64,000 nucleotides of DNA, taken from assembly GCA_017937925.1 (NCBI GenBank), contig JAGBCQ010000020.1, positions 43,597-107,596 of the forward strand. The letters run 5' to 3'. Shown here piece after piece: positions 1 to 64,000 of this stretch (positions are counted from its first letter, which is position 1; each line of letters opens with the position of its first letter). The notes beneath the pieces are model-generated. The model did not search any database. It worked only from the letters and a program-made list of their open reading frames with translations, and was not told the origin of the DNA. The stretch is from Paraprevotella sp. Its GTDB lineage: Bacteria > Bacteroidota > Bacteroidia > Bacteroidales > Bacteroidaceae. The translations under genes and the position numbers were made by a program.

Positions 1-1
1 A

Positions 2-583
2 GAGCCATTTGCTGTTATCAATTGCGATGACTTCTATGGTCAAGACGCTTTCGCTTCTGTTGGTAAGTTCTTAAGCGAACTTCCTGAAGGTAGCAAAAAC
101 AAATATGCCATGGTTGGTTTCCGTTGCTGCAACACTTTGAGCGAAAATGGATCCGTAGCTCGCGGTATCTGCGTTTACGATGAAAACCATCATTTGACTG
201 ACGTTGTAGAACGTACAGAAATTATGCGTGTACCTGCAGACGGTCCGATTTGCTACAAAGATGAAAATGGTGAATGGATTGCAGTGGATGAGAATGTTCC
301 TGTATCTATGAATATGTGGGGATTCACACCCGATTACTTTGAGCACAGCGAAGCTTACTTCAAGGAGTTCCTTTCTGATCCTAAGAATATGGAAAACTTG
401 AAAGCAGAATTCTTCATACCATTGATGGTCAACAAACTTATTAATGACGGTACTTCAACTTGCGAAGTTCTTGATACTACCTCCAAGTGGTTCGGTGTAA
501 CTTATGCTGCCGACCGTGAGGCAACTGTAGAGCGTATCGCTCAATTAGTTAAGGATGGTGTATATCCTGAAAAGTTGTTCTAA
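2..583 (+). CDS. Nucleotidyltransferase, C-terminal part (5' end outside window)
   Basis: The reading frame is open from base 2, so this is the last 193 codons of a longer gene that starts before the window; the ATG at 110 is internal. The first visible residues contain a CDDFYG stretch, which resembles the metal-binding acidic motif of sugar-phosphate nucleotidyltransferases (NTP_transferase fold). Members of this Bacteroidales family are around 300 residues, so roughly a third is missing. The reaction would be transfer of a nucleotide to a sugar phosphate, but the substrate cannot be read from the fragment. A strong terminator follows 20 bases after the stop. Confidence 0.75.
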   Translation, partial: EPFAVINCDDFYGQDAFASVGKFLSELPEGSKNKYAMVGFRCCNTLSENGSVARGICVYDENHHLTDVVERTEIMRVPADGPICYKDENGEWIAVDENVPVSMNMWGFTPDYFEHSEAYFKEFLSDPKNMENLKAEFFIPLMVNKLINDGTSTCEVLDTTSKWFGVTYAADREATVERIAQLVKDGVYPEKLF

Positions 584-603
584 AAAACAATAAACCATAC
601 ATT

Positions 604-645
604 AAAAAACTTCCTCATCGGTATTTGCTGATGAGGAAGTTTTTT
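604..645. terminator. Bidirectional intrinsic terminator
   Basis: A perfect 16-base inverted repeat (604-619 and 630-645) with a 10-base loop, starting with six A and ending with six T. It lies between two convergent genes and can serve both strands. Confidence 0.9.
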
Positions 646-666
646 AATCTCCGTAGCGAAGTTATT

Positions 667-1410
667 TCATAATACCGTATTTCGTCTAGGCGTTAATCGA
701 ACCAAGTAGTCATAATGTTCTCCCTCCGCAACCAATTCTGCAACAAAACCATTTTGTTCTGCATAATAAGATAAGGTGGAAAAATCAACGTAAAGCCAAT
801 CAAAAGGTTCTCCTTTGATGCCTTTATACTGCATCCGGTAGTTCATTTCTCCGTAATAACCATCATTTAAGTCTATGTCAAGACTACCATCTTCATTCTC
901 AAAGATATAACGCAAATCGCTGGAGTCCATTAAAATAAAGCCTTCGGGTGCCAATAATTGTTTCATACGGTGAAAGAATTTCGGCATACCTTCAAGTCGT
1001 CCGATGATACCCGAACCATTCATTAGCATCAGCACTGTGTCATATTGTCCCATGAAGCATTCATCATACAAATCAGACTCAAGAGCGACTTTCACCCCTC
1101 TTTGACGCATCACTTCAACGGATTTGGGAGAAATATCTATCGCAGTCACCTGCATCCCCTTCGCTTGTAGAGCCAGACTATGGCAACCGGCTCCGGCTCC
1201 CACATCCAAAACACGACCTTTACACAACGATAACGCCTGTTTTTCTAGCATAGGCATGTCATCTTCTTTCCTAAAAAGTGTTGCCACCGGCAACTCGTCT
1301 TCATCAAACCCCGTAGCAAAAACTCGCAATCTTGCAGCCTTACCTGTTTCATAAAAATCTCTTATAGCCGCACCCATCGGGTCATTACGTTTATCCATTA
1401 TTTTTGTCAT
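667..1410 (-). CDS. Class I SAM-dependent methyltransferase
   Basis: About 247 residues. The central part has a classical Rossmann methyltransferase glycine motif (VLDVGAGAGCHSLAL) followed by an acidic strand end (TAIDIS), so it binds S-adenosylmethionine; the acceptor is unknown. I chose the ATG at 1410 because a TAnnTTTG promoter box lies at 1431-1438, which would place the transcript start downstream of the TTG at 1428; the ATG at 1398 is a second candidate. The gene is divergent from the copper ATPase and has its own promoter, so it is probably a single-gene transcript ending at the shared terminator. No neighbour hints at a substrate. Confidence 0.8.
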   Translation of the reverse strand: MTKIMDKRNDPMGAAIRDFYETGKAARLRVFATGFDEDELPVATLFRKEDDMPMLEKQALSLCKGRVLDVGAGAGCHSLALQAKGMQVTAIDISPKSVEVMRQRGVKVALESDLYDECFMGQYDTVLMLMNGSGIIGRLEGMPKFFHRMKQLLAPEGFILMDSSDLRYIFENEDGSLDIDLNDGYYGEMNYRMQYKGIKGEPFDWLYVDFSTLSYYAEQNGFVAELVAEGEHYDYLVRLTPRRNTVL

Positions 1411-1430
1411 TTTCCGTTGTTTTTGCAAGG

Positions 1431-1438
1431 CAAAGATA
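1431..1438 (-). promoter_or_regulatory. Promoter -7 box for the methyltransferase
   Basis: TATCTTTG on the minus strand, an exact match to the Bacteroidales TAnnTTTG element, 20 bases before the ATG at 1410. Confidence 0.65.
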
Positions 1439-1471
1439 CGATAAAAATCCTTGTGTACGCAGATAATTCAC

Positions 1472-1479
1472 TATCTTTG
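1472..1479 (+). promoter_or_regulatory. Promoter -7 box for copA
   Basis: TATCTTTG on the plus strand with a TTGTG stretch at 1451-1455 in the -33 area. It sits only 33 bases from the opposite-facing box at 1431-1438, making a compact divergent promoter. Confidence 0.65.
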
Positions 1480-1491
1480 CGTCAAAGAACG

Positions 1492-3966
1492 ATGTCATAT
1501 ATGAAATCTAATCAATATATAAAACAAACATTTCCTGTTCTGGGTATGAGTTGTGCCGCATGCGCTACTAGGATAAGCAAAACACTTAATAATCAAAATG
1601 GAGTACGCTTGGCATCCGTTAATTATGCATCTTCCACCGCTACGATTGAATACGACGAATCCGTTTGCAATCCTCAAACATTAAAATACTCATTGCAATC
1701 TATCGGGTACGACTTACTCATAGAAACTGACAAAAAGCAATTGGAAGAAAAGGTCAAGACGGCACGTTCTGAAAAGTTCAACTTACTGAAACGACAAACC
1801 ATCATTGCTGCATTACTTGCATTTCCTGTAGCTATTATTGGAATGTTTTTCATGAATATCCCCTACGCCAATATAATTATGTGCCTTCTCGCTACACCGG
1901 TTGTTTTCGTATGTGGCAAGGATTTTCATATCAACGCTTGGAAACAATTACGCCATGCGACCGTCAATATGGATACGCTCGTATCCAACAGCACACTTAT
2001 CGCCTACTTTTTCAGTCTTTTCAATATGCTCTTTCCCGAATTCTGGTTACGACGCGGGATTGAGCCTCATGTTTATTTTGAAGCATCAAGTGTTATCATA
2101 GCCTTTATCCTTTTAGGACGACTTTTGGAAGAACGCGCAAAAGGTAATACATCTGCCGCCATACAAAAGTTGATGGGATTGCAACCAAAAACTGTCATAC
2201 TTGTCAATGAAAAAGGAGAAAGTAAAGAAATAAATATTGATGACATCCGTATCGGCGACATTATCAAAGTCAGACCGGGAGAAAAAATAGCTGTGGATGG
2301 GATTATCACTGAGGGCAGTTCATACGTTGACGAGAGTATGTTGAGTGGCGAGCCCATTGCGATTGAAAAAAAAGAAGGGACGCATGTTTATGCCGGAACG
2401 TTAAACCAACGAGGTTCCTTCTGTTTCAAAGCCGAGAAAGTTGGTAGTGACACATTGTTATCTCAAATCATTCGCTTGGTACAAGAAGCACAAGGCAGTA
2501 AAGCACCAGTACAACATTTTGTTGATAAAATTGCTTCTATATTCGTTCCTACCATTATCTCTATAGCGATACTCTCATTCATTCTTTGGTGGACACTTTC
2601 ACCCGAAAACGGTTTTACGCATGGTCTTCTTGCTCTAGTTACCGTACTGATTATTGCCTGTCCTTGCGCTCTCGGTTTAGCAACTCCGACGGCCATAATG
2701 GTGGGCATAGGAAAAGGGGCGGAGAACGGCATCCTAATCAAAGATGCAGAGAGTTTGGAAATTGCCCGAAACATTGACACCATTGTTTTAGATAAGACAG
2801 GCACCATTACCGAAGGGCAACCACATGTAATAAGTTTAGTGTGGAATGACTCCGTACCGCCTTTAAACGATGTCCTATATAGTTTGGAAAAATTATCCGA
2901 ACATCCTTTAGCAGAAGCCATTACCCAACATCTTAAAGGTAAGGAACTTCATATTGATAATTTTGAAAGTCTCACCGGTTTTGGTGTCAAAGGACAATAC
3001 AATGGAATAACTTATTATGCCGGGAATCGCAGACTTTTGTTAGATAAAAACATCTCTATAGAAGATAAATTAGAAAAAGTTGCTGATAAAATGCAACAAA
3101 AGGGATATACAGTTATTTGGTTCACCAACGAAACAACTACACTCGCTGTATTATCTATTAGCGACCGTGTAAAAGAATCCTCAAGACAAGCCGTTGCAGA
3201 ATTAAAAGAAATGGGCATTGAAATTTATATGCTTACCGGTGACAATCAAGATTCTGCCAAGCACATTGCCGAAGCAGTTGGTATTCAGCATTATCATTCA
3301 GAAGTTTCACCGCAAGAAAAGCACGATTTCATCGAAAGAATACAAGATAGCGGTCACGTTACTGCCATGGTAGGCGATGGCATCAATGACAGTGCAGCAT
3401 TGGCACGCGCTGATTTAAGTATCGCAATGGGACACGGCAGTGACATCGCCATGAGTGTAGCACAAACGACTATTATATCGTCCGACCTTCGTAAAATTGC
3501 TGAGACAATCCGCCTATCACGCCACACCGTCCGCACCATACGCCAGAACCTGTTTTGGGCTTTTTTCTATAACATCATCAGCGTACCCATTGCAGCCGGT
3601 ATTCTCTATCCCGTATGCGATTTTCTATTGAATCCCATGATTGCAGGTGCCGCTATGGCATTAAGCAGCGTCAGCGTGGTAAGCAATAGTTTGCGATTAA
3701 GGAAAGCCAATATAAAAGGAGAAGATAAAATTTTGCCCAAACCTATTCAAATCGTCCAAAAGGCCTACCGAATAGAGGGAATGATGTGCCAACACTGTCA
3801 AGCGCGCGTTGAAAAAGCTCTCAATAGCATTGAAGGAGTTCATGCCTCCGTCAGCCTGAACCCTCCGATAGCTGTTATTGAATTTGATGAAGAAGTTATC
3901 CCTTTGGATAGATTACAGGAGCCACTAACTGAAGACGATTATAAAATATACGAATCAGACTTATGA
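1492..3966 (+). CDS. copA: Copper-exporting P1B-type ATPase
   Basis: 824 residues from the ATG at 1492 (1501 is an alternative). It moves monovalent copper out of the cytoplasm using ATP. Visible parts in order: an N-terminal heavy-metal domain with GMSCAAC (residues 18-24), membrane segments, the actuator LSGEP, the CPC metal site in a membrane helix (about 390-392), the phosphorylated Asp in DKTGT (434), the HP nucleotide-site motif (471), GDGIND (about 628), and a second heavy-metal domain at the extreme C-terminus with GMMCQHC (Cys 766 and 769). The C-terminal domain is less usual, as extra metal domains normally sit at the N-terminus. An upstream TTG extension to 1417 is rejected because it would start before the promoter box. 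The stop overlaps the next gene. Confidence 0.93.
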   Translation: MSYMKSNQYIKQTFPVLGMSCAACATRISKTLNNQNGVRLASVNYASSTATIEYDESVCNPQTLKYSLQSIGYDLLIETDKKQLEEKVKTARSEKFNLLKRQTIIAALLAFPVAIIGMFFMNIPYANIIMCLLATPVVFVCGKDFHINAWKQLRHATVNMDTLVSNSTLIAYFFSLFNMLFPEFWLRRGIEPHVYFEASSVIIAFILLGRLLEERAKGNTSAAIQKLMGLQPKTVILVNEKGESKEINIDDIRIGDIIKVRPGEKIAVDGIITEGSSYVDESMLSGEPIAIEKKEGTHVYAGTLNQRGSFCFKAEKVGSDTLLSQIIRLVQEAQGSKAPVQHFVDKIASIFVPTIISIAILSFILWWTLSPENGFTHGLLALVTVLIIACPCALGLATPTAIMVGIGKGAENGILIKDAESLEIARNIDTIVLDKTGTITEGQPHVISLVWNDSVPPLNDVLYSLEKLSEHPLAEAITQHLKGKELHIDNFESLTGFGVKGQYNGITYYAGNRRLLLDKNISIEDKLEKVADKMQQKGYTVIWFTNETTTLAVLSISDRVKESSRQAVAELKEMGIEIYMLTGDNQDSAKHIAEAVGIQHYHSEVSPQEKHDFIERIQDSGHVTAMVGDGINDSAALARADLSIAMGHGSDIAMSVAQTTIISSDLRKIAETIRLSRHTVRTIRQNLFWAFFYNIISVPIAAGILYPVCDFLLNPMIAGAAMALSSVSVVSNSLRLRKANIKGEDKILPKPIQIVQKAYRIEGMMCQHCQARVEKALNSIEGVHASVSLNPPIAVIEFDEEVIPLDRLQEPLTEDDYKIYESDL

Positions 3967-4808
3967 TGAAACTAGACAAATTGTGCGTAGGGTACTACTC
4001 TCCTACACGAACTTCAAGAACCATTGCTCACGCGATTGCCGAAGGCATGAACATCGCACGACGTGAAGATTTAGACCTCACAACTGATAATGGAATAGGA
4101 CCTATTCTCGTAAAAGATTCCATTTGCATTATCTCCGTACCGGTTTATGGAGGGCTTATTGCGCCAATCGCAGCACAACGTTTACGAAGACTACAAGCAA
4201 CCAATTGTGTTGCCATTCCGGTAGTGGTATATGGCAACCGTGACTATGAGGACGCATTGGTACAACTGCGCGATTTATTGATAGAGCAAGGGTTTACAAT
4301 ACTATGCGGTGCCACCTTCATTGGGGAACATTCGTATAGTCGTAGTGAAATGCCTATTGCTGAGGGACGTCCCGATAAGATAGACATACAAATTGCGAAA
4401 GATTTCGGTAGAAAAGCCTTGATACGTTTACAAGAGCAACTACATATCGGAAATATTACCGATACTTATGACAAAGACTTCGCTTTAATGTACGAACAGC
4501 CTTTAAACTCGCTCATCACTTCTCCGAAAATAAAAGGGAACATCCCTTATAAGACGCTTCGGCCATCGACTCCGCAAGCCCCACTTGTCAACGAGAACTG
4601 CTACGGATGCGGCGAATGTTTGGATTGGTGTCCTACAGGCGCCATCACGTTGACAGATGGTCGTTCCATTACTCAAATAGAACTATGTACCAAGTGTTGC
4701 GCATGCGTTAAATTCTGTCCCGTCGGAGGACGAACTTTTGACACACCATACACAGCCATGCTTCATGAGAAGTGCAAAGAACGGCGAGAAGCCGAACTTT
4801 TCATATAA
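3963..4808 (+). CDS. EFR1-type flavodoxin/ferredoxin fusion protein
   Basis: 281 residues. The N-terminal part resembles a flavodoxin (YYSPTRTSRTIAHAIAEG, a phosphate-loop-like segment) and the C-terminal part holds two four-iron four-sulfur ferredoxin motifs: CYGCGECLDWCP starting at Cys 213 and CTKCCACVKFCP starting at Cys 242. This is the layout of the EFR1 ferredoxin family, whose electron partner is generally unknown. The start ATG overlaps the copA stop in an ATGA, so the two are translationally coupled. I infer a role in handling copper stress or reducing something that copper damages, but nothing in the sequence proves that link. Confidence 0.85.
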   Translation: MMKLDKLCVGYYSPTRTSRTIAHAIAEGMNIARREDLDLTTDNGIGPILVKDSICIISVPVYGGLIAPIAAQRLRRLQATNCVAIPVVVYGNRDYEDALVQLRDLLIEQGFTILCGATFIGEHSYSRSEMPIAEGRPDKIDIQIAKDFGRKALIRLQEQLHIGNITDTYDKDFALMYEQPLNSLITSPKIKGNIPYKTLRPSTPQAPLVNENCYGCGECLDWCPTGAITLTDGRSITQIELCTKCCACVKFCPVGGRTFDTPYTAMLHEKCKERREAELFI

Positions 4809-4860
4809 TGTCCTTAATAGTTCAGCCAATGGTTACAAAGTACTTTTTACAATTTTATGC

Positions 4861-4890
4861 TTGTATTCCCGATATTTTTTCTTAATTTCG
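4861..4890 (+). promoter_or_regulatory. Possible promoter before the IIC permease
   Basis: TTG at 4861-4863 and TAATTTCG at 4883-4890 give a near match (one base off) to the Bacteroidales pattern with 19 bases between them, 50 bases before the start at 4940. Confidence 0.35.
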
Positions 4891-4939
4891 CCAAACCTTA
4901 AACTGCATTATATTAAAAATTAAATAAACTATTGAAAAC

Positions 4940-6313
4940 ATGGAAGCTGTATTCAGTTACATTATCGGTTTGGGCGCTGCCGTTATGATGCCCATTATCT
5001 TTACCATCTTGGGTGTTTGCATCCGTATCCCTTTTGCTAAGGCTCTGAAAAGCGGTCTGTACGTAGGTGTTGGTTTCGTCGGTTTATCCGTCATTACCGG
5101 TTTGCTCACCAGCAGTCTAGGCCCTGCCCTTTCAAAAGTTGTAGAAATTTATGAGTTGGAATTAGGCGTATTTGACATGGGTTGGCCGGCTGCAGCATCA
5201 GTGGCATACAACACTTCGGTAGGTGCGTTCATCATTCCCGTGTGCTTAGCTGTAAATCTCGTTTTATTACTATGCAAATGTACTCGTACCGTCAATATTG
5301 ACTTATGGAACTATTGGCATTTTGCCTTTATAGGAGCTGTAGTTTATTTTATGACTAATAGTATTGGATGGGGCTTTTTCGCAGCTATCATTTGCTACAT
5401 CATAACGTTGGTATTGGCAGACTATACTGCGGAGAAATTCCAAAAGTTCTATGACAAAATGGATGGTATTTCTATACCTCAGCCATTCTGTCAAGGATTT
5501 GTACCCTTTGCCGTTGCTATCAACAAACTATTGGACTTGATTCCGGGTTTTGACAAATTGAACATTGACGCAGAAGGGATGAAAAAGAAGTTCGGATTAT
5601 TGGGCGAACCTCTTTTCCTTGGAGTACTTGTCGGCTGTGGCATAGGCACTCTGGCTTGCAATGGAACACAAGAACTGATTGACGGTATTCCCGGCATATT
5701 AGGATTAGGCATCAAAATGGGAGCCGTTATGGAACTTATCCCACGTATCACAAGTTTGTTTATCGAGGGATTGCGTCCTATTTCAGACGCTACACGCGAA
5801 CTTATCTCAAAGAAGTTCGGAGAAAAAGCAAGTTTGTACATCGGAATGAGTCCTGCTCTCGTTATCGGACATCCCGCAACACTCGTCGTTTCATTGCTTT
5901 TGATACCTGTAACGTTAGTTTTGGCTGTTGTACTTCCTGGTAATGAGTTCTTACCCTTGGCCTCACTTGCCGGAATGTTCTACGTTTTCCCATTGATTCT
6001 TCCTATAACAAAAGGCAACGTACTGAAAACATTTATCATCGGTTTGGTCATGATGATAATCGGACTTTATTTCGTAACCTACATGGCCAATGACTTTACG
6101 TTGGCAGCTCACGACGTGTATGCAAAAACACAAGATGCTGCCGTTAAAATTCCGGAAGGGTTCAAGGGCGGTGCGCTTGACTTTGCATCAAGTCCGTTGG
6201 CAGTCCTCATTTATGCGCTTACTAAGTATAGCACATATATTGGTGCAGCAGTGTTAAGTCTTATAACATTGGCACTTGTCTTTTGGAATCGTCATAACAT
6301 CAACAAGAAATAA
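4940..6313 (+). CDS. Orphan PTS galactitol-type IIC permease
   Basis: 457 residues, strongly hydrophobic over its whole length with about ten membrane segments. It resembles GatC of enteric bacteria throughout, for example VGFVGL near residue 45, DMGWPA near 80, the NIDLWNYWH segment near 120, and KKFGLLGEP and GHPATLVVS further on. In a complete phosphotransferase system IIC needs IIA and IIB partners and HPr, none of which are in the window; such systems are rare in Bacteroidales. It probably works as a facilitator or ion-coupled permease. It lies 21 bases before kduI on the same strand, which suggests a uronate-derived ketosugar as substrate (inference). Confidence 0.85.
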   Translation: MEAVFSYIIGLGAAVMMPIIFTILGVCIRIPFAKALKSGLYVGVGFVGLSVITGLLTSSLGPALSKVVEIYELELGVFDMGWPAAASVAYNTSVGAFIIPVCLAVNLVLLLCKCTRTVNIDLWNYWHFAFIGAVVYFMTNSIGWGFFAAIICYIITLVLADYTAEKFQKFYDKMDGISIPQPFCQGFVPFAVAINKLLDLIPGFDKLNIDAEGMKKKFGLLGEPLFLGVLVGCGIGTLACNGTQELIDGIPGILGLGIKMGAVMELIPRITSLFIEGLRPISDATRELISKKFGEKASLYIGMSPALVIGHPATLVVSLLLIPVTLVLAVVLPGNEFLPLASLAGMFYVFPLILPITKGNVLKTFIIGLVMMIIGLYFVTYMANDFTLAAHDVYAKTQDAAVKIPEGFKGGALDFASSPLAVLIYALTKYSTYIGAAVLSLITLALVFWNRHNINKK

Positions 6314-6334
6314 TCTATTAAAACAATTATAATC

Positions 6335-7276
6335 ATGAAAAAATTAGTTATCGCATTGTTTATGGGGTTAGGCTCATTAGCCTCATATGCCCAAGTGAAT
6401 TATACTGTACAAACAGCTTGTCATCCACAAGACGTTAAGCACTACGACACTGAGCGCTTACGCGAAGCATTCTTAATGGAAAAAGTCATGGTGACAGACG
6501 AAATCAACGTGACTTATACTCTTTACGACCGCTTGATTTTTGGTGGCGCCATGCCTGTTAACAAGGTTCTTAAATTGGAAAGTTTCTATGAACTAAAAGC
6601 TGAGCATTTCCTTGACCGCCGTGAGTTAGGTGTCATCAACGTTGGTGGCGACGGCGTTGTAACAGTTGACGGCAAGGAATACCCTATGAAGTTCAAAGAA
6701 GGATTGTATGTAGGTTGTGGAAAGAAAGAAGTTACATTCAAAAGTAATGACCCCGCAAACCCTGCAAAGTTCTACATCAACTCAACTCCTGCATACAAAG
6801 AATACGTCACTCAATTGATTACTACAGACAAAAATGCGGATAAGAAAAAATATGCTATCGCACAATCTGACAAATATGGCAAAATGGAAGACAGCAACGA
6901 CCGCGTTGTAAATCAACTTATCGTAAGCTCTGTATTAGGAAAAGTCAAAGGTGGTGGTACCAACCAACTACAAATGGGATTAACTGAGTTAAAACCGGGT
7001 TCTGTTTGGAACACAATGCCGGCACACACACATACCCGCCGTATGGAAGCTTATTTCTACTTTAACGTTCCTGAAGGCAATGCTATCTGCCATTTGATGG
7101 GCGAGCCCAAACAACAACGTTTGGTTTGGATGCACAACGAACAAGCCATTACATCACCGGAATGGTCTATCCACGCAGCTGCAGGAACAAGCAACTACAT
7201 GTTCATTTGGGGCATGGGTGGCGAGAACCTGAACTATGGCGACAAGGATGAAATCAAGTACACTGAAATGAGATAA
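6335..7276 (+). CDS. kduI: 5-keto-4-deoxyuronate isomerase with a signal peptide
   Basis: 313 residues. KduI converts 4-deoxy-L-threo-5-hexosulose uronate, made by pectin and other uronan lyases, to 3-deoxy-D-glycero-2,5-hexodiulosonate. The body matches the family along its length, with metal ligands visible as His 231, His 233 and Glu 238 in the [11 protein letters not shown] segment and His 280 in WSIHAAAG, and the ERRELGVIN-like segment as DRRELGVIN. The usual length is about 280; the extra N-terminus here is a clear signal peptide (lysines, hydrophobic core, SYAQ cleavage around residue 19), so the enzyme is predicted to be periplasmic rather than cytoplasmic. It forms an operon with the IIC permease. 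No kduD is nearby. Confidence 0.92.
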
Positions 7277-7298
7277 AAAAGAAGAATCAGCCATAAAC

Positions 7299-7333
7299 AA
7301 TAGAACCGCTAGGAAAGTCTTAGCGGTTCTATT
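7299..7333. terminator. Intrinsic terminator after kduI
   Basis: Perfect 13-base stem (7299-7311 with 7321-7333) and a 9-base loop, followed by an AT-rich run. It lies between convergent genes. Confidence 0.85.
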
Positions 7334-7351
7334 ATTTTCGATTGAATTATC

Positions 7352-8122
7352 TTAAAAATTCACTCCTATGTTTGCAGAAAAGATACCACATTTTGTTTTT
7401 TCCGTAATTTCATTAAAATCTAAAGCATATCCTATTCCAATATTGATTCTTTTATAATCAAGCGAAGCTCCAATTTGCCAACCGACTTGCGCTCTATTCC
7501 ACACATATTCTCTGCCAATTTCATCTTCATCAAAACAATTTACTTTCTCTTCAAAGTTTAATGAAGAGTAAAATTCAGCCCATGCTTCACTTCCTAAATT
7601 ATAAAATATATCATTCATTAAATCACTTGAAATAGTTGTTTCTAATTTAGCCTTCTCTTTAGCCATTAGATTTACCCTAACATAGAAACCGGTATAAGGT
7701 TTTATTGAAACATTATCATTTATCTTAACGCAATATACGATATTCAATGGTATCTTTAGTCCTAATTGCGTAATAGAAGCCTCTGCTTCTGTAAGCACAT
7801 CACTATAACCATAATCTGACATATCAATTACCTGTTCCTCTGTTTCTTTGTACTTCGCAAAATTGATTGTCCCTCCGAGTTCCATAAATAAAGGAACTTT
7901 TTTTGCCAATTTAAAAGCATGTACATACCCTACACTTGCACCATTGAATTTATAATCAAAAGCGCCATCAACATCTACTTTTGCTTTAGTTCTATCATAA
8001 GAGAACCGTAATCCTTTCCATCCTTCATTGTTGCTTTTTAGCATCTTGCCAGAATCCTGTGCAATAGCTGATGATGAGCACAAAAGCGCAACCAACAGAA
8101 TAAATAAATTAATTCTTTTCAT
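7352..8122 (-). CDS. Outer-membrane beta-barrel protein
   Basis: 256 residues with a signal peptide (MKRINLFILLVALL, cleavage near AIAQ at residue 22). The rest alternates polar and hydrophobic residues as in a small barrel, with several aromatic-rich strands (GWKGLRFSYD, IKPYTGFYVRV, VGWQIGASLDY) and a final strand SANIGVNF ending in phenylalanine, as expected for insertion by the BAM machinery. This fits the PorT-like/outer membrane beta-barrel families common in Bacteroidales; no specific function is visible. It is a single gene with its own promoter. Confidence 0.75.
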   Translation of the reverse strand: MKRINLFILLVALLCSSSAIAQDSGKMLKSNNEGWKGLRFSYDRTKAKVDVDGAFDYKFNGASVGYVHAFKLAKKVPLFMELGGTINFAKYKETEEQVIDMSDYGYSDVLTEAEASITQLGLKIPLNIVYCVKINDNVSIKPYTGFYVRVNLMAKEKAKLETTISSDLMNDIFYNLGSEAWAEFYSSLNFEEKVNCFDEDEIGREYVWNRAQVGWQIGASLDYKRINIGIGYALDFNEITEKTKCGIFSANIGVNF

Positions 8123-8150
8123 ATTACTTAATTTTAGTTTACATACCTTA

Positions 8151-8158
8151 CAAAGATA
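8151..8158 (-). promoter_or_regulatory. Promoter -7 box for the beta-barrel gene
   Basis: TATCTTTG on the minus strand, exact consensus, 28 bases before the start at 8122. Confidence 0.6.
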
Positions 8159-8258
8159 AGAAGTCTAATTATCATTAACAAGTCCTCATTAATATAAAAT
8201 AACGCTCGCTCATAAAAATACTAAATATTGTTTAATTAACTTTGACTAACTAAAAGCT

Positions 8259-8290
8259 TTTGGTTCTTCCACCAAATAGCCTTACCTTTA
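8259..8290 (+). promoter_or_regulatory. Possible promoter before the amidase gene
   Basis: TTTG at 8259-8262 and TACCTTTA at 8283-8290, 20 bases apart, close to the Bacteroidales consensus. It would give a very short leader before the ATG at 8296, so the assignment is weak. Confidence 0.35.
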
Positions 8291-8295
8291 CACAC

Positions 8296-9291
8296 ATGAA
8301 AAAGATAATTACCACCTTATTCTTTCTTATTTTTATATCTTTTCTCTCTGTTAAGGTCGCCGCTCAAGAACAAGCTAAACCCAAAAGCGGTGAGGGCGTT
8401 TCGGCTTTCTTGAAACGTCATGGCTACACCAGCAAAGCAGCCAGAGAAGAATTCAAGCAGATTAACAAAGGGAAGTTGACTAAAGATGGTGGTTTGATGA
8501 TGGGTAAAACTTACCGTTTACCATCAACTTCAACTAAAGGAAAGAGTGGTAAGGTTGGTACGGTTGTCACAGAACCTCTTTTTGGGAAAGACTTACAAAA
8601 AGTAACCATAAAATCTAATGAACTTTCGGGCGCTTGCCTGTATTTAGTGAGCGGACATGGCGGTCCCGACCCCGGTGCTATAGGCAGAGTGAACGGTAGA
8701 GAATTGCATGAAGATGAATATGCCTACGATATCGTTCTGCGACTAGCCCGCTCACTGATGGAAAAGGGAGCAAAAGTACATATTATCATTCAAGACAAGA
8801 AAGATGGTATTCGTAATGACAAGTTCCTTTCCAATAGCAAACGAGAAACTTGTATGGGTAAAGCCATTCCTTTGGACCAAACGCAACGTCTTAGACAACG
8901 ATGTGATGCTATCAATCGTTTGGTAAAAAAAGATAGTGAAAAATATAAACGCGCCATATTCGTCCATGTAGATAGCCGACGCAAGAAAGAACAAATAGAC
9001 GTGTTTTTCTATCACGCACCTAATAGCAAATTAGGGCGTCGCCTTGCCAATAATATCCACCAAACAGTGGAGGCGAAGTATGACAAGCACCAACCAAATC
9101 GTGGCTTTACCGGAACGGTAAGCAGCAGACCGCTTTACGTTCTACGTAGGTCCAATCCTGTTGCGACCTTCCTTGAATTAGGTAATATCCAGAATGAAAA
9201 GGACCGTAAACGATTGGTCATATCTAACAATCGCCAAGCACTTGCCGACTGGATATGTCAAGGTGTCGTAAAAGATTTCAAGAATAGATAA
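8296..9291 (+). CDS. N-acetylmuramoyl-L-alanine amidase
   Basis: 331 residues from the ATG at 8296, which begins a good signal peptide (MKKIITTLFFLIF to VAAQ). The enzyme would cut the amide bond between muramic acid and the stem peptide in the periplasm. Amidase_3 family zinc ligands are visible as His 121 (GHGGPDPGA), Glu 139 (EDEYAYD) and His 224 (FVHVDS), and the catalytic Glu as residue 294 (FLELGN). Between the signal peptide and the catalytic domain lies a stretch of about 45 residues (GVSAFLKRHGYTS onward, ending in MMGKTYRLP) that looks like a LysM-type wall-binding motif. The TTG at 8260 would destroy the signal peptide and is rejected. Confidence 0.9.
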   Translation: MKKIITTLFFLIFISFLSVKVAAQEQAKPKSGEGVSAFLKRHGYTSKAAREEFKQINKGKLTKDGGLMMGKTYRLPSTSTKGKSGKVGTVVTEPLFGKDLQKVTIKSNELSGACLYLVSGHGGPDPGAIGRVNGRELHEDEYAYDIVLRLARSLMEKGAKVHIIIQDKKDGIRNDKFLSNSKRETCMGKAIPLDQTQRLRQRCDAINRLVKKDSEKYKRAIFVHVDSRRKKEQIDVFFYHAPNSKLGRRLANNIHQTVEAKYDKHQPNRGFTGTVSSRPLYVLRRSNPVATFLELGNIQNEKDRKRLVISNNRQALADWICQGVVKDFKNR

Positions 9292-9296
9292 CATCA

Positions 9297-9340
9297 TAAA
9301 AGAGTGGGTTGCGCATGATGACGACAACCCACTCTTCTTT
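9297..9340. terminator. Intrinsic terminator after the amidase
   Basis: Eleven-base perfect stem (9301-9311 with 9325-9335) followed by a T-rich run; it separates the amidase from the convergent mrp gene. Confidence 0.8.
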
Positions 9341-9364
9341 TTCTTTCACGCTGTTTATATGCAA

Positions 9365-10474
9365 CTATTTCTTTGTTTCAACTATCTTAGTAGGTTCCAT
9401 TGACTCATTACGATAGTTTGTTTGCTCTACGACGTTATTTGCTAAACTCATGAACGCCTGTCCTACAAGACTCTCACCATTCAATGCCTCAGGTGTACCA
9501 TTATCACCGTTCTCACAAATACTCTGTACAATAGGAATCTGTCCTAGAAGTGGCACATTCATTTCTTCCGCCAAATTCTTAACGCCCTCTTTTCCGAACA
9601 AGTAATATTTGTTTTGAGGCAACTCGGAAGGCGTGAACCATGCCATATTCTCTACCAAACCAAGAATAGGTACGTTGACTTTCTCGTTCTGATACATATT
9701 GATTCCTTTTCTAGCATCGGCCAAAGCCACCTTTTGTGGCGTACTGACAACGACCGCACCGGTAATGGGAAGTGTCTGCACTAAAGTAAGATGTATGTCA
9801 CTTGTTCCGGGAGGTGTATCTAGGATGAAAAAGTCCAAATCCCCCCAATCGGCATCCCCTATCAACTGTTTCAAGGCATTACAAGCCATCGCACCTCGCC
9901 AGAGTGTGGCCTGATCGGGATTGACAAAGAAACCAATGGACAACATCTTCACTCCATAGTTTTCTATTGGTACAATCAAATCACGACCGTTAATATTCTC
10001 TGAATACGGACGGGCATCTTCAACTTGGAACATTTTGGGCATACTCGGGCCAAAAATATCGGCATCAAGCAATCCTACTTTGTAACCCATCTTTGCCAAG
10101 GCTACAGCAAGATTGGCTGCAACTGTAGATTTTCCTACGCCTCCTTTGCCGGATGAAACAGCAATGATATTCTTCACTCCCGGCAACAATTGTCCCACCT
10201 CCGGGCGCGGTGCTTGCAAGGTTTTTGTATGAATTTCCACCTCTACATCCTTACTTACATAAGCATGTATCGCCGCTTCTGCAGCCTTTACCAATGATTT
10301 CAAGAATGGATTGGTGGGCTTATCAAAAATCAGAGAGAAACTGACATGAAGACCGCTGATACGCAAGTCATCCTCAACCATCTCCATTTCTATAATATTT
10401 TTTCCTGTTCCGGGATAACGCACCGTTGCCAGCGCATCCATAATCATCTTTGGATATATATTCATCTGTGGCAT
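9365..10474 (-). CDS. mrp: Mrp/ApbC iron-sulfur carrier P-loop ATPase
   Basis: 369 residues. Residues 1-90 form the MIP18/DUF59 domain, followed by a deviant Walker A (SSGKGGVGKST, 107-117) and the rest of the ParA-like ATPase (FFILDTPPGTSD). Proteins of this type carry or insert iron-sulfur clusters in the cytoplasm. The usual C-terminal CxxC of the carrier is not obvious: the region near residue 290 reads VENMAWF instead of VENMSxxxCxxC, so cluster binding may rely on other residues. It is 11 bases downstream of trmB and probably in the same transcript. Confidence 0.9.
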   Translation of the reverse strand: MPQMNIYPKMIMDALATVRYPGTGKNIIEMEMVEDDLRISGLHVSFSLIFDKPTNPFLKSLVKAAEAAIHAYVSKDVEVEIHTKTLQAPRPEVGQLLPGVKNIIAVSSGKGGVGKSTVAANLAVALAKMGYKVGLLDADIFGPSMPKMFQVEDARPYSENINGRDLIVPIENYGVKMLSIGFFVNPDQATLWRGAMACNALKQLIGDADWGDLDFFILDTPPGTSDIHLTLVQTLPITGAVVVSTPQKVALADARKGINMYQNEKVNVPILGLVENMAWFTPSELPQNKYYLFGKEGVKNLAEEMNVPLLGQIPIVQSICENGDNGTPEALNGESLVGQAFMSLANNVVEQTNYRNESMEPTKIVETKK

Positions 10475-10485
10475 CTTGATGTTTA

Positions 10486-11265
10486 TTATTTAGAAGTTTC
10501 CAAACCGCTTCGTTTACTGCGGTTATAACTGCGATAATCGTCCAATTCAATTTCAACATCGGGTTCAACCAAATCCCCTGTTGAGGGTAATAGGAAACGA
10601 AGATATTTGATATTCAATCCGCGGTCAAGCCATTGTTGTTCATAATACGTCTGGATACTTAAGATACGTGCTTCTTCGCTTTCAGGCTGCTCTGTCAACG
10701 AACTATGGTATAAGTCTGTGGTTGAAAATTCTACAGGCAGATTATTTTTCTCAACCATGTAAGTGGTATAGGTAAAAAGGAAATTTGAGTCTGTCTTCAA
10801 ATGAATCCGTCCTTCCTCCTTCAAGAAACGACGATAGCGTTGCATGAAATAAGTGGAAGTCAGTCGCTTTGTAACTTTTTTCATTTGCGGGTCACTAAAA
10901 GTCAACCAAATTTCTGCCACTTCACCGGCGGCGAAAAACCGGTCTATAATCTCTATGTTTGTACGTAAAAAAGCCACATTCTTCAATCCCTCTTTCATAG
11001 ATTCTGTCGCACCGGTCCACATTCTGGCTCCTTTTATATCAACGCCTATAAAGTTCTTATCGGGATAGAGACGTGCTAAACCGACAGTGTACTCTCCCCT
11101 GCCACAGCCTAATTCCAATACGATTGGATTATCATTATGAAAAAAATCTTCATGCCAACGTCCTTTCATATCAAAAGGCACATCGTCCATGACTGAATAT
11201 GGATATTCAAACACGTGCGGATAATTCGCCATGTCTGCAAACTTCGCTAATTTACCTTTTCCCAT
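10486..11265 (-). CDS. trmB: tRNA (guanine-46-N7)-methyltransferase
   Basis: 259 residues. It adds a methyl group to N7 of G46 in the tRNA variable loop. The SAM-binding motif [10 protein letters not shown] is at residues 50-59, followed by NFIGVDIKG and the family motif [11 protein letters not shown] near residue 120-130. The sequence continues with the [14 protein letters not shown] region typical of TrmB. Length is slightly longer than the usual 220-240 because of an N-terminal extension of about 25 residues and a basic C-terminal tail. It precedes mrp on the same strand. Confidence 0.92.
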
Positions 11266-11281
11266 TTATTACATTTTAAAA

Positions 11282-11335
11282 GTCATTCTGAACGGAGCTC
11301 GTATCCTATAGATTCTTCACTACGTTCAGAATGAC
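11282..11335. repeat. Interspersed inverted repeat (GTCATTCTGAACG type)
   Basis: The 12-base arms GTCATTCTGAAC (11282-11293) and GTTCAGAATGAC (11324-11335) are a perfect inverted repeat around a 30-base centre. On the minus strand the unit continues as GTAGTGAAGAATCT, which I recall from dispersed intergenic repeats in many genomes of this phylum. It lies between trmB and the membrane protein gene and could also form a hairpin in the transcript. Confidence 0.6.
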
Positions 11336-11381
11336 ATATTCTTACTTATATCTATCAAAGGGGACTAAACCCTGATATTTA

Positions 11382-12050
11382 TTATTCTTCGGTTGCTGGG
11401 GCTTCTGTTGCTGTTTCTGCAGGAGCTTCAGCCGGTTCTTCTGTTAGTCCTTGTTCATCAGTCAATACCAATTGCTTGTAGATGCAAGCCATACATCCTA
11501 AAGAGATAGCCTGAGTTATTAAAAGAGCAATCACTAACCACAATAACGGCCAGAATAATTCTCCTAACCATTGTGCGATTATATTCAGCAATAGGTTAAT
11601 AAAAAATAGTATAAGACCAACAAAGAAAATAGACCATTTATTGCCATAAGTTGCTTTGTTACTTCTTATCATCGCCTCACCGGGTGCTACACCTTTATCT
11701 AATAAGATGTAAAGTGCTAATGACCATCCTAAAGCAATGATGATACCGGGAACAATCATAAAGAACAATGCCGGAATAATAGCCAAACCCATCAATCCTA
11801 TCAATGTAAAATATTCACCCATATATTTACGGTACTTACCATCAAAAATAAAGAAAGGAGAAATAACTTTTCCCTTACTTAATTCCAATGGAATTGTATT
11901 TATGGCAATGGTAGTTCCAACATTTAAATAAGGAATCCAAATAGTAATAATCCACAAAAACAATGCTCCTACTAATGATGCGGCATTCTTTACACCAATT
12001 TCACATCCGCCTTTAACGACCTCAATAACATTCAATGATTTCTTTTCCAT
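11382..12050 (-). CDS. Unidentified multi-pass membrane protein with acidic tail
   Basis: 222 residues. I do not recognise a named family with certainty. There are about five hydrophobic segments (around residues 22-40, 80-110, 105-120, 135-160 and 163-188), rich in glycine and isoleucine, then a short cytoplasm-like stretch and a final tail of about 25 residues made almost only of Glu, Ala, Pro and Thr (EEPAEAPAETATEAP). A conserved-looking RSNKATYGNKW loop sits between two segments, similar to membrane proteins of the DUF975/glycerophosphodiester membrane-domain type. It starts 30 bases after the ilvE stop and may share its transcript. Confidence 0.65.
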   Translation of the reverse strand: MEKKSLNVIEVVKGGCEIGVKNAASLVGALFLWIITIWIPYLNVGTTIAINTIPLELSKGKVISPFFIFDGKYRKYMGEYFTLIGLMGLAIIPALFFMIVPGIIIALGWSLALYILLDKGVAPGEAMIRSNKATYGNKWSIFFVGLILFFINLLLNIIAQWLGELFWPLLWLVIALLITQAISLGCMACIYKQLVLTDEQGLTEEPAEAPAETATEAPATEE

Positions 12051-12080
12051 AATAGTTGATTTTAGTTAATAATGATATAA

Positions 12081-13106
12081 TTAAGCATCTATAATCACCT
12101 TTGTCCATCCATGCACATCCGGTTCAATACCATATTGTATATTGCGCAAATGGTTATAGAGTTTTGTAGAAACCGGACCCGGTTTACCATCCTTGCTGAT
12201 GACGTAACTCTTTTTGTTCTCCAAATCATCAATACGCTCAATCGGACTGATGACAGCTGCTGTACCACACGCACCGGCTTCCTCAAATGTAGCTAACTCT
12301 TCTTCAGGAATCTGACGACGTTCTACAGTCATACCCATATCCTCTGCCAATTGCATCAAACTCTTATTGGTAATTGACGGCAAAATGGATGAAGATTTTG
12401 GAGTAACGTATGTATTGTTTTTGATACCAAAGAAGTTGGCAGCACCACACTCGTCAATGTATTTTTTCTCTTTTGCATCGAGATAGAACTCACAAGAATA
12501 TCCTAAATCATGCGCCATTTTGTTGGCTCTCAAACTTGCCGCATAGTTGCCACCCACCTTATAAATACCAGTTCCTAACGGAGCTGAGCGGTCGAACTCA
12601 CGGATAATGACGTAAGGATTAGTCGCAAAACCTCCTTTGAAATACGGACCTACCGGAGTGACAAAAATCACGAACATATACTCATTGGCAGGATGTACGC
12701 CCACTTGGGCTCCCGTTCCAATCAAAAGCGGACGAATATAAAGCGTCGCACCACTTTCGTATGGCGGAATGAAGCGTTCGTTCAGACGCACCACTTTAGT
12801 TACCATCTCTTCAAATCGTTCTGTTGGCAACTCCGGCATTAAGATTCCACGACAAGTACTTTGCAAACGCGCTGCATTCTCATCCATGCGGAACACACGG
12901 ACTTTACCATCAGGACAACGGTATGCTTTCAATCCCTCAAAAGCCTCTTGACCATAATGCAAACAAGTTGCAGCCATGTGTATGTTGATAGTTGCTTCAG
13001 AGCAAACCTCAATTTCTCCCCATTCTCCGTTGCGATAATAGCAACGTACATTATAATCTGTCGGCATATAGCCGAATGATAAGTTGGACCAATCTATCTC
13101 TTTCAT
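12081..13106 (-). CDS. ilvE: Branched-chain amino-acid aminotransferase
   Basis: 341 residues, class IV fold. It transfers amino groups between glutamate and the keto acids of leucine, isoleucine and valine. The pyridoxal-phosphate lysine is Lys 183 in IYKVGGNYAAS; other family marks are HYGQEAFEGLKAY (around 50-62), YIRPLLIGTG and the ECGAANFFGI segment. Length fits the eukaryote-like long form common in Bacteroidetes. A consensus promoter box lies upstream at 13139-13146, and the gene is followed by the membrane protein at 30 bases distance. Confidence 0.95.
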   Translation of the reverse strand: MKEIDWSNLSFGYMPTDYNVRCYYRNGEWGEIEVCSEATINIHMAATCLHYGQEAFEGLKAYRCPDGKVRVFRMDENAARLQSTCRGILMPELPTERFEEMVTKVVRLNERFIPPYESGATLYIRPLLIGTGAQVGVHPANEYMFVIFVTPVGPYFKGGFATNPYVIIREFDRSAPLGTGIYKVGGNYAASLRANKMAHDLGYSCEFYLDAKEKKYIDECGAANFFGIKNNTYVTPKSSSILPSITNKSLMQLAEDMGMTVERRQIPEEELATFEEAGACGTAAVISPIERIDDLENKKSYVISKDGKPGPVSTKLYNHLRNIQYGIEPDVHGWTKVIIDA

Positions 13107-13138
13107 CGTCTGTTGTTTTATTTAGTCATTCTGAAAGA

Positions 13139-13146
13139 CAAAAATA
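13139..13146 (-). promoter_or_regulatory. Promoter -7 box for ilvE
   Basis: TATTTTTG on the minus strand fits TAnnTTTG, 32 bases before the ilvE start. Confidence 0.5.
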
Positions 13147-13199
13147 CGGAAAAAAGCCAAAAGTCGGTATGCTAAAGCGATTTTTATTACACTTTATCA

Positions 13200-13412
13200 C
13201 TATTTTTCGTCATCTGCCAAAACTTTCTTTATTTCTTCCTCTGTTGCATAGAGTTTATCTTTGCAATAAGCTATCAATTGCTTTGCCTCTTTCAGGAGTT
13301 CTGTCAAACTATCGATACTAGTTTCACCACGTTCTACTTGACGGACAATGTCCTCCAATCTCAACATAGCTTGTTCGTAAGTCATTTTTTCTTTTCCCAT
13401 ATCTCGTTTCAT
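13200..13412 (-). CDS. xseB: Exodeoxyribonuclease VII small subunit
   Basis: 70 residues, the typical size. XseB joins the large subunit to degrade single-stranded DNA. The family pattern is visible: TYEQAMLRLEDIVRQVERGE followed by a leucine heptad helix and a final helix with KLYATEEEIKKVL. The ATG at 13400 (MGKEKM) is an equally possible start. It begins 8 bases after the xseA stop, so the two subunits are made from one transcript. Confidence 0.9.
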   Translation of the reverse strand: MKRDMGKEKMTYEQAMLRLEDIVRQVERGETSIDSLTELLKEAKQLIAYCKDKLYATEEEIKKVLADDEK

Positions 13413-13420
13413 TATATTAT

Positions 13421-14716
13421 TTACTTCACTACCGAATGTACTTCACCTTCAGCCAATCGGGTTATTATTTCATCACCGGATTTAATATCGGCAACGCTTT
13501 TCAAAAGTTCTCCGTTACAGAAAGTCATGCTGTAGCCACGTTTTAACAGAATTGCAGGATCGGCAGCCTCACAAGTTTTCTCTAATAGGAGCAATCGTTG
13601 ACGGGCACGTTCTATTCGTGCAGGTAGAATCATGTTCAACCTCTCGCCGGTTTGTTCTATCTTATGAGTTGAGTTTACCAAGAATTGATTGATGCTATGT
13701 TCCAATCTTTGCAACAGTAAATCCATGCGATGCTCAGCTTGACTTCTTACTTGCTTAACGACAACAGACGTCTGCACCGCCAAACGTTCCAATCGAACCT
13801 TTTCCTGCTCCAAACACCTAGTACAGTTTCTTGCCAAATCATGACCAATTTGATCCAGACGTACCGCTATTTCCTGTTGATGGTTGATTAAAAAGGCGGC
13901 AGCAGCCGTTGGTGTTTTTACTCGCAGATGTGAAACGAGGTCAATCACTGTGTCATCACGTTCGTGACCAATGCCGGTTATAATAGGTATTGGGAACTGA
14001 GCGCAAGCGGCAGCTAAAAGGTAAGTATCAAAACCTGACAAATCGCTTGTCGCACCGCCACCTCTGATTATCACTACCGCGTCCCATTTCACAGTATCGT
14101 TCAAAATGGCATCCAATGCATCTAATATAGAAGGTTCCACACTTGCGCCTTGCATTATAGCCGGGAATAGGCGAACATGGAACGAAAGTCCATAGTCATT
14201 GTTTAATAATTGGTCACAAAAATCACCATAACCTGCCGCATTGGACGACGATATGACTGCTATTTTATTTGCGAACAAGGGTAAACACAAATTCTTATTA
14301 TCATTCAATATACCCTCTTTACTGAGACGTTCCAAAATCTCTCTGCGTTGCCTTGCCATATCACCCAACGTGTATGTCGGGTCAATATCGGTAACCGTCA
14401 ACGAATACCCGTATAGTTCATGAAAAGCGACACTGACCTTTACCAATACTTTTAGTCCCGAAGCAAAAGGTCTGCCTGTCTCACGCTCGAACATCGGTTT
14501 AAGCAATCGATAAATGTTCGCCCATATTGTGCCTCGCGCTTTGGCTATTAAATCTCGTCCGCTCTTGTCTTTCTCGATAAACTCCAAATAACAATGTCCA
14601 TTATATGCTTCACGAACCTCGCTCAACTCGGCCTGTAACCAATACTCCTCATTGAGTACGTTTTCCAACGTACCTCTTACCAATCCATTAAGTTCGTGTA
14701 GAGTCAATGCTTCCAT
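13421..14716 (-). CDS. xseA: Exodeoxyribonuclease VII large subunit
   Basis: 431 residues. Catalytic subunit of the single-strand exonuclease. The N-terminal OB-fold region (residues about 1-100, with WLQAELSEVREAYNGHCYLE) is followed by the nuclease domain with IAVISSSNAAGYGDF, the glycine-rich VVIIRGGGATSDLSGFD and GIGHERDDTVIDLV, which hold the presumed active-site residues. A long coiled-coil stretch (about 280-390) precedes the small C-terminal domain. It lies one base after mnmA and 8 bases before xseB. Confidence 0.95.
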   Translation of the reverse strand: MEALTLHELNGLVRGTLENVLNEEYWLQAELSEVREAYNGHCYLEFIEKDKSGRDLIAKARGTIWANIYRLLKPMFERETGRPFASGLKVLVKVSVAFHELYGYSLTVTDIDPTYTLGDMARQRREILERLSKEGILNDNKNLCLPLFANKIAVISSSNAAGYGDFCDQLLNNDYGLSFHVRLFPAIMQGASVEPSILDALDAILNDTVKWDAVVIIRGGGATSDLSGFDTYLLAAACAQFPIPIITGIGHERDDTVIDLVSHLRVKTPTAAAAFLINHQQEIAVRLDQIGHDLARNCTRCLEQEKVRLERLAVQTSVVVKQVRSQAEHRMDLLLQRLEHSINQFLVNSTHKIEQTGERLNMILPARIERARQRLLLLEKTCEAADPAILLKRGYSMTFCNGELLKSVADIKSGDEIITRLAEGEVHSVVK

Positions 14717-14717
14717 C

Positions 14718-15848
14718 CTATTCCTGCAAATATGCTTGTAGTCCTTTTTGCGAACAAATATATGCGCCTCCTACCATTTTGTCGTTTATATAAAATACTG
14801 CGGATTGCCCGGGCGTTACTGCCGAAGCTTTTGTCATAAACCGTACAAGCCACATATCTTTTTTAACCGATTCATCGGGGAAAAGGTCATCTACCTTACT
14901 TATCTTGCAGGGTATAGGGCGACTGCGATAACGTATCCTGACAGACAAATCCACATCCTCTAAATCCGTTTTATTCACAAAACGCGCGTCTGATACCAAC
15001 ATGGCTTCTGTCTCCAATTGTTCTGCATCACCTAAAACCACCGTATTTTTCAGGGCATTTATACGAAGGACGTATGCCGGTTTCCCTAATGCTACACCCA
15101 ACCCTTTCCGCTGCCCTACGGTATAATACGGGAATCCTTCGTGCGTGCCAATAGTACGCCCTTGAACATCCACGAATTTTCCTTGACCGATGCGTTGATT
15201 GATGTCAGGGACTTGCTCAGACAAAAAGTCACGATAGTCTTTATCTATAAAGCAAACTTCCATCGACTCGCCTTCACGCGCTTTCATCTCAAAGCCCTTC
15301 TTATCTAGGTACGCCCTGACATCCGTTTTTTTCATTCCCCCTAAAGGAAAGATGCAACGTGACAATACATCTTGTCCCAATCTCCATAAAAAGTAAGATT
15401 GGTCCTTTGACACATCTTCACCACAATGGATATAATACAGTCCGCGTTCTTCACGAACTTGTACATAATGTCCGGTGGCTATATAGTCACACTCTAATCG
15501 GTCTGCCCATTCTATCAACATACGGAACTTAAAAGTAGGATTGCACATGACACATGGATTCGGGGTTCTCCCCTGCATATATTCATCTATAAAGTTACGT
15601 ACCACCGTATTCTTAAAATCATCACGCTCGTCCGCTACATAATGCGCAATACCAAGTCTTTGTGCCAATGATTTAGCCTCCTCTATAAAGTCGGGGTGCT
15701 CCTGATTCGGCTGCGAAAATTGACGCGGTAAGTCCCAAACTCTCATAGTAACACCTACCACTTCGTAACCTTGTTCTTGCAACATCATGCAGACCGCCGA
15801 ACTATCAATACCTCCGGACATGCCTACCAAAACTCTTTTAGTTTTCAT
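14718..15848 (-). CDS. mnmA: tRNA-specific 2-thiouridylase
   Basis: 376 residues. It sulfurates uridine 34 of Lys, Glu and Gln tRNAs. The PP-loop GMSGGIDSS is at residues 9-17; the two catalytic cysteines correspond to Cys 102 ([10 protein letters not shown]) and Cys 199 ([13 protein letters not shown]), the same positions as in the well-studied enteric enzyme. GHYVQ and the C-terminal beta-barrel ([11 protein letters not shown]) are also present. It is the first gene of an mnmA-xseA-xseB run with a consensus promoter box 30 bases upstream. Confidence 0.95.
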
Positions 15849-15877
15849 CGCCTCTTTGCATTAACTATCTCAACAAA

Positions 15878-15885
15878 CAAAAGTA
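15878..15885 (-). promoter_or_regulatory. Promoter -7 box for mnmA-xseA-xseB
   Basis: TACTTTTG on the minus strand, matching TAnnTTTG, 30 bases before the mnmA start. Confidence 0.6.
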
Positions 15886-15985
15886 AGCAATATTTCGCAA
15901 TATCGCATTGATGAAATGGATTTCTTTAAGTTCGAAAGGAATAAATAATTTTTTTATACATTTTTCAACCTACTGAGATTGTTTC

Positions 15986-16070
15986 AACGCCGGACGTCCG
16001 AAATTTTCACGCCGGACGTCTTGCGTCACGACGACAGACGTCCGACGACTTTACGACATCAGTCCGTCGC
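15986..16070. repeat. Intergenic cluster of GGACGTCC-core palindromes
   Basis: The 415-base gap between mnmA and the decarboxylase operon has no gene. Inside it, GCCGGACGTC occurs twice (15989 and 16011), the first as part of the perfect palindrome CGGACGTCCG (15991-16000), followed by AGACGTCCGACGA (16036-16048) and AGTCCGTCGC (16061-16070). The stretch is GC-rich in a very AT-rich surrounding. A related cluster lies at 52191-52271. Confidence 0.7.
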
Positions 16071-16202
16071 TAAAAATACATCAAGCAACTGTGTAATCAT
16101 CTAAATATCAAGACTCTGCACTTTTAAGGTTTACAATTCATCAAGAAAATAATAAAGTAAACTTTATTTACAGATAAATACAATCTCATATAAGGACAAA
16201 AA

Positions 16203-16240
16203 AAAGAGTGTGCTACATTCTTATTCGTAGCACACTCTTT
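16203..16240 (-). terminator. Terminator of the methylmalonyl-CoA decarboxylase operon
   Basis: Perfect 14-base stem (16203-16216 with 16227-16240), 10-base loop, flanked by A and T runs, just beyond the last gene of the operon. Confidence 0.88.
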
Positions 16241-16263
16241 ATATCTCAATAAAAAGATTCGTC

Positions 16264-17418
16264 TTAGCTCAAGAAACCAAGCAACACACCGGCTGCAACC
16301 GCAGAACCAATCACTCCGGCTACGTTCGGTCCCATAGCGTGCATCAACAGATAGTTCTTTGAGTCGTATTCCAAACCTATGTTATGTGAAATACGTGCAG
16401 CCATCGGAACGGCAGATACTCCGGCATTACCAATCAATGGATTGATTTTCTTATGCGCCGGCAAGAACAAGTTAAAGAACTTAACGAACAATACTCCTGA
16501 AGCCGTAGCTATGATGAACGCAAATGCTCCAAGTGCAAAAATCTTAATTGTATCCAAAGTCAAGAACTCGCTTGCTTGAGTAGAACATCCTACAGTAAGA
16601 CCCAACAACATAACGATAATGTCGTTCAATGCATTGCCGGCAGTTTTAGCCAAACGAGTTGTCTTTGTACTCTCCTTCAACAAGTTTCCGAAGAACAACA
16701 TACCCAACAATGGCAAACCGGAAGGCACAATAAATGTTGTCATCAACAAACCAACTATCGGAAATATAATTTTCTCTGTTTGAGAAACTTCACGTGTAGG
16801 TTTCATACGAATCAGGCGCTCTTTCTTTGTCGTAAGCAAACGCATCAAAGGAGGTTGTAACACTGGCACCAATGCCATATATGAATACGCACACACTGCA
16901 ATAGCTCCCATCAAGTTAGGCGCCAACTTAGAGGATAAGAAGATAGCTGTCGGACCATCTGCACCACCAATAATAGCGATACCTGCTGCCTGAGCCGGTT
17001 CAAATCCCAATGCCAATGCAATCATGTAGGCACCAAAAATACCAAACTGCGCTGACGCACCCACCAACAAAAGTTTTGGGTTGGCAATCAAAGCAGAGAA
17101 GTCGGTCATGGCACCAATTCCCAAGAAGACAAGGGGTGGGTACCAACCGGTCTTTACTCCTTGATAGAATATATTCAACACCGAATGGTCCTCATACAAA
17201 CCAATCTCCAAACCAACTGACTTGAATGGGATGTTACCCAAGATGATACCTAATCCGATAGGAATCAAGAGCAACGGTTCAAAATCCTTCTTTATGGCAA
17301 GCCATAAGAAGAATGCTCCCACCAAAATCATAATCCAGTTTCCTAACTCAGCATTGGCAAAGCCGGTGTAAGTCAAGAAATCGGCAAATTTTGTTCCAAT
17401 GAAATCAAATATTTCCAT
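16264..17418 (-). CDS. mmdB: Sodium-pumping decarboxylase beta subunit (methylmalonyl-CoA decarboxylase)
   Basis: 384 residues, integral membrane protein with about ten segments. It takes the carboxyl group from biotin, releases it as CO2 and exports sodium ions. Family marks seen: GIGAMTDFSALIANP, the conserved AAGIAIIGGADGPTAIF with the sodium/proton-site Asp, and GNAGVSAVPMAAR near the end. The family is shared by oxaloacetate, glutaconyl-CoA and methylmalonyl-CoA decarboxylases; the carboxyltransferase subunit encoded at 18881-20434 points to an acyl-CoA substrate. Last gene of the operon, 3 bases after the biotin carrier. Confidence 0.92.
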   Translation of the reverse strand: MEIFDFIGTKFADFLTYTGFANAELGNWIMILVGAFFLWLAIKKDFEPLLLIPIGLGIILGNIPFKSVGLEIGLYEDHSVLNIFYQGVKTGWYPPLVFLGIGAMTDFSALIANPKLLLVGASAQFGIFGAYMIALALGFEPAQAAGIAIIGGADGPTAIFLSSKLAPNLMGAIAVCAYSYMALVPVLQPPLMRLLTTKKERLIRMKPTREVSQTEKIIFPIVGLLMTTFIVPSGLPLLGMLFFGNLLKESTKTTRLAKTAGNALNDIIVMLLGLTVGCSTQASEFLTLDTIKIFALGAFAFIIATASGVLFVKFFNLFLPAHKKINPLIGNAGVSAVPMAARISHNIGLEYDSKNYLLMHAMGPNVAGVIGSAVAAGVLLGFLS

Positions 17419-17421
17419 AGC

Positions 17422-17865
17422 TTACCCTATTGTTACCAAGATTGCACCTTCGCGAACTGAATCGCCCTTGCTTACATGAACTGCAGTCACCGTACCATCA
17501 CACTCGGCATTGATGTTGTTTTCCATCTTCATTGCTTCGAGCACAACTACCGGTTGACCTTTCTTAACGGCTTGACCCACTGTTACAGCTACAGCATTGA
17601 CTGTTCCCGGGAGCGGAGCGCAAACTGCGACTCCATTGCCTGCAGGCACCTCTACTTTCGGTTGTGGCTGCGCTGCCGGGGTTGTCGGAGCTTGATGAAC
17701 ATGAGCTACCGGACGAATTACCGGTTTATGGGTGAGGTTCATAGGACGATCCATTTCCACCTCAAAAGGAATACCATTCACTTCCACTTGCGCCTTGTTA
17801 CCTTCTACCTCGTTGATTTTAACTACGTATTCAGCGCCTTTCACTTTATATTTATATTCTTTCAT
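17422..17865 (-). CDS. mmdC: Biotin carboxyl carrier subunit
   Basis: 147 residues. The C-terminal biotinyl domain (about 78-147) holds the biotin attachment site EAMKMENN with Lys 113; it shuttles the carboxyl group from the carboxyltransferase to the membrane beta subunit. The middle is a flexible Pro/Ala-rich linker (residues about 55-75, APTTPAAQPQPK), as usual for such carriers. It is the third gene in the operon, between the gamma-like and beta subunits. Confidence 0.93.
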   Translation of the reverse strand: MKEYKYKVKGAEYVVKINEVEGNKAQVEVNGIPFEVEMDRPMNLTHKPVIRPVAHVHQAPTTPAAQPQPKVEVPAGNGVAVCAPLPGTVNAVAVTVGQAVKKGQPVVVLEAMKMENNINAECDGTVTAVHVSKGDSVREGAILVTIG

Positions 17866-17893
17866 GACTTCTATAATATTTTTATTTACTCAA

Positions 17894-18862
17894 TTAAAAA
17901 AACAATTCAGGCCATTCGCGCATTGTGTGACCTTTGGCATTCCATTCGGTATGCTCTTCGTTGTTGAACGTCAAGACGTTACTTTCTACGTCGTGAACAT
18001 CCTCATCATATTCATGAAGTGCCATTGCGATAACCGCCATATACACCTTCATATCAACACCTTGAGTTTCCATACCTTGTTTCGCCATAACAGCAGCCTT
18101 ATCCACTTGTTTGGTTACAAAACGGACACCTCCGGTTTGAGCCAATTTGGAAACATAAACAACAATTGCTCCAAAGATTCTGAAGAAGATATAAAGAGAA
18201 GCCAAACAACCAAACACGATGCACATAGCCATTATTGACATAGCAAAACCATGTGGGTCTTTCTCTTTAAATTCTTCAATCTTATCTTGCACTTTACCTT
18301 GCCCTACATTAGGACCACCGGCTGTCACCTCATCGGCATTCAATACGACCCATACATAATCTTCCGTCTTAGAATCATATACACGAGCGTATGATTGGTT
18401 CTCTGCCATAGGCGGAACGGTGATTGAATCAATCAATGAATGTCCGTTTCCGTCAAAAAGAGCAATAAAATTCTCTTCACCGGGTTTCAATATAAAATTA
18501 GTGTGTACTGTTCCCATATTGGTACGACCATCAGCAAAAAACACAATGCGCTGTTGCGCACCTACATTGGTACGTTCGTCACCCTTCGGGATTAATGACA
18601 TCAACTTAATTCTCTCAGGTACTGAAAGGCTCTCGTCCATAGCAGCACGATTGGTAGTCAAGTAACAACTACGGATGTTGTTTGTACCCCAAGCAGTGTT
18701 CGCTATCTCAATCCAAGCCGAACGATCGCCGTACTCATCAACCAAACCGTTCGTATTGGACACTACAATCTCATTGAACTTAAAGCTATACGCTCCTTGA
18801 CCAAAGGAGAATACTACTGCTGTCAAAGCAACGAGAAGTCCTAAAAATCTTTTACGTATCAT
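17894..18862 (-). CDS. Gamma-type decarboxylase subunit fused to a lamin-tail domain
   Basis: 322 residues. After a signal-like N-terminus (residues 1-21, ending FSFGQG), residues about 26-190 resemble a lamin-tail beta-sandwich: FKFNEIVVSNTNG, DRSAWIEIAN, YLTTN, FILKPGEENFIALFDGNG and the closing QSYARV-DYVW pattern. Then comes one strong membrane helix (about 206-233) and a tail like the OadG/MmdD gamma subunit, which holds the membrane complex together. The normal gamma subunit is only around 80-130 residues, so the large extracytoplasmic domain is an addition. The position between the alpha subunit and biotin carrier supports the gamma role. Confidence 0.82.
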   Translation of the reverse strand: MIRKRFLGLLVALTAVVFSFGQGAYSFKFNEIVVSNTNGLVDEYGDRSAWIEIANTAWGTNNIRSCYLTTNRAAMDESLSVPERIKLMSLIPKGDERTNVGAQQRIVFFADGRTNMGTVHTNFILKPGEENFIALFDGNGHSLIDSITVPPMAENQSYARVYDSKTEDYVWVVLNADEVTAGGPNVGQGKVQDKIEEFKEKDPHGFAMSIMAMCIVFGCLASLYIFFRIFGAIVVYVSKLAQTGGVRFVTKQVDKAAVMAKQGMETQGVDMKVYMAVIAMALHEYDEDVHDVESNVLTFNNEEHTEWNAKGHTMREWPELFF

Positions 18863-18880
18863 ATTATTATCTTAAAAGAA

Positions 18881-20434
18881 TTACAAAGGAATATTACCGT
18901 GCTTCTTCACCGGATTCAACAATTTTTTAGTCTGCAATTGAGCTAACGCACGAATTACACGGAATCGGGTGTTACGCGGTTCGATAACATCGTCAATATA
19001 ACCATACTTGGCTGCTTGATAAGGATTAGTAAAGAGTTTGTTGTACTCTGCCTCCTTCTCTGCGATATAAGCTTTCGGGTCTTCTGCTTCCTTAGCGCCC
19101 TTAGCATACAATACGGCTACAGCACCTGATGCACCCATTACCGCAATCTCAGCTGAAGGCCATGCGTAATTGATATCACCACGCAACTGCTTACAACTCA
19201 TCACGATGTGTGAACCACCATAACTCTTACGCAATGTCACTGTCACCTTAGGCACAGTAGCTTCTCCGAACGCATAGAGCAATTTGGCTCCGTGAGAGAT
19301 GACTGCATTGTACTCTTGACCTGTTCCCGGTAAGAATCCCGGTACATCCACCAATGTCACCAAAGGAATGTTGAATGCGTCGCAGAAACGAACGAAACGC
19401 GCACCCTTACGGCTGGCATTACAATCAAGTACACCGGCATAACACTTAGGTTGATTTGCCACAATACCTACACTCTGTCCATTGAAACGAGCAAAGCCCA
19501 CAATGATATTCTTAGCAAAATTCGGTTGTACTTCAAAGAACTCACCATTATCCACAACAGCGCCAATGACTTCATACATATCGTATGCTTGGTTCGGGTT
19601 GTCGGGGATAATTTCGTTCAAGAAGTCTTCCAAACGATTGATTGGGTCGTTGCACTCTACACGTGGCGCTTCTTCCAAATTATTTTGCGGAATATAACTA
19701 ATCAAAGTACGAAGCATTTGCATGGCTTCCTCCTCTGTTTGAGCAGTAAAGTGAGTAACGCCTGACTTGGTTGCGTGCATAGAAGCTCCTCCAAGTTCCT
19801 CTTGAGTCACATCCTCACCTGTTACGGTCTTTACGACTGCCGGTCCGGTAAGGAACATATAACTGGTATTTTCCATCATCAAAATAAAGTCAGTCAATGC
19901 GGGTGAATATACAGCACCACCTGCACAAGGACCGAAGATACCGGAAATCTGTGGAATAACACCTGATGCTTCAATATTACGTTGGAAAATATTTGCATAA
20001 CCTGCCAAAGCATTGATACCTTCTTGGATACGAGCACCACCTGAATCGTTAATACCGATACAAGGCGCACCCATCTTCATGGCTTGGTCCATTACCTTAC
20101 AAATCTTCTCAGCCATTGTCTCTGACAACGAACCTCCGTTGACTGTAAAATCCTGTGCGAACACATAAACCAAACGGCCATCAATGGTTCCGCTACCTGT
20201 TACGACACCGTCGCCAAGGAATTGTTTCTTCTCCATTCCAAAGTTGGTGCAGCGATGTTGCTTGAACATATCCATTTCTTCGAAACTGCCTTCATCCAAC
20301 AGCATGTCAATACGCTCACGGGCTGTGTATTTACCTCTTGCGTGTTGCTTCTCAATAGCTTTTTCACCACCGCCCATACGCGCTTTGGCACGAAGCTCTA
20401 CTAACTCTTTGATTCTCTCTAATTGATTACTCAT
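18881..20434 (-). CDS. mmdA: Methylmalonyl-CoA decarboxylase alpha subunit (carboxyltransferase)
   Basis: 517 residues, the standard size of acyl-CoA carboxyltransferases. It moves the carboxyl group of (S)-methylmalonyl-CoA to biotin, giving propionyl-CoA. Visible motifs: [13 protein letters not shown] near the N-terminus, the oxyanion-hole GGSLSE and [13 protein letters not shown] in the first crotonase-like half, and [22 protein letters not shown] and [16 protein letters not shown] in the second. The same fold serves propionyl-CoA carboxylase, but the sodium-pump beta subunit downstream argues for decarboxylation. First gene of a four-gene operon. Confidence 0.93.
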
Positions 20435-20503
20435 GATTACTTATGATTTAAGAATTTATGTTTTTCATTTTTAGCAGTCCGTCCGCAAACGAACAAACTG
20501 CCA

Positions 20504-20511
20504 CAAAGGTA
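20504..20511 (-). promoter_or_regulatory. Promoter -7 box for the decarboxylase operon
   Basis: TACCTTTG on the minus strand, exact consensus, about 70 bases before mmdA. The leader between it and the gene holds a near-perfect stem-loop (20474-20501). Confidence 0.6.
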
Positions 20512-20588
20512 CTAAAAAAGAATTGGTAGCAAGACTTTTTATCAAGAAAAAATTAAATAAAAAACATAAGAGTTAAGATTCTGTTTAC

Positions 20589-20596
20589 TAACTTTG
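20589..20596 (+). promoter_or_regulatory. Promoter -7 box for the MATE gene
   Basis: TAACTTTG on the plus strand, exact consensus, 21 bases before the start at 20618. Confidence 0.6.
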
Positions 20597-20617
20597 CCAT
20601 CAATATAAAATTAACAC

Positions 20618-21967
20618 ATGGCAAAATCCAATTCTCCACTTGATTTAGGGGTAAAACCTATTGGAAATCTTTTAAGACAATACGCAATACCAGCGATTGT
20701 CGCAATGACAGCATCATCACTCTACAATATGGTTGACAGTATCTTCATAGGACATGGTGTCGGCCCCTTAGCCATATCCGGACTTGCGCTCACGTTTCCT
20801 TTCATGAACCTATCGGCTGCCTTTGGTGCAATGGTCGGTGTCGGTGCTTCCACACTCATATCGGTTCGATTAGGACAAAAAGACTATAAAACAGCACAAT
20901 ACATCTTTGGCAACGCTGTTAGTTTGAACATCATTCTAGGCATACTATTCAGTGTTATAGCACTCGTTTTTCTTGAGCCTATCCTCTACTTTTTCGGAGC
21001 GAGCGATGCCACTCTTCCATACGCAAAAGAGTATATGTACATCATCCTTATAGGAAACATTATTACTCATGCCTACTTAGGACTGAACGCTATTCTGCGT
21101 TCAGTGGGACATCCGCGTATGGCCATGAATGCCACCATTGCCACTGTCATAAGCAATGCCATATTGGACCCTATTTTTATATTCGGCCTCGACATGGGGA
21201 TACAAGGAGCCGCCATTGCAACCATATTAGCACAATTCCTCTCTTTACTTTGGCAGTTGTCCGTTTTTAACAAGCCAAAAGAACTGGTGCATTTCCAAAA
21301 AGGGATTTATCATTTGAGCAAAAAAATAGTCAAAGAAACGCTCGGCATCGGTATGTCGCCTTTTTTAATGAATAGTTGCGCCTGTATTGTAGTAATCCTA
21401 ATTAATCGAGGACTAGGAACCTACGGAGGCGACCTTGCTATCGGTGCTTATGGTATAGCAAACAGAATTGCGTTCTTATTTATCATGGTAGTTATGGGAT
21501 TGAATCAAGGTATGCAACCCATTGCCGGCTATAATTTCGGCGCGCAGAACTATGACAGGGTTTTAAAGGTTTTAAGATATACTTTAATAGGAGGAACAAC
21601 AGTCACAACATGTGGATTCCTTATCGGGGAGTTTTTCCCGGAGCTGTGCGTTAGAATGTTTACCTCGGACCCTGATTTGATTTCCCGCTCTGTGGATGGC
21701 ATGCGACTGATGTTAATGGTCTTCCCGTTTGTAGGCGCACAAATGGTAACGACCAACTTCTTTCAAAGCATTGGTCAGGCACACAAAAGTATCTTCTTGT
21801 CCTTAACAAGACAGTTACTTTTCCTTATTCCACTTCTAATTATACTTCCACCTTTGTGGGGAGTAAAAGGTGTGTGGTTGGCAATGCCCATTTCTGATGC
21901 CATATCATGTGTCGTTGCAGGAACTTTATTAACCGTACAATATAAGAAATTCAAAAAGTTAGCTTAA
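20618..21967 (+). CDS. MATE-family multidrug efflux transporter
   Basis: 449 residues with about twelve membrane segments in two similar halves. MATE proteins export cationic drugs or metabolites against sodium or protons. Family marks: SLYNMVDSIFIGHGVG near residue 38, GVGASTLISVRLGQ near 80, and in the second half GLNQGMQPIAGYNFGAQ, the usual repeat of the NQG/YN pattern. The substrate cannot be predicted. It is followed at 6 bases by the kinase-like gene and then the phosphodiesterase gene, a likely three-gene transcript with the promoter at 20589. Confidence 0.92.
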   Translation: MAKSNSPLDLGVKPIGNLLRQYAIPAIVAMTASSLYNMVDSIFIGHGVGPLAISGLALTFPFMNLSAAFGAMVGVGASTLISVRLGQKDYKTAQYIFGNAVSLNIILGILFSVIALVFLEPILYFFGASDATLPYAKEYMYIILIGNIITHAYLGLNAILRSVGHPRMAMNATIATVISNAILDPIFIFGLDMGIQGAAIATILAQFLSLLWQLSVFNKPKELVHFQKGIYHLSKKIVKETLGIGMSPFLMNSCACIVVILINRGLGTYGGDLAIGAYGIANRIAFLFIMVVMGLNQGMQPIAGYNFGAQNYDRVLKVLRYTLIGGTTVTTCGFLIGEFFPELCVRMFTSDPDLISRSVDGMRLMLMVFPFVGAQMVTTNFFQSIGQAHKSIFLSLTRQLLFLIPLLIILPPLWGVKGVWLAMPISDAISCVVAGTLLTVQYKKFKKLA

Positions 21968-21973
21968 TCATAT

Positions 21974-22615
21974 ATGAAAAACCATCTTATCATCAACGTG
22001 GGTCGCCAACTTGGGAGCGGTGGGCGCATTATTGGCAGTCGGATTGCAAAAGATTTAGGACTAAAGTTTTACGATAGGGAAATATTGGACTTGGCTGCAC
22101 AGGAAAGCGGGTTCAACAAAAGACTATTTGAGCGCAACGATGAACACAAAGGTTTTTTGAAAACATTATTCTGTACTTTCACTTCTTTTGCAAGCGAGAG
22201 CAACCCATACGCCAATCAACTCAGCGATGAGTCTTTGTTCAAATTCCAAAGTGATGCCATTAGGAATGCTGCCGAAAAAGATTCATGTGTTTTTGTCGGC
22301 CGATGTGCAGATTACATTCTACGTGACCATACGGTTTGTATCAATATCTTCATTACTGCAAATATGGAAGACCGTATAAAACGCATAAGCGAACTGCTCA
22401 ATATCAGTGAGAAAGAAGCTGAAAAAAAATGTATTGAAGGAGACAAAACTCGTGCCGATTATTACAATTATTATACGGGGAAAACATGGGGAGATGCTCA
22501 ATCTTATGATTTATGTATCAACTCGTCTGTTGTCGGTATTGAAGGAACCGTTGCCATCATAAAAGAGTTAATCTTAAAGAAGACAAATCATGACTCGCAT
22601 CGGACTTCTCTCTGA
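21974..22615 (+). CDS. Cytidylate kinase-like protein
   Basis: 213 residues. The N-terminus GRQLGSGGRIIGSRIAKDLGL is a P-loop of the cytidylate-kinase-like family, followed by FYDREILDLAAQESG, the lid-type DRIKRI, and KTRADYYNYYTGKTWGD near the end. The true cytidylate kinase (cmk) lies elsewhere in this window at 51418-52107, so this paralogue has another, unknown substrate. It lies 6 bases after the MATE gene and its end overlaps the next gene by 26 bases. Confidence 0.85.
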   Translation: MKNHLIINVGRQLGSGGRIIGSRIAKDLGLKFYDREILDLAAQESGFNKRLFERNDEHKGFLKTLFCTFTSFASESNPYANQLSDESLFKFQSDAIRNAAEKDSCVFVGRCADYILRDHTVCINIFITANMEDRIKRISELLNISEKEAEKKCIEGDKTRADYYNYYTGKTWGDAQSYDLCINSSVVGIEGTVAIIKELILKKTNHDSHRTSL

Positions 22616-23081
22616 CACTCACGGTTTTTGGGACGACAAATATCTGAAACATTTTGAAGAATGTGATGAGATTTGGCATGCCGGTGACATCGGCACGATG
22701 GAAGTAGCCCATAAACTATCCGAGTTCAGACCGTTTCAAGCAGTATTTGGAAATTGTGACGGCGGAGATTTAAGACGTTTCTATAGCGAAAAACTCAGAT
22801 GGAAATGCGAAGATGCAGAAATTCTCATGACGCACATCGGCGGTTACCCCGGCAAATATGATTTTAAAATACGAAAACAGTTGTATGAGAATCCGCCACA
22901 ACTATTCATCAGCGGACACTCACATATTTTAAAAGTCCAATTCGACCCCGTCTTAAACCTACTGCACATCAACCCAGGCGCTGCCGGACTTATGGGTTGG
23001 CACAAAGTCAGGACTTTAGTGCGTTTCACTATTGACAAAAAAGAATTCAAAGACTTAGAAATCATTGAAATGCCCCGTTAA
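22590..23081 (+). CDS. YfcE/MJ0936-type metallophosphoesterase
   Basis: 163 residues. Motifs of small calcineurin-like phosphodiesterases are complete: SDTHG (residues about 8-12), GDIGTM, GNCDGG, THIGGYPG and SGHSH. Such enzymes bind two metal ions and cut phosphodiesters; the natural substrate is unknown. The start lies inside the previous gene, with a 26-base overlap in another frame; the first residues TRIGLLSDTHG match the family start, so the overlap seems real. Confidence 0.88.
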   Translation: MTRIGLLSDTHGFWDDKYLKHFEECDEIWHAGDIGTMEVAHKLSEFRPFQAVFGNCDGGDLRRFYSEKLRWKCEDAEILMTHIGGYPGKYDFKIRKQLYENPPQLFISGHSHILKVQFDPVLNLLHINPGAAGLMGWHKVRTLVRFTIDKKEFKDLEIIEMPR

Positions 23082-23107
23082 TACATTCTACATTGAAATA
23101 AACATAC

Positions 23108-23153
23108 AAAACCGGCCATCCGTTCACATTTGACACAGGATGGTCGGTTTTGT
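23108..23153. terminator. Intrinsic terminator between convergent genes
   Basis: Fourteen-base stem (23108-23121 with 23138-23151, one G-T pair), 16-base loop, then T-rich DNA. It can serve the plus-strand trio and the minus-strand transporter. Confidence 0.82.
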
Positions 23154-23184
23154 TTCTATTAAACTTCAAAAACTTTCTGAGTCG

Positions 23185-24879
23185 TTATATCACACCACAA
23201 AGTAATAATATAATCAGTTGAGCTGTGACGATACGTAAGAACATCGTCAAAGGATAGACCGTTGAATATCCGACTGCCGGTGCATCTGTACTGGACGACT
23301 GGTTGGCAAAAGCCAATGCCGGCGGGTCGGTTGTACTTCCTGCTATCAATCCCATTAACGTGAAATAGTTTAATTTATACTTAACTCTGGCAAGGATTCC
23401 TATGATTAGGATAGGAATTACTGTAATCAGGAATCCCATCCACACATAAGTCAACCCATCACCTTCAATAACCGTGTCCACAAAATTAGCACCGGCTTTG
23501 ATTCCTACGCTCGCGAGGAACAACGCCAAACCAAATTCCCTCAGCATCATATTGGCTCCTGTTGAGACATATGTTACCAAATGAAACCTATATCCGAAAC
23601 GTCCTATCAAAATAGCAATTATCAACGGACCTCCTGCCAAGCCCAACTTAACGGGGGTCGGAACTCCTGGTATCGCAAATGGAATACTTCCAAAAATAAT
23701 TCCAACCAAGATACCGACAAAAATAGTAATTAAATTCGGATGGTTTAATTTCTTTACAGAGTTTCCCATCATTGCTGCCACACGATCTACTGCATCTTCA
23801 GGGCCAACAACAACAATCTTATCACCCACTTGCATACGCAAATGTCTATCGGCAAAAAGGTTCATACCTGAACGTGAAATACGAGTTACGTTTACTCCAT
23901 GAACGGAACTAAAGTGCAATTGCCCGAATGTCTTACCATTCATTTTCGGTTGCGTCACAACAATGGTCTTAGAAACCAATGGGACGTCTTGTTCTTCCCA
24001 ATTGATATACTCTTCGGGACCGATAAATGCCTGAATTGCTTCTGCGTCATCCTCAGCACAAACGATGTAAAGATGGTCGCCGATATATAGTTTCGTATCT
24101 TTCGTCGGTATGCTCACATGACCGTCATGCAAGGCTCTTGAACAGACATAATCACGACCCAAGAAATTTCTCACTTGAAGAACGGTCTTATCATGAAGCG
24201 CTGCGTTTTCAACCCTCAATGTCATCTTATGTGGCTTCGCATGAGGATTTTCTGACATTTGCGCCATGATTTTATTTTCCTCATCTTTCAAACTGATTCT
24301 GCAAATATATCTTATTGCAATAGTTGCCGCTATAATACCAACCACACCTAATGGATATGCACAAGCATATCCTGAAGCTATCTGTGGTACAGACTGTCCT
24401 TCTCCAAACACCTGCGATAAGGCTTCGGTCGCAGCTCCCAAACCGGGCGTATTGGTAATAGCTCCGCATAAAACGCCCACCATCATCGGAAGATTTGTCG
24501 GGTCGGATGTATCCATAAAACATAGATATAACACCAACATCACCAAAATGTTGAGCGCAACAACCCCGCACGCCAACGCATTCAATGTTATACCACCTTT
24601 CTTGAATGACTCAAAGAATCCAGGACCGACTTGCAAACCTATGCAATATACAAATAGAATCAGCCCGAAATCCTGAATAAAGTTCAATGTTGAAAGGGTA
24701 CCGGTCAACCCCAAATGGCCAGCCAAAATTCCGGCAAAAAGAACAAAAGTAACTCCTAAAGAGATACCAAAAACTTTAATTTTCCCTAAATAAACTCCTA
24801 GCGATATTACAGCTGTGTATAAGAGTAATATATGCGCTATGGAATTCGTGTCAAACAGTAATTGTTCTAACCAACTCAT
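23185..24879 (-). CDS. AspT/YbjL-type transporter with two TrkA-C domains
   Basis: 564 residues: a block of about six membrane segments (1-190), two regulator-of-K+-conductance C-type domains (about 205-290 and 300-380, the latter with [14 protein letters not shown]), and a second membrane block (390-564). This is the aspartate:alanine antiporter superfamily layout with the AspT/YidE/YbjL duplication. Related proteins include aspartate/alanine exchangers and reported succinate exporters (SucE1, YbjL). It has its own promoter and is divergent from mutA, which together with the succinate-propionate genes nearby makes a dicarboxylate substrate attractive (inference). Confidence 0.85.
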
Positions 24880-24925
24880 GACTATAATATTTTAAAGATA
24901 AGTTCGTCTTTTTCAAAATCTCATA

Positions 24926-24933
24926 CAAAAGTA
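24926..24933 (-). promoter_or_regulatory. Promoter -7 box for the AspT-type transporter
   Basis: TACTTTTG on the minus strand, consensus match, 46 bases before the start at 24879. Confidence 0.5.
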
Positions 24934-24972
24934 CTCAAAAAAAGGACACCTTATCAGTTTTTCTTACGTATT

Positions 24973-25005
24973 TTTGTAGTTAGTCAAAAGTTTTTGCTAC
25001 TTTTG
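24973..25005 (+). promoter_or_regulatory. Promoter of mutA-mutB
   Basis: TTTG at 24973-24976 and TACTTTTG at 24998-25005 with 21 bases between, a full Bacteroidales -33/-7 promoter, 40 bases before mutA. Confidence 0.7.
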
Positions 25006-25045
25006 CTTGGTTGAATAAATACTTTTAAAAACATTATAAACAACT

Positions 25046-26908
25046 ATGGCAAATAGTAAAGAAAAACTTTTTTCTGACTTCTGCGCGCCAACCAGACAAG
25101 AGTGGATTGACAAAATCAACGTTGATCTGAAAGGTGCCGACTATCAGAAAAAAATGGTTTGGAGAACCAATGAAGGTTTCAACGCAGAACCGTTCTATCG
25201 CAAAGAGGACGTGGAAGGTTTGTCACAAACAGACGCACTTCCCGGACAGTTCCCTTATTTAAGAGGTAACAAAAAGGACAATAACCGTTGGTATGTCCGT
25301 CAAAACCTCAAAGTAAACAACGCAAAAGAAGCCAACGAGAAGGCACTTGACATTCTCAATAAAGGGGTTACTTCTATCGGTTTCAAAATCTCAGCTAAAG
25401 ACCTTAGCGCAGATTTCATTTCCACCTTATTATATAATATAGAGGTTGAAGCAGTGGAATTGAATTTCAGTACTTGCCAAGGTCACACCGTAGAATTGGC
25501 AAAGTTGCTCGTTGCTTACTTTAACGAGAAAGGATATGCGCCTGAAAAAATTGTAGGAAGCATTAACTTTGACCCCATTCAAAAGATTATAATGAAAGGT
25601 AAGGACACTACTGCTTTACTCGCAGAGTTAAAAGCTTTAGTAGAAGTTCTTGCGCCATTCAAACAATTCCGTTGTGTCAATGTAAACGCTGACTGTCTAT
25701 GCGATGCCGGTGCATATATCTATCAAGAATTAGGTTATGCTCTTGCATGGGGTAACGAATATCTGAATCTTATGGTTGAAGCCGGAATCCCAGCCGACCT
25801 TGCTGCTAAGAAAATCAAGTTTAACCTTGGCATCAGTGGCGTTTACTTCATGGAAATCGCGAAGTTCCGCGCTGCTCGTATGATTTGGGCAAACATTGTA
25901 AAACAATACAACCCGGAATGCAATTGTTCATGCAAAATGTATGTCAATGCTACAACGTCTTCGTATAATAAGACTATATTTGATAGCTATGTAAATATGC
26001 TTCGTACACAAACAGAAGCAATGAGTGCGGCTTTGGCAAGTGTTGATGCAATCGTAGTTACACCATTTGATGCAACTTACGAAACTCCGACTGAATTTGC
26101 AGAGCGTATCGCACGCAATCAACAATTATTACTCCAAGAAGAAAGTCATTTGGATAAGATTGTTGACGTAGCAGGCGGTTCTTATTTCATTGAAACACTT
26201 ACTCAATCGTTAGCAAAACAAGCATGGAATCTATTCCTCAATATCGAAGAAGAAGGAGGATTCCTTGCTGCAGCTAAAGCTGGTACTATCCAAGAAAACA
26301 TCAACAAGACCAACGCTGAACGTCATGCCAATGCCGGCAAACGTAAAGAGTTCTTGTTAGGAACCAACCAATTCCCTAACTTCAACGAGACAAGCGAAGG
26401 TAAAGAACCAATGGAAACTTGTGGATGTTGTCATAGTGGCAATTCATGCGAGAAACCATTCGCTAAGATTGAAACCAGCCGTTTGGCATCCGACTTTGAA
26501 GAGTTGCGTTTGCAAGTTGAAAAAGCAGATAAGCAACCTGTAGCATTCATGTTGACTATTGGTAATCTAGCCATGCGTCAAGCACGTGCTCAGTTTAGTT
26601 GCAACTTCTTGGCATGCGCCGGTTATAAAGTGATAGATAATTTAGGTTTCCCAACAGTGGAAGAAGGTATTGATGCCGCAATGAAAGCTAATGCAGACAT
26701 CGTGGTATTATGTTCAAGTGACGACGAGTACGCAGAGTATGCGATTCCGGCATTCAAGGCTCTAGATGGTCGTGCCATGTTCGTCGTAGCAGGTGCACCG
26801 GCATGCGCTGAAGACTTAAAAGCCGCAGGTATTGAGAACTTCATTCATGTTCGTGTTGACCAACTGAAGACATTGAAAGAGTATAACGCAAAATTGGGAA
26901 TCAAATGA
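25046..26908 (+). CDS. mutA: Methylmalonyl-CoA mutase small subunit
   Basis: 620 residues. MutA pairs with MutB in the coenzyme-B12 mutase that interconverts succinyl-CoA and methylmalonyl-CoA. It contains the TIM-barrel half ([44 protein letters not shown]) and a C-terminal flavodoxin-like domain that lacks the DxHxxG cobalamin motif, as expected for the non-catalytic subunit. A cysteine-rich insertion ([15 protein letters not shown], bases 26420-26458) separates the two domains and is unusual. The stop overlaps the start of mutB (ATGA), so the subunits are coupled. Confidence 0.93.
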
Positions 26909-29070
26909 GACAGAATTTTAAAGACGTAGATATATTTGCCGGTTTTGGACAAGAAAACGGACAGACTTGGCAAAAAGAGAATGGCATCACAGCCAATTGG
27001 ACAACACCGGAACAAATTGATATTCAACCGGTGTACACAAAAGAAGATTTGGAAGGCATGGAACACTTGGACTTCGCTGCCGGTATTCCTCCGTTCCTTC
27101 GTGGTCCGTATAGTATGATGTACCCGTTCCGCCCGTGGACAATCCGCCAATACGCCGGTTTCTCTACTGCAGAAGAAAGTAACGCATTCTACCGCCGTAA
27201 CTTAGCAAGTGGACAAAAAGGTTTATCCGTAGCGTTCGACCTTCCGACACACCGCGGATACGACCCGAACAACGAACGCGTAGTCGGAGACGTTGGTAAG
27301 GCAGGTGTTTCCATTTGTTCGTTGGAAAACATGAAAGTCTTATTTGAAGGTATCCCTTTGAATAAGATGTCTGTTTCCATGACTATGAATGGCGCTGTAT
27401 TGCCGATATTAGCATTCTATATCAATGCCGGTTTGGAACAAGGAGCGCAACTTGAGGAAATGGCAGGTACTATCCAGAACGACATTTTGAAGGAGTTCAT
27501 GGTACGTAATACCTACATTTACCCACCGGCATTCTCAATGAAGATTATTGCCGACATCTTTGAGTTCACATCTCAAAAGATGCCTAAGTTCAACTCAATT
27601 TCAATTTCAGGTTATCACATGCAAGAGGCAGGTGCAACCGCTGACATTGAATTGGCATACACATTGGCTGATGGTATGGATTATTTACGTGCAGGAGTCA
27701 ACGCAGGTATTGACATTGACGCTTTCGCTCCACGTCTCTCTTTCTTCTGGGCTATCGGCATGAATCATTTCATGGAAATTGCAAAGATGCGTGCCGCTCG
27801 TTTGTTATGGGCTAAGATTGTTAAGAGTTTCGGAGCCAAGAATCCGAAGTCAATGGCGTTGCGTACTCACTCACAAACATCTGGTTGGTCACTCACTGAG
27901 CAAGATCCTTTCAATAACGTTGGTCGTACTTGTATTGAAGCTATGGCTGCCGTACTAGGACATACACAGTCGCTCCATACCAACGCTCTTGATGAAGCTA
28001 TCGCACTTCCGACTGACTTCTCAGCTCGTATTGCCCGTAATACACAGATTTACATCCAGAACGAAACGCAAGTTTGCAAACACATTGACCCATGGGCTGG
28101 TTCTTACTATGTTGAGACTTTAACCAATGAATTGGTTCAAAAAGCATGGGCGCACATTCAAGAAATTGAGAAACTTGGTGGTATGGCAAAAGCTATTGAG
28201 ACCGGTCTTCCTAAGATGCGTATCGAAGAGGCTGCCGCTCGTACACAGGCTCGTATTGACTCCGGTGTTCAAACCATCGTCGGCGTGAATAAGTATCGTC
28301 TAGAGCATGAAGACCCGATTGACATTCTTGAAATTGACAATACAGCGGTTCGCTTACAACAAGAAGAAAATATCAAAGTGCTGAAGGCTAACCGTAACGA
28401 AGAGGAAGTTAAGAAGGCTCTTACAGCCATTACAGAATGTGTTCGCGAATTTAACGAAGGCAAGAAAAGTGAGAACAACTTACTCGACCTCGCTGTTAAA
28501 GCAGCAGGTGTTCGTGCTACATTGGGAGAAATATCAGATGCTTGCGAAGCTATCGTAGGCCGTTACAAAGCAGTTATTAGAACTATTTCACAAGTGTATT
28601 CATCAGAAAGCAAAGGAGATGCCGACTTCGCAATGGCTTGCGAGTTGACAGAAGAGTTCGCAAAAGCAGAAGGACGTCGTCCGCGTATAATGATTGCCAA
28701 GATGGGACAAGATGGTCACGACCGCGGTGCAAAAGTTTGTGCTACCGGTTATGCTGACTGCGGTTTCGACGTTGACATGGGACCATTGTTCCAGACACCG
28801 GCTGAAGCTGCCCGTCAAGCAGTAGAAAACGACGTAAACATCATGGGTGTCAGCTCATTGGCTGCCGGTCATAAGACTTTGATTCCTCAAGTAATTGAAG
28901 AGTTGAAGAAATTAGGTCGTTAAGACATCATGGTAACAGCCGGAGGTGTTATTCCTGCACAAGATTATGAATTCCTTTATCAAGCAGGCGTCGCAGCCAT
29001 ATTCGGTCCAGGAACATCTGTAGCAAAAGCTACTTGCGAAATGATGAAGATTCTATTAGACAAAGAATAA
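26905..29070 (+). pseudogene. mutB: Methylmalonyl-CoA mutase large subunit, interrupted by in-frame TAA
   Basis: The first open part (26905-28923) encodes 672 residues of the catalytic subunit, including [11 protein letters not shown], the substrate-binding [20 protein letters not shown] and the cobalamin-ligand motif DGHDRGAKV with His 605. A TAA at 28921-28923 stops it. The same frame then continues without any further stop for 48 codons to 29070 and encodes exactly the missing end of the B12 domain (DIMVTAGGVIPAQDYEFLY, AAIFGPGT). Joined, the length is 721 with the stop as one residue, the normal size. Homologues have a Glu at this place, so GAA to TAA explains it. Either a nonsense mutation, a sequence or assembly error, or readthrough. 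Confidence 0.85.
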
Positions 29071-29095
29071 TATTGAGTTCTTTTATATCAAAACT

Positions 29096-29126
29096 AAGGG
29101 CGCACCGATTAAGGATGCGCCCTTTA
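29096..29126 (+). terminator. Terminator after mutB
   Basis: Nine-base GC-rich stem AAGGGCGCA (29096-29104) with TGCGCCCTT (29116-29124), followed by T-rich sequence. Its position after 29070, not after 28923, agrees with transcription through the full mutB. Confidence 0.82.
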
Positions 29127-29168
29127 TTTGTCAAAAACCATAATTGGTAACTTTTTAAGGCGAAGCTA

Positions 29169-30653
29169 TTATACTTCAACTTCGTCTGATATCAACAACA
29201 ATATATCGCCAAAGCACAACTCTACGCTCCCATTCGGAACAATATACTTCTCCCCTCTCTTTATCATCATGACCAATTTCCCTTTCGGCAAAGCAAGGTC
29301 ACGGATATGTCTTCCATTGTTCAATACCTCCTCCGTACAAACTACCTCATAAAGTTTTGTTCCTACATCTTCGGGGATTTCAATGCCAAAATGGTTACCC
29401 ATGTTTGGCACATCTTCCGTTAATCCTAGTTTCTTTGCTACCCACGACAACGACATTCCTTGCGACAATAAAGAAAGCAAAGTCACAAAGAATACTATAT
29501 TAAAAATCTGATTGCCTCCATCTACTTTTGCAACAACAGGATATGTCGCAAAAATGATTGGAGCCGCCCCACGAAGACCAACCCATGAAATAAAGAGTTT
29601 GGACTTTGTCGTTATCTTCTTGCCAAAGGGCATCAAGCACAACCATACACTGACAGGACGTGCTACTAATATCATAAACAATCCAACTACAATAGCAATC
29701 AAAGCTACCGGAAGCATCTCGTGAGGATTAACCAACAATCCTAACATCAAGAACATTACAACTTGAAGTAGCCAAGTCATACCATTTAAGAAAGTACTTA
29801 TCTCTCTTTTCTTAAACAACGTACTGTTACCTAAAACCATACCTGCTAAATATACAGCTAAATATCCATTGCCCTTTAATAAGAAGACAACACTATATAT
29901 AATAAAGATAAAGCACATTACCATTATAGAATATAACTCCACATTCCTTAACTCCACTTTGTTAACGACCCAAACTGCTAACTTTCCTAATAGATATCCA
30001 CCTACAAGACCTACGAAAAATTGCAACATCAACGAAAAGACTATATTCCAAGCGGAGACGTCACCAGTCTGCATACATTGAATCAAGATGATTGTCAGAA
30101 GATAAGCCATAGGGTCATTACTTCCGCTCTCCAACTCCAACATTGGTCGCAAGTTGTGTTTCAAATTAATATTTTGGGAACGCAAAATATTGAAAACAGA
30201 AGCAGAATCCGTTGACGACATCGTTGCAGCCAACAACAATGCTCCCAACAAACTAAAAGTCACACGTGCTTCTCCATACCATGAAGTAATTCCGAAAACA
30301 AATAGCCCTGTCAATACGGTTGTCAAGAACACGCCCAATGTTGCCATTACAACGCCGGGATTCATTACCGGACGGATTTCTTTTATCTTCGTATCCATTC
30401 CACCGGTAAACAATATAATACAAAGAGCGATCATACCGATATTCTGCGCTCTCGACACATTGTCAAACTGAATTCCCAATCCATCTGTTCCAAAAAACAT
30501 TCCGGCAATTAAAAACATCAACAAGGTAGGAATTCCAAAACGATAACCCGTCTTGCTAATTAAAATACTACTAAATATCAAAATTGATGCAACAAGTACA
30601 ATGACTTCGACAGAAACATTCATTATGGACATAACCTTCTTTTTAAAATTCAT
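29169..30653 (-). CDS. Potassium/proton antiporter (CPA1 type) with C-terminal RCK_C domain
   Basis: 494 residues: about twelve membrane segments with SSTDSASVFNILRSQ and GSNDPMAYLLT, the conserved acidic ion site of the CPA1 family, then a cytoplasmic TrkA-C-like domain (about 405-494, LYEVVCTEEVLNNGRHIRDL, KLVMMIKRGEKYIVPNG, GDILLLIS). Such NhaP2-like proteins exchange potassium for protons and protect against excess potassium or alkali. The ATG at 30632 or 30623 could also be used. It is a single gene convergent with mutB. Confidence 0.88.
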   Translation of the reverse strand: MNFKKKVMSIMNVSVEVIVLVASILIFSSILISKTGYRFGIPTLLMFLIAGMFFGTDGLGIQFDNVSRAQNIGMIALCIILFTGGMDTKIKEIRPVMNPGVVMATLGVFLTTVLTGLFVFGITSWYGEARVTFSLLGALLLAATMSSTDSASVFNILRSQNINLKHNLRPMLELESGSNDPMAYLLTIILIQCMQTGDVSAWNIVFSLMLQFFVGLVGGYLLGKLAVWVVNKVELRNVELYSIMVMCFIFIIYSVVFLLKGNGYLAVYLAGMVLGNSTLFKKREISTFLNGMTWLLQVVMFLMLGLLVNPHEMLPVALIAIVVGLFMILVARPVSVWLCLMPFGKKITTKSKLFISWVGLRGAAPIIFATYPVVAKVDGGNQIFNIVFFVTLLSLLSQGMSLSWVAKKLGLTEDVPNMGNHFGIEIPEDVGTKLYEVVCTEEVLNNGRHIRDLALPKGKLVMMIKRGEKYIVPNGSVELCFGDILLLISDEVEV

Positions 30654-30757
30654 ACAAAGTTGCGAAAAAAACGAGAAAAAACAGCTTTAAGAAGACTAAA
30701 ACAAAAGAATTATTTAAGATTAACGACTTTCAACGTTCATAGCCGAACAAAATAACT

Positions 30758-30765
30758 TATCTTTG
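30758..30765 (+). promoter_or_regulatory. Promoter -7 box for topB
   Basis: TATCTTTG on the plus strand, exact consensus, 30 bases before the start at 30796. Confidence 0.6.
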
Positions 30766-30795
30766 TGGTAACTTCAGTATTAAAGACAAAGGCAA

Positions 30796-32886
30796 ATGAT
30801 TGTATGTATTGCTGAGAAACCCAGTGTGGGGAAAGATATAGCAACCGTTATCGGAGCCACCACCCATAAGCATAGTACTTACTGGGAAGGTAATGGTTAT
30901 CAAGTCACATGGACATTCGGACATTTGTGCGAACTTAAAGAACCGCACGAATACTCTCCACTTTGGAAAACCTGGAGTTTAGGTGCTTTACCTATGATAC
31001 CGCCACGATTTGGTATTAAATTAAAGAAAGACAAAGGTATTGAAGAACAATTCAAAAGCATTGAGCATCTTATGCAAAATGCAGACATGATAATCAATTG
31101 CGGTGATGCCGGACAGGAAGGTGAATTGATACAACGTTGGGTAATGCAAAAAGCAGGTGCGCGTTGCCCCGTAAAGCGACTTTGGATTTCGTCCTTGACT
31201 GAAGAAGCGATTAGAGAGGGATTCAATAACCTCAAAGACCAAAGCGAATATCAATCGCTCTACGAAGCCGGTTTGAGCCGTGCCATCGGAGACTGGACCT
31301 TAGGCATGAATGCGACCAGACTTTACACCTTAAAATATGCTCAAGGCAAACAAGTGTTAAGTATCGGTCGTGTGCAAACTCCCACCCTTGCACTTGTTGT
31401 GAACAGACAGTTAGAAATAGAGAACTTCAAACCCGAACCGTATTGGGTATTGACTACTAATTACCGTGATACTACTTTCACTGCTGTCTTAGAACAAGAC
31501 GAAGAAAACCCAACCTCTGATAATAAAACTAAAAACAATGATGCGACACGTAGAGGATTCAAAAGCGAAGAGGAAGGTAGAAAAGCACTGGAACAAATAA
31601 AGGATTCTTTATTCACTGTTACGTCAGTGAGCAAAAAAAACGGTACAGAAGCACCTCCAAGACTTTATGATTTGACATCACTACAAGTAGAATGTAACAA
31701 AAAATTTAGCTTCTCTGCCGATTTAACACTGCAACTCATTCAGTCGCTCTACGAAAAGAAAGTAACTACCTACCCGCGTGTGGATACAACGTTCCTTAGT
31801 GACGATATATATCCGAAATGTAAAGGTATTCTTAATGGCATCAGTTCCATTTATTCGGAATTACTCCAACCACTTAGAGGCGCCTCACTTAAAAAAAGTA
31901 AGAAGGTCTTTGACTCATCAAAAGTTACAGACCACCACGCCATTATACCGACCGGAGTCGCACCGAAAAATTTAACATTTGACGAACAGCGCGTTTATGA
32001 TTTGGTAGCACGCCGTTTCATCGCTGCATTCTATCCGGATTGTAAGTTCTCTACGACAACCGTCTTGGGTGAGACAGCAGAGATTCCGTTCAAGGCGACC
32101 GGTAAACAAATATTAGAAGCAGGATGGAAAGACGTGTATTCACAAGAACAAAAGAATGAAGACGATGAACGCAAACCGGGTGATGAAGAACGAACTCTAC
32201 CTACATTCACTAAAGGAGAAAGTGGGCCACACATTCCTGATTTGGCTGAAAAATGGACACAAGCCCCCAAGCCATATACAGAAGCAACTCTTTTGAGAGC
32301 GATGGAAACTGCCGGACGCTTGGTTGAAGACGATGAATTAAGAGACGCACTAAAAGAAAATGGTATCGGCCGACCGTCCACTCGTGCAGCCATCATCCAA
32401 ACACTTTTCAAACGTCACTATATCCGTTTAGAACGTAAAAGCCTTGTTGCCACTCCTACCGGTGTAGAACTAATAAGCCTCATCAGAGAAGAGTTGCTTA
32501 AAAGTGCCGAGCTCACCGGAATTTGGGAACATAAATTACGTCTCATCGATAAGAAAGCATACGATGCAAGAACCTTCCTTGAGGAGTTAAAACAAATGGT
32601 CACTGACATCGTCAATTCTGTATTAGCAGATAACAGTAATCGTAGAGTAACTGAAACGAAAGAAGAAACTAACGAAAAGAAAAAGAAGAAAGTAACATCC
32701 GGTAATGTCACAACAAAAAGAACGACACGAAGCAAAGCCAAAGAAAAGTCTGCGCCCGAAACAAATATTCCTAAAGAAGGCGACAAATGTCCTATTTGTG
32801 GCAAAGGTCATATCATTAAAGGTAAAACCGCTTTCGGTTGCTCCGAGTGGAAAAATGGCTGTACTTACCGTCTCACGTTCGAATAA
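30796..32886 (+). CDS. topB: DNA topoisomerase III (type IA)
   Basis: 696 residues. It relaxes and decatenates DNA by cutting one strand. The TOPRIM domain begins MIVCIAEKPSVGKDIA and contains NCGDAGQEGELIQR; the active-site tyrosine is Tyr 326 in TTYPRVDT (the usual form is TYPRTDS); GIGRPSTRA follows near residue 528. A Lys/Thr/Glu-rich linker (about 620-655) leads to a C-terminal zinc ribbon with CPICGKG (Cys 665 and 668) and two further cysteines. It may be a chromosomal topB, as there are no conjugation genes nearby. Confidence 0.94.
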   Translation: MIVCIAEKPSVGKDIATVIGATTHKHSTYWEGNGYQVTWTFGHLCELKEPHEYSPLWKTWSLGALPMIPPRFGIKLKKDKGIEEQFKSIEHLMQNADMIINCGDAGQEGELIQRWVMQKAGARCPVKRLWISSLTEEAIREGFNNLKDQSEYQSLYEAGLSRAIGDWTLGMNATRLYTLKYAQGKQVLSIGRVQTPTLALVVNRQLEIENFKPEPYWVLTTNYRDTTFTAVLEQDEENPTSDNKTKNNDATRRGFKSEEEGRKALEQIKDSLFTVTSVSKKNGTEAPPRLYDLTSLQVECNKKFSFSADLTLQLIQSLYEKKVTTYPRVDTTFLSDDIYPKCKGILNGISSIYSELLQPLRGASLKKSKKVFDSSKVTDHHAIIPTGVAPKNLTFDEQRVYDLVARRFIAAFYPDCKFSTTTVLGETAEIPFKATGKQILEAGWKDVYSQEQKNEDDERKPGDEERTLPTFTKGESGPHIPDLAEKWTQAPKPYTEATLLRAMETAGRLVEDDELRDALKENGIGRPSTRAAIIQTLFKRHYIRLERKSLVATPTGVELISLIREELLKSAELTGIWEHKLRLIDKKAYDARTFLEELKQMVTDIVNSVLADNSNRRVTETKEETNEKKKKKVTSGNVTTKRTTRSKAKEKSAPETNIPKEGDKCPICGKGHIIKGKTAFGCSEWKNGCTYRLTFE

Positions 32887-32963
32887 CCATATTTAATATT
32901 AAAAACAATTGGGATTTTACCCACCGTCATTCGTATACATAACATATTTAAAAAAAGTAAACC

Positions 32964-35441
32964 ATGAAAACATCCATTTCATTTAAGACCGTTTTAATAT
33001 CAGTTTTAATAGTTTTATCATCTTTCAACGGGTATGCCCAATCCTACCCACGCGTTATTTTCGAAGGAGATTATCCCGACCCGACAATCATGCGCGACGG
33101 AAAAGATTATTACATGACACATTCCACTTTTGAGTATTATCCCGGTCTGTTGATTTGGCATTCTACCGACCTTGTCAATTGGACTCCCATAACAAGAGCA
33201 TTGACAAAACATACCGGTTCTGTGTTCGCGCCGGAACTTATAAAGCATAACGGACGCTTTTATATTTACTATCCGGCAAACGGTACCAATTACGTTATTT
33301 GGGCAGACCGTATTGAAGGTCCATGGAGTGAACCTTATGACTTAAAAGTTACAGGAATAGACCCCGGTCATATCACCGACCGCGACGGAACACGTTACTT
33401 ATTTCTAAATAATGGAGAGGTTGTACAGTTAAGCGAAGATGGTTTACAAACCATTGGAGACAAGAAGAAAGTTTATGATGGATGGATTTACCCGGTAGAA
33501 TGGAAAACTGAAGGTAAAGATATGTATCTTGAAAGTCCTAAATTAATCTACAAGGACGGTTACTATTATATGGCTTCTGCGGAAGGTGGCACTGCAGGTC
33601 CAGCCACAAGTCACATGATAGTATTAGCACGTTCTAAGAGTATTTTCGGGCCTTGGGAAAACTCACCATACAATCCTCTTGTACACACATATAGTGACAG
33701 CGAAAGATGGTGGTCAAAAGGACATGGCACTCTAATCGATGATATAGAAGGTAATTGGTGGGTTGTATATCATGGCTATGCAAAGGGATACCACACATTG
33801 GGACGTTCAACGTTGATTGACCCTATAGAATGGAGTATCGACGGATGGTGTCAGCTGAAAAAAGATGCCAAGCCACTACCTGAACAGAAAAAAGAAAATC
33901 ACGGTTTGAAATTGAGTGATAACTTTACAACAAACGCTTTAGGAACTCAATGGACTTTTTGGAAAGAGTACGCACCAAAAAACATTGCTTTCAACAGCAA
34001 AGGAATCAGCATCAAAGCAAAAGGTACGTCACCGGCAGATGGAAGACTTTTACTGACTACAGCACCTGACAAAAGTTATGAAATACAAACAGAGATAACA
34101 CTTGATAAAGGGAATAATGGCGGATTAATGTTGTTTTACAACGAAAATGCTTTCGCCGGTATAACATCAAACGGAAAGACATTCACCATTTACAAGGGGA
34201 AAGATAAAACAGATGTTGTCCGCTCTACATTCAAACGTCATTTTTACATCAAGTTGCTAAACAGAGCCAACCGTTTGTTTATCTATGCAAGCAAAGATGG
34301 AAATGATTGGATTGAAATGGCTGGCAATATCAACGTATCGGATTTTCACCACAATAACTATAAAGGATTTTATGCGCTTCGTCCCGCTTTGGTATCATTC
34401 GGTAAAGGATATACCCAATATCATTCTTTCACATATAGGAATGCCATACCTGAAGAAAAAGACATGGCAGCATACCTTTTAGTATATCATCAAGATGAAG
34501 ATCATAGTTTACATGCAGCCATCAGTAGAGATGGTTACTCATTTACTGCCCTCAACAACAATAAACCTATAATCAGCGGTGATACCATTGCTGACCAAAA
34601 GGGTATTCGTGACCCGCATATCTATAGAGGTCCTGATGGAGCTTTTTATCTTGCCATGACAGACTTACACATCTATGCGCAACGTGAAGGACATCGTACC
34701 ACTGAATGGGAACGTGATGGGAAGTCCTATGGTTGGGGCAATAATCGCGGATTAGTCCTTATGAAATCCTTTGATTTGATCAACTGGCAACGCACAAATA
34801 TCCGTTTCGATCAAATGTCAAAAGAATTTGCACAAATTGGTTGCGCATGGGCTCCCGAAACTATTTATGACCCTATCAGTGGTCGCATGATGATATACTT
34901 CACGATGCGATTCGGAGTTGAGCAGAACCGTTTGTATTACGTCTATGTGAACGACGACTTCAACAAGATTGAATCCATACCACAAATCTTATTTGAATAT
35001 CCGGCTTCGGGCATTTCAGCCATAGATGGTGATATCACCCCGATATGGAACAAAGAAAAGCAACAAATGGACTATCACCTGTTCTACGTAGCACATGAAG
35101 GCGGTGGTGGCATTAAACATGCCGTTTCAAATCGTATTGATGGCGGTTATTGGTTCAATCCACGTTGGTACGACTATGAACCACGCGCTTGCGAAGCACC
35201 CAATGTTTGGAAACGGATTGGTGAGGATAAATGGGTTCTTATGTACGACATCTTCAGTATTCATCCTCATAATTTCGGTTTTGCAGAGACAAGTGATTTT
35301 ATCAATTTTGAACATCTCGGACGTTTCAATGAAGGTAAAATGAAGACCACAAACTTCCGTTCGCCTAAACATGGTGCAGTCATTCACCTAACTAAAGAAG
35401 AAGCCGACAGGCTGGAGCAACATTGGAATCAACGACAATAA
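32964..35441 (+). CDS. Secreted enzyme with two GH43 glycosidase domains
   Basis: 825 residues after a signal peptide (MKTSISFKTVLISVLIVL, cleavage near GYAQ, residue 26). The first GH43 five-blade propeller spans about 30-310 with candidate acids Asp 39 (YPDPTIM), Asp 133 (GIDPGH) and Glu 190 (YLESPKL). Residues about 320-500 look like a beta-sandwich of the concanavalin type found in long GH43 enzymes. A second GH43-like propeller follows (about 505-825) with Asp 550 (IRDPHIY) and Glu 632 (WAPETIYD). GH43 members act on arabinose, xylose or galactose linkages; the specificity cannot be read. It is in tandem with the lyase gene, 23 bases apart. Confidence 0.88.
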   Translation: MKTSISFKTVLISVLIVLSSFNGYAQSYPRVIFEGDYPDPTIMRDGKDYYMTHSTFEYYPGLLIWHSTDLVNWTPITRALTKHTGSVFAPELIKHNGRFYIYYPANGTNYVIWADRIEGPWSEPYDLKVTGIDPGHITDRDGTRYLFLNNGEVVQLSEDGLQTIGDKKKVYDGWIYPVEWKTEGKDMYLESPKLIYKDGYYYMASAEGGTAGPATSHMIVLARSKSIFGPWENSPYNPLVHTYSDSERWWSKGHGTLIDDIEGNWWVVYHGYAKGYHTLGRSTLIDPIEWSIDGWCQLKKDAKPLPEQKKENHGLKLSDNFTTNALGTQWTFWKEYAPKNIAFNSKGISIKAKGTSPADGRLLLTTAPDKSYEIQTEITLDKGNNGGLMLFYNENAFAGITSNGKTFTIYKGKDKTDVVRSTFKRHFYIKLLNRANRLFIYASKDGNDWIEMAGNINVSDFHHNNYKGFYALRPALVSFGKGYTQYHSFTYRNAIPEEKDMAAYLLVYHQDEDHSLHAAISRDGYSFTALNNNKPIISGDTIADQKGIRDPHIYRGPDGAFYLAMTDLHIYAQREGHRTTEWERDGKSYGWGNNRGLVLMKSFDLINWQRTNIRFDQMSKEFAQIGCAWAPETIYDPISGRMMIYFTMRFGVEQNRLYYVYVNDDFNKIESIPQILFEYPASGISAIDGDITPIWNKEKQQMDYHLFYVAHEGGGGIKHAVSNRIDGGYWFNPRWYDYEPRACEAPNVWKRIGEDKWVLMYDIFSIHPHNFGFAETSDFINFEHLGRFNEGKMKTTNFRSPKHGAVIHLTKEEADRLEQHWNQRQ

Positions 35442-35464
35442 AACCATTGCTAAATAATATCAAT

Positions 35465-38400
35465 ATGAAACACAAAACTTATTACTTAAACTTCTTGTTA
35501 CTATGTTGTGCTTTGTTGACTGCATTTCAGTCAACATCAGCTCAAGACACGAACCTTATCTTGCATTACGATTTTGAAAATGTAAGTGGAACCACTGTAC
35601 CAGATTTATCGTCTTCCGGCATCAATGCCACGTTAAGGAATCAGGCAAAGGTTGTAGAAATGGGTAAATATCACGTCATGGACTTAGGTAATGGTACTGG
35701 CTATCTTGATATGACAACCAATGCCGGAAACTTATTAAGAAGCACGGATAATTATACGATTTCTATGTATTATCGTATTGACGAGAATGCCTCTTTATCC
35801 GGTAATGGATTCTTCTTATGGACTTTTTCTACTTCAGCAGCTTGTACCGCTACAGCCGGCAAATACACAGCATACCGACTCAATGCACAACGATTCGCCA
35901 CCTCAACCGGTGGATATAACAACGAAATAGGTTTATCCTTGAATAGTGAATCGGAAAAAGCGAAATGGATACATGTAGCATACAAACAAAGCGGAACTGT
36001 CGGTAATTTATACTTAAATGGAGTTCTTAAAGGCTCACAGACCGGAATGCCCTTGAACTCCACCAACTTTACTTCCTCTTTGACATACTCATGGATTGGT
36101 TGCCCTCCTTTCTCCGGCGACAACTATCTTAAGCAAACGCTTGTATATGACGTAAGGATTTACGACAAAGCATTAACAGCAGAAGAAATAACCTCTTTAG
36201 CAAATATTACAACTGATTTGGATTATGAGTTCCGTTACGGCACTCCGGGCGATTTTACAAGATTAAAGACTGCTATTGATGATGCAAATTCTTTCTTAAA
36301 GAGTGAAGATCTAAGTAAATATCCTAGTGTATCGGTTGAGGAGTACAAAGATGCTATCAATATGGGGCAAACCCTTTTAGACGAGGGCAAGGTCAATCAA
36401 GACATCATCAACGAACAGGTCACGGCATTGAATTCAGCTAAAACCAAATTAAAGAGTACTGCCGGTTTTGTGTTTGATGATAGTGATGCAACTAGCGGAT
36501 ATGACACCGAAAGAGGTTTCAAACACCCCGGCGGTCTTCACACTGCAGCCGATTTTGAACGAGTAAAATCACAGATTCACACCAACTCCAAAGTGACGTC
36601 TGCATATAATGTCCTTATCAATGCCGAATATTCACAGTCAACCGTTGCAAGTTATCCCGTTGAAACCATTGTTCGCGGAGGTGGTGTTGGCGAAAATTAT
36701 ATCAACGCAGCTCGTGGCGCTACTATGGCATATCAGAATGCACTACGATGGAAGATAGATGGTACTGAGGACAACGCTCGCAAGGCCATTGAAATTCTTA
36801 ACGCATGGGCACGTACAACAAAATCCGTAAGTGGAGACTCTAATTATGCGCTTGCATCAGGACTCTATGGTTATCAATTCGCTAATGCAGCTGAATTGAT
36901 GAGAGACTATGATGGTTGGAGCGAGTCCGATTTCAATACATTCAAGCAATGGATGCTCAAAGTTTGGTATCCCCCTTGCATTGGCTTTTTGAGAGGAAGA
37001 AACGGCACATGGGAGAATGCCGGAAGATGGTGGCAGGCACCCGGACACTATTGGTCAAATTGGGGACTTTGTAACGTATTAGCCGTTATCAGTATCGGTA
37101 TTCTTTGCGACGATGTATTCATTTACAATCAAGGAATGTCCTTCTTTAAATACGACCAAGTTGGGACATTTAGAGACCCAAGAACAGCCAACCCGATACT
37201 AAACGATGGATTGACCGAATTTCTCGGTAATCTTGTTGTAACAACGACAGAATCCGACTTAGAAACAGGTGCATACGGTAAATTAGGGCAGATGCAAGAA
37301 AGCGGACGCGACGTCGGTCACGCCGTTATGGCTGCCGGATTGGCTGTTGACATTGCGCACGTTGGATGGAATCAAGGTGACGACTTGTTCTCATTTATGG
37401 ACCACCGTTTGGCTGCCGGTATTGAATACATCGCTGCACAAAACCTTAATACCTCAGGATTACCTTGGACTAATTACCATTACGGCGAAAGCGGTCTTCA
37501 TTGGTCCGATGGACGAACATGGTTACAAACCGCTCCTGCTTTAGGCGAACAAATCCGCCCTTATTGGGGTACGGTTATTGGACATTACGAAGGAATAAAG
37601 GGAGTAGAAATGCCATTCTCAAAAAAGGTGTATAACAAAATGGGTATAGATGGCGGAGGTGCAGGAAGTACAAGTGGAGGATATGACCATTTGGGTTACT
37701 CTGTTCTAATGAACACATACAACGGCATTGCAAGTGCTGAGAAAATCCCAACTCCCATAACGCCGAAGATGCAATATAACGGTAAAATGATTGTAAACAA
37801 CGAGCTCGGAGGGTTAACCAATACATATACGACCAACGTGAACACAGGCGTCGCCAAAGGTTCTATCATCACGTTAATACCACAACTCCCCGCAAACGAG
37901 GAAGACACTGGTAAATGGGTATGGAACACTGGGGAAAAAACAAAAGATCTTACCATTGTTGCGGATAAGAGTTTCTTGTATCGCGTAACATACACCAACC
38001 AAAACGGGGTTGAAAGTGAACAAGTATTTGTCATTGCTGTACAAGGCGATTGTGAAGAAAATATTATAACACCGGCTATCACATATGCCGGCAATACAAT
38101 CAATACCAATGAAATAAACGTTCTTTATGGTAGCGAAGTGACTTTGGCTATAAATGGTGGTAGCGGATTCTGTAAATATCAATGGGAAAATAGTGCGACG
38201 ACCAATACAATACAAATTCCTAATATTACATCAAGTCGTGAAATTTCCGCTATCTATACCAATCAAGGAGGTCGCAAACAAAAGGTAACCTTCCGCATCA
38301 ATGTTTTGTGTGTCAGACCGGACTTCATTGTGAATGGAACTACTTATACCGACTCTACCCTTATCATTGTATCCGCTGGCGAGAAGGTTGTCTTGACACC

Positions 38401-39133
38401 TTCGCCTTCCGGATTACAACAATACGGAACCTGGAAATGGAATGATGGTAGTACTGAGAAAGATTTGACGATTGAGAATATTCAAACCTCTGGTGAATAC
38501 ACGGTACAATATACTCTTAATGAAAACCAAACAGAAAGTACCACATATCGAATATATGTTCAAGAGGCCGACTATCATAAGATTGAGAATGGCACATACT
38601 ACATTCTTCACAAACCGACCAACACCTATCTAACAAATAGAGGAGATGGAAGCGCTCCGGTATTTTCTGTATTACAAAAACCATACACGCTGTCACAACA
38701 ATGGGATTTGAGTGCGACAACCACTTCGTATAGTTTCCAATCTCTCTTAAATGATGCATACTTAAACAAAACGGGTGAATACGCAGAAAGACAGACTAAG
38801 GTCTTTAGGTTTATTGCAGCCGTTGGTAGTGATGAAATAGCTATCCGCAACAATTCAAGAGAGGGTAATGTCTTTTGGGATGTGGACGCTAATGGAAATA
38901 TTAACTTCGCAGCGAGTGAGACTGTCAAAGACTTTATGTTTAAACTCATCCCTATTGACAAAATGCCGAGCGGTATTCAAGAAGGATTTGGCAATAAAGC
39001 ATCTGTGTTAAGAACTGAGTATTATACTCTAAATGGTATTAAACTAACGAAACCGCAAAAGGGTATCAATATTAAAAACACTATTTACTCAGACGGACGC
39101 ATTGAAACAAGCAAGATATTAGTGAACGATTAG
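35465..39133 (+). CDS. Large secreted alginate-lyase-fold polysaccharide lyase with accessory domains
   Basis: 1222 residues from the ATG at 35465, which opens a signal peptide (cleavage near STSAQ, residue 27); the upstream TTG at 35423 is rejected. Order: a LamG/concanavalin domain (about 30-255), a helical linker, an alginate-lyase-like alpha-toroid (about 350-770, with GGGVGENYINAARGA, WWQAPGHYWSNWG, QESGRDVGHAVM and YHYGESGLHW as likely active-site segments), three Ig-like repeats (about 780-1035), a beta-trefoil-like part (IENGTYYILHKPTN onward) and a tail ending in YYTLNGIKL and KGINIKN. The tail resembles C-terminal regions of secreted Prevotella-type proteins and may be a sorting signal. 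Substrate is a uronan, otherwise unknown. Confidence 0.8.
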   Translation: MKHKTYYLNFLLLCCALLTAFQSTSAQDTNLILHYDFENVSGTTVPDLSSSGINATLRNQAKVVEMGKYHVMDLGNGTGYLDMTTNAGNLLRSTDNYTISMYYRIDENASLSGNGFFLWTFSTSAACTATAGKYTAYRLNAQRFATSTGGYNNEIGLSLNSESEKAKWIHVAYKQSGTVGNLYLNGVLKGSQTGMPLNSTNFTSSLTYSWIGCPPFSGDNYLKQTLVYDVRIYDKALTAEEITSLANITTDLDYEFRYGTPGDFTRLKTAIDDANSFLKSEDLSKYPSVSVEEYKDAINMGQTLLDEGKVNQDIINEQVTALNSAKTKLKSTAGFVFDDSDATSGYDTERGFKHPGGLHTAADFERVKSQIHTNSKVTSAYNVLINAEYSQSTVASYPVETIVRGGGVGENYINAARGATMAYQNALRWKIDGTEDNARKAIEILNAWARTTKSVSGDSNYALASGLYGYQFANAAELMRDYDGWSESDFNTFKQWMLKVWYPPCIGFLRGRNGTWENAGRWWQAPGHYWSNWGLCNVLAVISIGILCDDVFIYNQGMSFFKYDQVGTFRDPRTANPILNDGLTEFLGNLVVTTTESDLETGAYGKLGQMQESGRDVGHAVMAAGLAVDIAHVGWNQGDDLFSFMDHRLAAGIEYIAAQNLNTSGLPWTNYHYGESGLHWSDGRTWLQTAPALGEQIRPYWGTVIGHYEGIKGVEMPFSKKVYNKMGIDGGGAGSTSGGYDHLGYSVLMNTYNGIASAEKIPTPITPKMQYNGKMIVNNELGGLTNTYTTNVNTGVAKGSIITLIPQLPANEEDTGKWVWNTGEKTKDLTIVADKSFLYRVTYTNQNGVESEQVFVIAVQGDCEENIITPAITYAGNTINTNEINVLYGSEVTLAINGGSGFCKYQWENSATTNTIQIPNITSSREISAIYTNQGGRKQKVTFRINVLCVRPDFIVNGTTYTDSTLIIVSAGEKVVLTPSPSGLQQYGTWKWNDGSTEKDLTIENIQTSGEYTVQYTLNENQTESTTYRIYVQEADYHKIENGTYYILHKPTNTYLTNRGDGSAPVFSVLQKPYTLSQQWDLSATTTSYSFQSLLNDAYLNKTGEYAERQTKVFRFIAAVGSDEIAIRNNSREGNVFWDVDANGNINFAASETVKDFMFKLIPIDKMPSGIQEGFGNKASVLRTEYYTLNGIKLTKPQKGINIKNTIYSDGRIETSKILVND

Positions 39134-39181
39134 TCAAAATCTAACGCATCCTATTCATCTTGAATGTATATAACATTAGAA

Positions 39182-39217
39182 CACGCACGTGCAACAAAAA
39201 AGCACGTGCGTGCTTTC
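39182..39217 (+). terminator. Intrinsic terminator after the lyase gene
   Basis: Perfect 11-base stem CACGCACGTGC (39182-39192) with GCACGTGCGTG (39202-39212), 9-base A-rich loop, then CTTTC. Confidence 0.8.
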
Positions 39218-39317
39218 ATAATAACAGATGTGTTCAACAATGTGAAAACGCAAAAACTTTCAGCACTATTTTTCTTTTCTTATAAAATAAAAAGTCTGCG
39301 ACGTCGTTTATATCTAT

Positions 39318-41357
39318 ATGAAGCAATGGACTATACTTTCTTTGATATTCGCATGTACACTATGGCTCAGCAGTTGTAGTGCTGAAAGTAATGTCAAGAA
39401 AGGCGATAAGTTCTACGCCATAGGCGAATATTTTGAAGCAGCAGCAGAATATAGGAAAGCATATATGCGCACTAAACCAAAAGACCGCATAAAACGTGGC
39501 GAACGTGCGTACAAAGCAGCAGACTGTTTCCGAAAAATCAATTACACAGCCCGCGCAATCGGCTCGTACCAAAATGCAGCACGTTATAAGTATAAGGACA
39601 GTATTGTTTACTTCTATCTCGCTGAAATGCAACGTAAGAATGGAGAATACAAAAAAGCTGCACAGAATTACGAAATCTACCTTCAACATCAGCCCAATGA
39701 CGTACTGGCAAAAAATGGGTTGCAAAGTTGTAATCTAGCTCCCATCTGGAAGAAACGCCCCACACTATATACGATAAAAAAGGAAACACTGTTCAACGGC
39801 AGACGTTCGGACTTCAGCCCGATGTTAGCCGGTGATGACATGGAACAACTATATTTCACATCAACTCGCCCTCAAGCAACCGGCAATGAAGTTAGCGGTA
39901 TCACCGGAATCAAACCGGCAGACTTCTTCATGGCAAAAAAAGACGAACAAGGGAAATGGCAACAACCGGAACATATAGAATCCGAAATCAACAGCGAATA
40001 TGACGAGGGAGCGTGCTGCTTTAGTCCGGACGGTAAAACCATGTACTTCACTCGCTGCACACACGACCCCGAATATCCTCGATTTGCACAAATATACACT
40101 TCACAACGTTCCGATGCCAGTTGGAGCGCACCTAAACTTTTAGAAATTTCCAAAGACACTTTATCATCGTATGCGCATCCTGCAATATCTCCGGATGGGA
40201 AATGGTTGTATTTTGTTTCAGACATGCCCGGTGGTGTGGGCGGATTAGATATATGGCGCATACAGATTGATGAACAAGGTTTGGGAGGTGTAGATAACCT
40301 CGGCGAACCTATCAACACTCCCGGGAATGAAATGTTTCCAACTTTCCGACCGAATGGCGAGTTATACTTCTCTTCCGATGGTCACATTGGAATGGGAGGA
40401 CTGGATTTATACAAAGCAGAATTAGATAGTACAGAAAAATGGCACATTGAAAACTTGAAAGTTCCTATGAACTCACAAGGAGATGATTTCGGTATGACTT
40501 TCGATGGACTACACAATAGAGGTTTCTTTTGCACCAACCGTGGTGACGGCAGAGGTTGGGACCACATCATGAGCTTTGTATGTCCGGAAATTCTCATTAC
40601 TGTCAAAGGTTGGGTTTATGAGAAAGATGGTTATGAATTACCGGAAGCGCTGGTTTATATGGTAGGTAATGACGGAACAAATTTAAAACTCAGCGTAAAA
40701 GCAGATGGTTCGTTTACTCAAGAAATCAAGCCAAATGTTGATTACGTTTTCCTTGGTACTTGCCAAGGTTTCTTAAATCATAAAGAAGAATTACGCGTGG
40801 ATACTAGTAGCGTCAGCAAAGAGTATGTTCTGCAATTTGAATTGGCTTCTATTACTGCACCGGTTCTCGTCAACAACGTATTTTATGAGTTTGACAGCGC
40901 AGCACTCACAGAAGCCTCAACGGTGCCATTGGATTCTTTGGTTACTTTGATGAATGAGAATCCCAACATTACGATTGAACTTAGTTCACATTGCGACTAT
41001 AGAGGAAATGATGAATATAATATACGACTTTCACAACGCAGAGCTGAATCTGTTGTCAATTATTTGATTGACCATGGTATTGTTCAAGACCGTTTAACAC
41101 CGGTAGGATATGGCGAATCTATGCCTAAGGTTATCCGAAAGAAATTGACCGAACGTTATCCTTTCCTACATGAGAATGACACACTGACCGAATCTTTCAT
41201 CATGAAACTTCCGGAAGAGCAGCAAGAAATCTGCAATGCTTTGAACCGCCGAACAGAGTTCCGTGTATTGCGAACTACATACGGTCTGTTTGACGCCAAG
41301 ACAAGTGCACAAACGACTGACAGCATAGACGAGAATAGAACCAAAGAATTTGAATAG
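39318..41357 (+). CDS. porE: T9SS accessory lipoprotein PorE (TPR, propeller, OmpA domains)
   Basis: 679 residues. A lipoprotein signal ends at LSSC with Cys 20. Then come TPR helices (about 25-135), a PD40/WD40-type propeller (about 165-430, with repeats of FSPDGKTMYF and ISPDGKWLYFVSD), a carboxypeptidase-regulatory-like sandwich (about 440-530) and an OmpA peptidoglycan-binding domain (about 540-660, NVFYEFDSAAL, LSSHCDYRGNDEYN, LSQRRAESVVNYL). This order and size match PorE of Porphyromonas gingivalis, which anchors the type IX secretion machinery to the cell wall. No promoter box is obvious. It ends 6 bases before a convergent gene. Confidence 0.85.
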   Translation: MKQWTILSLIFACTLWLSSCSAESNVKKGDKFYAIGEYFEAAAEYRKAYMRTKPKDRIKRGERAYKAADCFRKINYTARAIGSYQNAARYKYKDSIVYFYLAEMQRKNGEYKKAAQNYEIYLQHQPNDVLAKNGLQSCNLAPIWKKRPTLYTIKKETLFNGRRSDFSPMLAGDDMEQLYFTSTRPQATGNEVSGITGIKPADFFMAKKDEQGKWQQPEHIESEINSEYDEGACCFSPDGKTMYFTRCTHDPEYPRFAQIYTSQRSDASWSAPKLLEISKDTLSSYAHPAISPDGKWLYFVSDMPGGVGGLDIWRIQIDEQGLGGVDNLGEPINTPGNEMFPTFRPNGELYFSSDGHIGMGGLDLYKAELDSTEKWHIENLKVPMNSQGDDFGMTFDGLHNRGFFCTNRGDGRGWDHIMSFVCPEILITVKGWVYEKDGYELPEALVYMVGNDGTNLKLSVKADGSFTQEIKPNVDYVFLGTCQGFLNHKEELRVDTSSVSKEYVLQFELASITAPVLVNNVFYEFDSAALTEASTVPLDSLVTLMNENPNITIELSSHCDYRGNDEYNIRLSQRRAESVVNYLIDHGIVQDRLTPVGYGESMPKVIRKKLTERYPFLHENDTLTESFIMKLPEEQQEICNALNRRTEFRVLRTTYGLFDAKTSAQTTDSIDENRTKEFE

Positions 41358-41363
41358 TTCTAT

Positions 41364-42803
41364 TTATGCTTTTAAACAAAAATCCGACAAATGCGAACTT
41401 CTAATTCTCCACTCCTGCGGATAAAGGTTATTGGCTCTATTCCCTATATTCTTGACAAATCCTAAAGGTAAACCATAGAAACAGACTAGGATAAACCCTT
41501 TAGGGACCTCAGGTGCCAAGTTCAACGCCTCCTTTCTCAAATATGCCACAGCCTCTTTATAGCTCAACTCCACCTTTACAAAAGCATCTGTATTCAACAT
41601 CACCGACATTGCCAAAGGATGTACCGGCATCCAATCCTTACCTTTCAACACCGCCAACATGACTCCGGCTTGTATCACGTTCACTGTTTTTCTCAACATC
41701 TCCAAATGTGGCTTATATGATTTAGGTATAACCACCACTCCTTCATCCTGTACTTGAAAATCATAACTATCAGGACATTTAATCCATCGTTTGCAAAACT
41801 CAGGAATTTCTATGTTAGGTTGTTTATCCTTTTTTTTCTTGTTTTTAACCTTACTACATACTGATATTTCTTTTTCATCTGTTTGTACCGAATCCTTTCT
41901 TTTTCTCAGCACAGCAAGAAAGAATCCCTCTCCTCTTGTATAACCTTGCAAAAAATGATATACCGGAAAGCTGTTTCCCGACAATAGATTTCCCTTTATC
42001 GCCCAATCTTCTTTTATAGATAACGGTAATACTTCCGCACCAAGTTCTTCTGCAATCCATCTGACATTTTCCTCATCTTCATATTGATTAAGCGTACAGG
42101 TACTATATATCAATAAACCTCCTGGCTTCAATGTTGGCCAAATATCAGTCAATATTTCTCTTTGTCGCACAGCGCACATTTGCACATTATCCATGCTCCA
42201 CGATGTAACAGCATCCTCTTCTTTACGAAACATACCTTCACCGGAACAAGGAACATCTGTTATTATCATATCAAAGAAACCTGTCAAGCCTGTGAACTCA
42301 TTGGGATAACTATTTGTTACAATGACATCCGTATGCCCCCATTTCGTAATATTCTCTGCCAGGATCTGTGCTCTTGCCTTTATCGGTTCGTTACAAACCA
42401 ACAAACTACCTTCTGGCAAAAGTGAACGTGTATGCGTTGATTTACCACCCGGTGCAGCACAAAGGTCAAGAGCGACAACAGGATCGGTCACATATTCCTG
42501 TATCGCACACTCCAAAAACATAGAAGACGCCTCCTGCACATAATATGCTCCTGCATGAAATAAGGGGTCGGAGGTAAAAGACGGACGTTCCTTAAAATAA
42601 AATCCATGTTTTGTCCATGGAACGACACTGTCATAATCTTTACATTCCGTTCGTGACGATATTATGTTTCCCACTTTAAGGGGGTTCAACCTTGCACTAA
42701 CGGAAGGGGGCTCAGCTAATGCTCGTATAAAACGCTCATAATCCACCTCACCCAACAACTGCAATGCATACTCTTTAAATCCTTCAGGTATCTCTATCTG
42801 CAT
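41364..42803 (-). CDS. rRNA cytosine-C5 methyltransferase (RsmF/NOL1-NOP2-Sun family)
   Basis: 479 residues from the ATG at 42803 (MQIEIPEGFK); the TTG at 42857 adds a hydrophobic stretch without family similarity. Motifs: the SAM site DLCAAPGGKSTHTRSLL, the catalytic region TDVPCSGEGMFRK and the second cysteine motif YSTCTLNQYEDEENV. A basic linker (KNKKKKDK) separates the catalytic domain from a C-terminal RNA-binding domain that ends with GLPLGFVKNIGNRANNLYP, a pattern of RsmF-type enzymes. The target base in 16S rRNA is presumed from the family. Confidence 0.88.
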   Translation of the reverse strand: MQIEIPEGFKEYALQLLGEVDYERFIRALAEPPSVSARLNPLKVGNIISSRTECKDYDSVVPWTKHGFYFKERPSFTSDPLFHAGAYYVQEASSMFLECAIQEYVTDPVVALDLCAAPGGKSTHTRSLLPEGSLLVCNEPIKARAQILAENITKWGHTDVIVTNSYPNEFTGLTGFFDMIITDVPCSGEGMFRKEEDAVTSWSMDNVQMCAVRQREILTDIWPTLKPGGLLIYSTCTLNQYEDEENVRWIAEELGAEVLPLSIKEDWAIKGNLLSGNSFPVYHFLQGYTRGEGFFLAVLRKRKDSVQTDEKEISVCSKVKNKKKKDKQPNIEIPEFCKRWIKCPDSYDFQVQDEGVVVIPKSYKPHLEMLRKTVNVIQAGVMLAVLKGKDWMPVHPLAMSVMLNTDAFVKVELSYKEAVAYLRKEALNLAPEVPKGFILVCFYGLPLGFVKNIGNRANNLYPQEWRIRSSHLSDFCLKA

Positions 42804-42896
42804 AAACCTCTTGTTAACTTTGACGATAAAAGTAAGTAAAAAAAACGGTGGTGACAACTATTCAACAAATTATGATACATAATAGAATAAAAAAAC

Positions 42897-42904
42897 TACC
42901 TTTG
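42897..42904 (+). promoter_or_regulatory. Promoter -7 box for thyA-folA
   Basis: TACCTTTG on the plus strand, exact consensus, 37 bases before thyA. Confidence 0.6.
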
Positions 42905-42941
42905 TAGGTAGAAGTAAGTAAATAAAAATATATCCATCAGC

Positions 42942-43736
42942 ATGAAACAGTATTTAGACCTTCTCCAAAGGATATTAGATGAGGGAGTAGAAAAGACCGA
43001 TAGAACCGGAACAGGTACAATCAGTGTATTTGGACATCAAATGCGCTTTAACCTTGAGAATGGTTTCCCCCTTCTAACGACAAAAAAACTACACCTCAAA
43101 TCTATTATACATGAACTGCTCTGGTTCCTAAAAGGAGATACAAACGTAAAATATCTACAAGAGAATGGTGTGCGCATTTGGAACGAATGGGCAGACGAGA
43201 ACGGCGACTTAGGGCATATTTATGGTTTTCAATGGCGCTCATGGCCTGACTATAAAGGCGGATTCATTGACCAAATACAGGAAGCCGTAGATACTATAAA
43301 AAACAATCCCGATTCCCGACGCATTATTGTAAGCGCGTGGAATGTCGGCGACTTAGGCAATATGAACTTGCCCCCTTGCCATGCATTCTTTCAATTCTAT
43401 GTTGCTGACGGCAGATTGAGCCTACAGCTATATCAAAGAAGTGCTGACACATTCCTTGGCGTTCCGTTCAACATCGCTTCATACGCACTGCTTCTGCTCA
43501 TGATGGCACAAGTGACAGGATTGAAAGCTGGTGATTTCGTACATACGCTTGGTGATACACATATCTACAAAAATCACTTGGAACAAGTTCGTCTTCAACT
43601 GACACGTGAGCCAAGGAACTTACCCCAGATGCGGATTAACCCCGATGTGAAAAATATTTTTGACTTCAAGTTTGAAGACTTTACTTTAGAGAACTATGAC
43701 CCAATGCCTCACATAAAAGGTGAAGTATCAGTATAA
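42942..43736 (+). CDS. thyA: Thymidylate synthase
   Basis: 264 residues, the same length as the enteric enzyme. It makes dTMP from dUMP with methylene-tetrahydrofolate. The nucleophile is Cys 146 in [12 protein letters not shown]; other marks are [11 protein letters not shown] near residue 22, [39 protein letters not shown] and GDTHIYKNH. It is followed at 15 bases by folA, which regenerates the folate used here. Confidence 0.97.
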
Positions 43737-43751
43737 ATATAGAGACGAGAT

Positions 43752-44246
43752 ATGTTATCAATAATCGTTGCAATAGCACAAAACAACGCCATAGGGTTTG
43801 AGAACAAACTCTTATATTGGTTACCCGACGACTTAAAGCGTTTCAAAGCCCTAACTAGTGGGCACACCATCATAATGGGGCGCAAGACTTATGAGTCATT
43901 ACCAAAAGGAGCATTACCCAATCGTAGGAATATCGTACTGAGTCGTAAACAAACCGATAATTACCCCAATACAGAGGTATTCCACAGCCTTGAAAAAGCA
44001 TTAGAACATTGCAATAAGGACGAGGAAATCTTTATCATTGGAGGGGACAGCCTATATAAAGAGTCCATTAAAATTGCGGATAAGTTATACATAACCGCTA
44101 TAGAAGATACTCCCCGACAGGCCGACGCATTCTTTCCTACTATTGATGACAATGAATGGATATTAGCAAATGAGGAGGCACATGAGATTGACGAGAAACA
44201 CGCCTATCGTTTCTCATTTCTTGATTATATAAGAAAAAGGTCATAA
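43752..44246 (+). CDS. folA: Dihydrofolate reductase
   Basis: 164 residues, standard size. It reduces dihydrofolate with NADPH. Seen: the start MLSIIVAIAQNNAIG, the catalytic acid region WLPDDLKRFK, the NADPH-binding MGRKTYESLP and IIGGDSLYKE. It follows thyA in one transcript that ends at the strong terminator just after the stop. Confidence 0.96.
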   Translation: MLSIIVAIAQNNAIGFENKLLYWLPDDLKRFKALTSGHTIIMGRKTYESLPKGALPNRRNIVLSRKQTDNYPNTEVFHSLEKALEHCNKDEEIFIIGGDSLYKESIKIADKLYITAIEDTPRQADAFFPTIDDNEWILANEEAHEIDEKHAYRFSFLDYIRKRS

Positions 44247-44248
44247 AC

Positions 44249-44300
44249 AAAATTCACCCCCAATGTTAACTGTAAAATGATAACATTGGGGGTGAATTTT
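44249..44300. terminator. Intrinsic terminator between folA and the Lrp-type gene
   Basis: Perfect 20-base stem (44249-44268 with 44281-44300) with a 12-base loop, A run before and T run after; works on both strands. Confidence 0.92.
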
Positions 44301-44308
44301 ATATTCTA

Positions 44309-44812
44309 TCAAATCGACTCGTCTTCTTCCAAGACAATGCCGCTATCCTTAAATTGAGGTATTGGCATTTGCCTATTGATTGCTTCATGGAATGAAATAA
44401 TAGTCTCCGTACGTTGCAATCCCAAAGGTTGTAACTTATCATGAATAATGCTCAACATGTGATGATTGTTTCTGGCATAAATCTTAATAAAGATATCATA
44501 GTCACCGGTCGTATAATGACATTCCACCACTTCAGGAATTGTACGCAGTTGGGCTACTACCTTATCGAAGTCTGACGGGTCTTTGAGAAAGAGTCCTACA
44601 TAAGCGCAAGTCTCATAACCTATCTTTTCCGGGTCAATGACATATTGAGAACCTTTTAATATACCCAACTTCGTCAACCGTTGCACTCTTTGGTGAATTG
44701 CAGCACCTGAAACGTGACATGCACGTGCCACTTCCAAAAATGGTATTCTCGCGTTGTCCGCTATCATTTTTAATATTTGCTCGTCAAGAGCATCTATATT
44801 TGCGTGTCCCAT
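44309..44812 (-). CDS. Lrp/AsnC-family transcription regulator
   Basis: 167 residues from the ATG at 44812 (MGHANIDALDEQILKMI); the longer TTG form is rejected because it would run through the promoter box and the exbD terminator. The N-terminal helix-turn-helix (ARACHVSGAAIHQRVQRL) is followed by the ligand-sensing ferredoxin-like domain (YVGLFLKD, VVECHYTTGDYDIFIKI). Such regulators respond to amino acids and wrap DNA. Its targets are unknown and no amino-acid genes are adjacent. Confidence 0.9.
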   Translation of the reverse strand: MGHANIDALDEQILKMIADNARIPFLEVARACHVSGAAIHQRVQRLTKLGILKGSQYVIDPEKIGYETCAYVGLFLKDPSDFDKVVAQLRTIPEVVECHYTTGDYDIFIKIYARNNHHMLSIIHDKLQPLGLQRTETIISFHEAINRQMPIPQFKDSGIVLEEDESI

Positions 44813-44832
44813 ACTGATACTTATTTTCTTCA

Positions 44833-44840
44833 CAAAAGTA
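44833..44840 (-). promoter_or_regulatory. Promoter -7 box for the Lrp-type gene
   Basis: TACTTTTG on the minus strand, consensus match, 20 bases before the start at 44812. Confidence 0.5.
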
Positions 44841-44875
44841 GTGAAAAAGCGACAAAACATGCAATATTTATACAA

Positions 44876-44909
44876 AAAAGCGGTACTCCACTAAAGAAAT
44901 ACCGCTTTT
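44876..44909 (-). terminator. Terminator of the exbB-exbD operon
   Basis: Ten-base stem AAAAGCGGTA (44876-44885) with TACCGCTTTT (44900-44909), 14-base loop, with a T run on the minus strand, just after the last exbD. Confidence 0.82.
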
Positions 44910-44928
44910 AATCTTATATCAGGTACTA

Positions 44929-45387
44929 TTAATTACGCTTTGTTGCAGAATAATTAATTTTCAAAGCCCACGACTTACGCAACACTTCCTTAATATCGGT
45001 TATGATACCCATCTGTGTTCCCTGATCCACTTTCAAAGAAATGGTTTGTGCAGCTTGATCAGTCATTGTTGAACGCTCCTCTGCGATAAAATCCATTACT
45101 TCTCCCGGTTCTGCATAGCGGTCATTCAATTGAATACGAGTTCCTGAACCCATTACCGGTCTTAATTGGTCTGTAGGAGGACCTACATATATAAAGGACA
45201 CAACAGACTTCTTTTCCAATTTCTCTAATTCTGTACCACTTGGCACTGTGAACTTGACTTTCAATGTAACCTCACGCATCGTTGTTACAATCATGAAGAA
45301 GAACAAGATTGTAAAGATCAAGTCAGGAAGTGAAGAGGTGTTCAATTCCGGCATCTCACGGCTACCGCCTTTATTAAATCTTCCCAT
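44929..45387 (-). CDS. exbD: ExbD/TolR-type biopolymer transport protein (second copy)
   Basis: 152 residues: a short cytoplasmic N-terminus (EMPELNTSSLPDLIFTILFFFMIV) whose membrane helix carries the conserved Asp used for proton movement (PDLIF), then a periplasmic domain ending VLRKSWALKINYSATK. With ExbB it harvests the proton gradient for TonB. The start shares one base with the stop of the preceding exbD, so the two are coupled; paired exbD genes are normal in Bacteroidales. Confidence 0.92.
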   Translation of the reverse strand: MGRFNKGGSREMPELNTSSLPDLIFTILFFFMIVTTMREVTLKVKFTVPSGTELEKLEKKSVVSFIYVGPPTDQLRPVMGSGTRIQLNDRYAEPGEVMDFIAEERSTMTDQAAQTISLKVDQGTQMGIITDIKEVLRKSWALKINYSATKRN

Positions 45388-45971
45388 TACTTATTCCCTC
45401 CATAATTTTTAGGTTCAGCCTCGGAAATCTTTTGTGGATAATATTCGCGGACCGCAACCTGATGGTCCTCATCCAATGCAGCATATACTCTTCCGAATTT
45501 CGCTTTACTCAATTCATCACGCAATTCATTGTACGCACGTACCAATTCATTCTGTACTTGGAAGTACACATTATACGGTGTTCCACGGTCTGTTTGTACA
45601 GAAATAACGTGCTTGTCTGTTACTGCACATTGTCCGAGTAACGGAATGTTTTTTAGGTGCTTTTCGGGCAAATTAGGACTATTCGCATCATTCTTTACGA
45701 ATTCCTTTGCCTTATCGCAGAGCTGATCGATTTCGATAAAGTCACCACCACACATGATTTGACCGGCCGCGTTTACCTTTACGTTCAGCACATTTCTCTC
45801 TTTTACGTCCATCTCAGCTTGTTCATCTTCCGGTGGTGGCGGTAGGCGACGTGCCAAACCGGCATCAGTGTCCATAGAAGTTGTGACAAGGAAGAAGATT
45901 AGCAAAATGAAAGAAATATCTGCGGTTGAACTTGCGTTCAAACTAGGTACTTTTCTCTTTTTTCTTGCCAT
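45387..45971 (-). CDS. exbD: ExbD/TolR-type biopolymer transport protein (first copy)
   Basis: 194 residues. The N-terminal helix has the family pattern VPSLNASSTADISFILLIFFLVTTSMD with the conserved Asp in ADISF. The periplasmic part is longer than in the second copy, with a stretch KHVISVQTDRGTPYNVYFQVQNELVRAYNELRDEL. It works with ExbB and the other ExbD in energising TonB. It is 25 bases after the unknown membrane protein gene. Confidence 0.92.
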   Translation of the reverse strand: MARKKRKVPSLNASSTADISFILLIFFLVTTSMDTDAGLARRLPPPPEDEQAEMDVKERNVLNVKVNAAGQIMCGGDFIEIDQLCDKAKEFVKNDANSPNLPEKHLKNIPLLGQCAVTDKHVISVQTDRGTPYNVYFQVQNELVRAYNELRDELSKAKFGRVYAALDEDHQVAVREYYPQKISEAEPKNYGGNK

Positions 45972-45996
45972 TTTCTTATACCTTAATTAGACGTTC

Positions 45997-46482
45997 TTAC
46001 TTTTTCTTCTTCATCAAGCCTGTCATATTGAAGGCAACAGCAAGTGTTGTCAACAATAGCATGATATAGATAGAAACCATAAACATATCAGTCACTGTTA
46101 CCATAGTTGCTGACGTTACAGTACCATCGGCTGCTACGAACTCGCTTTCATTCAAATTGGGAAGAAGTCCTACTACCAATGATAAAACTAACAACGCCAT
46201 AGAAGTTGCTGTAACCTTACCTCCGGGAACTCCACTGATATCTGCGCCCTTAGTTGCCATAGCAATCTTAGCACCGCGTACCACGCTCCAAATTGCCAAT
46301 ACGCAAGTTACGGCAAACATGCCGTACATCAGCCACATCAAGCCTTCAGTACATACAGGAGCATTATAATCTCCTTCCGGATTGTCATAACCATATCCAA
46401 AGAATACTGCAAATGTCAGAATAATCACTGCAAAGCAAGCATACAGGACATAGTATGATGTCATATATTTTTTTGCTGCCAT
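45997..46482 (-). CDS. Unnamed four-helix membrane protein of the exbB-exbD operon
   Basis: 161 residues with about four membrane helices (around 10-30, 45-68, 88-108 and 130-155) and short loops; one loop reads GYGYDNPEGDYNAPVCTEG. No named domain is recognised. In several Bacteroidales I recall a small membrane protein at this place between exbB and exbD, so it is probably a regular member of the TonB energising complex or its assembly. It lies 8 bases after exbB and 25 before exbD. Confidence 0.75.
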   Translation of the reverse strand: MAAKKYMTSYYVLYACFAVIILTFAVFFGYGYDNPEGDYNAPVCTEGLMWLMYGMFAVTCVLAIWSVVRGAKIAMATKGADISGVPGGKVTATSMALLVLSLVVGLLPNLNESEFVAADGTVTSATMVTVTDMFMVSIYIMLLLTTLAVAFNMTGLMKKKK

Positions 46483-46490
46483 GTCTTTAA

Positions 46491-47312
46491 TTATTTTTTC
46501 AAGTTATACTTCATGCAGATGTCAAGCAATGAAATTGTAGCTTCCTCCATATTTGAAGTGATTTCCTCAATCTTAGAAAGGATGTAATTGTAGAATACTT
46601 GAAGAACCAATGCTACGATGATACCGAAAATTGTAGTAATCAACGCCACTTTCATACCGCCGGCTACGACTGTCGGAGAGATATCACCAGCACGTTGAAT
46701 TTCATCGAACGCCATAACCATACCAATCACAGTACCCAAGAATCCGAGTGACGGTGCCATAGCGATAAACAATGTAATCCAAGAGCAACCTTTCTCCAAA
46801 TAACCGGCTTGCACACCGCCATAAGCAGTAACAGAACGCTCAACTTCCTCAACACCTTCGTCGAATCGCATCAAACCTTGGTAGCAAATAGAAGCGATAG
46901 GACCACGTGTTTCACGGCAAATAGCCTTTGCACCTTCCAAATCTCCTGACTTCAATTTTTCTTCAATGTCAGCAATCAATTTCTTAGAATCAATTTCAGC
47001 CAAGCTCAAATAAATGATACGTTCAATACAGAATGCCAAACCTAAAACTAAAGCTACGGCAACCAAAGACATAAAGCCGGCGTCACCTTCTATAAACTTA
47101 GTCTTCAAAGCTTTGTGGAAACTCTCTTCCTCTACGGGAGCGATTACTTCTTCTGTTTCTACTACAGCTTCTTCAACTGCTGCTGAATCTACCACTAATG
47201 CAGCAGAATCAACTTCAGCTGCTGTTGTATCAGCCTCTTGAGCCATCATTGACTGAGTCGCGCCAAATGCGAAAACTCCTAACATCGCAATAACTGCAAA
47301 TAACTTTTTCAT
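46491..47312 (-). CDS. exbB: ExbB/TolQ/MotA-type proton channel
   Basis: 273 residues from the ATG at 47312. After a signal peptide-like N-terminus (MKKLFAVIAMLGVFAFG, cleavage near MMAQ) is an unusual acidic segment of about 40 residues rich in Ala, Val and Glu (DTTAAEVDSAALVVDS and following). Then come three membrane helices of the family with GLAFCIERIIYL, APSLGFLGTVIGMVMAF and KVALITTIFGIIVALVLQ. It forms the proton channel that drives TonB. It is first of a four-gene operon and follows the serine tRNA by 60 bases. Confidence 0.92.
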   Translation of the reverse strand: MKKLFAVIAMLGVFAFGATQSMMAQEADTTAAEVDSAALVVDSAAVEEAVVETEEVIAPVEEESFHKALKTKFIEGDAGFMSLVAVALVLGLAFCIERIIYLSLAEIDSKKLIADIEEKLKSGDLEGAKAICRETRGPIASICYQGLMRFDEGVEEVERSVTAYGGVQAGYLEKGCSWITLFIAMAPSLGFLGTVIGMVMAFDEIQRAGDISPTVVAGGMKVALITTIFGIIVALVLQVFYNYILSKIEEITSNMEEATISLLDICMKYNLKK

Positions 47313-47372
47313 TGTGTGTCTAATTTTTTTAAGATTAATATTAAATTTATTTGTATTTCTCATAATTTTTAG

Positions 47373-47460
47373 CGGAGAGAGGGGGATTCGAACCCCCGAT
47401 ACGCTTTTGACGTATACACGCTTTCCAGGCGTGCCTCTTCAACCACTCGAGCATCTCTCC
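47373..47460 (-). tRNA. tRNA-Ser (anticodon GGA)
   Basis: Read on the minus strand: acceptor arms GGAGAGA and TCTCTCC with discriminator G, a D arm with the GTGGTTGAAGAGGC type, anticodon stem CACGC/GCGTG with loop CTGGAAA (anticodon GGA), a long class II variable arm (TACG/CGTA stem) as in serine tRNAs, and the T arm GGGGGTTCGAATCCCCC. The CCA end is not encoded. It decodes UCC and UCU. Confidence 0.97.
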
Positions 47461-47614
47461 TTCGCATAAAGCGACCGCAAGTTACTAAAAATTGCGATAC
47501 CCACACGCATTCAAGTACAAAAATATTCTTTTTTTTCCGTACTGCCACCATTCTCCACGAAAAAAGTTCACTCTTATAAGCAAAAATCTTAATTTTAACT
47601 TTATGCGAACTTCA

Positions 47615-48394
47615 TTAACTTAACCTTGTAAAGATTTTCATTGAATTTTGGTAGGTTTTTTCTGCTACCTCCTCCACCGACGCACCATAAATTTCAGCCA
47701 ATTTTTCTATCGTATAACGTAGATAAGCACTTTCATTACGCTTCCCACGATATGGAGTCGGCGTCAGATACGGAGCATCAGTCTCCAGAACTATCCGCTC
47801 CAAAGGCACCTCCTTTAAGACTTCCGGCAAGGATGATTTCTTAAAGGTAACAACGCCATTGATACCTAACATAAAGTTCGGAAATTCCAATAGCTCTGCC
47901 GCATCGTCCTTTGTGCCCCCGAAACTATGAAACACACCGGATAATCCCTTATCTTTATAGGGCATCATCACTTGCATAAGTTCTTTCTGAGCGAACCTGG
48001 AATGAATCATTAAAGGTAAGTCATACCTAATCGCCCAATCTATTTGGCGCTTAAAAGCAGTTTGTTGTTCCTTATAATATGTTGCATCCCAATAATAATC
48101 CAAACCTACCTCCCCAATAGCAACAAAAGCGTTTTCTTTATTTAATAGAGTTTCCATCCGATCCAACACAGATTCGTATTCCGCATCGACATCGGTAGGA
48201 TGAAGGCCTATCATGGGATAAAAGAAGCCATGCCAACGGTGGCATAAATCCATCATATCATCTACTGTTGAAGCATTGATATTGGGCAGTAGAATTTTCT
48301 CTACGTTCTCCTCTTTTGCACGAGCAACAACATCCACGATGTCCTGTGTAAACTCCTCTCCGTACAAATGGGCATGCGTATCTATAATCCTCAT
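47615..48394 (-). CDS. TatD-family metal-dependent hydrolase
   Basis: 259 residues from the ATG at 48394 (MRIIDTHAHLY); the TTG two codons upstream is not needed. Metal ligands are visible: DTHAHLY at the N-terminus, GEVGLDYYWD, the HSR motif (LMIHSRFAQ), FHSFGG and LETDAPYLTP. Proteins of this family cut DNA or RNA ends, with 3'-5' exonuclease activity and repair or quality-control roles reported. It is 14 bases after the polyprenyl synthetase gene. Confidence 0.93.
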   Translation of the reverse strand: MRIIDTHAHLYGEEFTQDIVDVVARAKEENVEKILLPNINASTVDDMMDLCHRWHGFFYPMIGLHPTDVDAEYESVLDRMETLLNKENAFVAIGEVGLDYYWDATYYKEQQTAFKRQIDWAIRYDLPLMIHSRFAQKELMQVMMPYKDKGLSGVFHSFGGTKDDAAELLEFPNFMLGINGVVTFKKSSLPEVLKEVPLERIVLETDAPYLTPTPYRGKRNESAYLRYTIEKLAEIYGASVEEVAEKTYQNSMKIFTRLS

Positions 48395-48408
48395 TGGCAA
48401 CGAAATAT

Positions 48409-49392
48409 TTACGATTTCCTATCTAGCAATGCGTGAGCCATTTCCCATAATGGCTGCTTACGCTCGTCCGACAAAGCCAACTCTTTCAGGATATGATTTG
48501 CCCTCTCAAAATAAAAGCGGATTTTCTCGTCACATAGACGTCGAATACCTATCTTGTTATATAAAGCCGTCACTGCTGCTATTTTTTCAGACGGGTCGTA
48601 CGTTCCTTCTGATTTAGCAATCCATCCTTCAAGTTGACAACGGTCTTCAGAGTCAGCCAATCTAAGGGCATTTATCAACATATAGGTTTTCTTGTTGCAA
48701 AGAATATCTCCACCTATCTTTTTACCGAATACAGCCGGATCGCCATATACATCCAAATAGTCGTCTTGAAGCTGAAACGCCAGACCTAGGTTTTCTCCAA
48801 AACTATAAAGTTTTTCGGCATCAGCATCGGACGCTTCACCCAATATGGCTCCTATTTTTAAAGCACATGCCAAGAGGACAGATGTTTTCAAACGTATCAT
48901 CTCAATATACTCTTCCTCACTGACATCATTCCTAGTTTCGAATTCTATGTCATATTGCTGCCCCTCACCGATTTCCAAAGCAGTTTGTGTAAATAGCGAC
49001 ATGACTTTATCCGTTTTTCCTTCCGGACAGTTTTTCAACATATATTCGTATGCCATTACCAACATTGAATCACCGCTCAATATAGCAGCATTATCATTCC
49101 ACTTTTTATGTACGGTCAGTTTGCCCCTTCTCATATCAGCCCGATCCATCAAATCATCGTGAAGCAATGTATAATTATGATAGATTTCTATTGCCATTGC
49201 CTGCGGATAGATACGTTCCACATCTTCCTTATACATATTATATGCCAATAACATCAGCACAGGACGTACACGTTTGCCACCTAATGATAAGACATATTTT
49301 ATCGGTGCATAAAGCTCTTCGGGTTTTCGCTCATAAGTCATGTCGGCAATCTCCCGGTTTATTTTACCTAACAAATCTTTCCAATCGTACAT
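48409..49392 (-). CDS. Polyprenyl diphosphate synthase
   Basis: 327 residues. The first aspartate-rich motif is Asp 79, 80 and 83 in LLHDDLMDRADMRRG and the second is QLQDDYLDVYGD further on. LGGKRVRP at about 38-45 is also typical. These enzymes join isopentenyl diphosphate units to make farnesyl to octaprenyl diphosphate for quinones or cell-wall carriers; chain length is not decidable here. It precedes tatD in a short transcript. Confidence 0.92.
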   Translation of the reverse strand: MYDWKDLLGKINREIADMTYERKPEELYAPIKYVLSLGGKRVRPVLMLLAYNMYKEDVERIYPQAMAIEIYHNYTLLHDDLMDRADMRRGKLTVHKKWNDNAAILSGDSMLVMAYEYMLKNCPEGKTDKVMSLFTQTALEIGEGQQYDIEFETRNDVSEEEYIEMIRLKTSVLLACALKIGAILGEASDADAEKLYSFGENLGLAFQLQDDYLDVYGDPAVFGKKIGGDILCNKKTYMLINALRLADSEDRCQLEGWIAKSEGTYDPSEKIAAVTALYNKIGIRRLCDEKIRFYFERANHILKELALSDERKQPLWEMAHALLDRKS

Positions 49393-49413
49393 AATTAAAT
49401 AAGTATTTACGAA

Positions 49414-49440
49414 AAAGAGACTGCCGTGAGCAGCCTCTTT
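49414..49440 (-). terminator. Terminator after tonB
   Basis: Interrupted stem AAAGAG-a-CTGC (49414-49424) with GCAG-c-CTCTTT (49430-49440), 5-base loop, with a T run on the minus strand. Confidence 0.7.
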
Positions 49441-49461
49441 TTATGAATTATAATTATTATA

Positions 49462-50169
49462 TTATTGCAATCTGAACATCACGGGTAATGAGAACTTCAC
49501 ACGTACCGGTTTACCACGTTGCTTTCCGGGACTCCATCTCGGCATCTTTTGCAATACGCGTTCTGCTTCTTTTGACAAATATGGATCCGGACTACGTACA
49601 ATCTTGATGTCAACAATAGAACCATCCTTATTTACAACGAATTGAGCATATACACGTCCTTGAATCCCTTGTTCAACACAAATTGAAGGATATTTAATAT
49701 TGTCAGACAACCATTTCATACATGCCTCTTCTCCTCCTGGAAATCTTGGATTCTCCTCAACGATATCATAGATAACATTTTCATCTACATCCTCAACTAC
49801 GGGCCCAACAGGACCTGTTACTGCAGTAGTTCCGGTTCCGGGAGTTGTAACAATAGCTTGGTTCACTTCCTCAGAAGTTTCCACTTCTTCTTCAACCAAC
49901 TCAGTCTCATTATCCACCACGTTCAATACTTCTACGATTTTCGGAGCTGCTGCTGGAGGCGGCGCTACAATTTCCTTTTGTTGCGTAATAGGAATCATGT
50001 CCTCTTCAAAAGCCGCAGAAAATACCGGCTCTATTTCCAAAACCTTTCTTTCATGTTGTGTCCACTCGAAAGCGACATACATAGTTGCCAAGGTCAAAAC
50101 GATACCCATCAGCCAACCGGTAGTCTTCTTACCTTCAAGGTCTGCTCTAAGTGATTTTTTAACTTCCAT
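49462..50169 (-). CDS. tonB: Energy transducer TonB
   Basis: 235 residues. A short basic N-terminus is followed by one membrane helix (about 18-37, WLMGIVLTLATMYVAFEW), then a periplasmic spacer rich in Pro, Glu, Val and Thr (about 60-140) and the C-terminal TonB domain (about 145-235) with FPGGEEACMKWLSDNIKYP, GRVYAQFVVNKDGS and RVKFSLPVMFRLQ. It passes proton-motive energy from ExbB/ExbD to receptors such as the SusC protein at 58362-61472. It has a consensus promoter box upstream. Confidence 0.95.
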   Translation of the reverse strand: MEVKKSLRADLEGKKTTGWLMGIVLTLATMYVAFEWTQHERKVLEIEPVFSAAFEEDMIPITQQKEIVAPPPAAAPKIVEVLNVVDNETELVEEEVETSEEVNQAIVTTPGTGTTAVTGPVGPVVEDVDENVIYDIVEENPRFPGGEEACMKWLSDNIKYPSICVEQGIQGRVYAQFVVNKDGSIVDIKIVRSPDPYLSKEAERVLQKMPRWSPGKQRGKPVRVKFSLPVMFRLQ

Positions 50170-50206
50170 AATGTATTTAGATTTTTACGTATTCTTCATA
50201 TCGGGA

Positions 50207-50214
50207 CAAATGTA
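50207..50214 (-). promoter_or_regulatory. Promoter -7 box for tonB
   Basis: TACATTTG on the minus strand, consensus match, 37 bases before tonB. Confidence 0.5.
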
Positions 50215-50377
50215 GTACATTTTTTTCATATAAAGACACGCACATCCACATTTTTTTTCTTTTTAAATTATTTTTTACCATCCGCACCCTAAAGTTAAGT
50301 TTTCATCGTTATTTACTTGTTAGTGTAAGAGTATTTAAAACTCCTATAAATATAATAGGGATATTTCAAAAAATAAG

Positions 50378-50385
50378 TATCTTTG
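50378..50385 (+). promoter_or_regulatory. Promoter -7 box for porQ
   Basis: TATCTTTG on the plus strand, exact consensus, 19 bases before porQ. Confidence 0.6.
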
Positions 50386-50404
50386 GACGAAAATTGGTTT
50401 TTTC

Positions 50405-51379
50405 ATGAGAAAAAAGGCGATTATCATATTATTGACAATACTGACTTGTGCTGCCAAAGCACAGGAAAGCAATTCCGTATTTAATTTCCTGAACTTGCCG
50501 GTATCGGCACATTCAACGGCTCTTGGCGGCAATAACATCTCATTGATAGAAGATGATGCTTCGCTCATATTTAGCAATCCGGCACTGCTCAGTTCCGTGA
50601 GTGACAAAACATTGAACTTAAATTTTATGACCTACCTGCAAGGATGCAACGTGGGTAGCGCTTCGTTCGTAAAATTTGCCGGCGAACGTTCCACTTGGGG
50701 CGTTACTGCACAATATGCAAATTATGGGAGTATGGACGAAACGACTGTTGACAACACCGTAACCGGTTCATTTAATGCTATGGATATGGCATTATCGGGA
50801 ATGTACGCATACAATTTCAACGACCGTTGGGCAGGAGGTGCGACCGGTAAATTCATTTATTCAAAATATGGCGATTACTCATCCGTTGCATTGGCAGTCG
50901 ATTTAGGACTGAACTATTACAATGAGAATACCGACTTTTCTCTTTCTGCGGTAGCGCAAAATCTAGGAGGACAAGTAAAAGCATTTGGCGACAAGCACGA
51001 GAAACTGCCTTTCTCACTTTTGTTTGGCATCAGCAAGGGCTTCAACCACGCACCGTTCCGTCTCTCGCTGACTCTTATAGACCTAACGAGATGGGACTCT
51101 GATTATTATTTCAATCGTGGAGAGGACATCTCTGCCGGCAAGCTCATCCTTAATCACATTACTTTAGGTGTTGATTATCTTCCAACCGATTACCTTTATT
51201 TATCGTTAGGATATAATTTCAGACGTGCCAACGAGATGAAAGCTATGGGTTCGTCACACGCTGCCGGTTTGTGTGCCGGTGCGGGAATACAATTATCACG
51301 CTTTAAGTTCGGTTTGGCTTACGCTCAATATCATCTGTCTGCTCCGGGATTGGTATTCAACGCTGCCTACTCACTTTAA
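50405..51379 (+). CDS. porQ: Type IX secretion system protein PorQ
   Basis: 324 residues with a signal peptide ([20 protein letters not shown]). The mature start [25 protein letters not shown], with SNPALLSS close after it, matches PorQ, an outer-membrane barrel-type protein of the secretion machinery that acts with PorZ/PorU in attaching cargo at the cell surface. The rest shows repeated barrel strands ([41 protein letters not shown]). It is followed by cmk and, after a gap, ispH, the neighbourhood I recall for porQ in other Bacteroidales. Confidence 0.86.
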
Positions 51380-51417
51380 AAACACTTATCGTTTATCATT
51401 ACTATAAATATAAAGAT

Positions 51418-52107
51418 ATGAAAAAGATTACCATAGCCATTGACGGTTATTCTTCCTGCGGAAAAAGCACCATGGCAAAGGATTTAGCAAAAGAAATCGG
51501 TTACATTTACATTGATAGTGGCGCCATGTACAGAGCAGTCACACTCTACTGCTTGGAACATGGACTGATAAACGGTGATACTATTGATACCGAAACGCTA
51601 AAATCCGATTTACCCGACTTGAGTATAACATTTAAACTAAATCCGGAAACCGGACGTCCACTTACTTATTTGAACGGGCAGCTTGTTGAAGACAAGATTC
51701 GTACTCTAGCGGTATCTTCAAAAGTAAGCCTTGTAGCTGCACTTGACTTCGTTCGCACAGCTATGGTTTCTTTGCAACAACAAATGGGCAAAGAAAAGGG
51801 TATAGTAATGGATGGACGTGACATTGGCACGACAGTTTTTCCTGACGCTGAACTGAAAATTTTCGTTACTGCATCACCAGAAATTCGCGCTCAACGCCGC
51901 TATGACGAGTTACAGGCCAAAGGAGAAACCGGCAGTTACGAAGAAATATTGCAAAATGTCAAAGAAAGAGATTTGATAGATACCACTCGCAAAGTCAGCC
52001 CTTTGTGTAAAGCGGACGACGCTCTTGTATTGGATAATAGCCACATGACAATTTCTCAACAAAAGCAATGGTTGGCAGAACGTTTCAAGGAAGTTGTCGG
52101 AGAGTAA
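51418..52107 (+). CDS. cmk: Cytidylate kinase
   Basis: 229 residues. It phosphorylates CMP and dCMP. The P-loop [12 protein letters not shown] is at residues about 9-20, followed by [28 protein letters not shown] and the lid [15 protein letters not shown]. All are typical of true Cmk, in contrast to the kinase-like paralogue at 21974-22615. It lies 38 bases after porQ. Confidence 0.96.
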
Positions 52108-52190
52108 TCACGTTCTCTATAATATTTTACACCCACCTTTAAATAAGGACATTATAAAAACAAAATAGAATCAATATTAGATCAACAAAA

Positions 52191-52271
52191 TGCCGTCCGT
52201 AGATTAACAAAATGCCGGCAGTCCCACTTTTTACTGACGGACGTCCGCCGACACAACGACGGACGTCCGTC
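52191..52271. repeat. Second intergenic cluster of GGACGTCC-core palindromes
   Basis: In the 217-base gap between cmk and ispH lie TGCCGTCCGT (52191-52200), the palindrome TGCCGGCA (52213-52220), CGGACGTCCG (52238-52247) and the perfect 14-base palindrome GACGGACGTCCGTC (52258-52271). A short AT phrase of the type ATCAACAAAATG recurs beside the first two units (ATTAACAAAATG in the second). The core is shared with 15986-16070. Confidence 0.7.
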
Positions 52272-52324
52272 ATTTTATCAACAAAAGGTCTATAAAAACA
52301 AGGATAAAGAATCTTTACAATATA

Positions 52325-53188
52325 ATGAACATAGAAATAGACAACGGTTCAGGTTTCTGCTTTGGCGTAACACGTGCCATCAACAAAGCAGAAGAAGAGC
52401 TCTCCAAGGGGAGTAAGCTGTATTGTTTAGGCGACATCGTGCATAACGGCAAAGAATGTGACCGCCTACGCAAACTCGGACTCATCACCATCAATCACGA
52501 TGAATTTGCCACACTAAAAAGTGCAAAAGTTCTATTACGTGCGCATGGCGAACCGCCTACCACCTATACTCAAGCACAAACAAATGCAATCGAAGTGATT
52601 GACGCGACTTGTCCGGTAGTATTACATCTTCAAGAACGTATCAAAAAAGAATACTCGGAAGTCGATTCTTCAAATAAACAAATTGTTATTTTCGGAAAGA
52701 AGGGTCATGCTGAAGTTATGGGGTTAGTAGGACAAACAAATGGCAAGGCTATCGTTATAGAATCTCCGGAGGAAGTTGACAAGTTAGATTTCAACAAGGA
52801 CATTTGTTTATATTCACAGACCACAAAGTCGTTGGACGATTTTCGTAAAATTGTTGAATACATCAAACAACATATATCTCCTTCTGCAACGTTCCGCTAC
52901 TACGACACCATTTGCCGACAAGTAGCTAACAGAATGCCCCATATACGCGATTTTGCATCAAGGCATGACGTCATCCTATTCGTATGCGGTAAGAAAAGTT
53001 CTAATGGACGAGTACTCTATGAAGAATGTAAAAGCGTCAATCCGAATTCTTACCTCATAGACTCAGCCACAGAAATTGACTTTACATGGCTTGAAAACTG
53101 CCATTCCATCGGAATTTGCGGAGCGACATCCACTCCTAAATGGCTCATGGAAGAATGTGCTAAACGCATACAAAAAGAGGGAGAATAA
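52325..53188 (+). CDS. ispH: 4-hydroxy-3-methylbut-2-enyl diphosphate reductase
   Basis: 287 residues. Last enzyme of the non-mevalonate isoprenoid route, making IPP and DMAPP with an iron-sulfur cluster. The three cluster cysteines are Cys 12 (GFCFGV), Cys 96 (DATCPVV) and Cys 197 (DTICRQV). HGEPP, GKKGHAEVMGL, the SSNG motif and GATSTPKW are also as expected. It probably supplies the polyprenyl synthase encoded nearby. Its stop codon lies inside a 20-base perfect palindrome. Confidence 0.96.
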   Translation: MNIEIDNGSGFCFGVTRAINKAEEELSKGSKLYCLGDIVHNGKECDRLRKLGLITINHDEFATLKSAKVLLRAHGEPPTTYTQAQTNAIEVIDATCPVVLHLQERIKKEYSEVDSSNKQIVIFGKKGHAEVMGLVGQTNGKAIVIESPEEVDKLDFNKDICLYSQTTKSLDDFRKIVEYIKQHISPSATFRYYDTICRQVANRMPHIRDFASRHDVILFVCGKKSSNGRVLYEECKSVNPNSYLIDSATEIDFTWLENCHSIGICGATSTPKWLMEECAKRIQKEGE

Positions 53189-53198
53189 TTATTCTCCC
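53179..53198. terminator. Palindrome at the ispH end, possible terminator
   Basis: A 20-base perfect palindrome GGGAGAATAATTATTCTCCC overlapping the ispH stop and lying before a convergent gene; the T run after it is short, so terminator activity is uncertain. Confidence 0.45.
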
Positions 53199-53225
53199 CC
53201 ATTTTAGTAGTACTTTCTACGATTT

Positions 53226-54566
53226 TTATTTCAACTCTTCCAATAAATTTTTCAACTGCGGGTGACTTGGACGTGGAGCATTACTCATATAAAGTTTTCC
53301 TTCCTTGTCATAAATCATAAAGAAAGGAATACCACGAACATTCAATGCCGTCGCCAACGAATTGTCCTGATTCAAGAACTGATTACCATGCATCCCTAAC
53401 GCTTCCATTTTTGCTTTCCATTTCTTCATGTCCTTATCTATAGAGATGGATACAAACTTCACACTGGGATTCTGAAGTTCCTTTTCAAGCGCTTGTAAGT
53501 GGGGAACCTCTCGACAACATGGGCCACACCACGAAGCCCATAAATCAATATAAAGGTAATAACCCTTGAACGAAGAAATATCAACCGTTTTTCCTTCCGC
53601 ATCAACCATCGTTATACCACTAGGGAATGGGGTGCCCTTTGCCGATGCACGGCGCTTCGTAAACTCCTTAACATATTCTTGATTCAATCCGTACTTCTCT
53701 ATCGCCTCATTAAGTCTTGCCAAACCGCCCTCAAAATCACCGGAATAATCGAACTTACGTATAAACCCATCCACTACTATATTAGCCACTTTAGTACATA
53801 CAGACTTATCGGTATATGTTCCATATAGGGCTGTCAAACGCTCGCTCAAACCTTCCTTAGGCAAGGTGTTCAGTATGATATATCCCGTTTCGGGAAAGTT
53901 TGCCGCTAATGGTGAGTTTAACAACTTTTGTGTATCAACAGAGAAATCGTTCATCGTAAAAGGCAAGTCTGATGCTTTTACGTTAAACATTCTTGGCAAC
54001 GATGTATATAACTTCCACACCGATGTGTATGCCCATAAATCCAAATATTCTGCCACAGCAGGAGCGCAGTCATACGCTTGCGCAATGGAGTCTGCTGCAT
54101 TAAAATAGGTCGCTAAGAAAGGACGTATATTATCCTTTGTCCATACACCTTTCTCTGCCATCCAGAAAGCACGGCCACTGACATACGAAAATAAATTGAA
54201 AGCAGATAACGCTGCATTGTCCTTATCAAATTCTATAACGGGACAATTATCCTTAAAACTTAACTCAATACACGCTGTCGTTGTCGTATCGGGCAAATAA
54301 AGCGGCATAATCAACTGACCACCGTTATAGGCACCATATAAGGTGTAAAATCCATTGTCCGAAGCAAGAACACTCCCCGTAAAGATGGTATCTTGAGGCG
54401 TCATCTTAGTTATAGCTTCCGAAGACGCGCTACCGAATGGCGCCAACATCAGCCCAAGTTCTTGCACTTGACCCGCTTTAAAAGTTCCACGCACATTCAA
54501 TGTTTGTGCCTTCGCAAAGGAAAGCACAGCAAACAATAAGGCGGTTAAAATCAGTTTAGTTCTCAT
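53226..54566 (-). CDS. TlpA-like periplasmic thiol-disulfide oxidoreductase
   Basis: 446 residues from the ATG at 54566, which begins a signal peptide (MRTKLILTALLFAVLSFAKAQ); the TTG at 54620 would mask it. A long N-terminal region of about 300 residues of unknown fold (starting LNVRGTFKAG) precedes a C-terminal thioredoxin-like domain with DLWASWCGPCCREVPHL (Cys 347 and 350) and the cis-proline loop NVRGIPFFMIYD. It would reduce or exchange disulfides in the periplasm. It is the last gene of the SusCD cluster, 14 bases after the PKD-like lipoprotein gene. Confidence 0.85.
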   Translation of the reverse strand: MRTKLILTALLFAVLSFAKAQTLNVRGTFKAGQVQELGLMLAPFGSASSEAITKMTPQDTIFTGSVLASDNGFYTLYGAYNGGQLIMPLYLPDTTTTACIELSFKDNCPVIEFDKDNAALSAFNLFSYVSGRAFWMAEKGVWTKDNIRPFLATYFNAADSIAQAYDCAPAVAEYLDLWAYTSVWKLYTSLPRMFNVKASDLPFTMNDFSVDTQKLLNSPLAANFPETGYIILNTLPKEGLSERLTALYGTYTDKSVCTKVANIVVDGFIRKFDYSGDFEGGLARLNEAIEKYGLNQEYVKEFTKRRASAKGTPFPSGITMVDAEGKTVDISSFKGYYLYIDLWASWCGPCCREVPHLQALEKELQNPSVKFVSISIDKDMKKWKAKMEALGMHGNQFLNQDNSLATALNVRGIPFFMIYDKEGKLYMSNAPRPSHPQLKNLLEELK

Positions 54567-54580
54567 GACATTGTTCTTCT

Positions 54581-56077
54581 TTATTTCTTCTTGTATATAA
54601 TCTTGGTAGGACGGTAACAAACGTTATCGTACTTACGCAATATCTCTCCGGTTTCTGTTTCAATCACCCACACATGACCATTCAGACCGGATTCATTCGG
54701 CTCATAAAACGCTACATAAGTTTCCAAATGGTCTTGACTGAGTTCCATCGCAGTTATGACTGCCTCAGAAGAACCTACCGTAGAATGTTTCTTTACGCTG
54801 TTCAAAAACATGCTTACGGAATAATTCATACGTAAAATCTGGTTCTGTTTCGCATAATATAAGGCATTATACAAATGGGTGGCAACATAAGGAGTTTGAG
54901 GAGTAAGGTCACACTTCATCCCAGCTAATTTCATTCCTCCATAATCACCTAATCCTGTTTCTAAAGTTTCCATGTTTGTTTGCCAGAATCCAGTATATAG
55001 AAGAGTGCTTTGGTACATAGCTCCCTTTTTAGTAATTACCACCATTTGGTCATGATAAGGTGAAGTTCCCGCATTAATTGACTTAGGAACAAACATGAAT
55101 ACAAAATCATATCCCGCGAAATAATTAGTTGGCGGACTCGTCAAGGATGGATCATTAGGGTACTCCTTACTGCAATAATACAATCTTCCATTATATTGAA
55201 TTGATAACTGATTTTGCAAGAAGTCCCATAAATAAATATAGTTCCAACTTGCAGTCCCTGAATCATACAAAGCACTACATAATGAGTAATTGGATTTGAA
55301 CAACTTAGGTTCTACCACTGCACTCTCGGAGGTTGAAAACTCATAGACTTTTCCATTTTCACATAGTATTGGATATGAAGTACCGGCTGCACTATTCTCC
55401 GGTATTAACATTCTATACGGTCGAAAATCATCATATTCGGGAGCTTTTAAAATATTTTCTATCACAAATGTTTTCTCATTAAGATAATAGATGGTTCCGC
55501 CCTCTCCTTTTGTCGCATCACCTTTACATGCAATTAACAAGCTTCCACCACATTGTATGATATCCGTCACATTTGATACAAATGATTCTTCCGGATTGTT
55601 AAGTGTAAAACAATCATCAGCTATAAAAAAATCCTTGACTCCTTCATCACGTTGCTTTAACATGAATGAAAGCATACTCTTTCCGTCTGTATCATGGCTG
55701 ATTACAGTTATTCCCTCTTCATATGGAGAATTTACATTAAGTTTAAAGGGAAAGAAAGTCTTGCCATCCTCATTCTCGACTATTAGGCGACAATCAAACG
55801 TTCCTAATTTATTACCGTAAAAAACGAACTCTGAATCATTGGAGTAAAATTCTTGATCAATCTCCCATGTATATGAAAGCGCCTTTGTTACGTTGGTTTG
55901 TAAAATCTGAGGAGTTATGACCAAAGTTGCATTCTTATCTATATCGTAAATAGATTTTATTGTACCCTTAACTATTGAAATCTCTGAGATTGCACCTGTC
56001 GCATGAGTCGTCTCATCCTTAAAACAAGAAGACAAAAAGACAAGTAAAAACAACAAACATATATTTTTAATCTTCAT
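54581..56077 (-). CDS. PKD-like surface lipoprotein
   Basis: 498 residues. The signal peptide ends in a lipobox LSSC (Cys 18), followed by an N-terminal Ig/PKD-like part (YTWEIDQEFYSNDSEFVFYG, FDCRLIVENEDG) and a long region with repeated short beta segments that could be a propeller (TIYYLNEKTF, GKVYEFSTSES, GRLYYCSKEY, VWVIETETGEIL). It fits the PKD-like lipoprotein family found next to SusC/SusD. Such proteins usually bind the imported ligand on the cell surface; the ligand is unknown. Confidence 0.78.
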   Translation of the reverse strand: MKIKNICLLFLLVFLSSCFKDETTHATGAISEISIVKGTIKSIYDIDKNATLVITPQILQTNVTKALSYTWEIDQEFYSNDSEFVFYGNKLGTFDCRLIVENEDGKTFFPFKLNVNSPYEEGITVISHDTDGKSMLSFMLKQRDEGVKDFFIADDCFTLNNPEESFVSNVTDIIQCGGSLLIACKGDATKGEGGTIYYLNEKTFVIENILKAPEYDDFRPYRMLIPENSAAGTSYPILCENGKVYEFSTSESAVVEPKLFKSNYSLCSALYDSGTASWNYIYLWDFLQNQLSIQYNGRLYYCSKEYPNDPSLTSPPTNYFAGYDFVFMFVPKSINAGTSPYHDQMVVITKKGAMYQSTLLYTGFWQTNMETLETGLGDYGGMKLAGMKCDLTPQTPYVATHLYNALYYAKQNQILRMNYSVSMFLNSVKKHSTVGSSEAVITAMELSQDHLETYVAFYEPNESGLNGHVWVIETETGEILRKYDNVCYRPTKIIYKKK

Positions 56078-56109
56078 CTGTTATTATTTTTTACGTTAGC
56101 TAATTTTCA

Positions 56110-56925
56110 TTATGCGTATGGATTGGGGAAATCGAACGGGAAATCCGGATATAAATCCACGATTTCGTCATAATTTTCAGGAGCAATAAAATAGTCATAC
56201 ATAGGTTTGAAAACATACTTATTCATCACCGTCTTATATGGATAGAAGTCTCCATATTGAACATGTTCCAAATTCTCGCCAAAGACTTTTACCATTTTCT
56301 TATAGGTTTCAGGTTGAACTGACTCTATTGAGTGAAAAAACTCAACCATTTTGATGAGTTTTAATGGATGCCATTCTCCCCATTGACTTTCATACCAAAC
56401 CTTTTCACCAACGGCATTCAACCATTCTGGTTGCTCTACAGCATTATCAAACACCAAAACACAACTATTCTCTTCTTTAGACAATGTAGGGGTAAACACG
56501 CCATCAGCTTCAAGATTAAGTGATAACTTATAATGTATGTATCCATCTTGATAATTTCCACCCAACTCATCCCTTTTGAGAATGACCGGAATGTATCCTA
56601 CTACAGAATCTGCCATTATAACCGGTTTCCCTATGACATATTGCACTCCATATTCTGCTGTTGTTCCTTCTTCAACAACGCTGAAAGAAAATGTACGATC
56701 AGAACTTTCCGGTTTTCCCATTAAGCTAACCGGAATCCTATATTCATAGGAACGAACATCTGTCGGAGTCACTCCAAAAGAATAGCGCAAGGTATCTGAT
56801 GTAAAGTACAATCCCGAATAATTGGAATCATATACCATGTAATCCGTTTCCGAACATGAGATTAGTAAACCTATAATAAATATAGGAAATAGCAATGCTA
56901 TACTTCTTTTATTTATCTTATTCAT
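56110..56925 (-). CDS. DUF4843-type lipoprotein
   Basis: 271 residues. The N-terminal signal ends in a lipobox ISCS (Cys near residue 24). The mature part starts with DYMVYDSNYSGLYFTSDTLRYSFG and continues with RIPVSLMG, FSFSVVEEGTTAEYGVQY and IPVILKRDE, the pattern of the DUF4843 family of surface lipoproteins often encoded directly after susD. The function is unknown. It lies 11 bases after susD. Confidence 0.82.
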   Translation of the reverse strand: MNKINKRSIALLFPIFIIGLLISCSETDYMVYDSNYSGLYFTSDTLRYSFGVTPTDVRSYEYRIPVSLMGKPESSDRTFSFSVVEEGTTAEYGVQYVIGKPVIMADSVVGYIPVILKRDELGGNYQDGYIHYKLSLNLEADGVFTPTLSKEENSCVLVFDNAVEQPEWLNAVGEKVWYESQWGEWHPLKLIKMVEFFHSIESVQPETYKKMVKVFGENLEHVQYGDFYPYKTVMNKYVFKPMYDYFIAPENYDEIVDLYPDFPFDFPNPYA

Positions 56926-56936
56926 AGTCTGTTCTT

Positions 56937-58355
56937 CTAATTGCGGTATTCATATTCAATATCTGGAACCGGCACTACAAATACATTCTTCGACGGCGTA
57001 ACAGTTACACCTTCAATAGTTGTAATGGGCAGATTCTGACGTTTCAAATTAAAAAAAGTTTGTCCCTCTCCCACCAATTCCTTGTATCTCTCTTCATTTA
57101 TTGTGTTTTGTAATATCTCTGCGGTTATATTATCCCTTTTTACAGCTGTTACGCCTCGACTGATACGCACGGCATCTAGCATATCGGCAGCCAAACTCAA
57201 ATTGTTTTTATTGATATAACATTCCGCAGTTATATAATACATTTCCGGCAAACGTATCATGTTGATACCTTGTATCATATCCGACGGTCTATTGGCTTCA
57301 TTTCCATCTACCTTATATCTATCCAAAACCTTAATAAAACGAACAAAACCGGACATTTGAGTTTCAAAAAATGCACCCAATCGATAATCTTCTTCTCCAT
57401 TTGCCTCATAAATCTCCGCATAATTAGGACGGGGGTCCAATGAATAAAAAGATGTTTTCAACCATAAATCATCATACACATTTGAATAAAAATCCGTTGA
57501 TGATTGAACGCCAAAAATCGTTTCTTTACGAGATAAGACTCCTGCTACATCGCCTTTTAACTCTGTATACTTTAATAATGAACAACCGCTTTCAGTTATC
57601 ACCTTTCTTGCATAAATCAAAGCGTTCTCGTAGTCCCCTTTCGTCAAATAAACACGAGCTAATGTAGCGCGGACCGCGTGGATATTGAAATGAATCTGTC
57701 GCATGGTCATGAAGTCTCGTTTCCCAATATATTGAGCTTCGTCAGACAAGAGTTCTTCTGCTTTCAACAAATCAGCGATGATATAATCATAGACTTGTGA
57801 TACTTTTGAGAAGTTCGGAGTATTCAATGAGAATTCCGTTGCGTATGGAATACCTTCTGCCTCCTGGTTCACTGTGACTTGTTCAGTAAATATTCTCAAG
57901 AGGTCAAAGTGCATAAAGGCACGTAATCCCAATGCCTCACCACGATAAATTTTAGCGGGATAGTCAGTAGCACTTCCAACCAATCCACTATTTAAAATGG
58001 AATTGACATTGGAAATGTTTTTGTACATATTTATCCAAGTTGCCTCAAACAGACTCTCTACATCTGAGTAATCGTAATCATACTTTAATAATGCTTCTAC
58101 CTTATTATTACCCTTTGATTCAAAATATTGCGCCATTACATCAAGGGCGGAGTATGATAATTCTCTTCCGTATAGATATGGGTCACGTAATTGCGAATAG
58201 ACACCATACATTGCATCCTCAACTCCCTCAGGTGTGGATAACAAATCATCACGTTTAACTTGTCCATCCGGAGTGATGTCTAAATAGTTCTCACAACCTG
58301 TCATTAAAAACAGTGCAAACAGAATATATATAAATCTTAATTCTTTCATCATCAT
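56937..58355 (-). CDS. SusD/RagB-family ligand-binding lipoprotein
   Basis: 472 residues. Lipoprotein signal with TGCENYLDITPDGQ (Cys about residue 21), the usual SusD start. Helical TPR-like stretches follow (YKNISNVNSILNS, GEALGLRAFMHFDLLRIF, RATLARVYLTKGDYENAL) and a C-terminal NEERYKELVGEGQTFFNLKR, the SusD_RagB family end. It acts as the lid of the SusC transporter on the cell surface. Its start is 6 bases after the susC stop. Confidence 0.94.
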   Translation of the reverse strand: MMMKELRFIYILFALFLMTGCENYLDITPDGQVKRDDLLSTPEGVEDAMYGVYSQLRDPYLYGRELSYSALDVMAQYFESKGNNKVEALLKYDYDYSDVESLFEATWINMYKNISNVNSILNSGLVGSATDYPAKIYRGEALGLRAFMHFDLLRIFTEQVTVNQEAEGIPYATEFSLNTPNFSKVSQVYDYIIADLLKAEELLSDEAQYIGKRDFMTMRQIHFNIHAVRATLARVYLTKGDYENALIYARKVITESGCSLLKYTELKGDVAGVLSRKETIFGVQSSTDFYSNVYDDLWLKTSFYSLDPRPNYAEIYEANGEEDYRLGAFFETQMSGFVRFIKVLDRYKVDGNEANRPSDMIQGINMIRLPEMYYITAECYINKNNLSLAADMLDAVRISRGVTAVKRDNITAEILQNTINEERYKELVGEGQTFFNLKRQNLPITTIEGVTVTPSKNVFVVPVPDIEYEYRN

Positions 58356-58361
58356 GCCTTT

Positions 58362-61300
58362 TTAGAAAATAGTACTCAATGTCAATTCGAATCCTTGGCT
58401 ATACAAGTACTCGGTTCCACGCTCTATCTTAACGGTTGACAAACGGAATAAGTCTGTAAAGTTGATTCCTACTCTTAAATTGCGCATACGCAATTTCTGA
58501 CAGATCTTGTCTGAGAATTCATAACTTAAATTTAAGGATGTCAACGTCAAAGTATTCTCCTTCTCTGCAAAACGGTCTGTTTGTTTTGGTCTTGACGTAT
58601 CTGCAATGTCCTTATACATCGCAACATCTCCCGGATTTTTCCAACGGTCATCAAATACGCGCTGGTCGGCATTGTATTTGGGATCTGCTCCTTCTACCTT
58701 TGTCGCACGTGTCGTATTGTACAACCATGCACCACAACGCATACTGAACAAAGCGTACAAACTGAATCCTTTATAATATAGAGAGGTGTTGATACTTCCC
58801 AAAAATGCCGGTTCGGTATCACCAATCAAGACCTTATCAGCCGGATCATATTCAAAAGTATATTCTCCATTTCTCTTAATATAAATTTCCTTTCCCGTTG
58901 CAGGGTCAATACCGGCAGAACGTACTAACTTCAAAGCTGTCACGGACTCACCTTCTGCATATTGCGGCAACGGAGTAAGACTTGACCACGCATTCTCTTC
59001 ATTCTCCTTGTTCATTTCCTCAAGTGCAGAACTAATCTTCGTGATTTTATTACGGTTGATATAACCTATCATTCCCAACTTCCAATTGAAATTGCGATTT
59101 CTAAAGATGTAACCATCCACTTGGAATTCAACACCTCTATTCTGCAGTTCACCCAAATTCTCCTTTGCTGTGGTCACTCCAACTGATGGGGCTTTGGATT
59201 TATCCAACAAAAGGTCTTTTGTTTGTTTGATGTATGCATCCACTACAAAATTCAAGCGACGATCGAACATACTAAAATCAAATCCGACATTATAGGTCAT
59301 CGTACGCTCCCAGCATAAATCTACGTTTCCTATTGTAAGAGGAATTGCTCCGATACCTGTTCCATAGGCGTAATCTCCATCATACTTATACATGGTCAAT
59401 GCCTGATACGGACTGAAACTTACTTTTCCTGTATAACCGATGCTTCCACGTAGTTTCAACAAATCAAACTTATCGCGAACATTTTTCATGAATTTCTCAT
59501 TCAAAATATTCCATCCTAAACCGGTTGCCCAGAAATGACCGAAACGACGGTTCTCTCCGAACTGTGAAGAGCCGGTGGTTCTATAAGTAGCATCGGCAAC
59601 ATAACGGTTACGGAATGTATAACTTCCATTGAGGAAGAAACCGACATCTGCCGTCTCTGCCTGTGTACCATACGGGGTGTCATCATCAGGATAACCGGCT
59701 GCATTACCTATAAATGAAAGAGCGTCAGAGTAGAAACCTACAACTTTAGTCATGGCAGAACTACTTTCTGAATGATTGATTTCCCAACCGGTCGTCAAAC
59801 TCAACAAAGACTCATCCTTAAACAGCTTATTATAGGCGCCTACCAAATTGGCACTATAACTCACACCTTTTGTAGAGTTGTTATACATATAACCTTTCTT
59901 ACTTAAATCGGTCTCGTTTTTGAATTCACGCGAATCAGGTGATTTGTAGTCTTCACCCCAACCACTATCAGACGATATATTGAAATGTCCGGTTAGTCGA
60001 AACTCCTTATTGATATCCCAACGAAAATCGGTTGAGTTAGACAATGAACGTGTTCCGTCAATACCATAACTTCCTAATAAAGCTTCATGCAACGGATTGT
60101 CTAAATCCCAAGCAAGATTTGTATTGACAGACCCATCTGCATTAAACATTGTATCGTAGGGGTTCATCCTAACGTACTGAGAAAAACTACCATATGGCGA
60201 GTCCTTTGAAGACACCTCAGCATACGTCGTTCTATTGGAAATCTGAAAGACATTATTCAAGAAATAGTCCAATTTGAAACCTAAGTTATAACGATGACGA
60301 TAGTCGCCCTTCATGACACCTTTGGTGTCACCAAAACGTCCGCTCAACTCGTAACGTAAATTGGCTGCTCCACCATAGACTCTCAAAGAATGGTCGTGTG
60401 AGAAAGCTGTACGTGCCGGTTGTGACAACCAATCCGAATTTTGTCCTCGACGAATGGTTTGAAAACGTTCGTTATAAATCTTGTCATATTCCCACTGCAA
60501 AGGCAAACCGGTTTTAGGATCTATTGCTCCTTTAGCATCATATAACCCCGCCAACCGTTCGTATTCCAATTTCTCAGAAGCATTCAATACATCATAATCC
60601 CTTAAAACCGGGAATTGAACATTGCCGGTAAAGTTATAAGCAATTCTTATTGTTGATTCCTTAATTGGTTTACGGGTGATAACGATAACACCATTAGCGG
60701 CTTTCGAACCATACAATGCCGTAGCTGCAGCATCCTTTAAAACGTTGATGGTTTCCACCTCATTCATATCCAAATCGTACAACTCCTGCATCGTTATTTC
60801 CGTTCCGTCCAGGATAATGGTCGGTTGGTTGACAGACTGCCCCTCGTTTGAAAAAGAACTCATACCACGAATGATGATTTCAGGTGTATGGTTCGGATTA
60901 GAACCCATACTCGTATTTTGCACCATTTGCATACCCGGTGTCAGTGCGGCAATGGCAGAAATCAAATTCGTACCGGACACCTGTTTGATTTCTGCAGACG
61001 TGATTTGCTTGACAGACCCGGTAAAGCTATTCTTATTCTTTGCAAAGAAACCATTTACCACAACTTCGCCCATCTCCTTGGTGTCTTCTTCCAACTCGAT
61101 AGTCATTCCGGGTTTGCAATCATAGTCGGCAACAACTACAGCCTTATAACCCAACAAGGATATTCTAACTTCAAAAGTCCCTACGGGTTTGGGGATATTA
61201 AAGTTACCATCTATATCGGTTGATGCGCCTTTTACCAAACGGCCTTCTTGCCAAATGGCTACGGCAACTCCCGGAATGGTCTCACCTAATTTTTTGTCTA

Positions 61301-61472
61301 TGACCACTCCACTCACAAACTTAGATTCTGTAATAGCCTGTGGTATTGCCGCAGTAACATCAATCACAGAAAGTCCTAATCCAAGACAGAAAGTGATATA
61401 CATCAACGATTTAGCAAATAGTCGTTTTGCTGAATACAAAATTTCCTTAGAACTATCAGTTTGTCTTCTCAT
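58362..61472 (-). CDS. SusC/RagA-family TonB-dependent outer-membrane transporter
   Basis: 1036 residues. After a signal peptide (to about residue 42) comes the carboxypeptidase-regulatory-like domain (SGVVIDKKLGETIPGVAVAI), then the plug domain (about 150-270, with LISAIAALTPGMQMVQN and DAAATALYGSKAANGVIVIT) and a beta-barrel with many FxxxxxYR-type strands, ending SQGFELTLSTIF. It imports a ligand across the outer membrane using TonB energy. No sigma factor, anti-sigma factor or hybrid sensor is visible near it in the window. Confidence 0.95.
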   Translation of the reverse strand: MRRQTDSSKEILYSAKRLFAKSLMYITFCLGLGLSVIDVTAAIPQAITESKFVSGVVIDKKLGETIPGVAVAIWQEGRLVKGASTDIDGNFNIPKPVGTFEVRISLLGYKAVVVADYDCKPGMTIELEEDTKEMGEVVVNGFFAKNKNSFTGSVKQITSAEIKQVSGTNLISAIAALTPGMQMVQNTSMGSNPNHTPEIIIRGMSSFSNEGQSVNQPTIILDGTEITMQELYDLDMNEVETINVLKDAAATALYGSKAANGVIVITRKPIKESTIRIAYNFTGNVQFPVLRDYDVLNASEKLEYERLAGLYDAKGAIDPKTGLPLQWEYDKIYNERFQTIRRGQNSDWLSQPARTAFSHDHSLRVYGGAANLRYELSGRFGDTKGVMKGDYRHRYNLGFKLDYFLNNVFQISNRTTYAEVSSKDSPYGSFSQYVRMNPYDTMFNADGSVNTNLAWDLDNPLHEALLGSYGIDGTRSLSNSTDFRWDINKEFRLTGHFNISSDSGWGEDYKSPDSREFKNETDLSKKGYMYNNSTKGVSYSANLVGAYNKLFKDESLLSLTTGWEINHSESSSAMTKVVGFYSDALSFIGNAAGYPDDDTPYGTQAETADVGFFLNGSYTFRNRYVADATYRTTGSSQFGENRRFGHFWATGLGWNILNEKFMKNVRDKFDLLKLRGSIGYTGKVSFSPYQALTMYKYDGDYAYGTGIGAIPLTIGNVDLCWERTMTYNVGFDFSMFDRRLNFVVDAYIKQTKDLLLDKSKAPSVGVTTAKENLGELQNRGVEFQVDGYIFRNRNFNWKLGMIGYINRNKITKISSALEEMNKENEENAWSSLTPLPQYAEGESVTALKLVRSAGIDPATGKEIYIKRNGEYTFEYDPADKVLIGDTEPAFLGSINTSLYYKGFSLYALFSMRCGAWLYNTTRATKVEGADPKYNADQRVFDDRWKNPGDVAMYKDIADTSRPKQTDRFAEKENTLTLTSLNLSYEFSDKICQKLRMRNLRVGINFTDLFRLSTVKIERGTEYLYSQGFELTLSTIF

Positions 61473-61510
61473 TCAATTTATTTATTAATTAATATTTTCT
61501 CTCTAGTTTA

Positions 61511-63082
61511 TTATGGGACAAGCACTTTATAACTATGATTAGCCACTCTGATGATATAGACTCCTGCTTTAAGCGAAATCATGATTTCGTTGCCATTCAT
61601 ATTATACTGTCCTGACATTCTACCACTCAAGTCCAAAACTACAATTTGGCAATTAAGTGATTCCGCTGTCTTTATTAAACAGCCTCCTTGCACACCATAA
61701 ACACGGATTTCAGGTCTAACTATTTCATTAATATTTGTTTCGACCGGATTAAAACGACTAAAAGATTTTTCCATTAAGATTTTGTCAACAGGGGCTTCCT
61801 CACGTATCGTCTTAAATTCGCCCCAATTTGCCGCATTTTTATAGGCTTGTAAACACCCCTTTGGAACAATAAGCAACCCACTACTTTTATACAATGTAGC
61901 ACGGAATGCACATGGAGGTATAGGAAAACCTAACGGTGGTTCCATACCTGCATCAATAGGATTCCATTTTGCCCACACCTTTTCTAACGATTCACATCCA
62001 AAAAAAGCATTATAACCAAAAACATTGAGGCTACTTGGCAATACAATTTGTTTCAGATTTTTTACATACCTAAAAGCATTATTTGCAAAACCGACTAATC
62101 CTTCCGGCAAAACAACCTCTGTTATTGTAGAATTTAGTTCGAAAGCTCCTTCCGGTAAATAATCATTCTCTATTTTCGCTTCAGATAAGTCTATCACTTC
62201 TATAGAAGGCATTTGATTACGGAATACTTGAAAATCAACAGTTTTCACAACCCCTTTAACCTTCAGGCCCTTAGTATAATCCAACTCTTCTTCTGATAGC
62301 AAATCAACAACTCGTTCTTCTTCTGTAGCCGTAATAACTCTATAAAAATTACATTCTTCTTTTTTATAGACTTTTATGTCTATATCATAATCTTGCATCA
62401 CACCGGAAAGCATGTATACACCATTACTTGGCACCCATGCATTACCATTTGCTCTTACTACCAATACATCGTCAGCATTTTCTTTTTCTATATATAAATA
62501 GAAATTACGCCCTTTTATAGCTTTATTTGTCCATGCCTGATCTGCACTTGGGGTAATCATTACCCCCTCAACAATTGTCGGATAATTAATATTATATAAT
62601 GGCAGTTGATAATTATAACACGGTATTCTGTCGACAACTTCATGACCATAAGCTGCATCTACAGTGCTATACAACACTTCGTTATAGGTAGTCAACAAAC
62701 GGATTTCATCGCCAGGAAGAATCTCCGTCCCCTCATCTATAATAAAAGAGAAATGTACAAAACTGATAGATGAGATACTGGATGGTATGGTTCTTTGTGC
62801 CAAAATCTCTACTATCTCATTCCCTCTTGTTATAGCTAATGCTAACTTACCGCTAACGACATAATAAGTATCTAATGTTGAAATTGTGACTGTCAAATAA
62901 TCTCCTCCCTTAAGCGTTAGTATGTCGTTTATGGGAGCTTCTTTCGGCTCAATAGTCATTCCTATTCCCCCATCAGTTGAATATATTTTCAATAATGAGG
63001 TTCCACTAATATAAGGCTTATCTTGAGCTATTGCACCAAAGCCTAAACACATCGTCAATATTAAAAAGAAGATATTGCGCAT
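61511..63082 (-). CDS. Secreted BspA-like leucine-rich repeat protein with T9SS-type C-terminus
   Basis: 523 residues from the ATG at 63082, which begins a signal peptide (MRNIFFLILTMCLGFGAIAQ); the longer frame is rejected. Residues up to about 280 are beta-rich and unrecognised. Around 300-430 are LRR_5-type repeats of the BspA family (YLPEGAFELNSTITEVVLPEGLVGFANNAF and a second unit with FGCESLEKV). The last part (IRVYGVQGG, IVVLDLSGRMSG, MISLKAGVYIIRVANHSYKVLV) has the pattern of a type A T9SS sorting domain. It lies 38 bases upstream of susC on the same strand. Confidence 0.78.
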   Translation of the reverse strand: MRNIFFLILTMCLGFGAIAQDKPYISGTSLLKIYSTDGGIGMTIEPKEAPINDILTLKGGDYLTVTISTLDTYYVVSGKLALAITRGNEIVEILAQRTIPSSISSISFVHFSFIIDEGTEILPGDEIRLLTTYNEVLYSTVDAAYGHEVVDRIPCYNYQLPLYNINYPTIVEGVMITPSADQAWTNKAIKGRNFYLYIEKENADDVLVVRANGNAWVPSNGVYMLSGVMQDYDIDIKVYKKEECNFYRVITATEEERVVDLLSEEELDYTKGLKVKGVVKTVDFQVFRNQMPSIEVIDLSEAKIENDYLPEGAFELNSTITEVVLPEGLVGFANNAFRYVKNLKQIVLPSSLNVFGYNAFFGCESLEKVWAKWNPIDAGMEPPLGFPIPPCAFRATLYKSSGLLIVPKGCLQAYKNAANWGEFKTIREEAPVDKILMEKSFSRFNPVETNINEIVRPEIRVYGVQGGCLIKTAESLNCQIVVLDLSGRMSGQYNMNGNEIMISLKAGVYIIRVANHSYKVLVP

Positions 63083-63095
63083 ATTTATATAGCAA

Positions 63096-63133
63096 AAAAT
63101 GGCAAGGAATTCCATTGAACTCCTCACCATTTT
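63096..63133 (-). terminator. Weak stem-loop between the two cargo genes
   Basis: AAAATGG (63096-63102) pairs with CCATTTT (63127-63133), with an inner GGA/TCC pair; ends in T on the minus strand. It may partly end transcription from the gene on the right. Confidence 0.4.
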
Positions 63134-63139
63134 CCTTTA

Positions 63140-64000
63140 TTAAAGAATTACTTTTACAGTTGTATTACCACACTTAACAATATATAAGCCTTTATTCAAA
63201 CCGCTCACTTGATTTGTTACACCGTTAAACACACATGCACCGGACATACTGTAAACCTTAACCTCTTCAGCCTCTCCAGCAACATAAATAGTGCCATTTG
63301 CAGCATACACTTTTACGGTTGATTCATCAACATCAACAAAGTCTATTGCATCATCATCATTTTGTTTCTTCTCAACAACAATAGAACTATATTTTGCAGA
63401 CTTCTCAAATGTCGGCGTACCAAAATTCTCGGTCGTCTTTCTCATAAAGTGGAAATCTCCCATTGTAACTGTACCGTCACCATTTAATGTAAGTTCTATT
63501 GTTCCTGTATTTTCACCTGAGCCATTATATAGAACATCATACACCATTAATGAAAAATCATCATTAACAAAAATCTTTCTCACAGAAACTGCATCACCTA
63601 CAGGCATTCTCAATGTATTACCTTCAACTTCACATGGATAATAACCATTTGTATTATTATAAATGTTACCATCCATGAAAGTACTTACATATAACTTCTG
63701 ATTGTAATCGCTTTGGAAAATCTCAAACTCAAATGATGTAGGATATTCAACATTATAAGTATCACCATCCAAATATTTAGTTACCTCAGCTGAAGTTACG
63801 GAGTACTTTCCTATAAAATCTTCCGGTGTAATAACCTTTTCAACTTTTTTCTCAACAGCGATAGAACTATACTTAGCAGATTTCTCAAATGTCGGCGTAC
63901 CAAAATTCTCGGTCGTCTTTCTCATAAAGTGGAAATCTCCCATTGTAACTGTACCGTCACCATTTAATGTAAGTTCTATTGTTCCTGTATTTTCACCTGA
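63140..64000 (-). CDS. Repeat-containing secreted protein with T9SS-type C-terminus (N-terminus outside window)
   Basis: The frame is open to the window edge, so at least 286 residues are visible and the true start lies beyond base 64000; the ATG at 63943 is internal. The last about 45 residues (VKVYSMSGACVFNGV, GLNKGLYIVKCGNTTVKVIL) form a type A T9SS sorting domain. Before it lies a 160-residue beta-rich unit, starting near ITPEDFIGKYSVTSAEV and ending with MGDFHFMRKTTENFGTP and KSAKYSSI; the end of an earlier copy of the same unit is present at the right edge. The unit resembles lipocalin-like single domains of gut Bacteroidales, but I cannot name the family. Confidence 0.75.
   Translation of the reverse strand, partial: SGENTGTIELTLNGDGTVTMGDFHFMRKTTENFGTPTFEKSAKYSSIAVEKKVEKVITPEDFIGKYSVTSAEVTKYLDGDTYNVEYPTSFEFEIFQSDYNQKLYVSTFMDGNIYNNTNGYYPCEVEGNTLRMPVGDAVSVRKIFVNDDFSLMVYDVLYNGSGENTGTIELTLNGDGTVTMGDFHFMRKTTENFGTPTFEKSAKYSSIVVEKKQNDDDAIDFVDVDESTVKVYAANGTIYVAGEAEEVKVYSMSGACVFNGVTNQVSGLNKGLYIVKCGNTTVKVIL

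Follow-up and report, generated by a model that had tools for sequence, protein, structure and literature searches.

The window analysed here is a stretch of 64,000 nucleotides from Paraprevotella sp. (contig C17, positions 43597-107596), taken from a draft assembly whose 33 contigs total 2,060,335 bases, with a completeness of 78.58% and a contamination of 0.31%; the assembly is probably a metagenome bin. It carries, on the forward strand, the genes for both subunits of methylmalonyl-CoA mutase. The small subunit gene mutA (25046-26908) is intact and encodes 620 amino acids, which match TIGR00642 at 617.2 bits, just below the cut-off of 617.25. The large subunit gene mutB (26905-28923) adjoins it directly, and the TGA of mutA overlaps the ATG of mutB as ATGA (26905-26908), an arrangement that suggests translational coupling. 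The mutB frame is cut: from the ATG at 26905 it runs through 672 sense codons to an in-frame TAA at 28921-28923 (codon 673), which lies outside any homopolymer run. Known RNA elements in the window at Rfam gathering scores were limited to one tRNA, no tandem repeats were found in it, and the phage sequence collection gave no match.

The 672-residue product matches the NF006944 equivalog at 1195.8 bits (cut-off 876) and is 97% identical over 672 amino acids to MutB of G011, its best full-length match among the congeners. The catalytic domain PF01642 is complete (positions 1-512 of 512) with no stop inside it. The B12-binding domain PF02310 contains the motif GQDGHDRG, which we take to be the cobalt-ligand motif, and is covered only from position 2 to 78 of 121 before the stop; coverage rises to 2-118 only when the TAA is read through. 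Compared with known MutB proteins (NF006944; solved relative 1req_A), the locus thus shares the whole catalytic domain, the start of the B12 domain and the adjoining mutA, but here the protein ends within the B12 domain, codon 673 being a stop and 48 codons being cut off.

Behind the stop the same frame stays open for these 48 codons (28924-29067) and then ends at a normal TAA (29068-29070). Both AGGVIPAQDY and AIFGPGT are encoded within this remainder. With the TAA read through, the frame comes to 721 residues, compared with 714-723 in the loci of 29 relatives counted from the aligned start, and the stop removes the last 49 residues of the full frame (672 vs 721). The remainder scores as coding, at 13.6 bits against a median of 7.4 for real 48-codon gene ends, and is not a product of chance. 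Six bases past the stop lies an ATG (Met676 of the full frame), which opens a 46-aa ORF (28930-29070, forward strand) and is a candidate start for reinitiation. This piece alone matches the C-terminal end of the mutase models NF006944 (E 7.3e-13) and TIGR00640 (E 1.8e-11), in both cases under the curated cut-offs and with a very short piece, and it also matches the solved mutases 8gju and 2xij and, weakly, 1req. The first-pass annotation had described an otherwise open mutB frame with a TAA at 28921, 48 codons behind it that encode the conserved end of the B12 domain, a joined protein of normal length and the loss of part of that domain, and on each of these points our analysis agrees with it.

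A comparison with close relatives, which the same annotation had called for, revealed a sense codon at position 673 in all 111 relatives (94 Glu, 8 Asp, 7 Pro, 1 Lys and 1 Ser). These loci comprise 31 from whole genomes and 80 from a contig collection, and a species may occur twice among them. The 80 are the best of 596 candidates and come mostly from the Bacteroidales or elsewhere in the Bacteroidota; a few are labelled differently, namely as Ignavibacterium and Selenomonadales. Their top matches are labelled Bacteroidaceae, Prevotellaceae or Bacteroidales, and several come from faeces or rumen. After residue 672 the frame ends within 47-52 codons in 109 of the 111, the other two reaching a contig end. 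Within the genus, mutB is found in 16 of 18 genomes, and the other 15 all have a sense codon at this site. The congener nearest by MutB protein, G007, has GAA, which agrees with the single G to T change in GAA that had been proposed. The stop is therefore restricted to this genome among those examined. A mutB frame in G059 that ends near codon 587 was considered as a matching split and rejected, since the contig ends there. In the literature searched we recognised no report of a premature stop in mutB of Bacteroidales, though one may exist.

PF01642 has two matches in the genome, mutA and the interrupted mutB, and the 78.6% complete assembly has no second mutB copy; such a copy could sit in the missing part of the genome. 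Across the 18 genomes of the genus, mutB was never seen in more than one copy. Elsewhere in the genome PF02310 has only one other match, inside a 948-aa frame on contig C6.

In our view the stop is probably a recent single-base nonsense change that interrupts the only mutB copy seen in the assembly, a reading to which we attach moderate confidence. It is supported by the sense codon in all 111 relatives and in 15 of 15 other genomes of the genus with mutB. Ribosomes would stop at codon 673 and release a MutB of 672 residues, which would retain the catalytic domain together with that end of the B12 domain which carries GQDGHDRG. Deprived of the final 48 residues, where GGVIP and FGPGT lie, it should bind adenosylcobalamin weakly if at all, and the flow of carbon should halt at succinate. 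Judged from the sequence, the truncated product would presumably be inactive.

A long-dead enzyme would be expected to let MutA and the upstream part of MutB drift. Replacements were assigned to lineages by comparison with G007, whose mutB lies on two contigs (L113 1-429; L114 3360-4946), and polarised with 13 congeners; G010, in which the gene also lies on two contigs, was kept outside the private-change and lineage counts, and its codon 673 was counted. In residues 1-672 of MutB, 3 replacements fall on this lineage and 4 on that of G007, with 8 more not assignable, while in MutA the numbers are 10 and 13 in 493 compared columns, with 32 more not assignable. Private replacements upstream of the stop number 2 in 570 invariant columns, and the 14 congeners span 0-8. 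Relaxed selection is thus seen neither in MutB 1-672 nor in MutA, as would be expected of a young change. The lack of drift in these regions argues against an old null allele and suggests either a stop of very recent origin or an error in the consensus.

The tail behind the stop shows a weak excess of replacements, which is equalled by one of the 14 congeners. Two of its replacements belong to this lineage (D689E and A710T), a third (K693Q) is ambiguous, and G007 has none. In Fisher tests without correction, 2 of 48 against 3 of 672 gave p 0.038, and inclusion of K693Q (3 of 48) gave p 0.005. Codons 1-529 differ from G007 by 216 synonymous and 15 replacement codons, codons 530-672 by 39 and 0, and the 48 tail codons by 16 and 3; on replacement versus synonymous change, again uncorrected, the tail gave p 0.032 against codons 31-672 and p 0.031 against codons 530-672. 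All these tests were chosen after the data had been seen and we put no weight on them. The C-terminal end of MutB is freer in general, the tails of the 14 congeners holding 5 private replacements in total, and L007, one of these congeners, combines 1 private replacement upstream with 2 behind the stop site, where this genome has 2 and 2. In addition, Glu is what the human enzyme carries at the site of D689E, so this replacement need not mean harm or relaxed constraint.

The main competing explanation is that the TAA arose as an error of consensus calling or assembly, or through the choice of a minority allele where depth was low, and that mutB is intact in the organism. G-to-T substitution is among the known types of error, one such change would suffice, mutAB otherwise looks undamaged, and the sequence comes from a draft (33 contigs, 78.58% complete) that is probably a metagenome bin. 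On the other hand, the site lies outside homopolymer runs, the private replacements in upstream MutB (2 of 570 invariant columns) lie inside the range of the congeners, and a scan of contigs C17 and C6 (447 kb, 328 ORFs) brought to light no other ORF whose stop is clearly followed by coding sequence of its own frame. That scan took in ORFs of at least 100 aa and in-frame tails (no frameshifts) of at least 15 codons; the C6 tails were the best 25 of 91, and the Pfam check of gene pairs was made on C17 only. Weaker positive scores were obtained for tails on C17 (2.4 and 1.3) and, among the best 25 of 91, on C6 (7.4 over 19 codons, 4.3, 2.9, 2.5 and 2.4). Other tails run on in frame into the neighbouring gene: 6 pairs on C17, in 4 of which the partners are of different Pfam families, and at least 19 pairs among the best 25 of 91 on C6. 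The one tail that scored above the 13.6 of mutB and contains no further ORF of 100 aa, behind C6:315643-317127 (25.0), turned out to be a distinct helix-turn-helix gene. Synteny with contig C1 of G011 was unusable as a general check for broken genes, because only 9 of the 90 C17 ORFs were matched there; the 4 with at least 50% identity are a permease (23185-24879), mutA and both mutB pieces. Since no second clear coding tail was recognised and upstream MutB has no excess of odd residues, a generally poor consensus of the assembly is unlikely. We infer that the base at the stop is real, and consider an error at this one site, or a mixture of strains, possible rather than probable.

Reinitiation at the ATG at 28930, an option absent from the first-pass annotation, is possible judging by its position six bases past the stop. 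If it occurred, the stop could be a real and adapted one, in which the 672-aa part and the 46-aa part together form a working split B12 domain. The enzyme would then be a three-chain B12 mutase (MutA, MutB-N and MutB-C) made by termination and reinitiation over a 6-base gap, with the cut just before GGVIP, an arrangement that seems slightly less credible still. Besides the in-frame ATG, it would fit that MutA and upstream MutB change no faster than in G007 and that the replacements of this lineage concentrate in the tail (the uncorrected p of 0.038 given above). But the ATG is present in G007 too and is no new start, all 111 relatives carry a sense codon in place of the stop, the tail varies more freely in any case, as L007 illustrates, and the human Glu at the D689E site means that relaxed constraint is not implied. 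To our knowledge no enzyme is split inside its B12 domain. In B12 mutases whose small subunit is a chain of its own, such as 2-hydroxyisobutyryl-CoA mutase (4r3u chains A and C), two polypeptides likewise make up one catalytic and B12 unit, a likeness that holds if the 46-aa part is made; there the small chain carries the B12 domain, whereas mutB is cut inside the domain, and this locus accordingly has no separate gene for a whole B12 domain. A functional split MutB is thus possible but unlikely, and we would give an adapted stop of this kind little credence.

The least probable explanation, one that we regard as very improbable, is that the TAA is read through by a suppressor tRNA, recoding or another genetic code to make full-length MutB: the 48 codons keep the frame and are well conserved, but TAA is an ordinary stop that ends 239 of the 328 ORFs on C17 and C6, the natural end of mutB is itself a TAA, no TTA anticodon was found among the 36 tRNAs of this 78.6% complete genome, whose missing part could hide one, and the RNA over 100 bases past the stop folds like its shuffles (z -0.16), so that both a genetic-code change or tRNA suppression and a structured readthrough signal were rejected. 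The first-pass annotation had left the choice between a very recent change, an error and tolerated readthrough; with mutAB otherwise normal the first two stand, while the third is opposed by the tRNAs, the RNA fold and the usage of TAA.

If the stop is a recent nonsense change, it would lie within a pathway whose other recognised parts are open. Open frames are present for the epimerase (contig C7), for MeaB (C18) and for the carboxyltransferase (C17; 18881-20434 in the window). The last belongs to a decarboxylase-type cluster on the reverse strand (16264-20434), made up by Pfam domains of OAD_beta (16264-17418), OAD_gamma (17894-18862) and the carboxyltransferase (18881-20434), and presumably with a role in this pathway. 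Its position near mutAB on the opposite strand resembles the arrangement in Xylanibacter ruminicola, where, according to PMC11575231, mmdB, mmdC and an oadG-like gene lie near and antisense to mutA/mutB. The same source states that propionate formation in X. ruminicola needs cobalamin and that succinate builds up without it. By analogy, a dead MutB here should leave succinate as the end product.

In two of the 18 genomes of the genus, G004 (91% complete) and G009 (97% complete), neither MutB nor MeaB finds a match, whereas the MutB query also finds MutA in each of the other 16. G004 and G009 each keep one carboxyltransferase. The mutase module as a whole has apparently been lost from both, and the genus thus seems to tolerate loss of the mutase.

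Premature stops are also on record in another member of the Bacteroidales. In a study of gut B. fragilis quoted in PMC11379459, 325 new nonsynonymous mutations were counted and 28 of them were premature stops, which are thus frequent among new mutations; it is argued there that premature-stop alleles may be locally useful and may revert. Alleles of this kind would fit a mutB stop too young for other decay, and it is speculation that the stop has been selected here. Common to these cases is one early stop in a gene that is conserved in other respects; in B. fragilis they are new mutations within hosts, whereas here we have a metabolic enzyme in one draft assembly.

If the stop is real, the choice between succinate and propionate as exported product would hang on one base in this bacterium, and we would be looking at a metabolic function lost very recently, in a genus in which two other genomes lack matches to the mutase and MeaB. 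If it is an error, it cautions against inferring the loss of a pathway from one base in a draft. Single premature stops are ordinary in draft genomes, the case rests on one base, and neither outcome alters what is known of the mutase enzyme.

Two smaller observations were made along the way. On L157 (11822-12700, reverse strand) a 292-aa ORF with no Pfam match (E up to 1e-8) ends 6 bases before an in-frame 622-aa BNR_4 protein, and the two may be either two genes or one split gene. Within mutB, dS against G007 is 0.56 in codons 530-672 and 1.23 over codons 31-672, and this low-dS segment is perhaps a local conversion or recombination tract.
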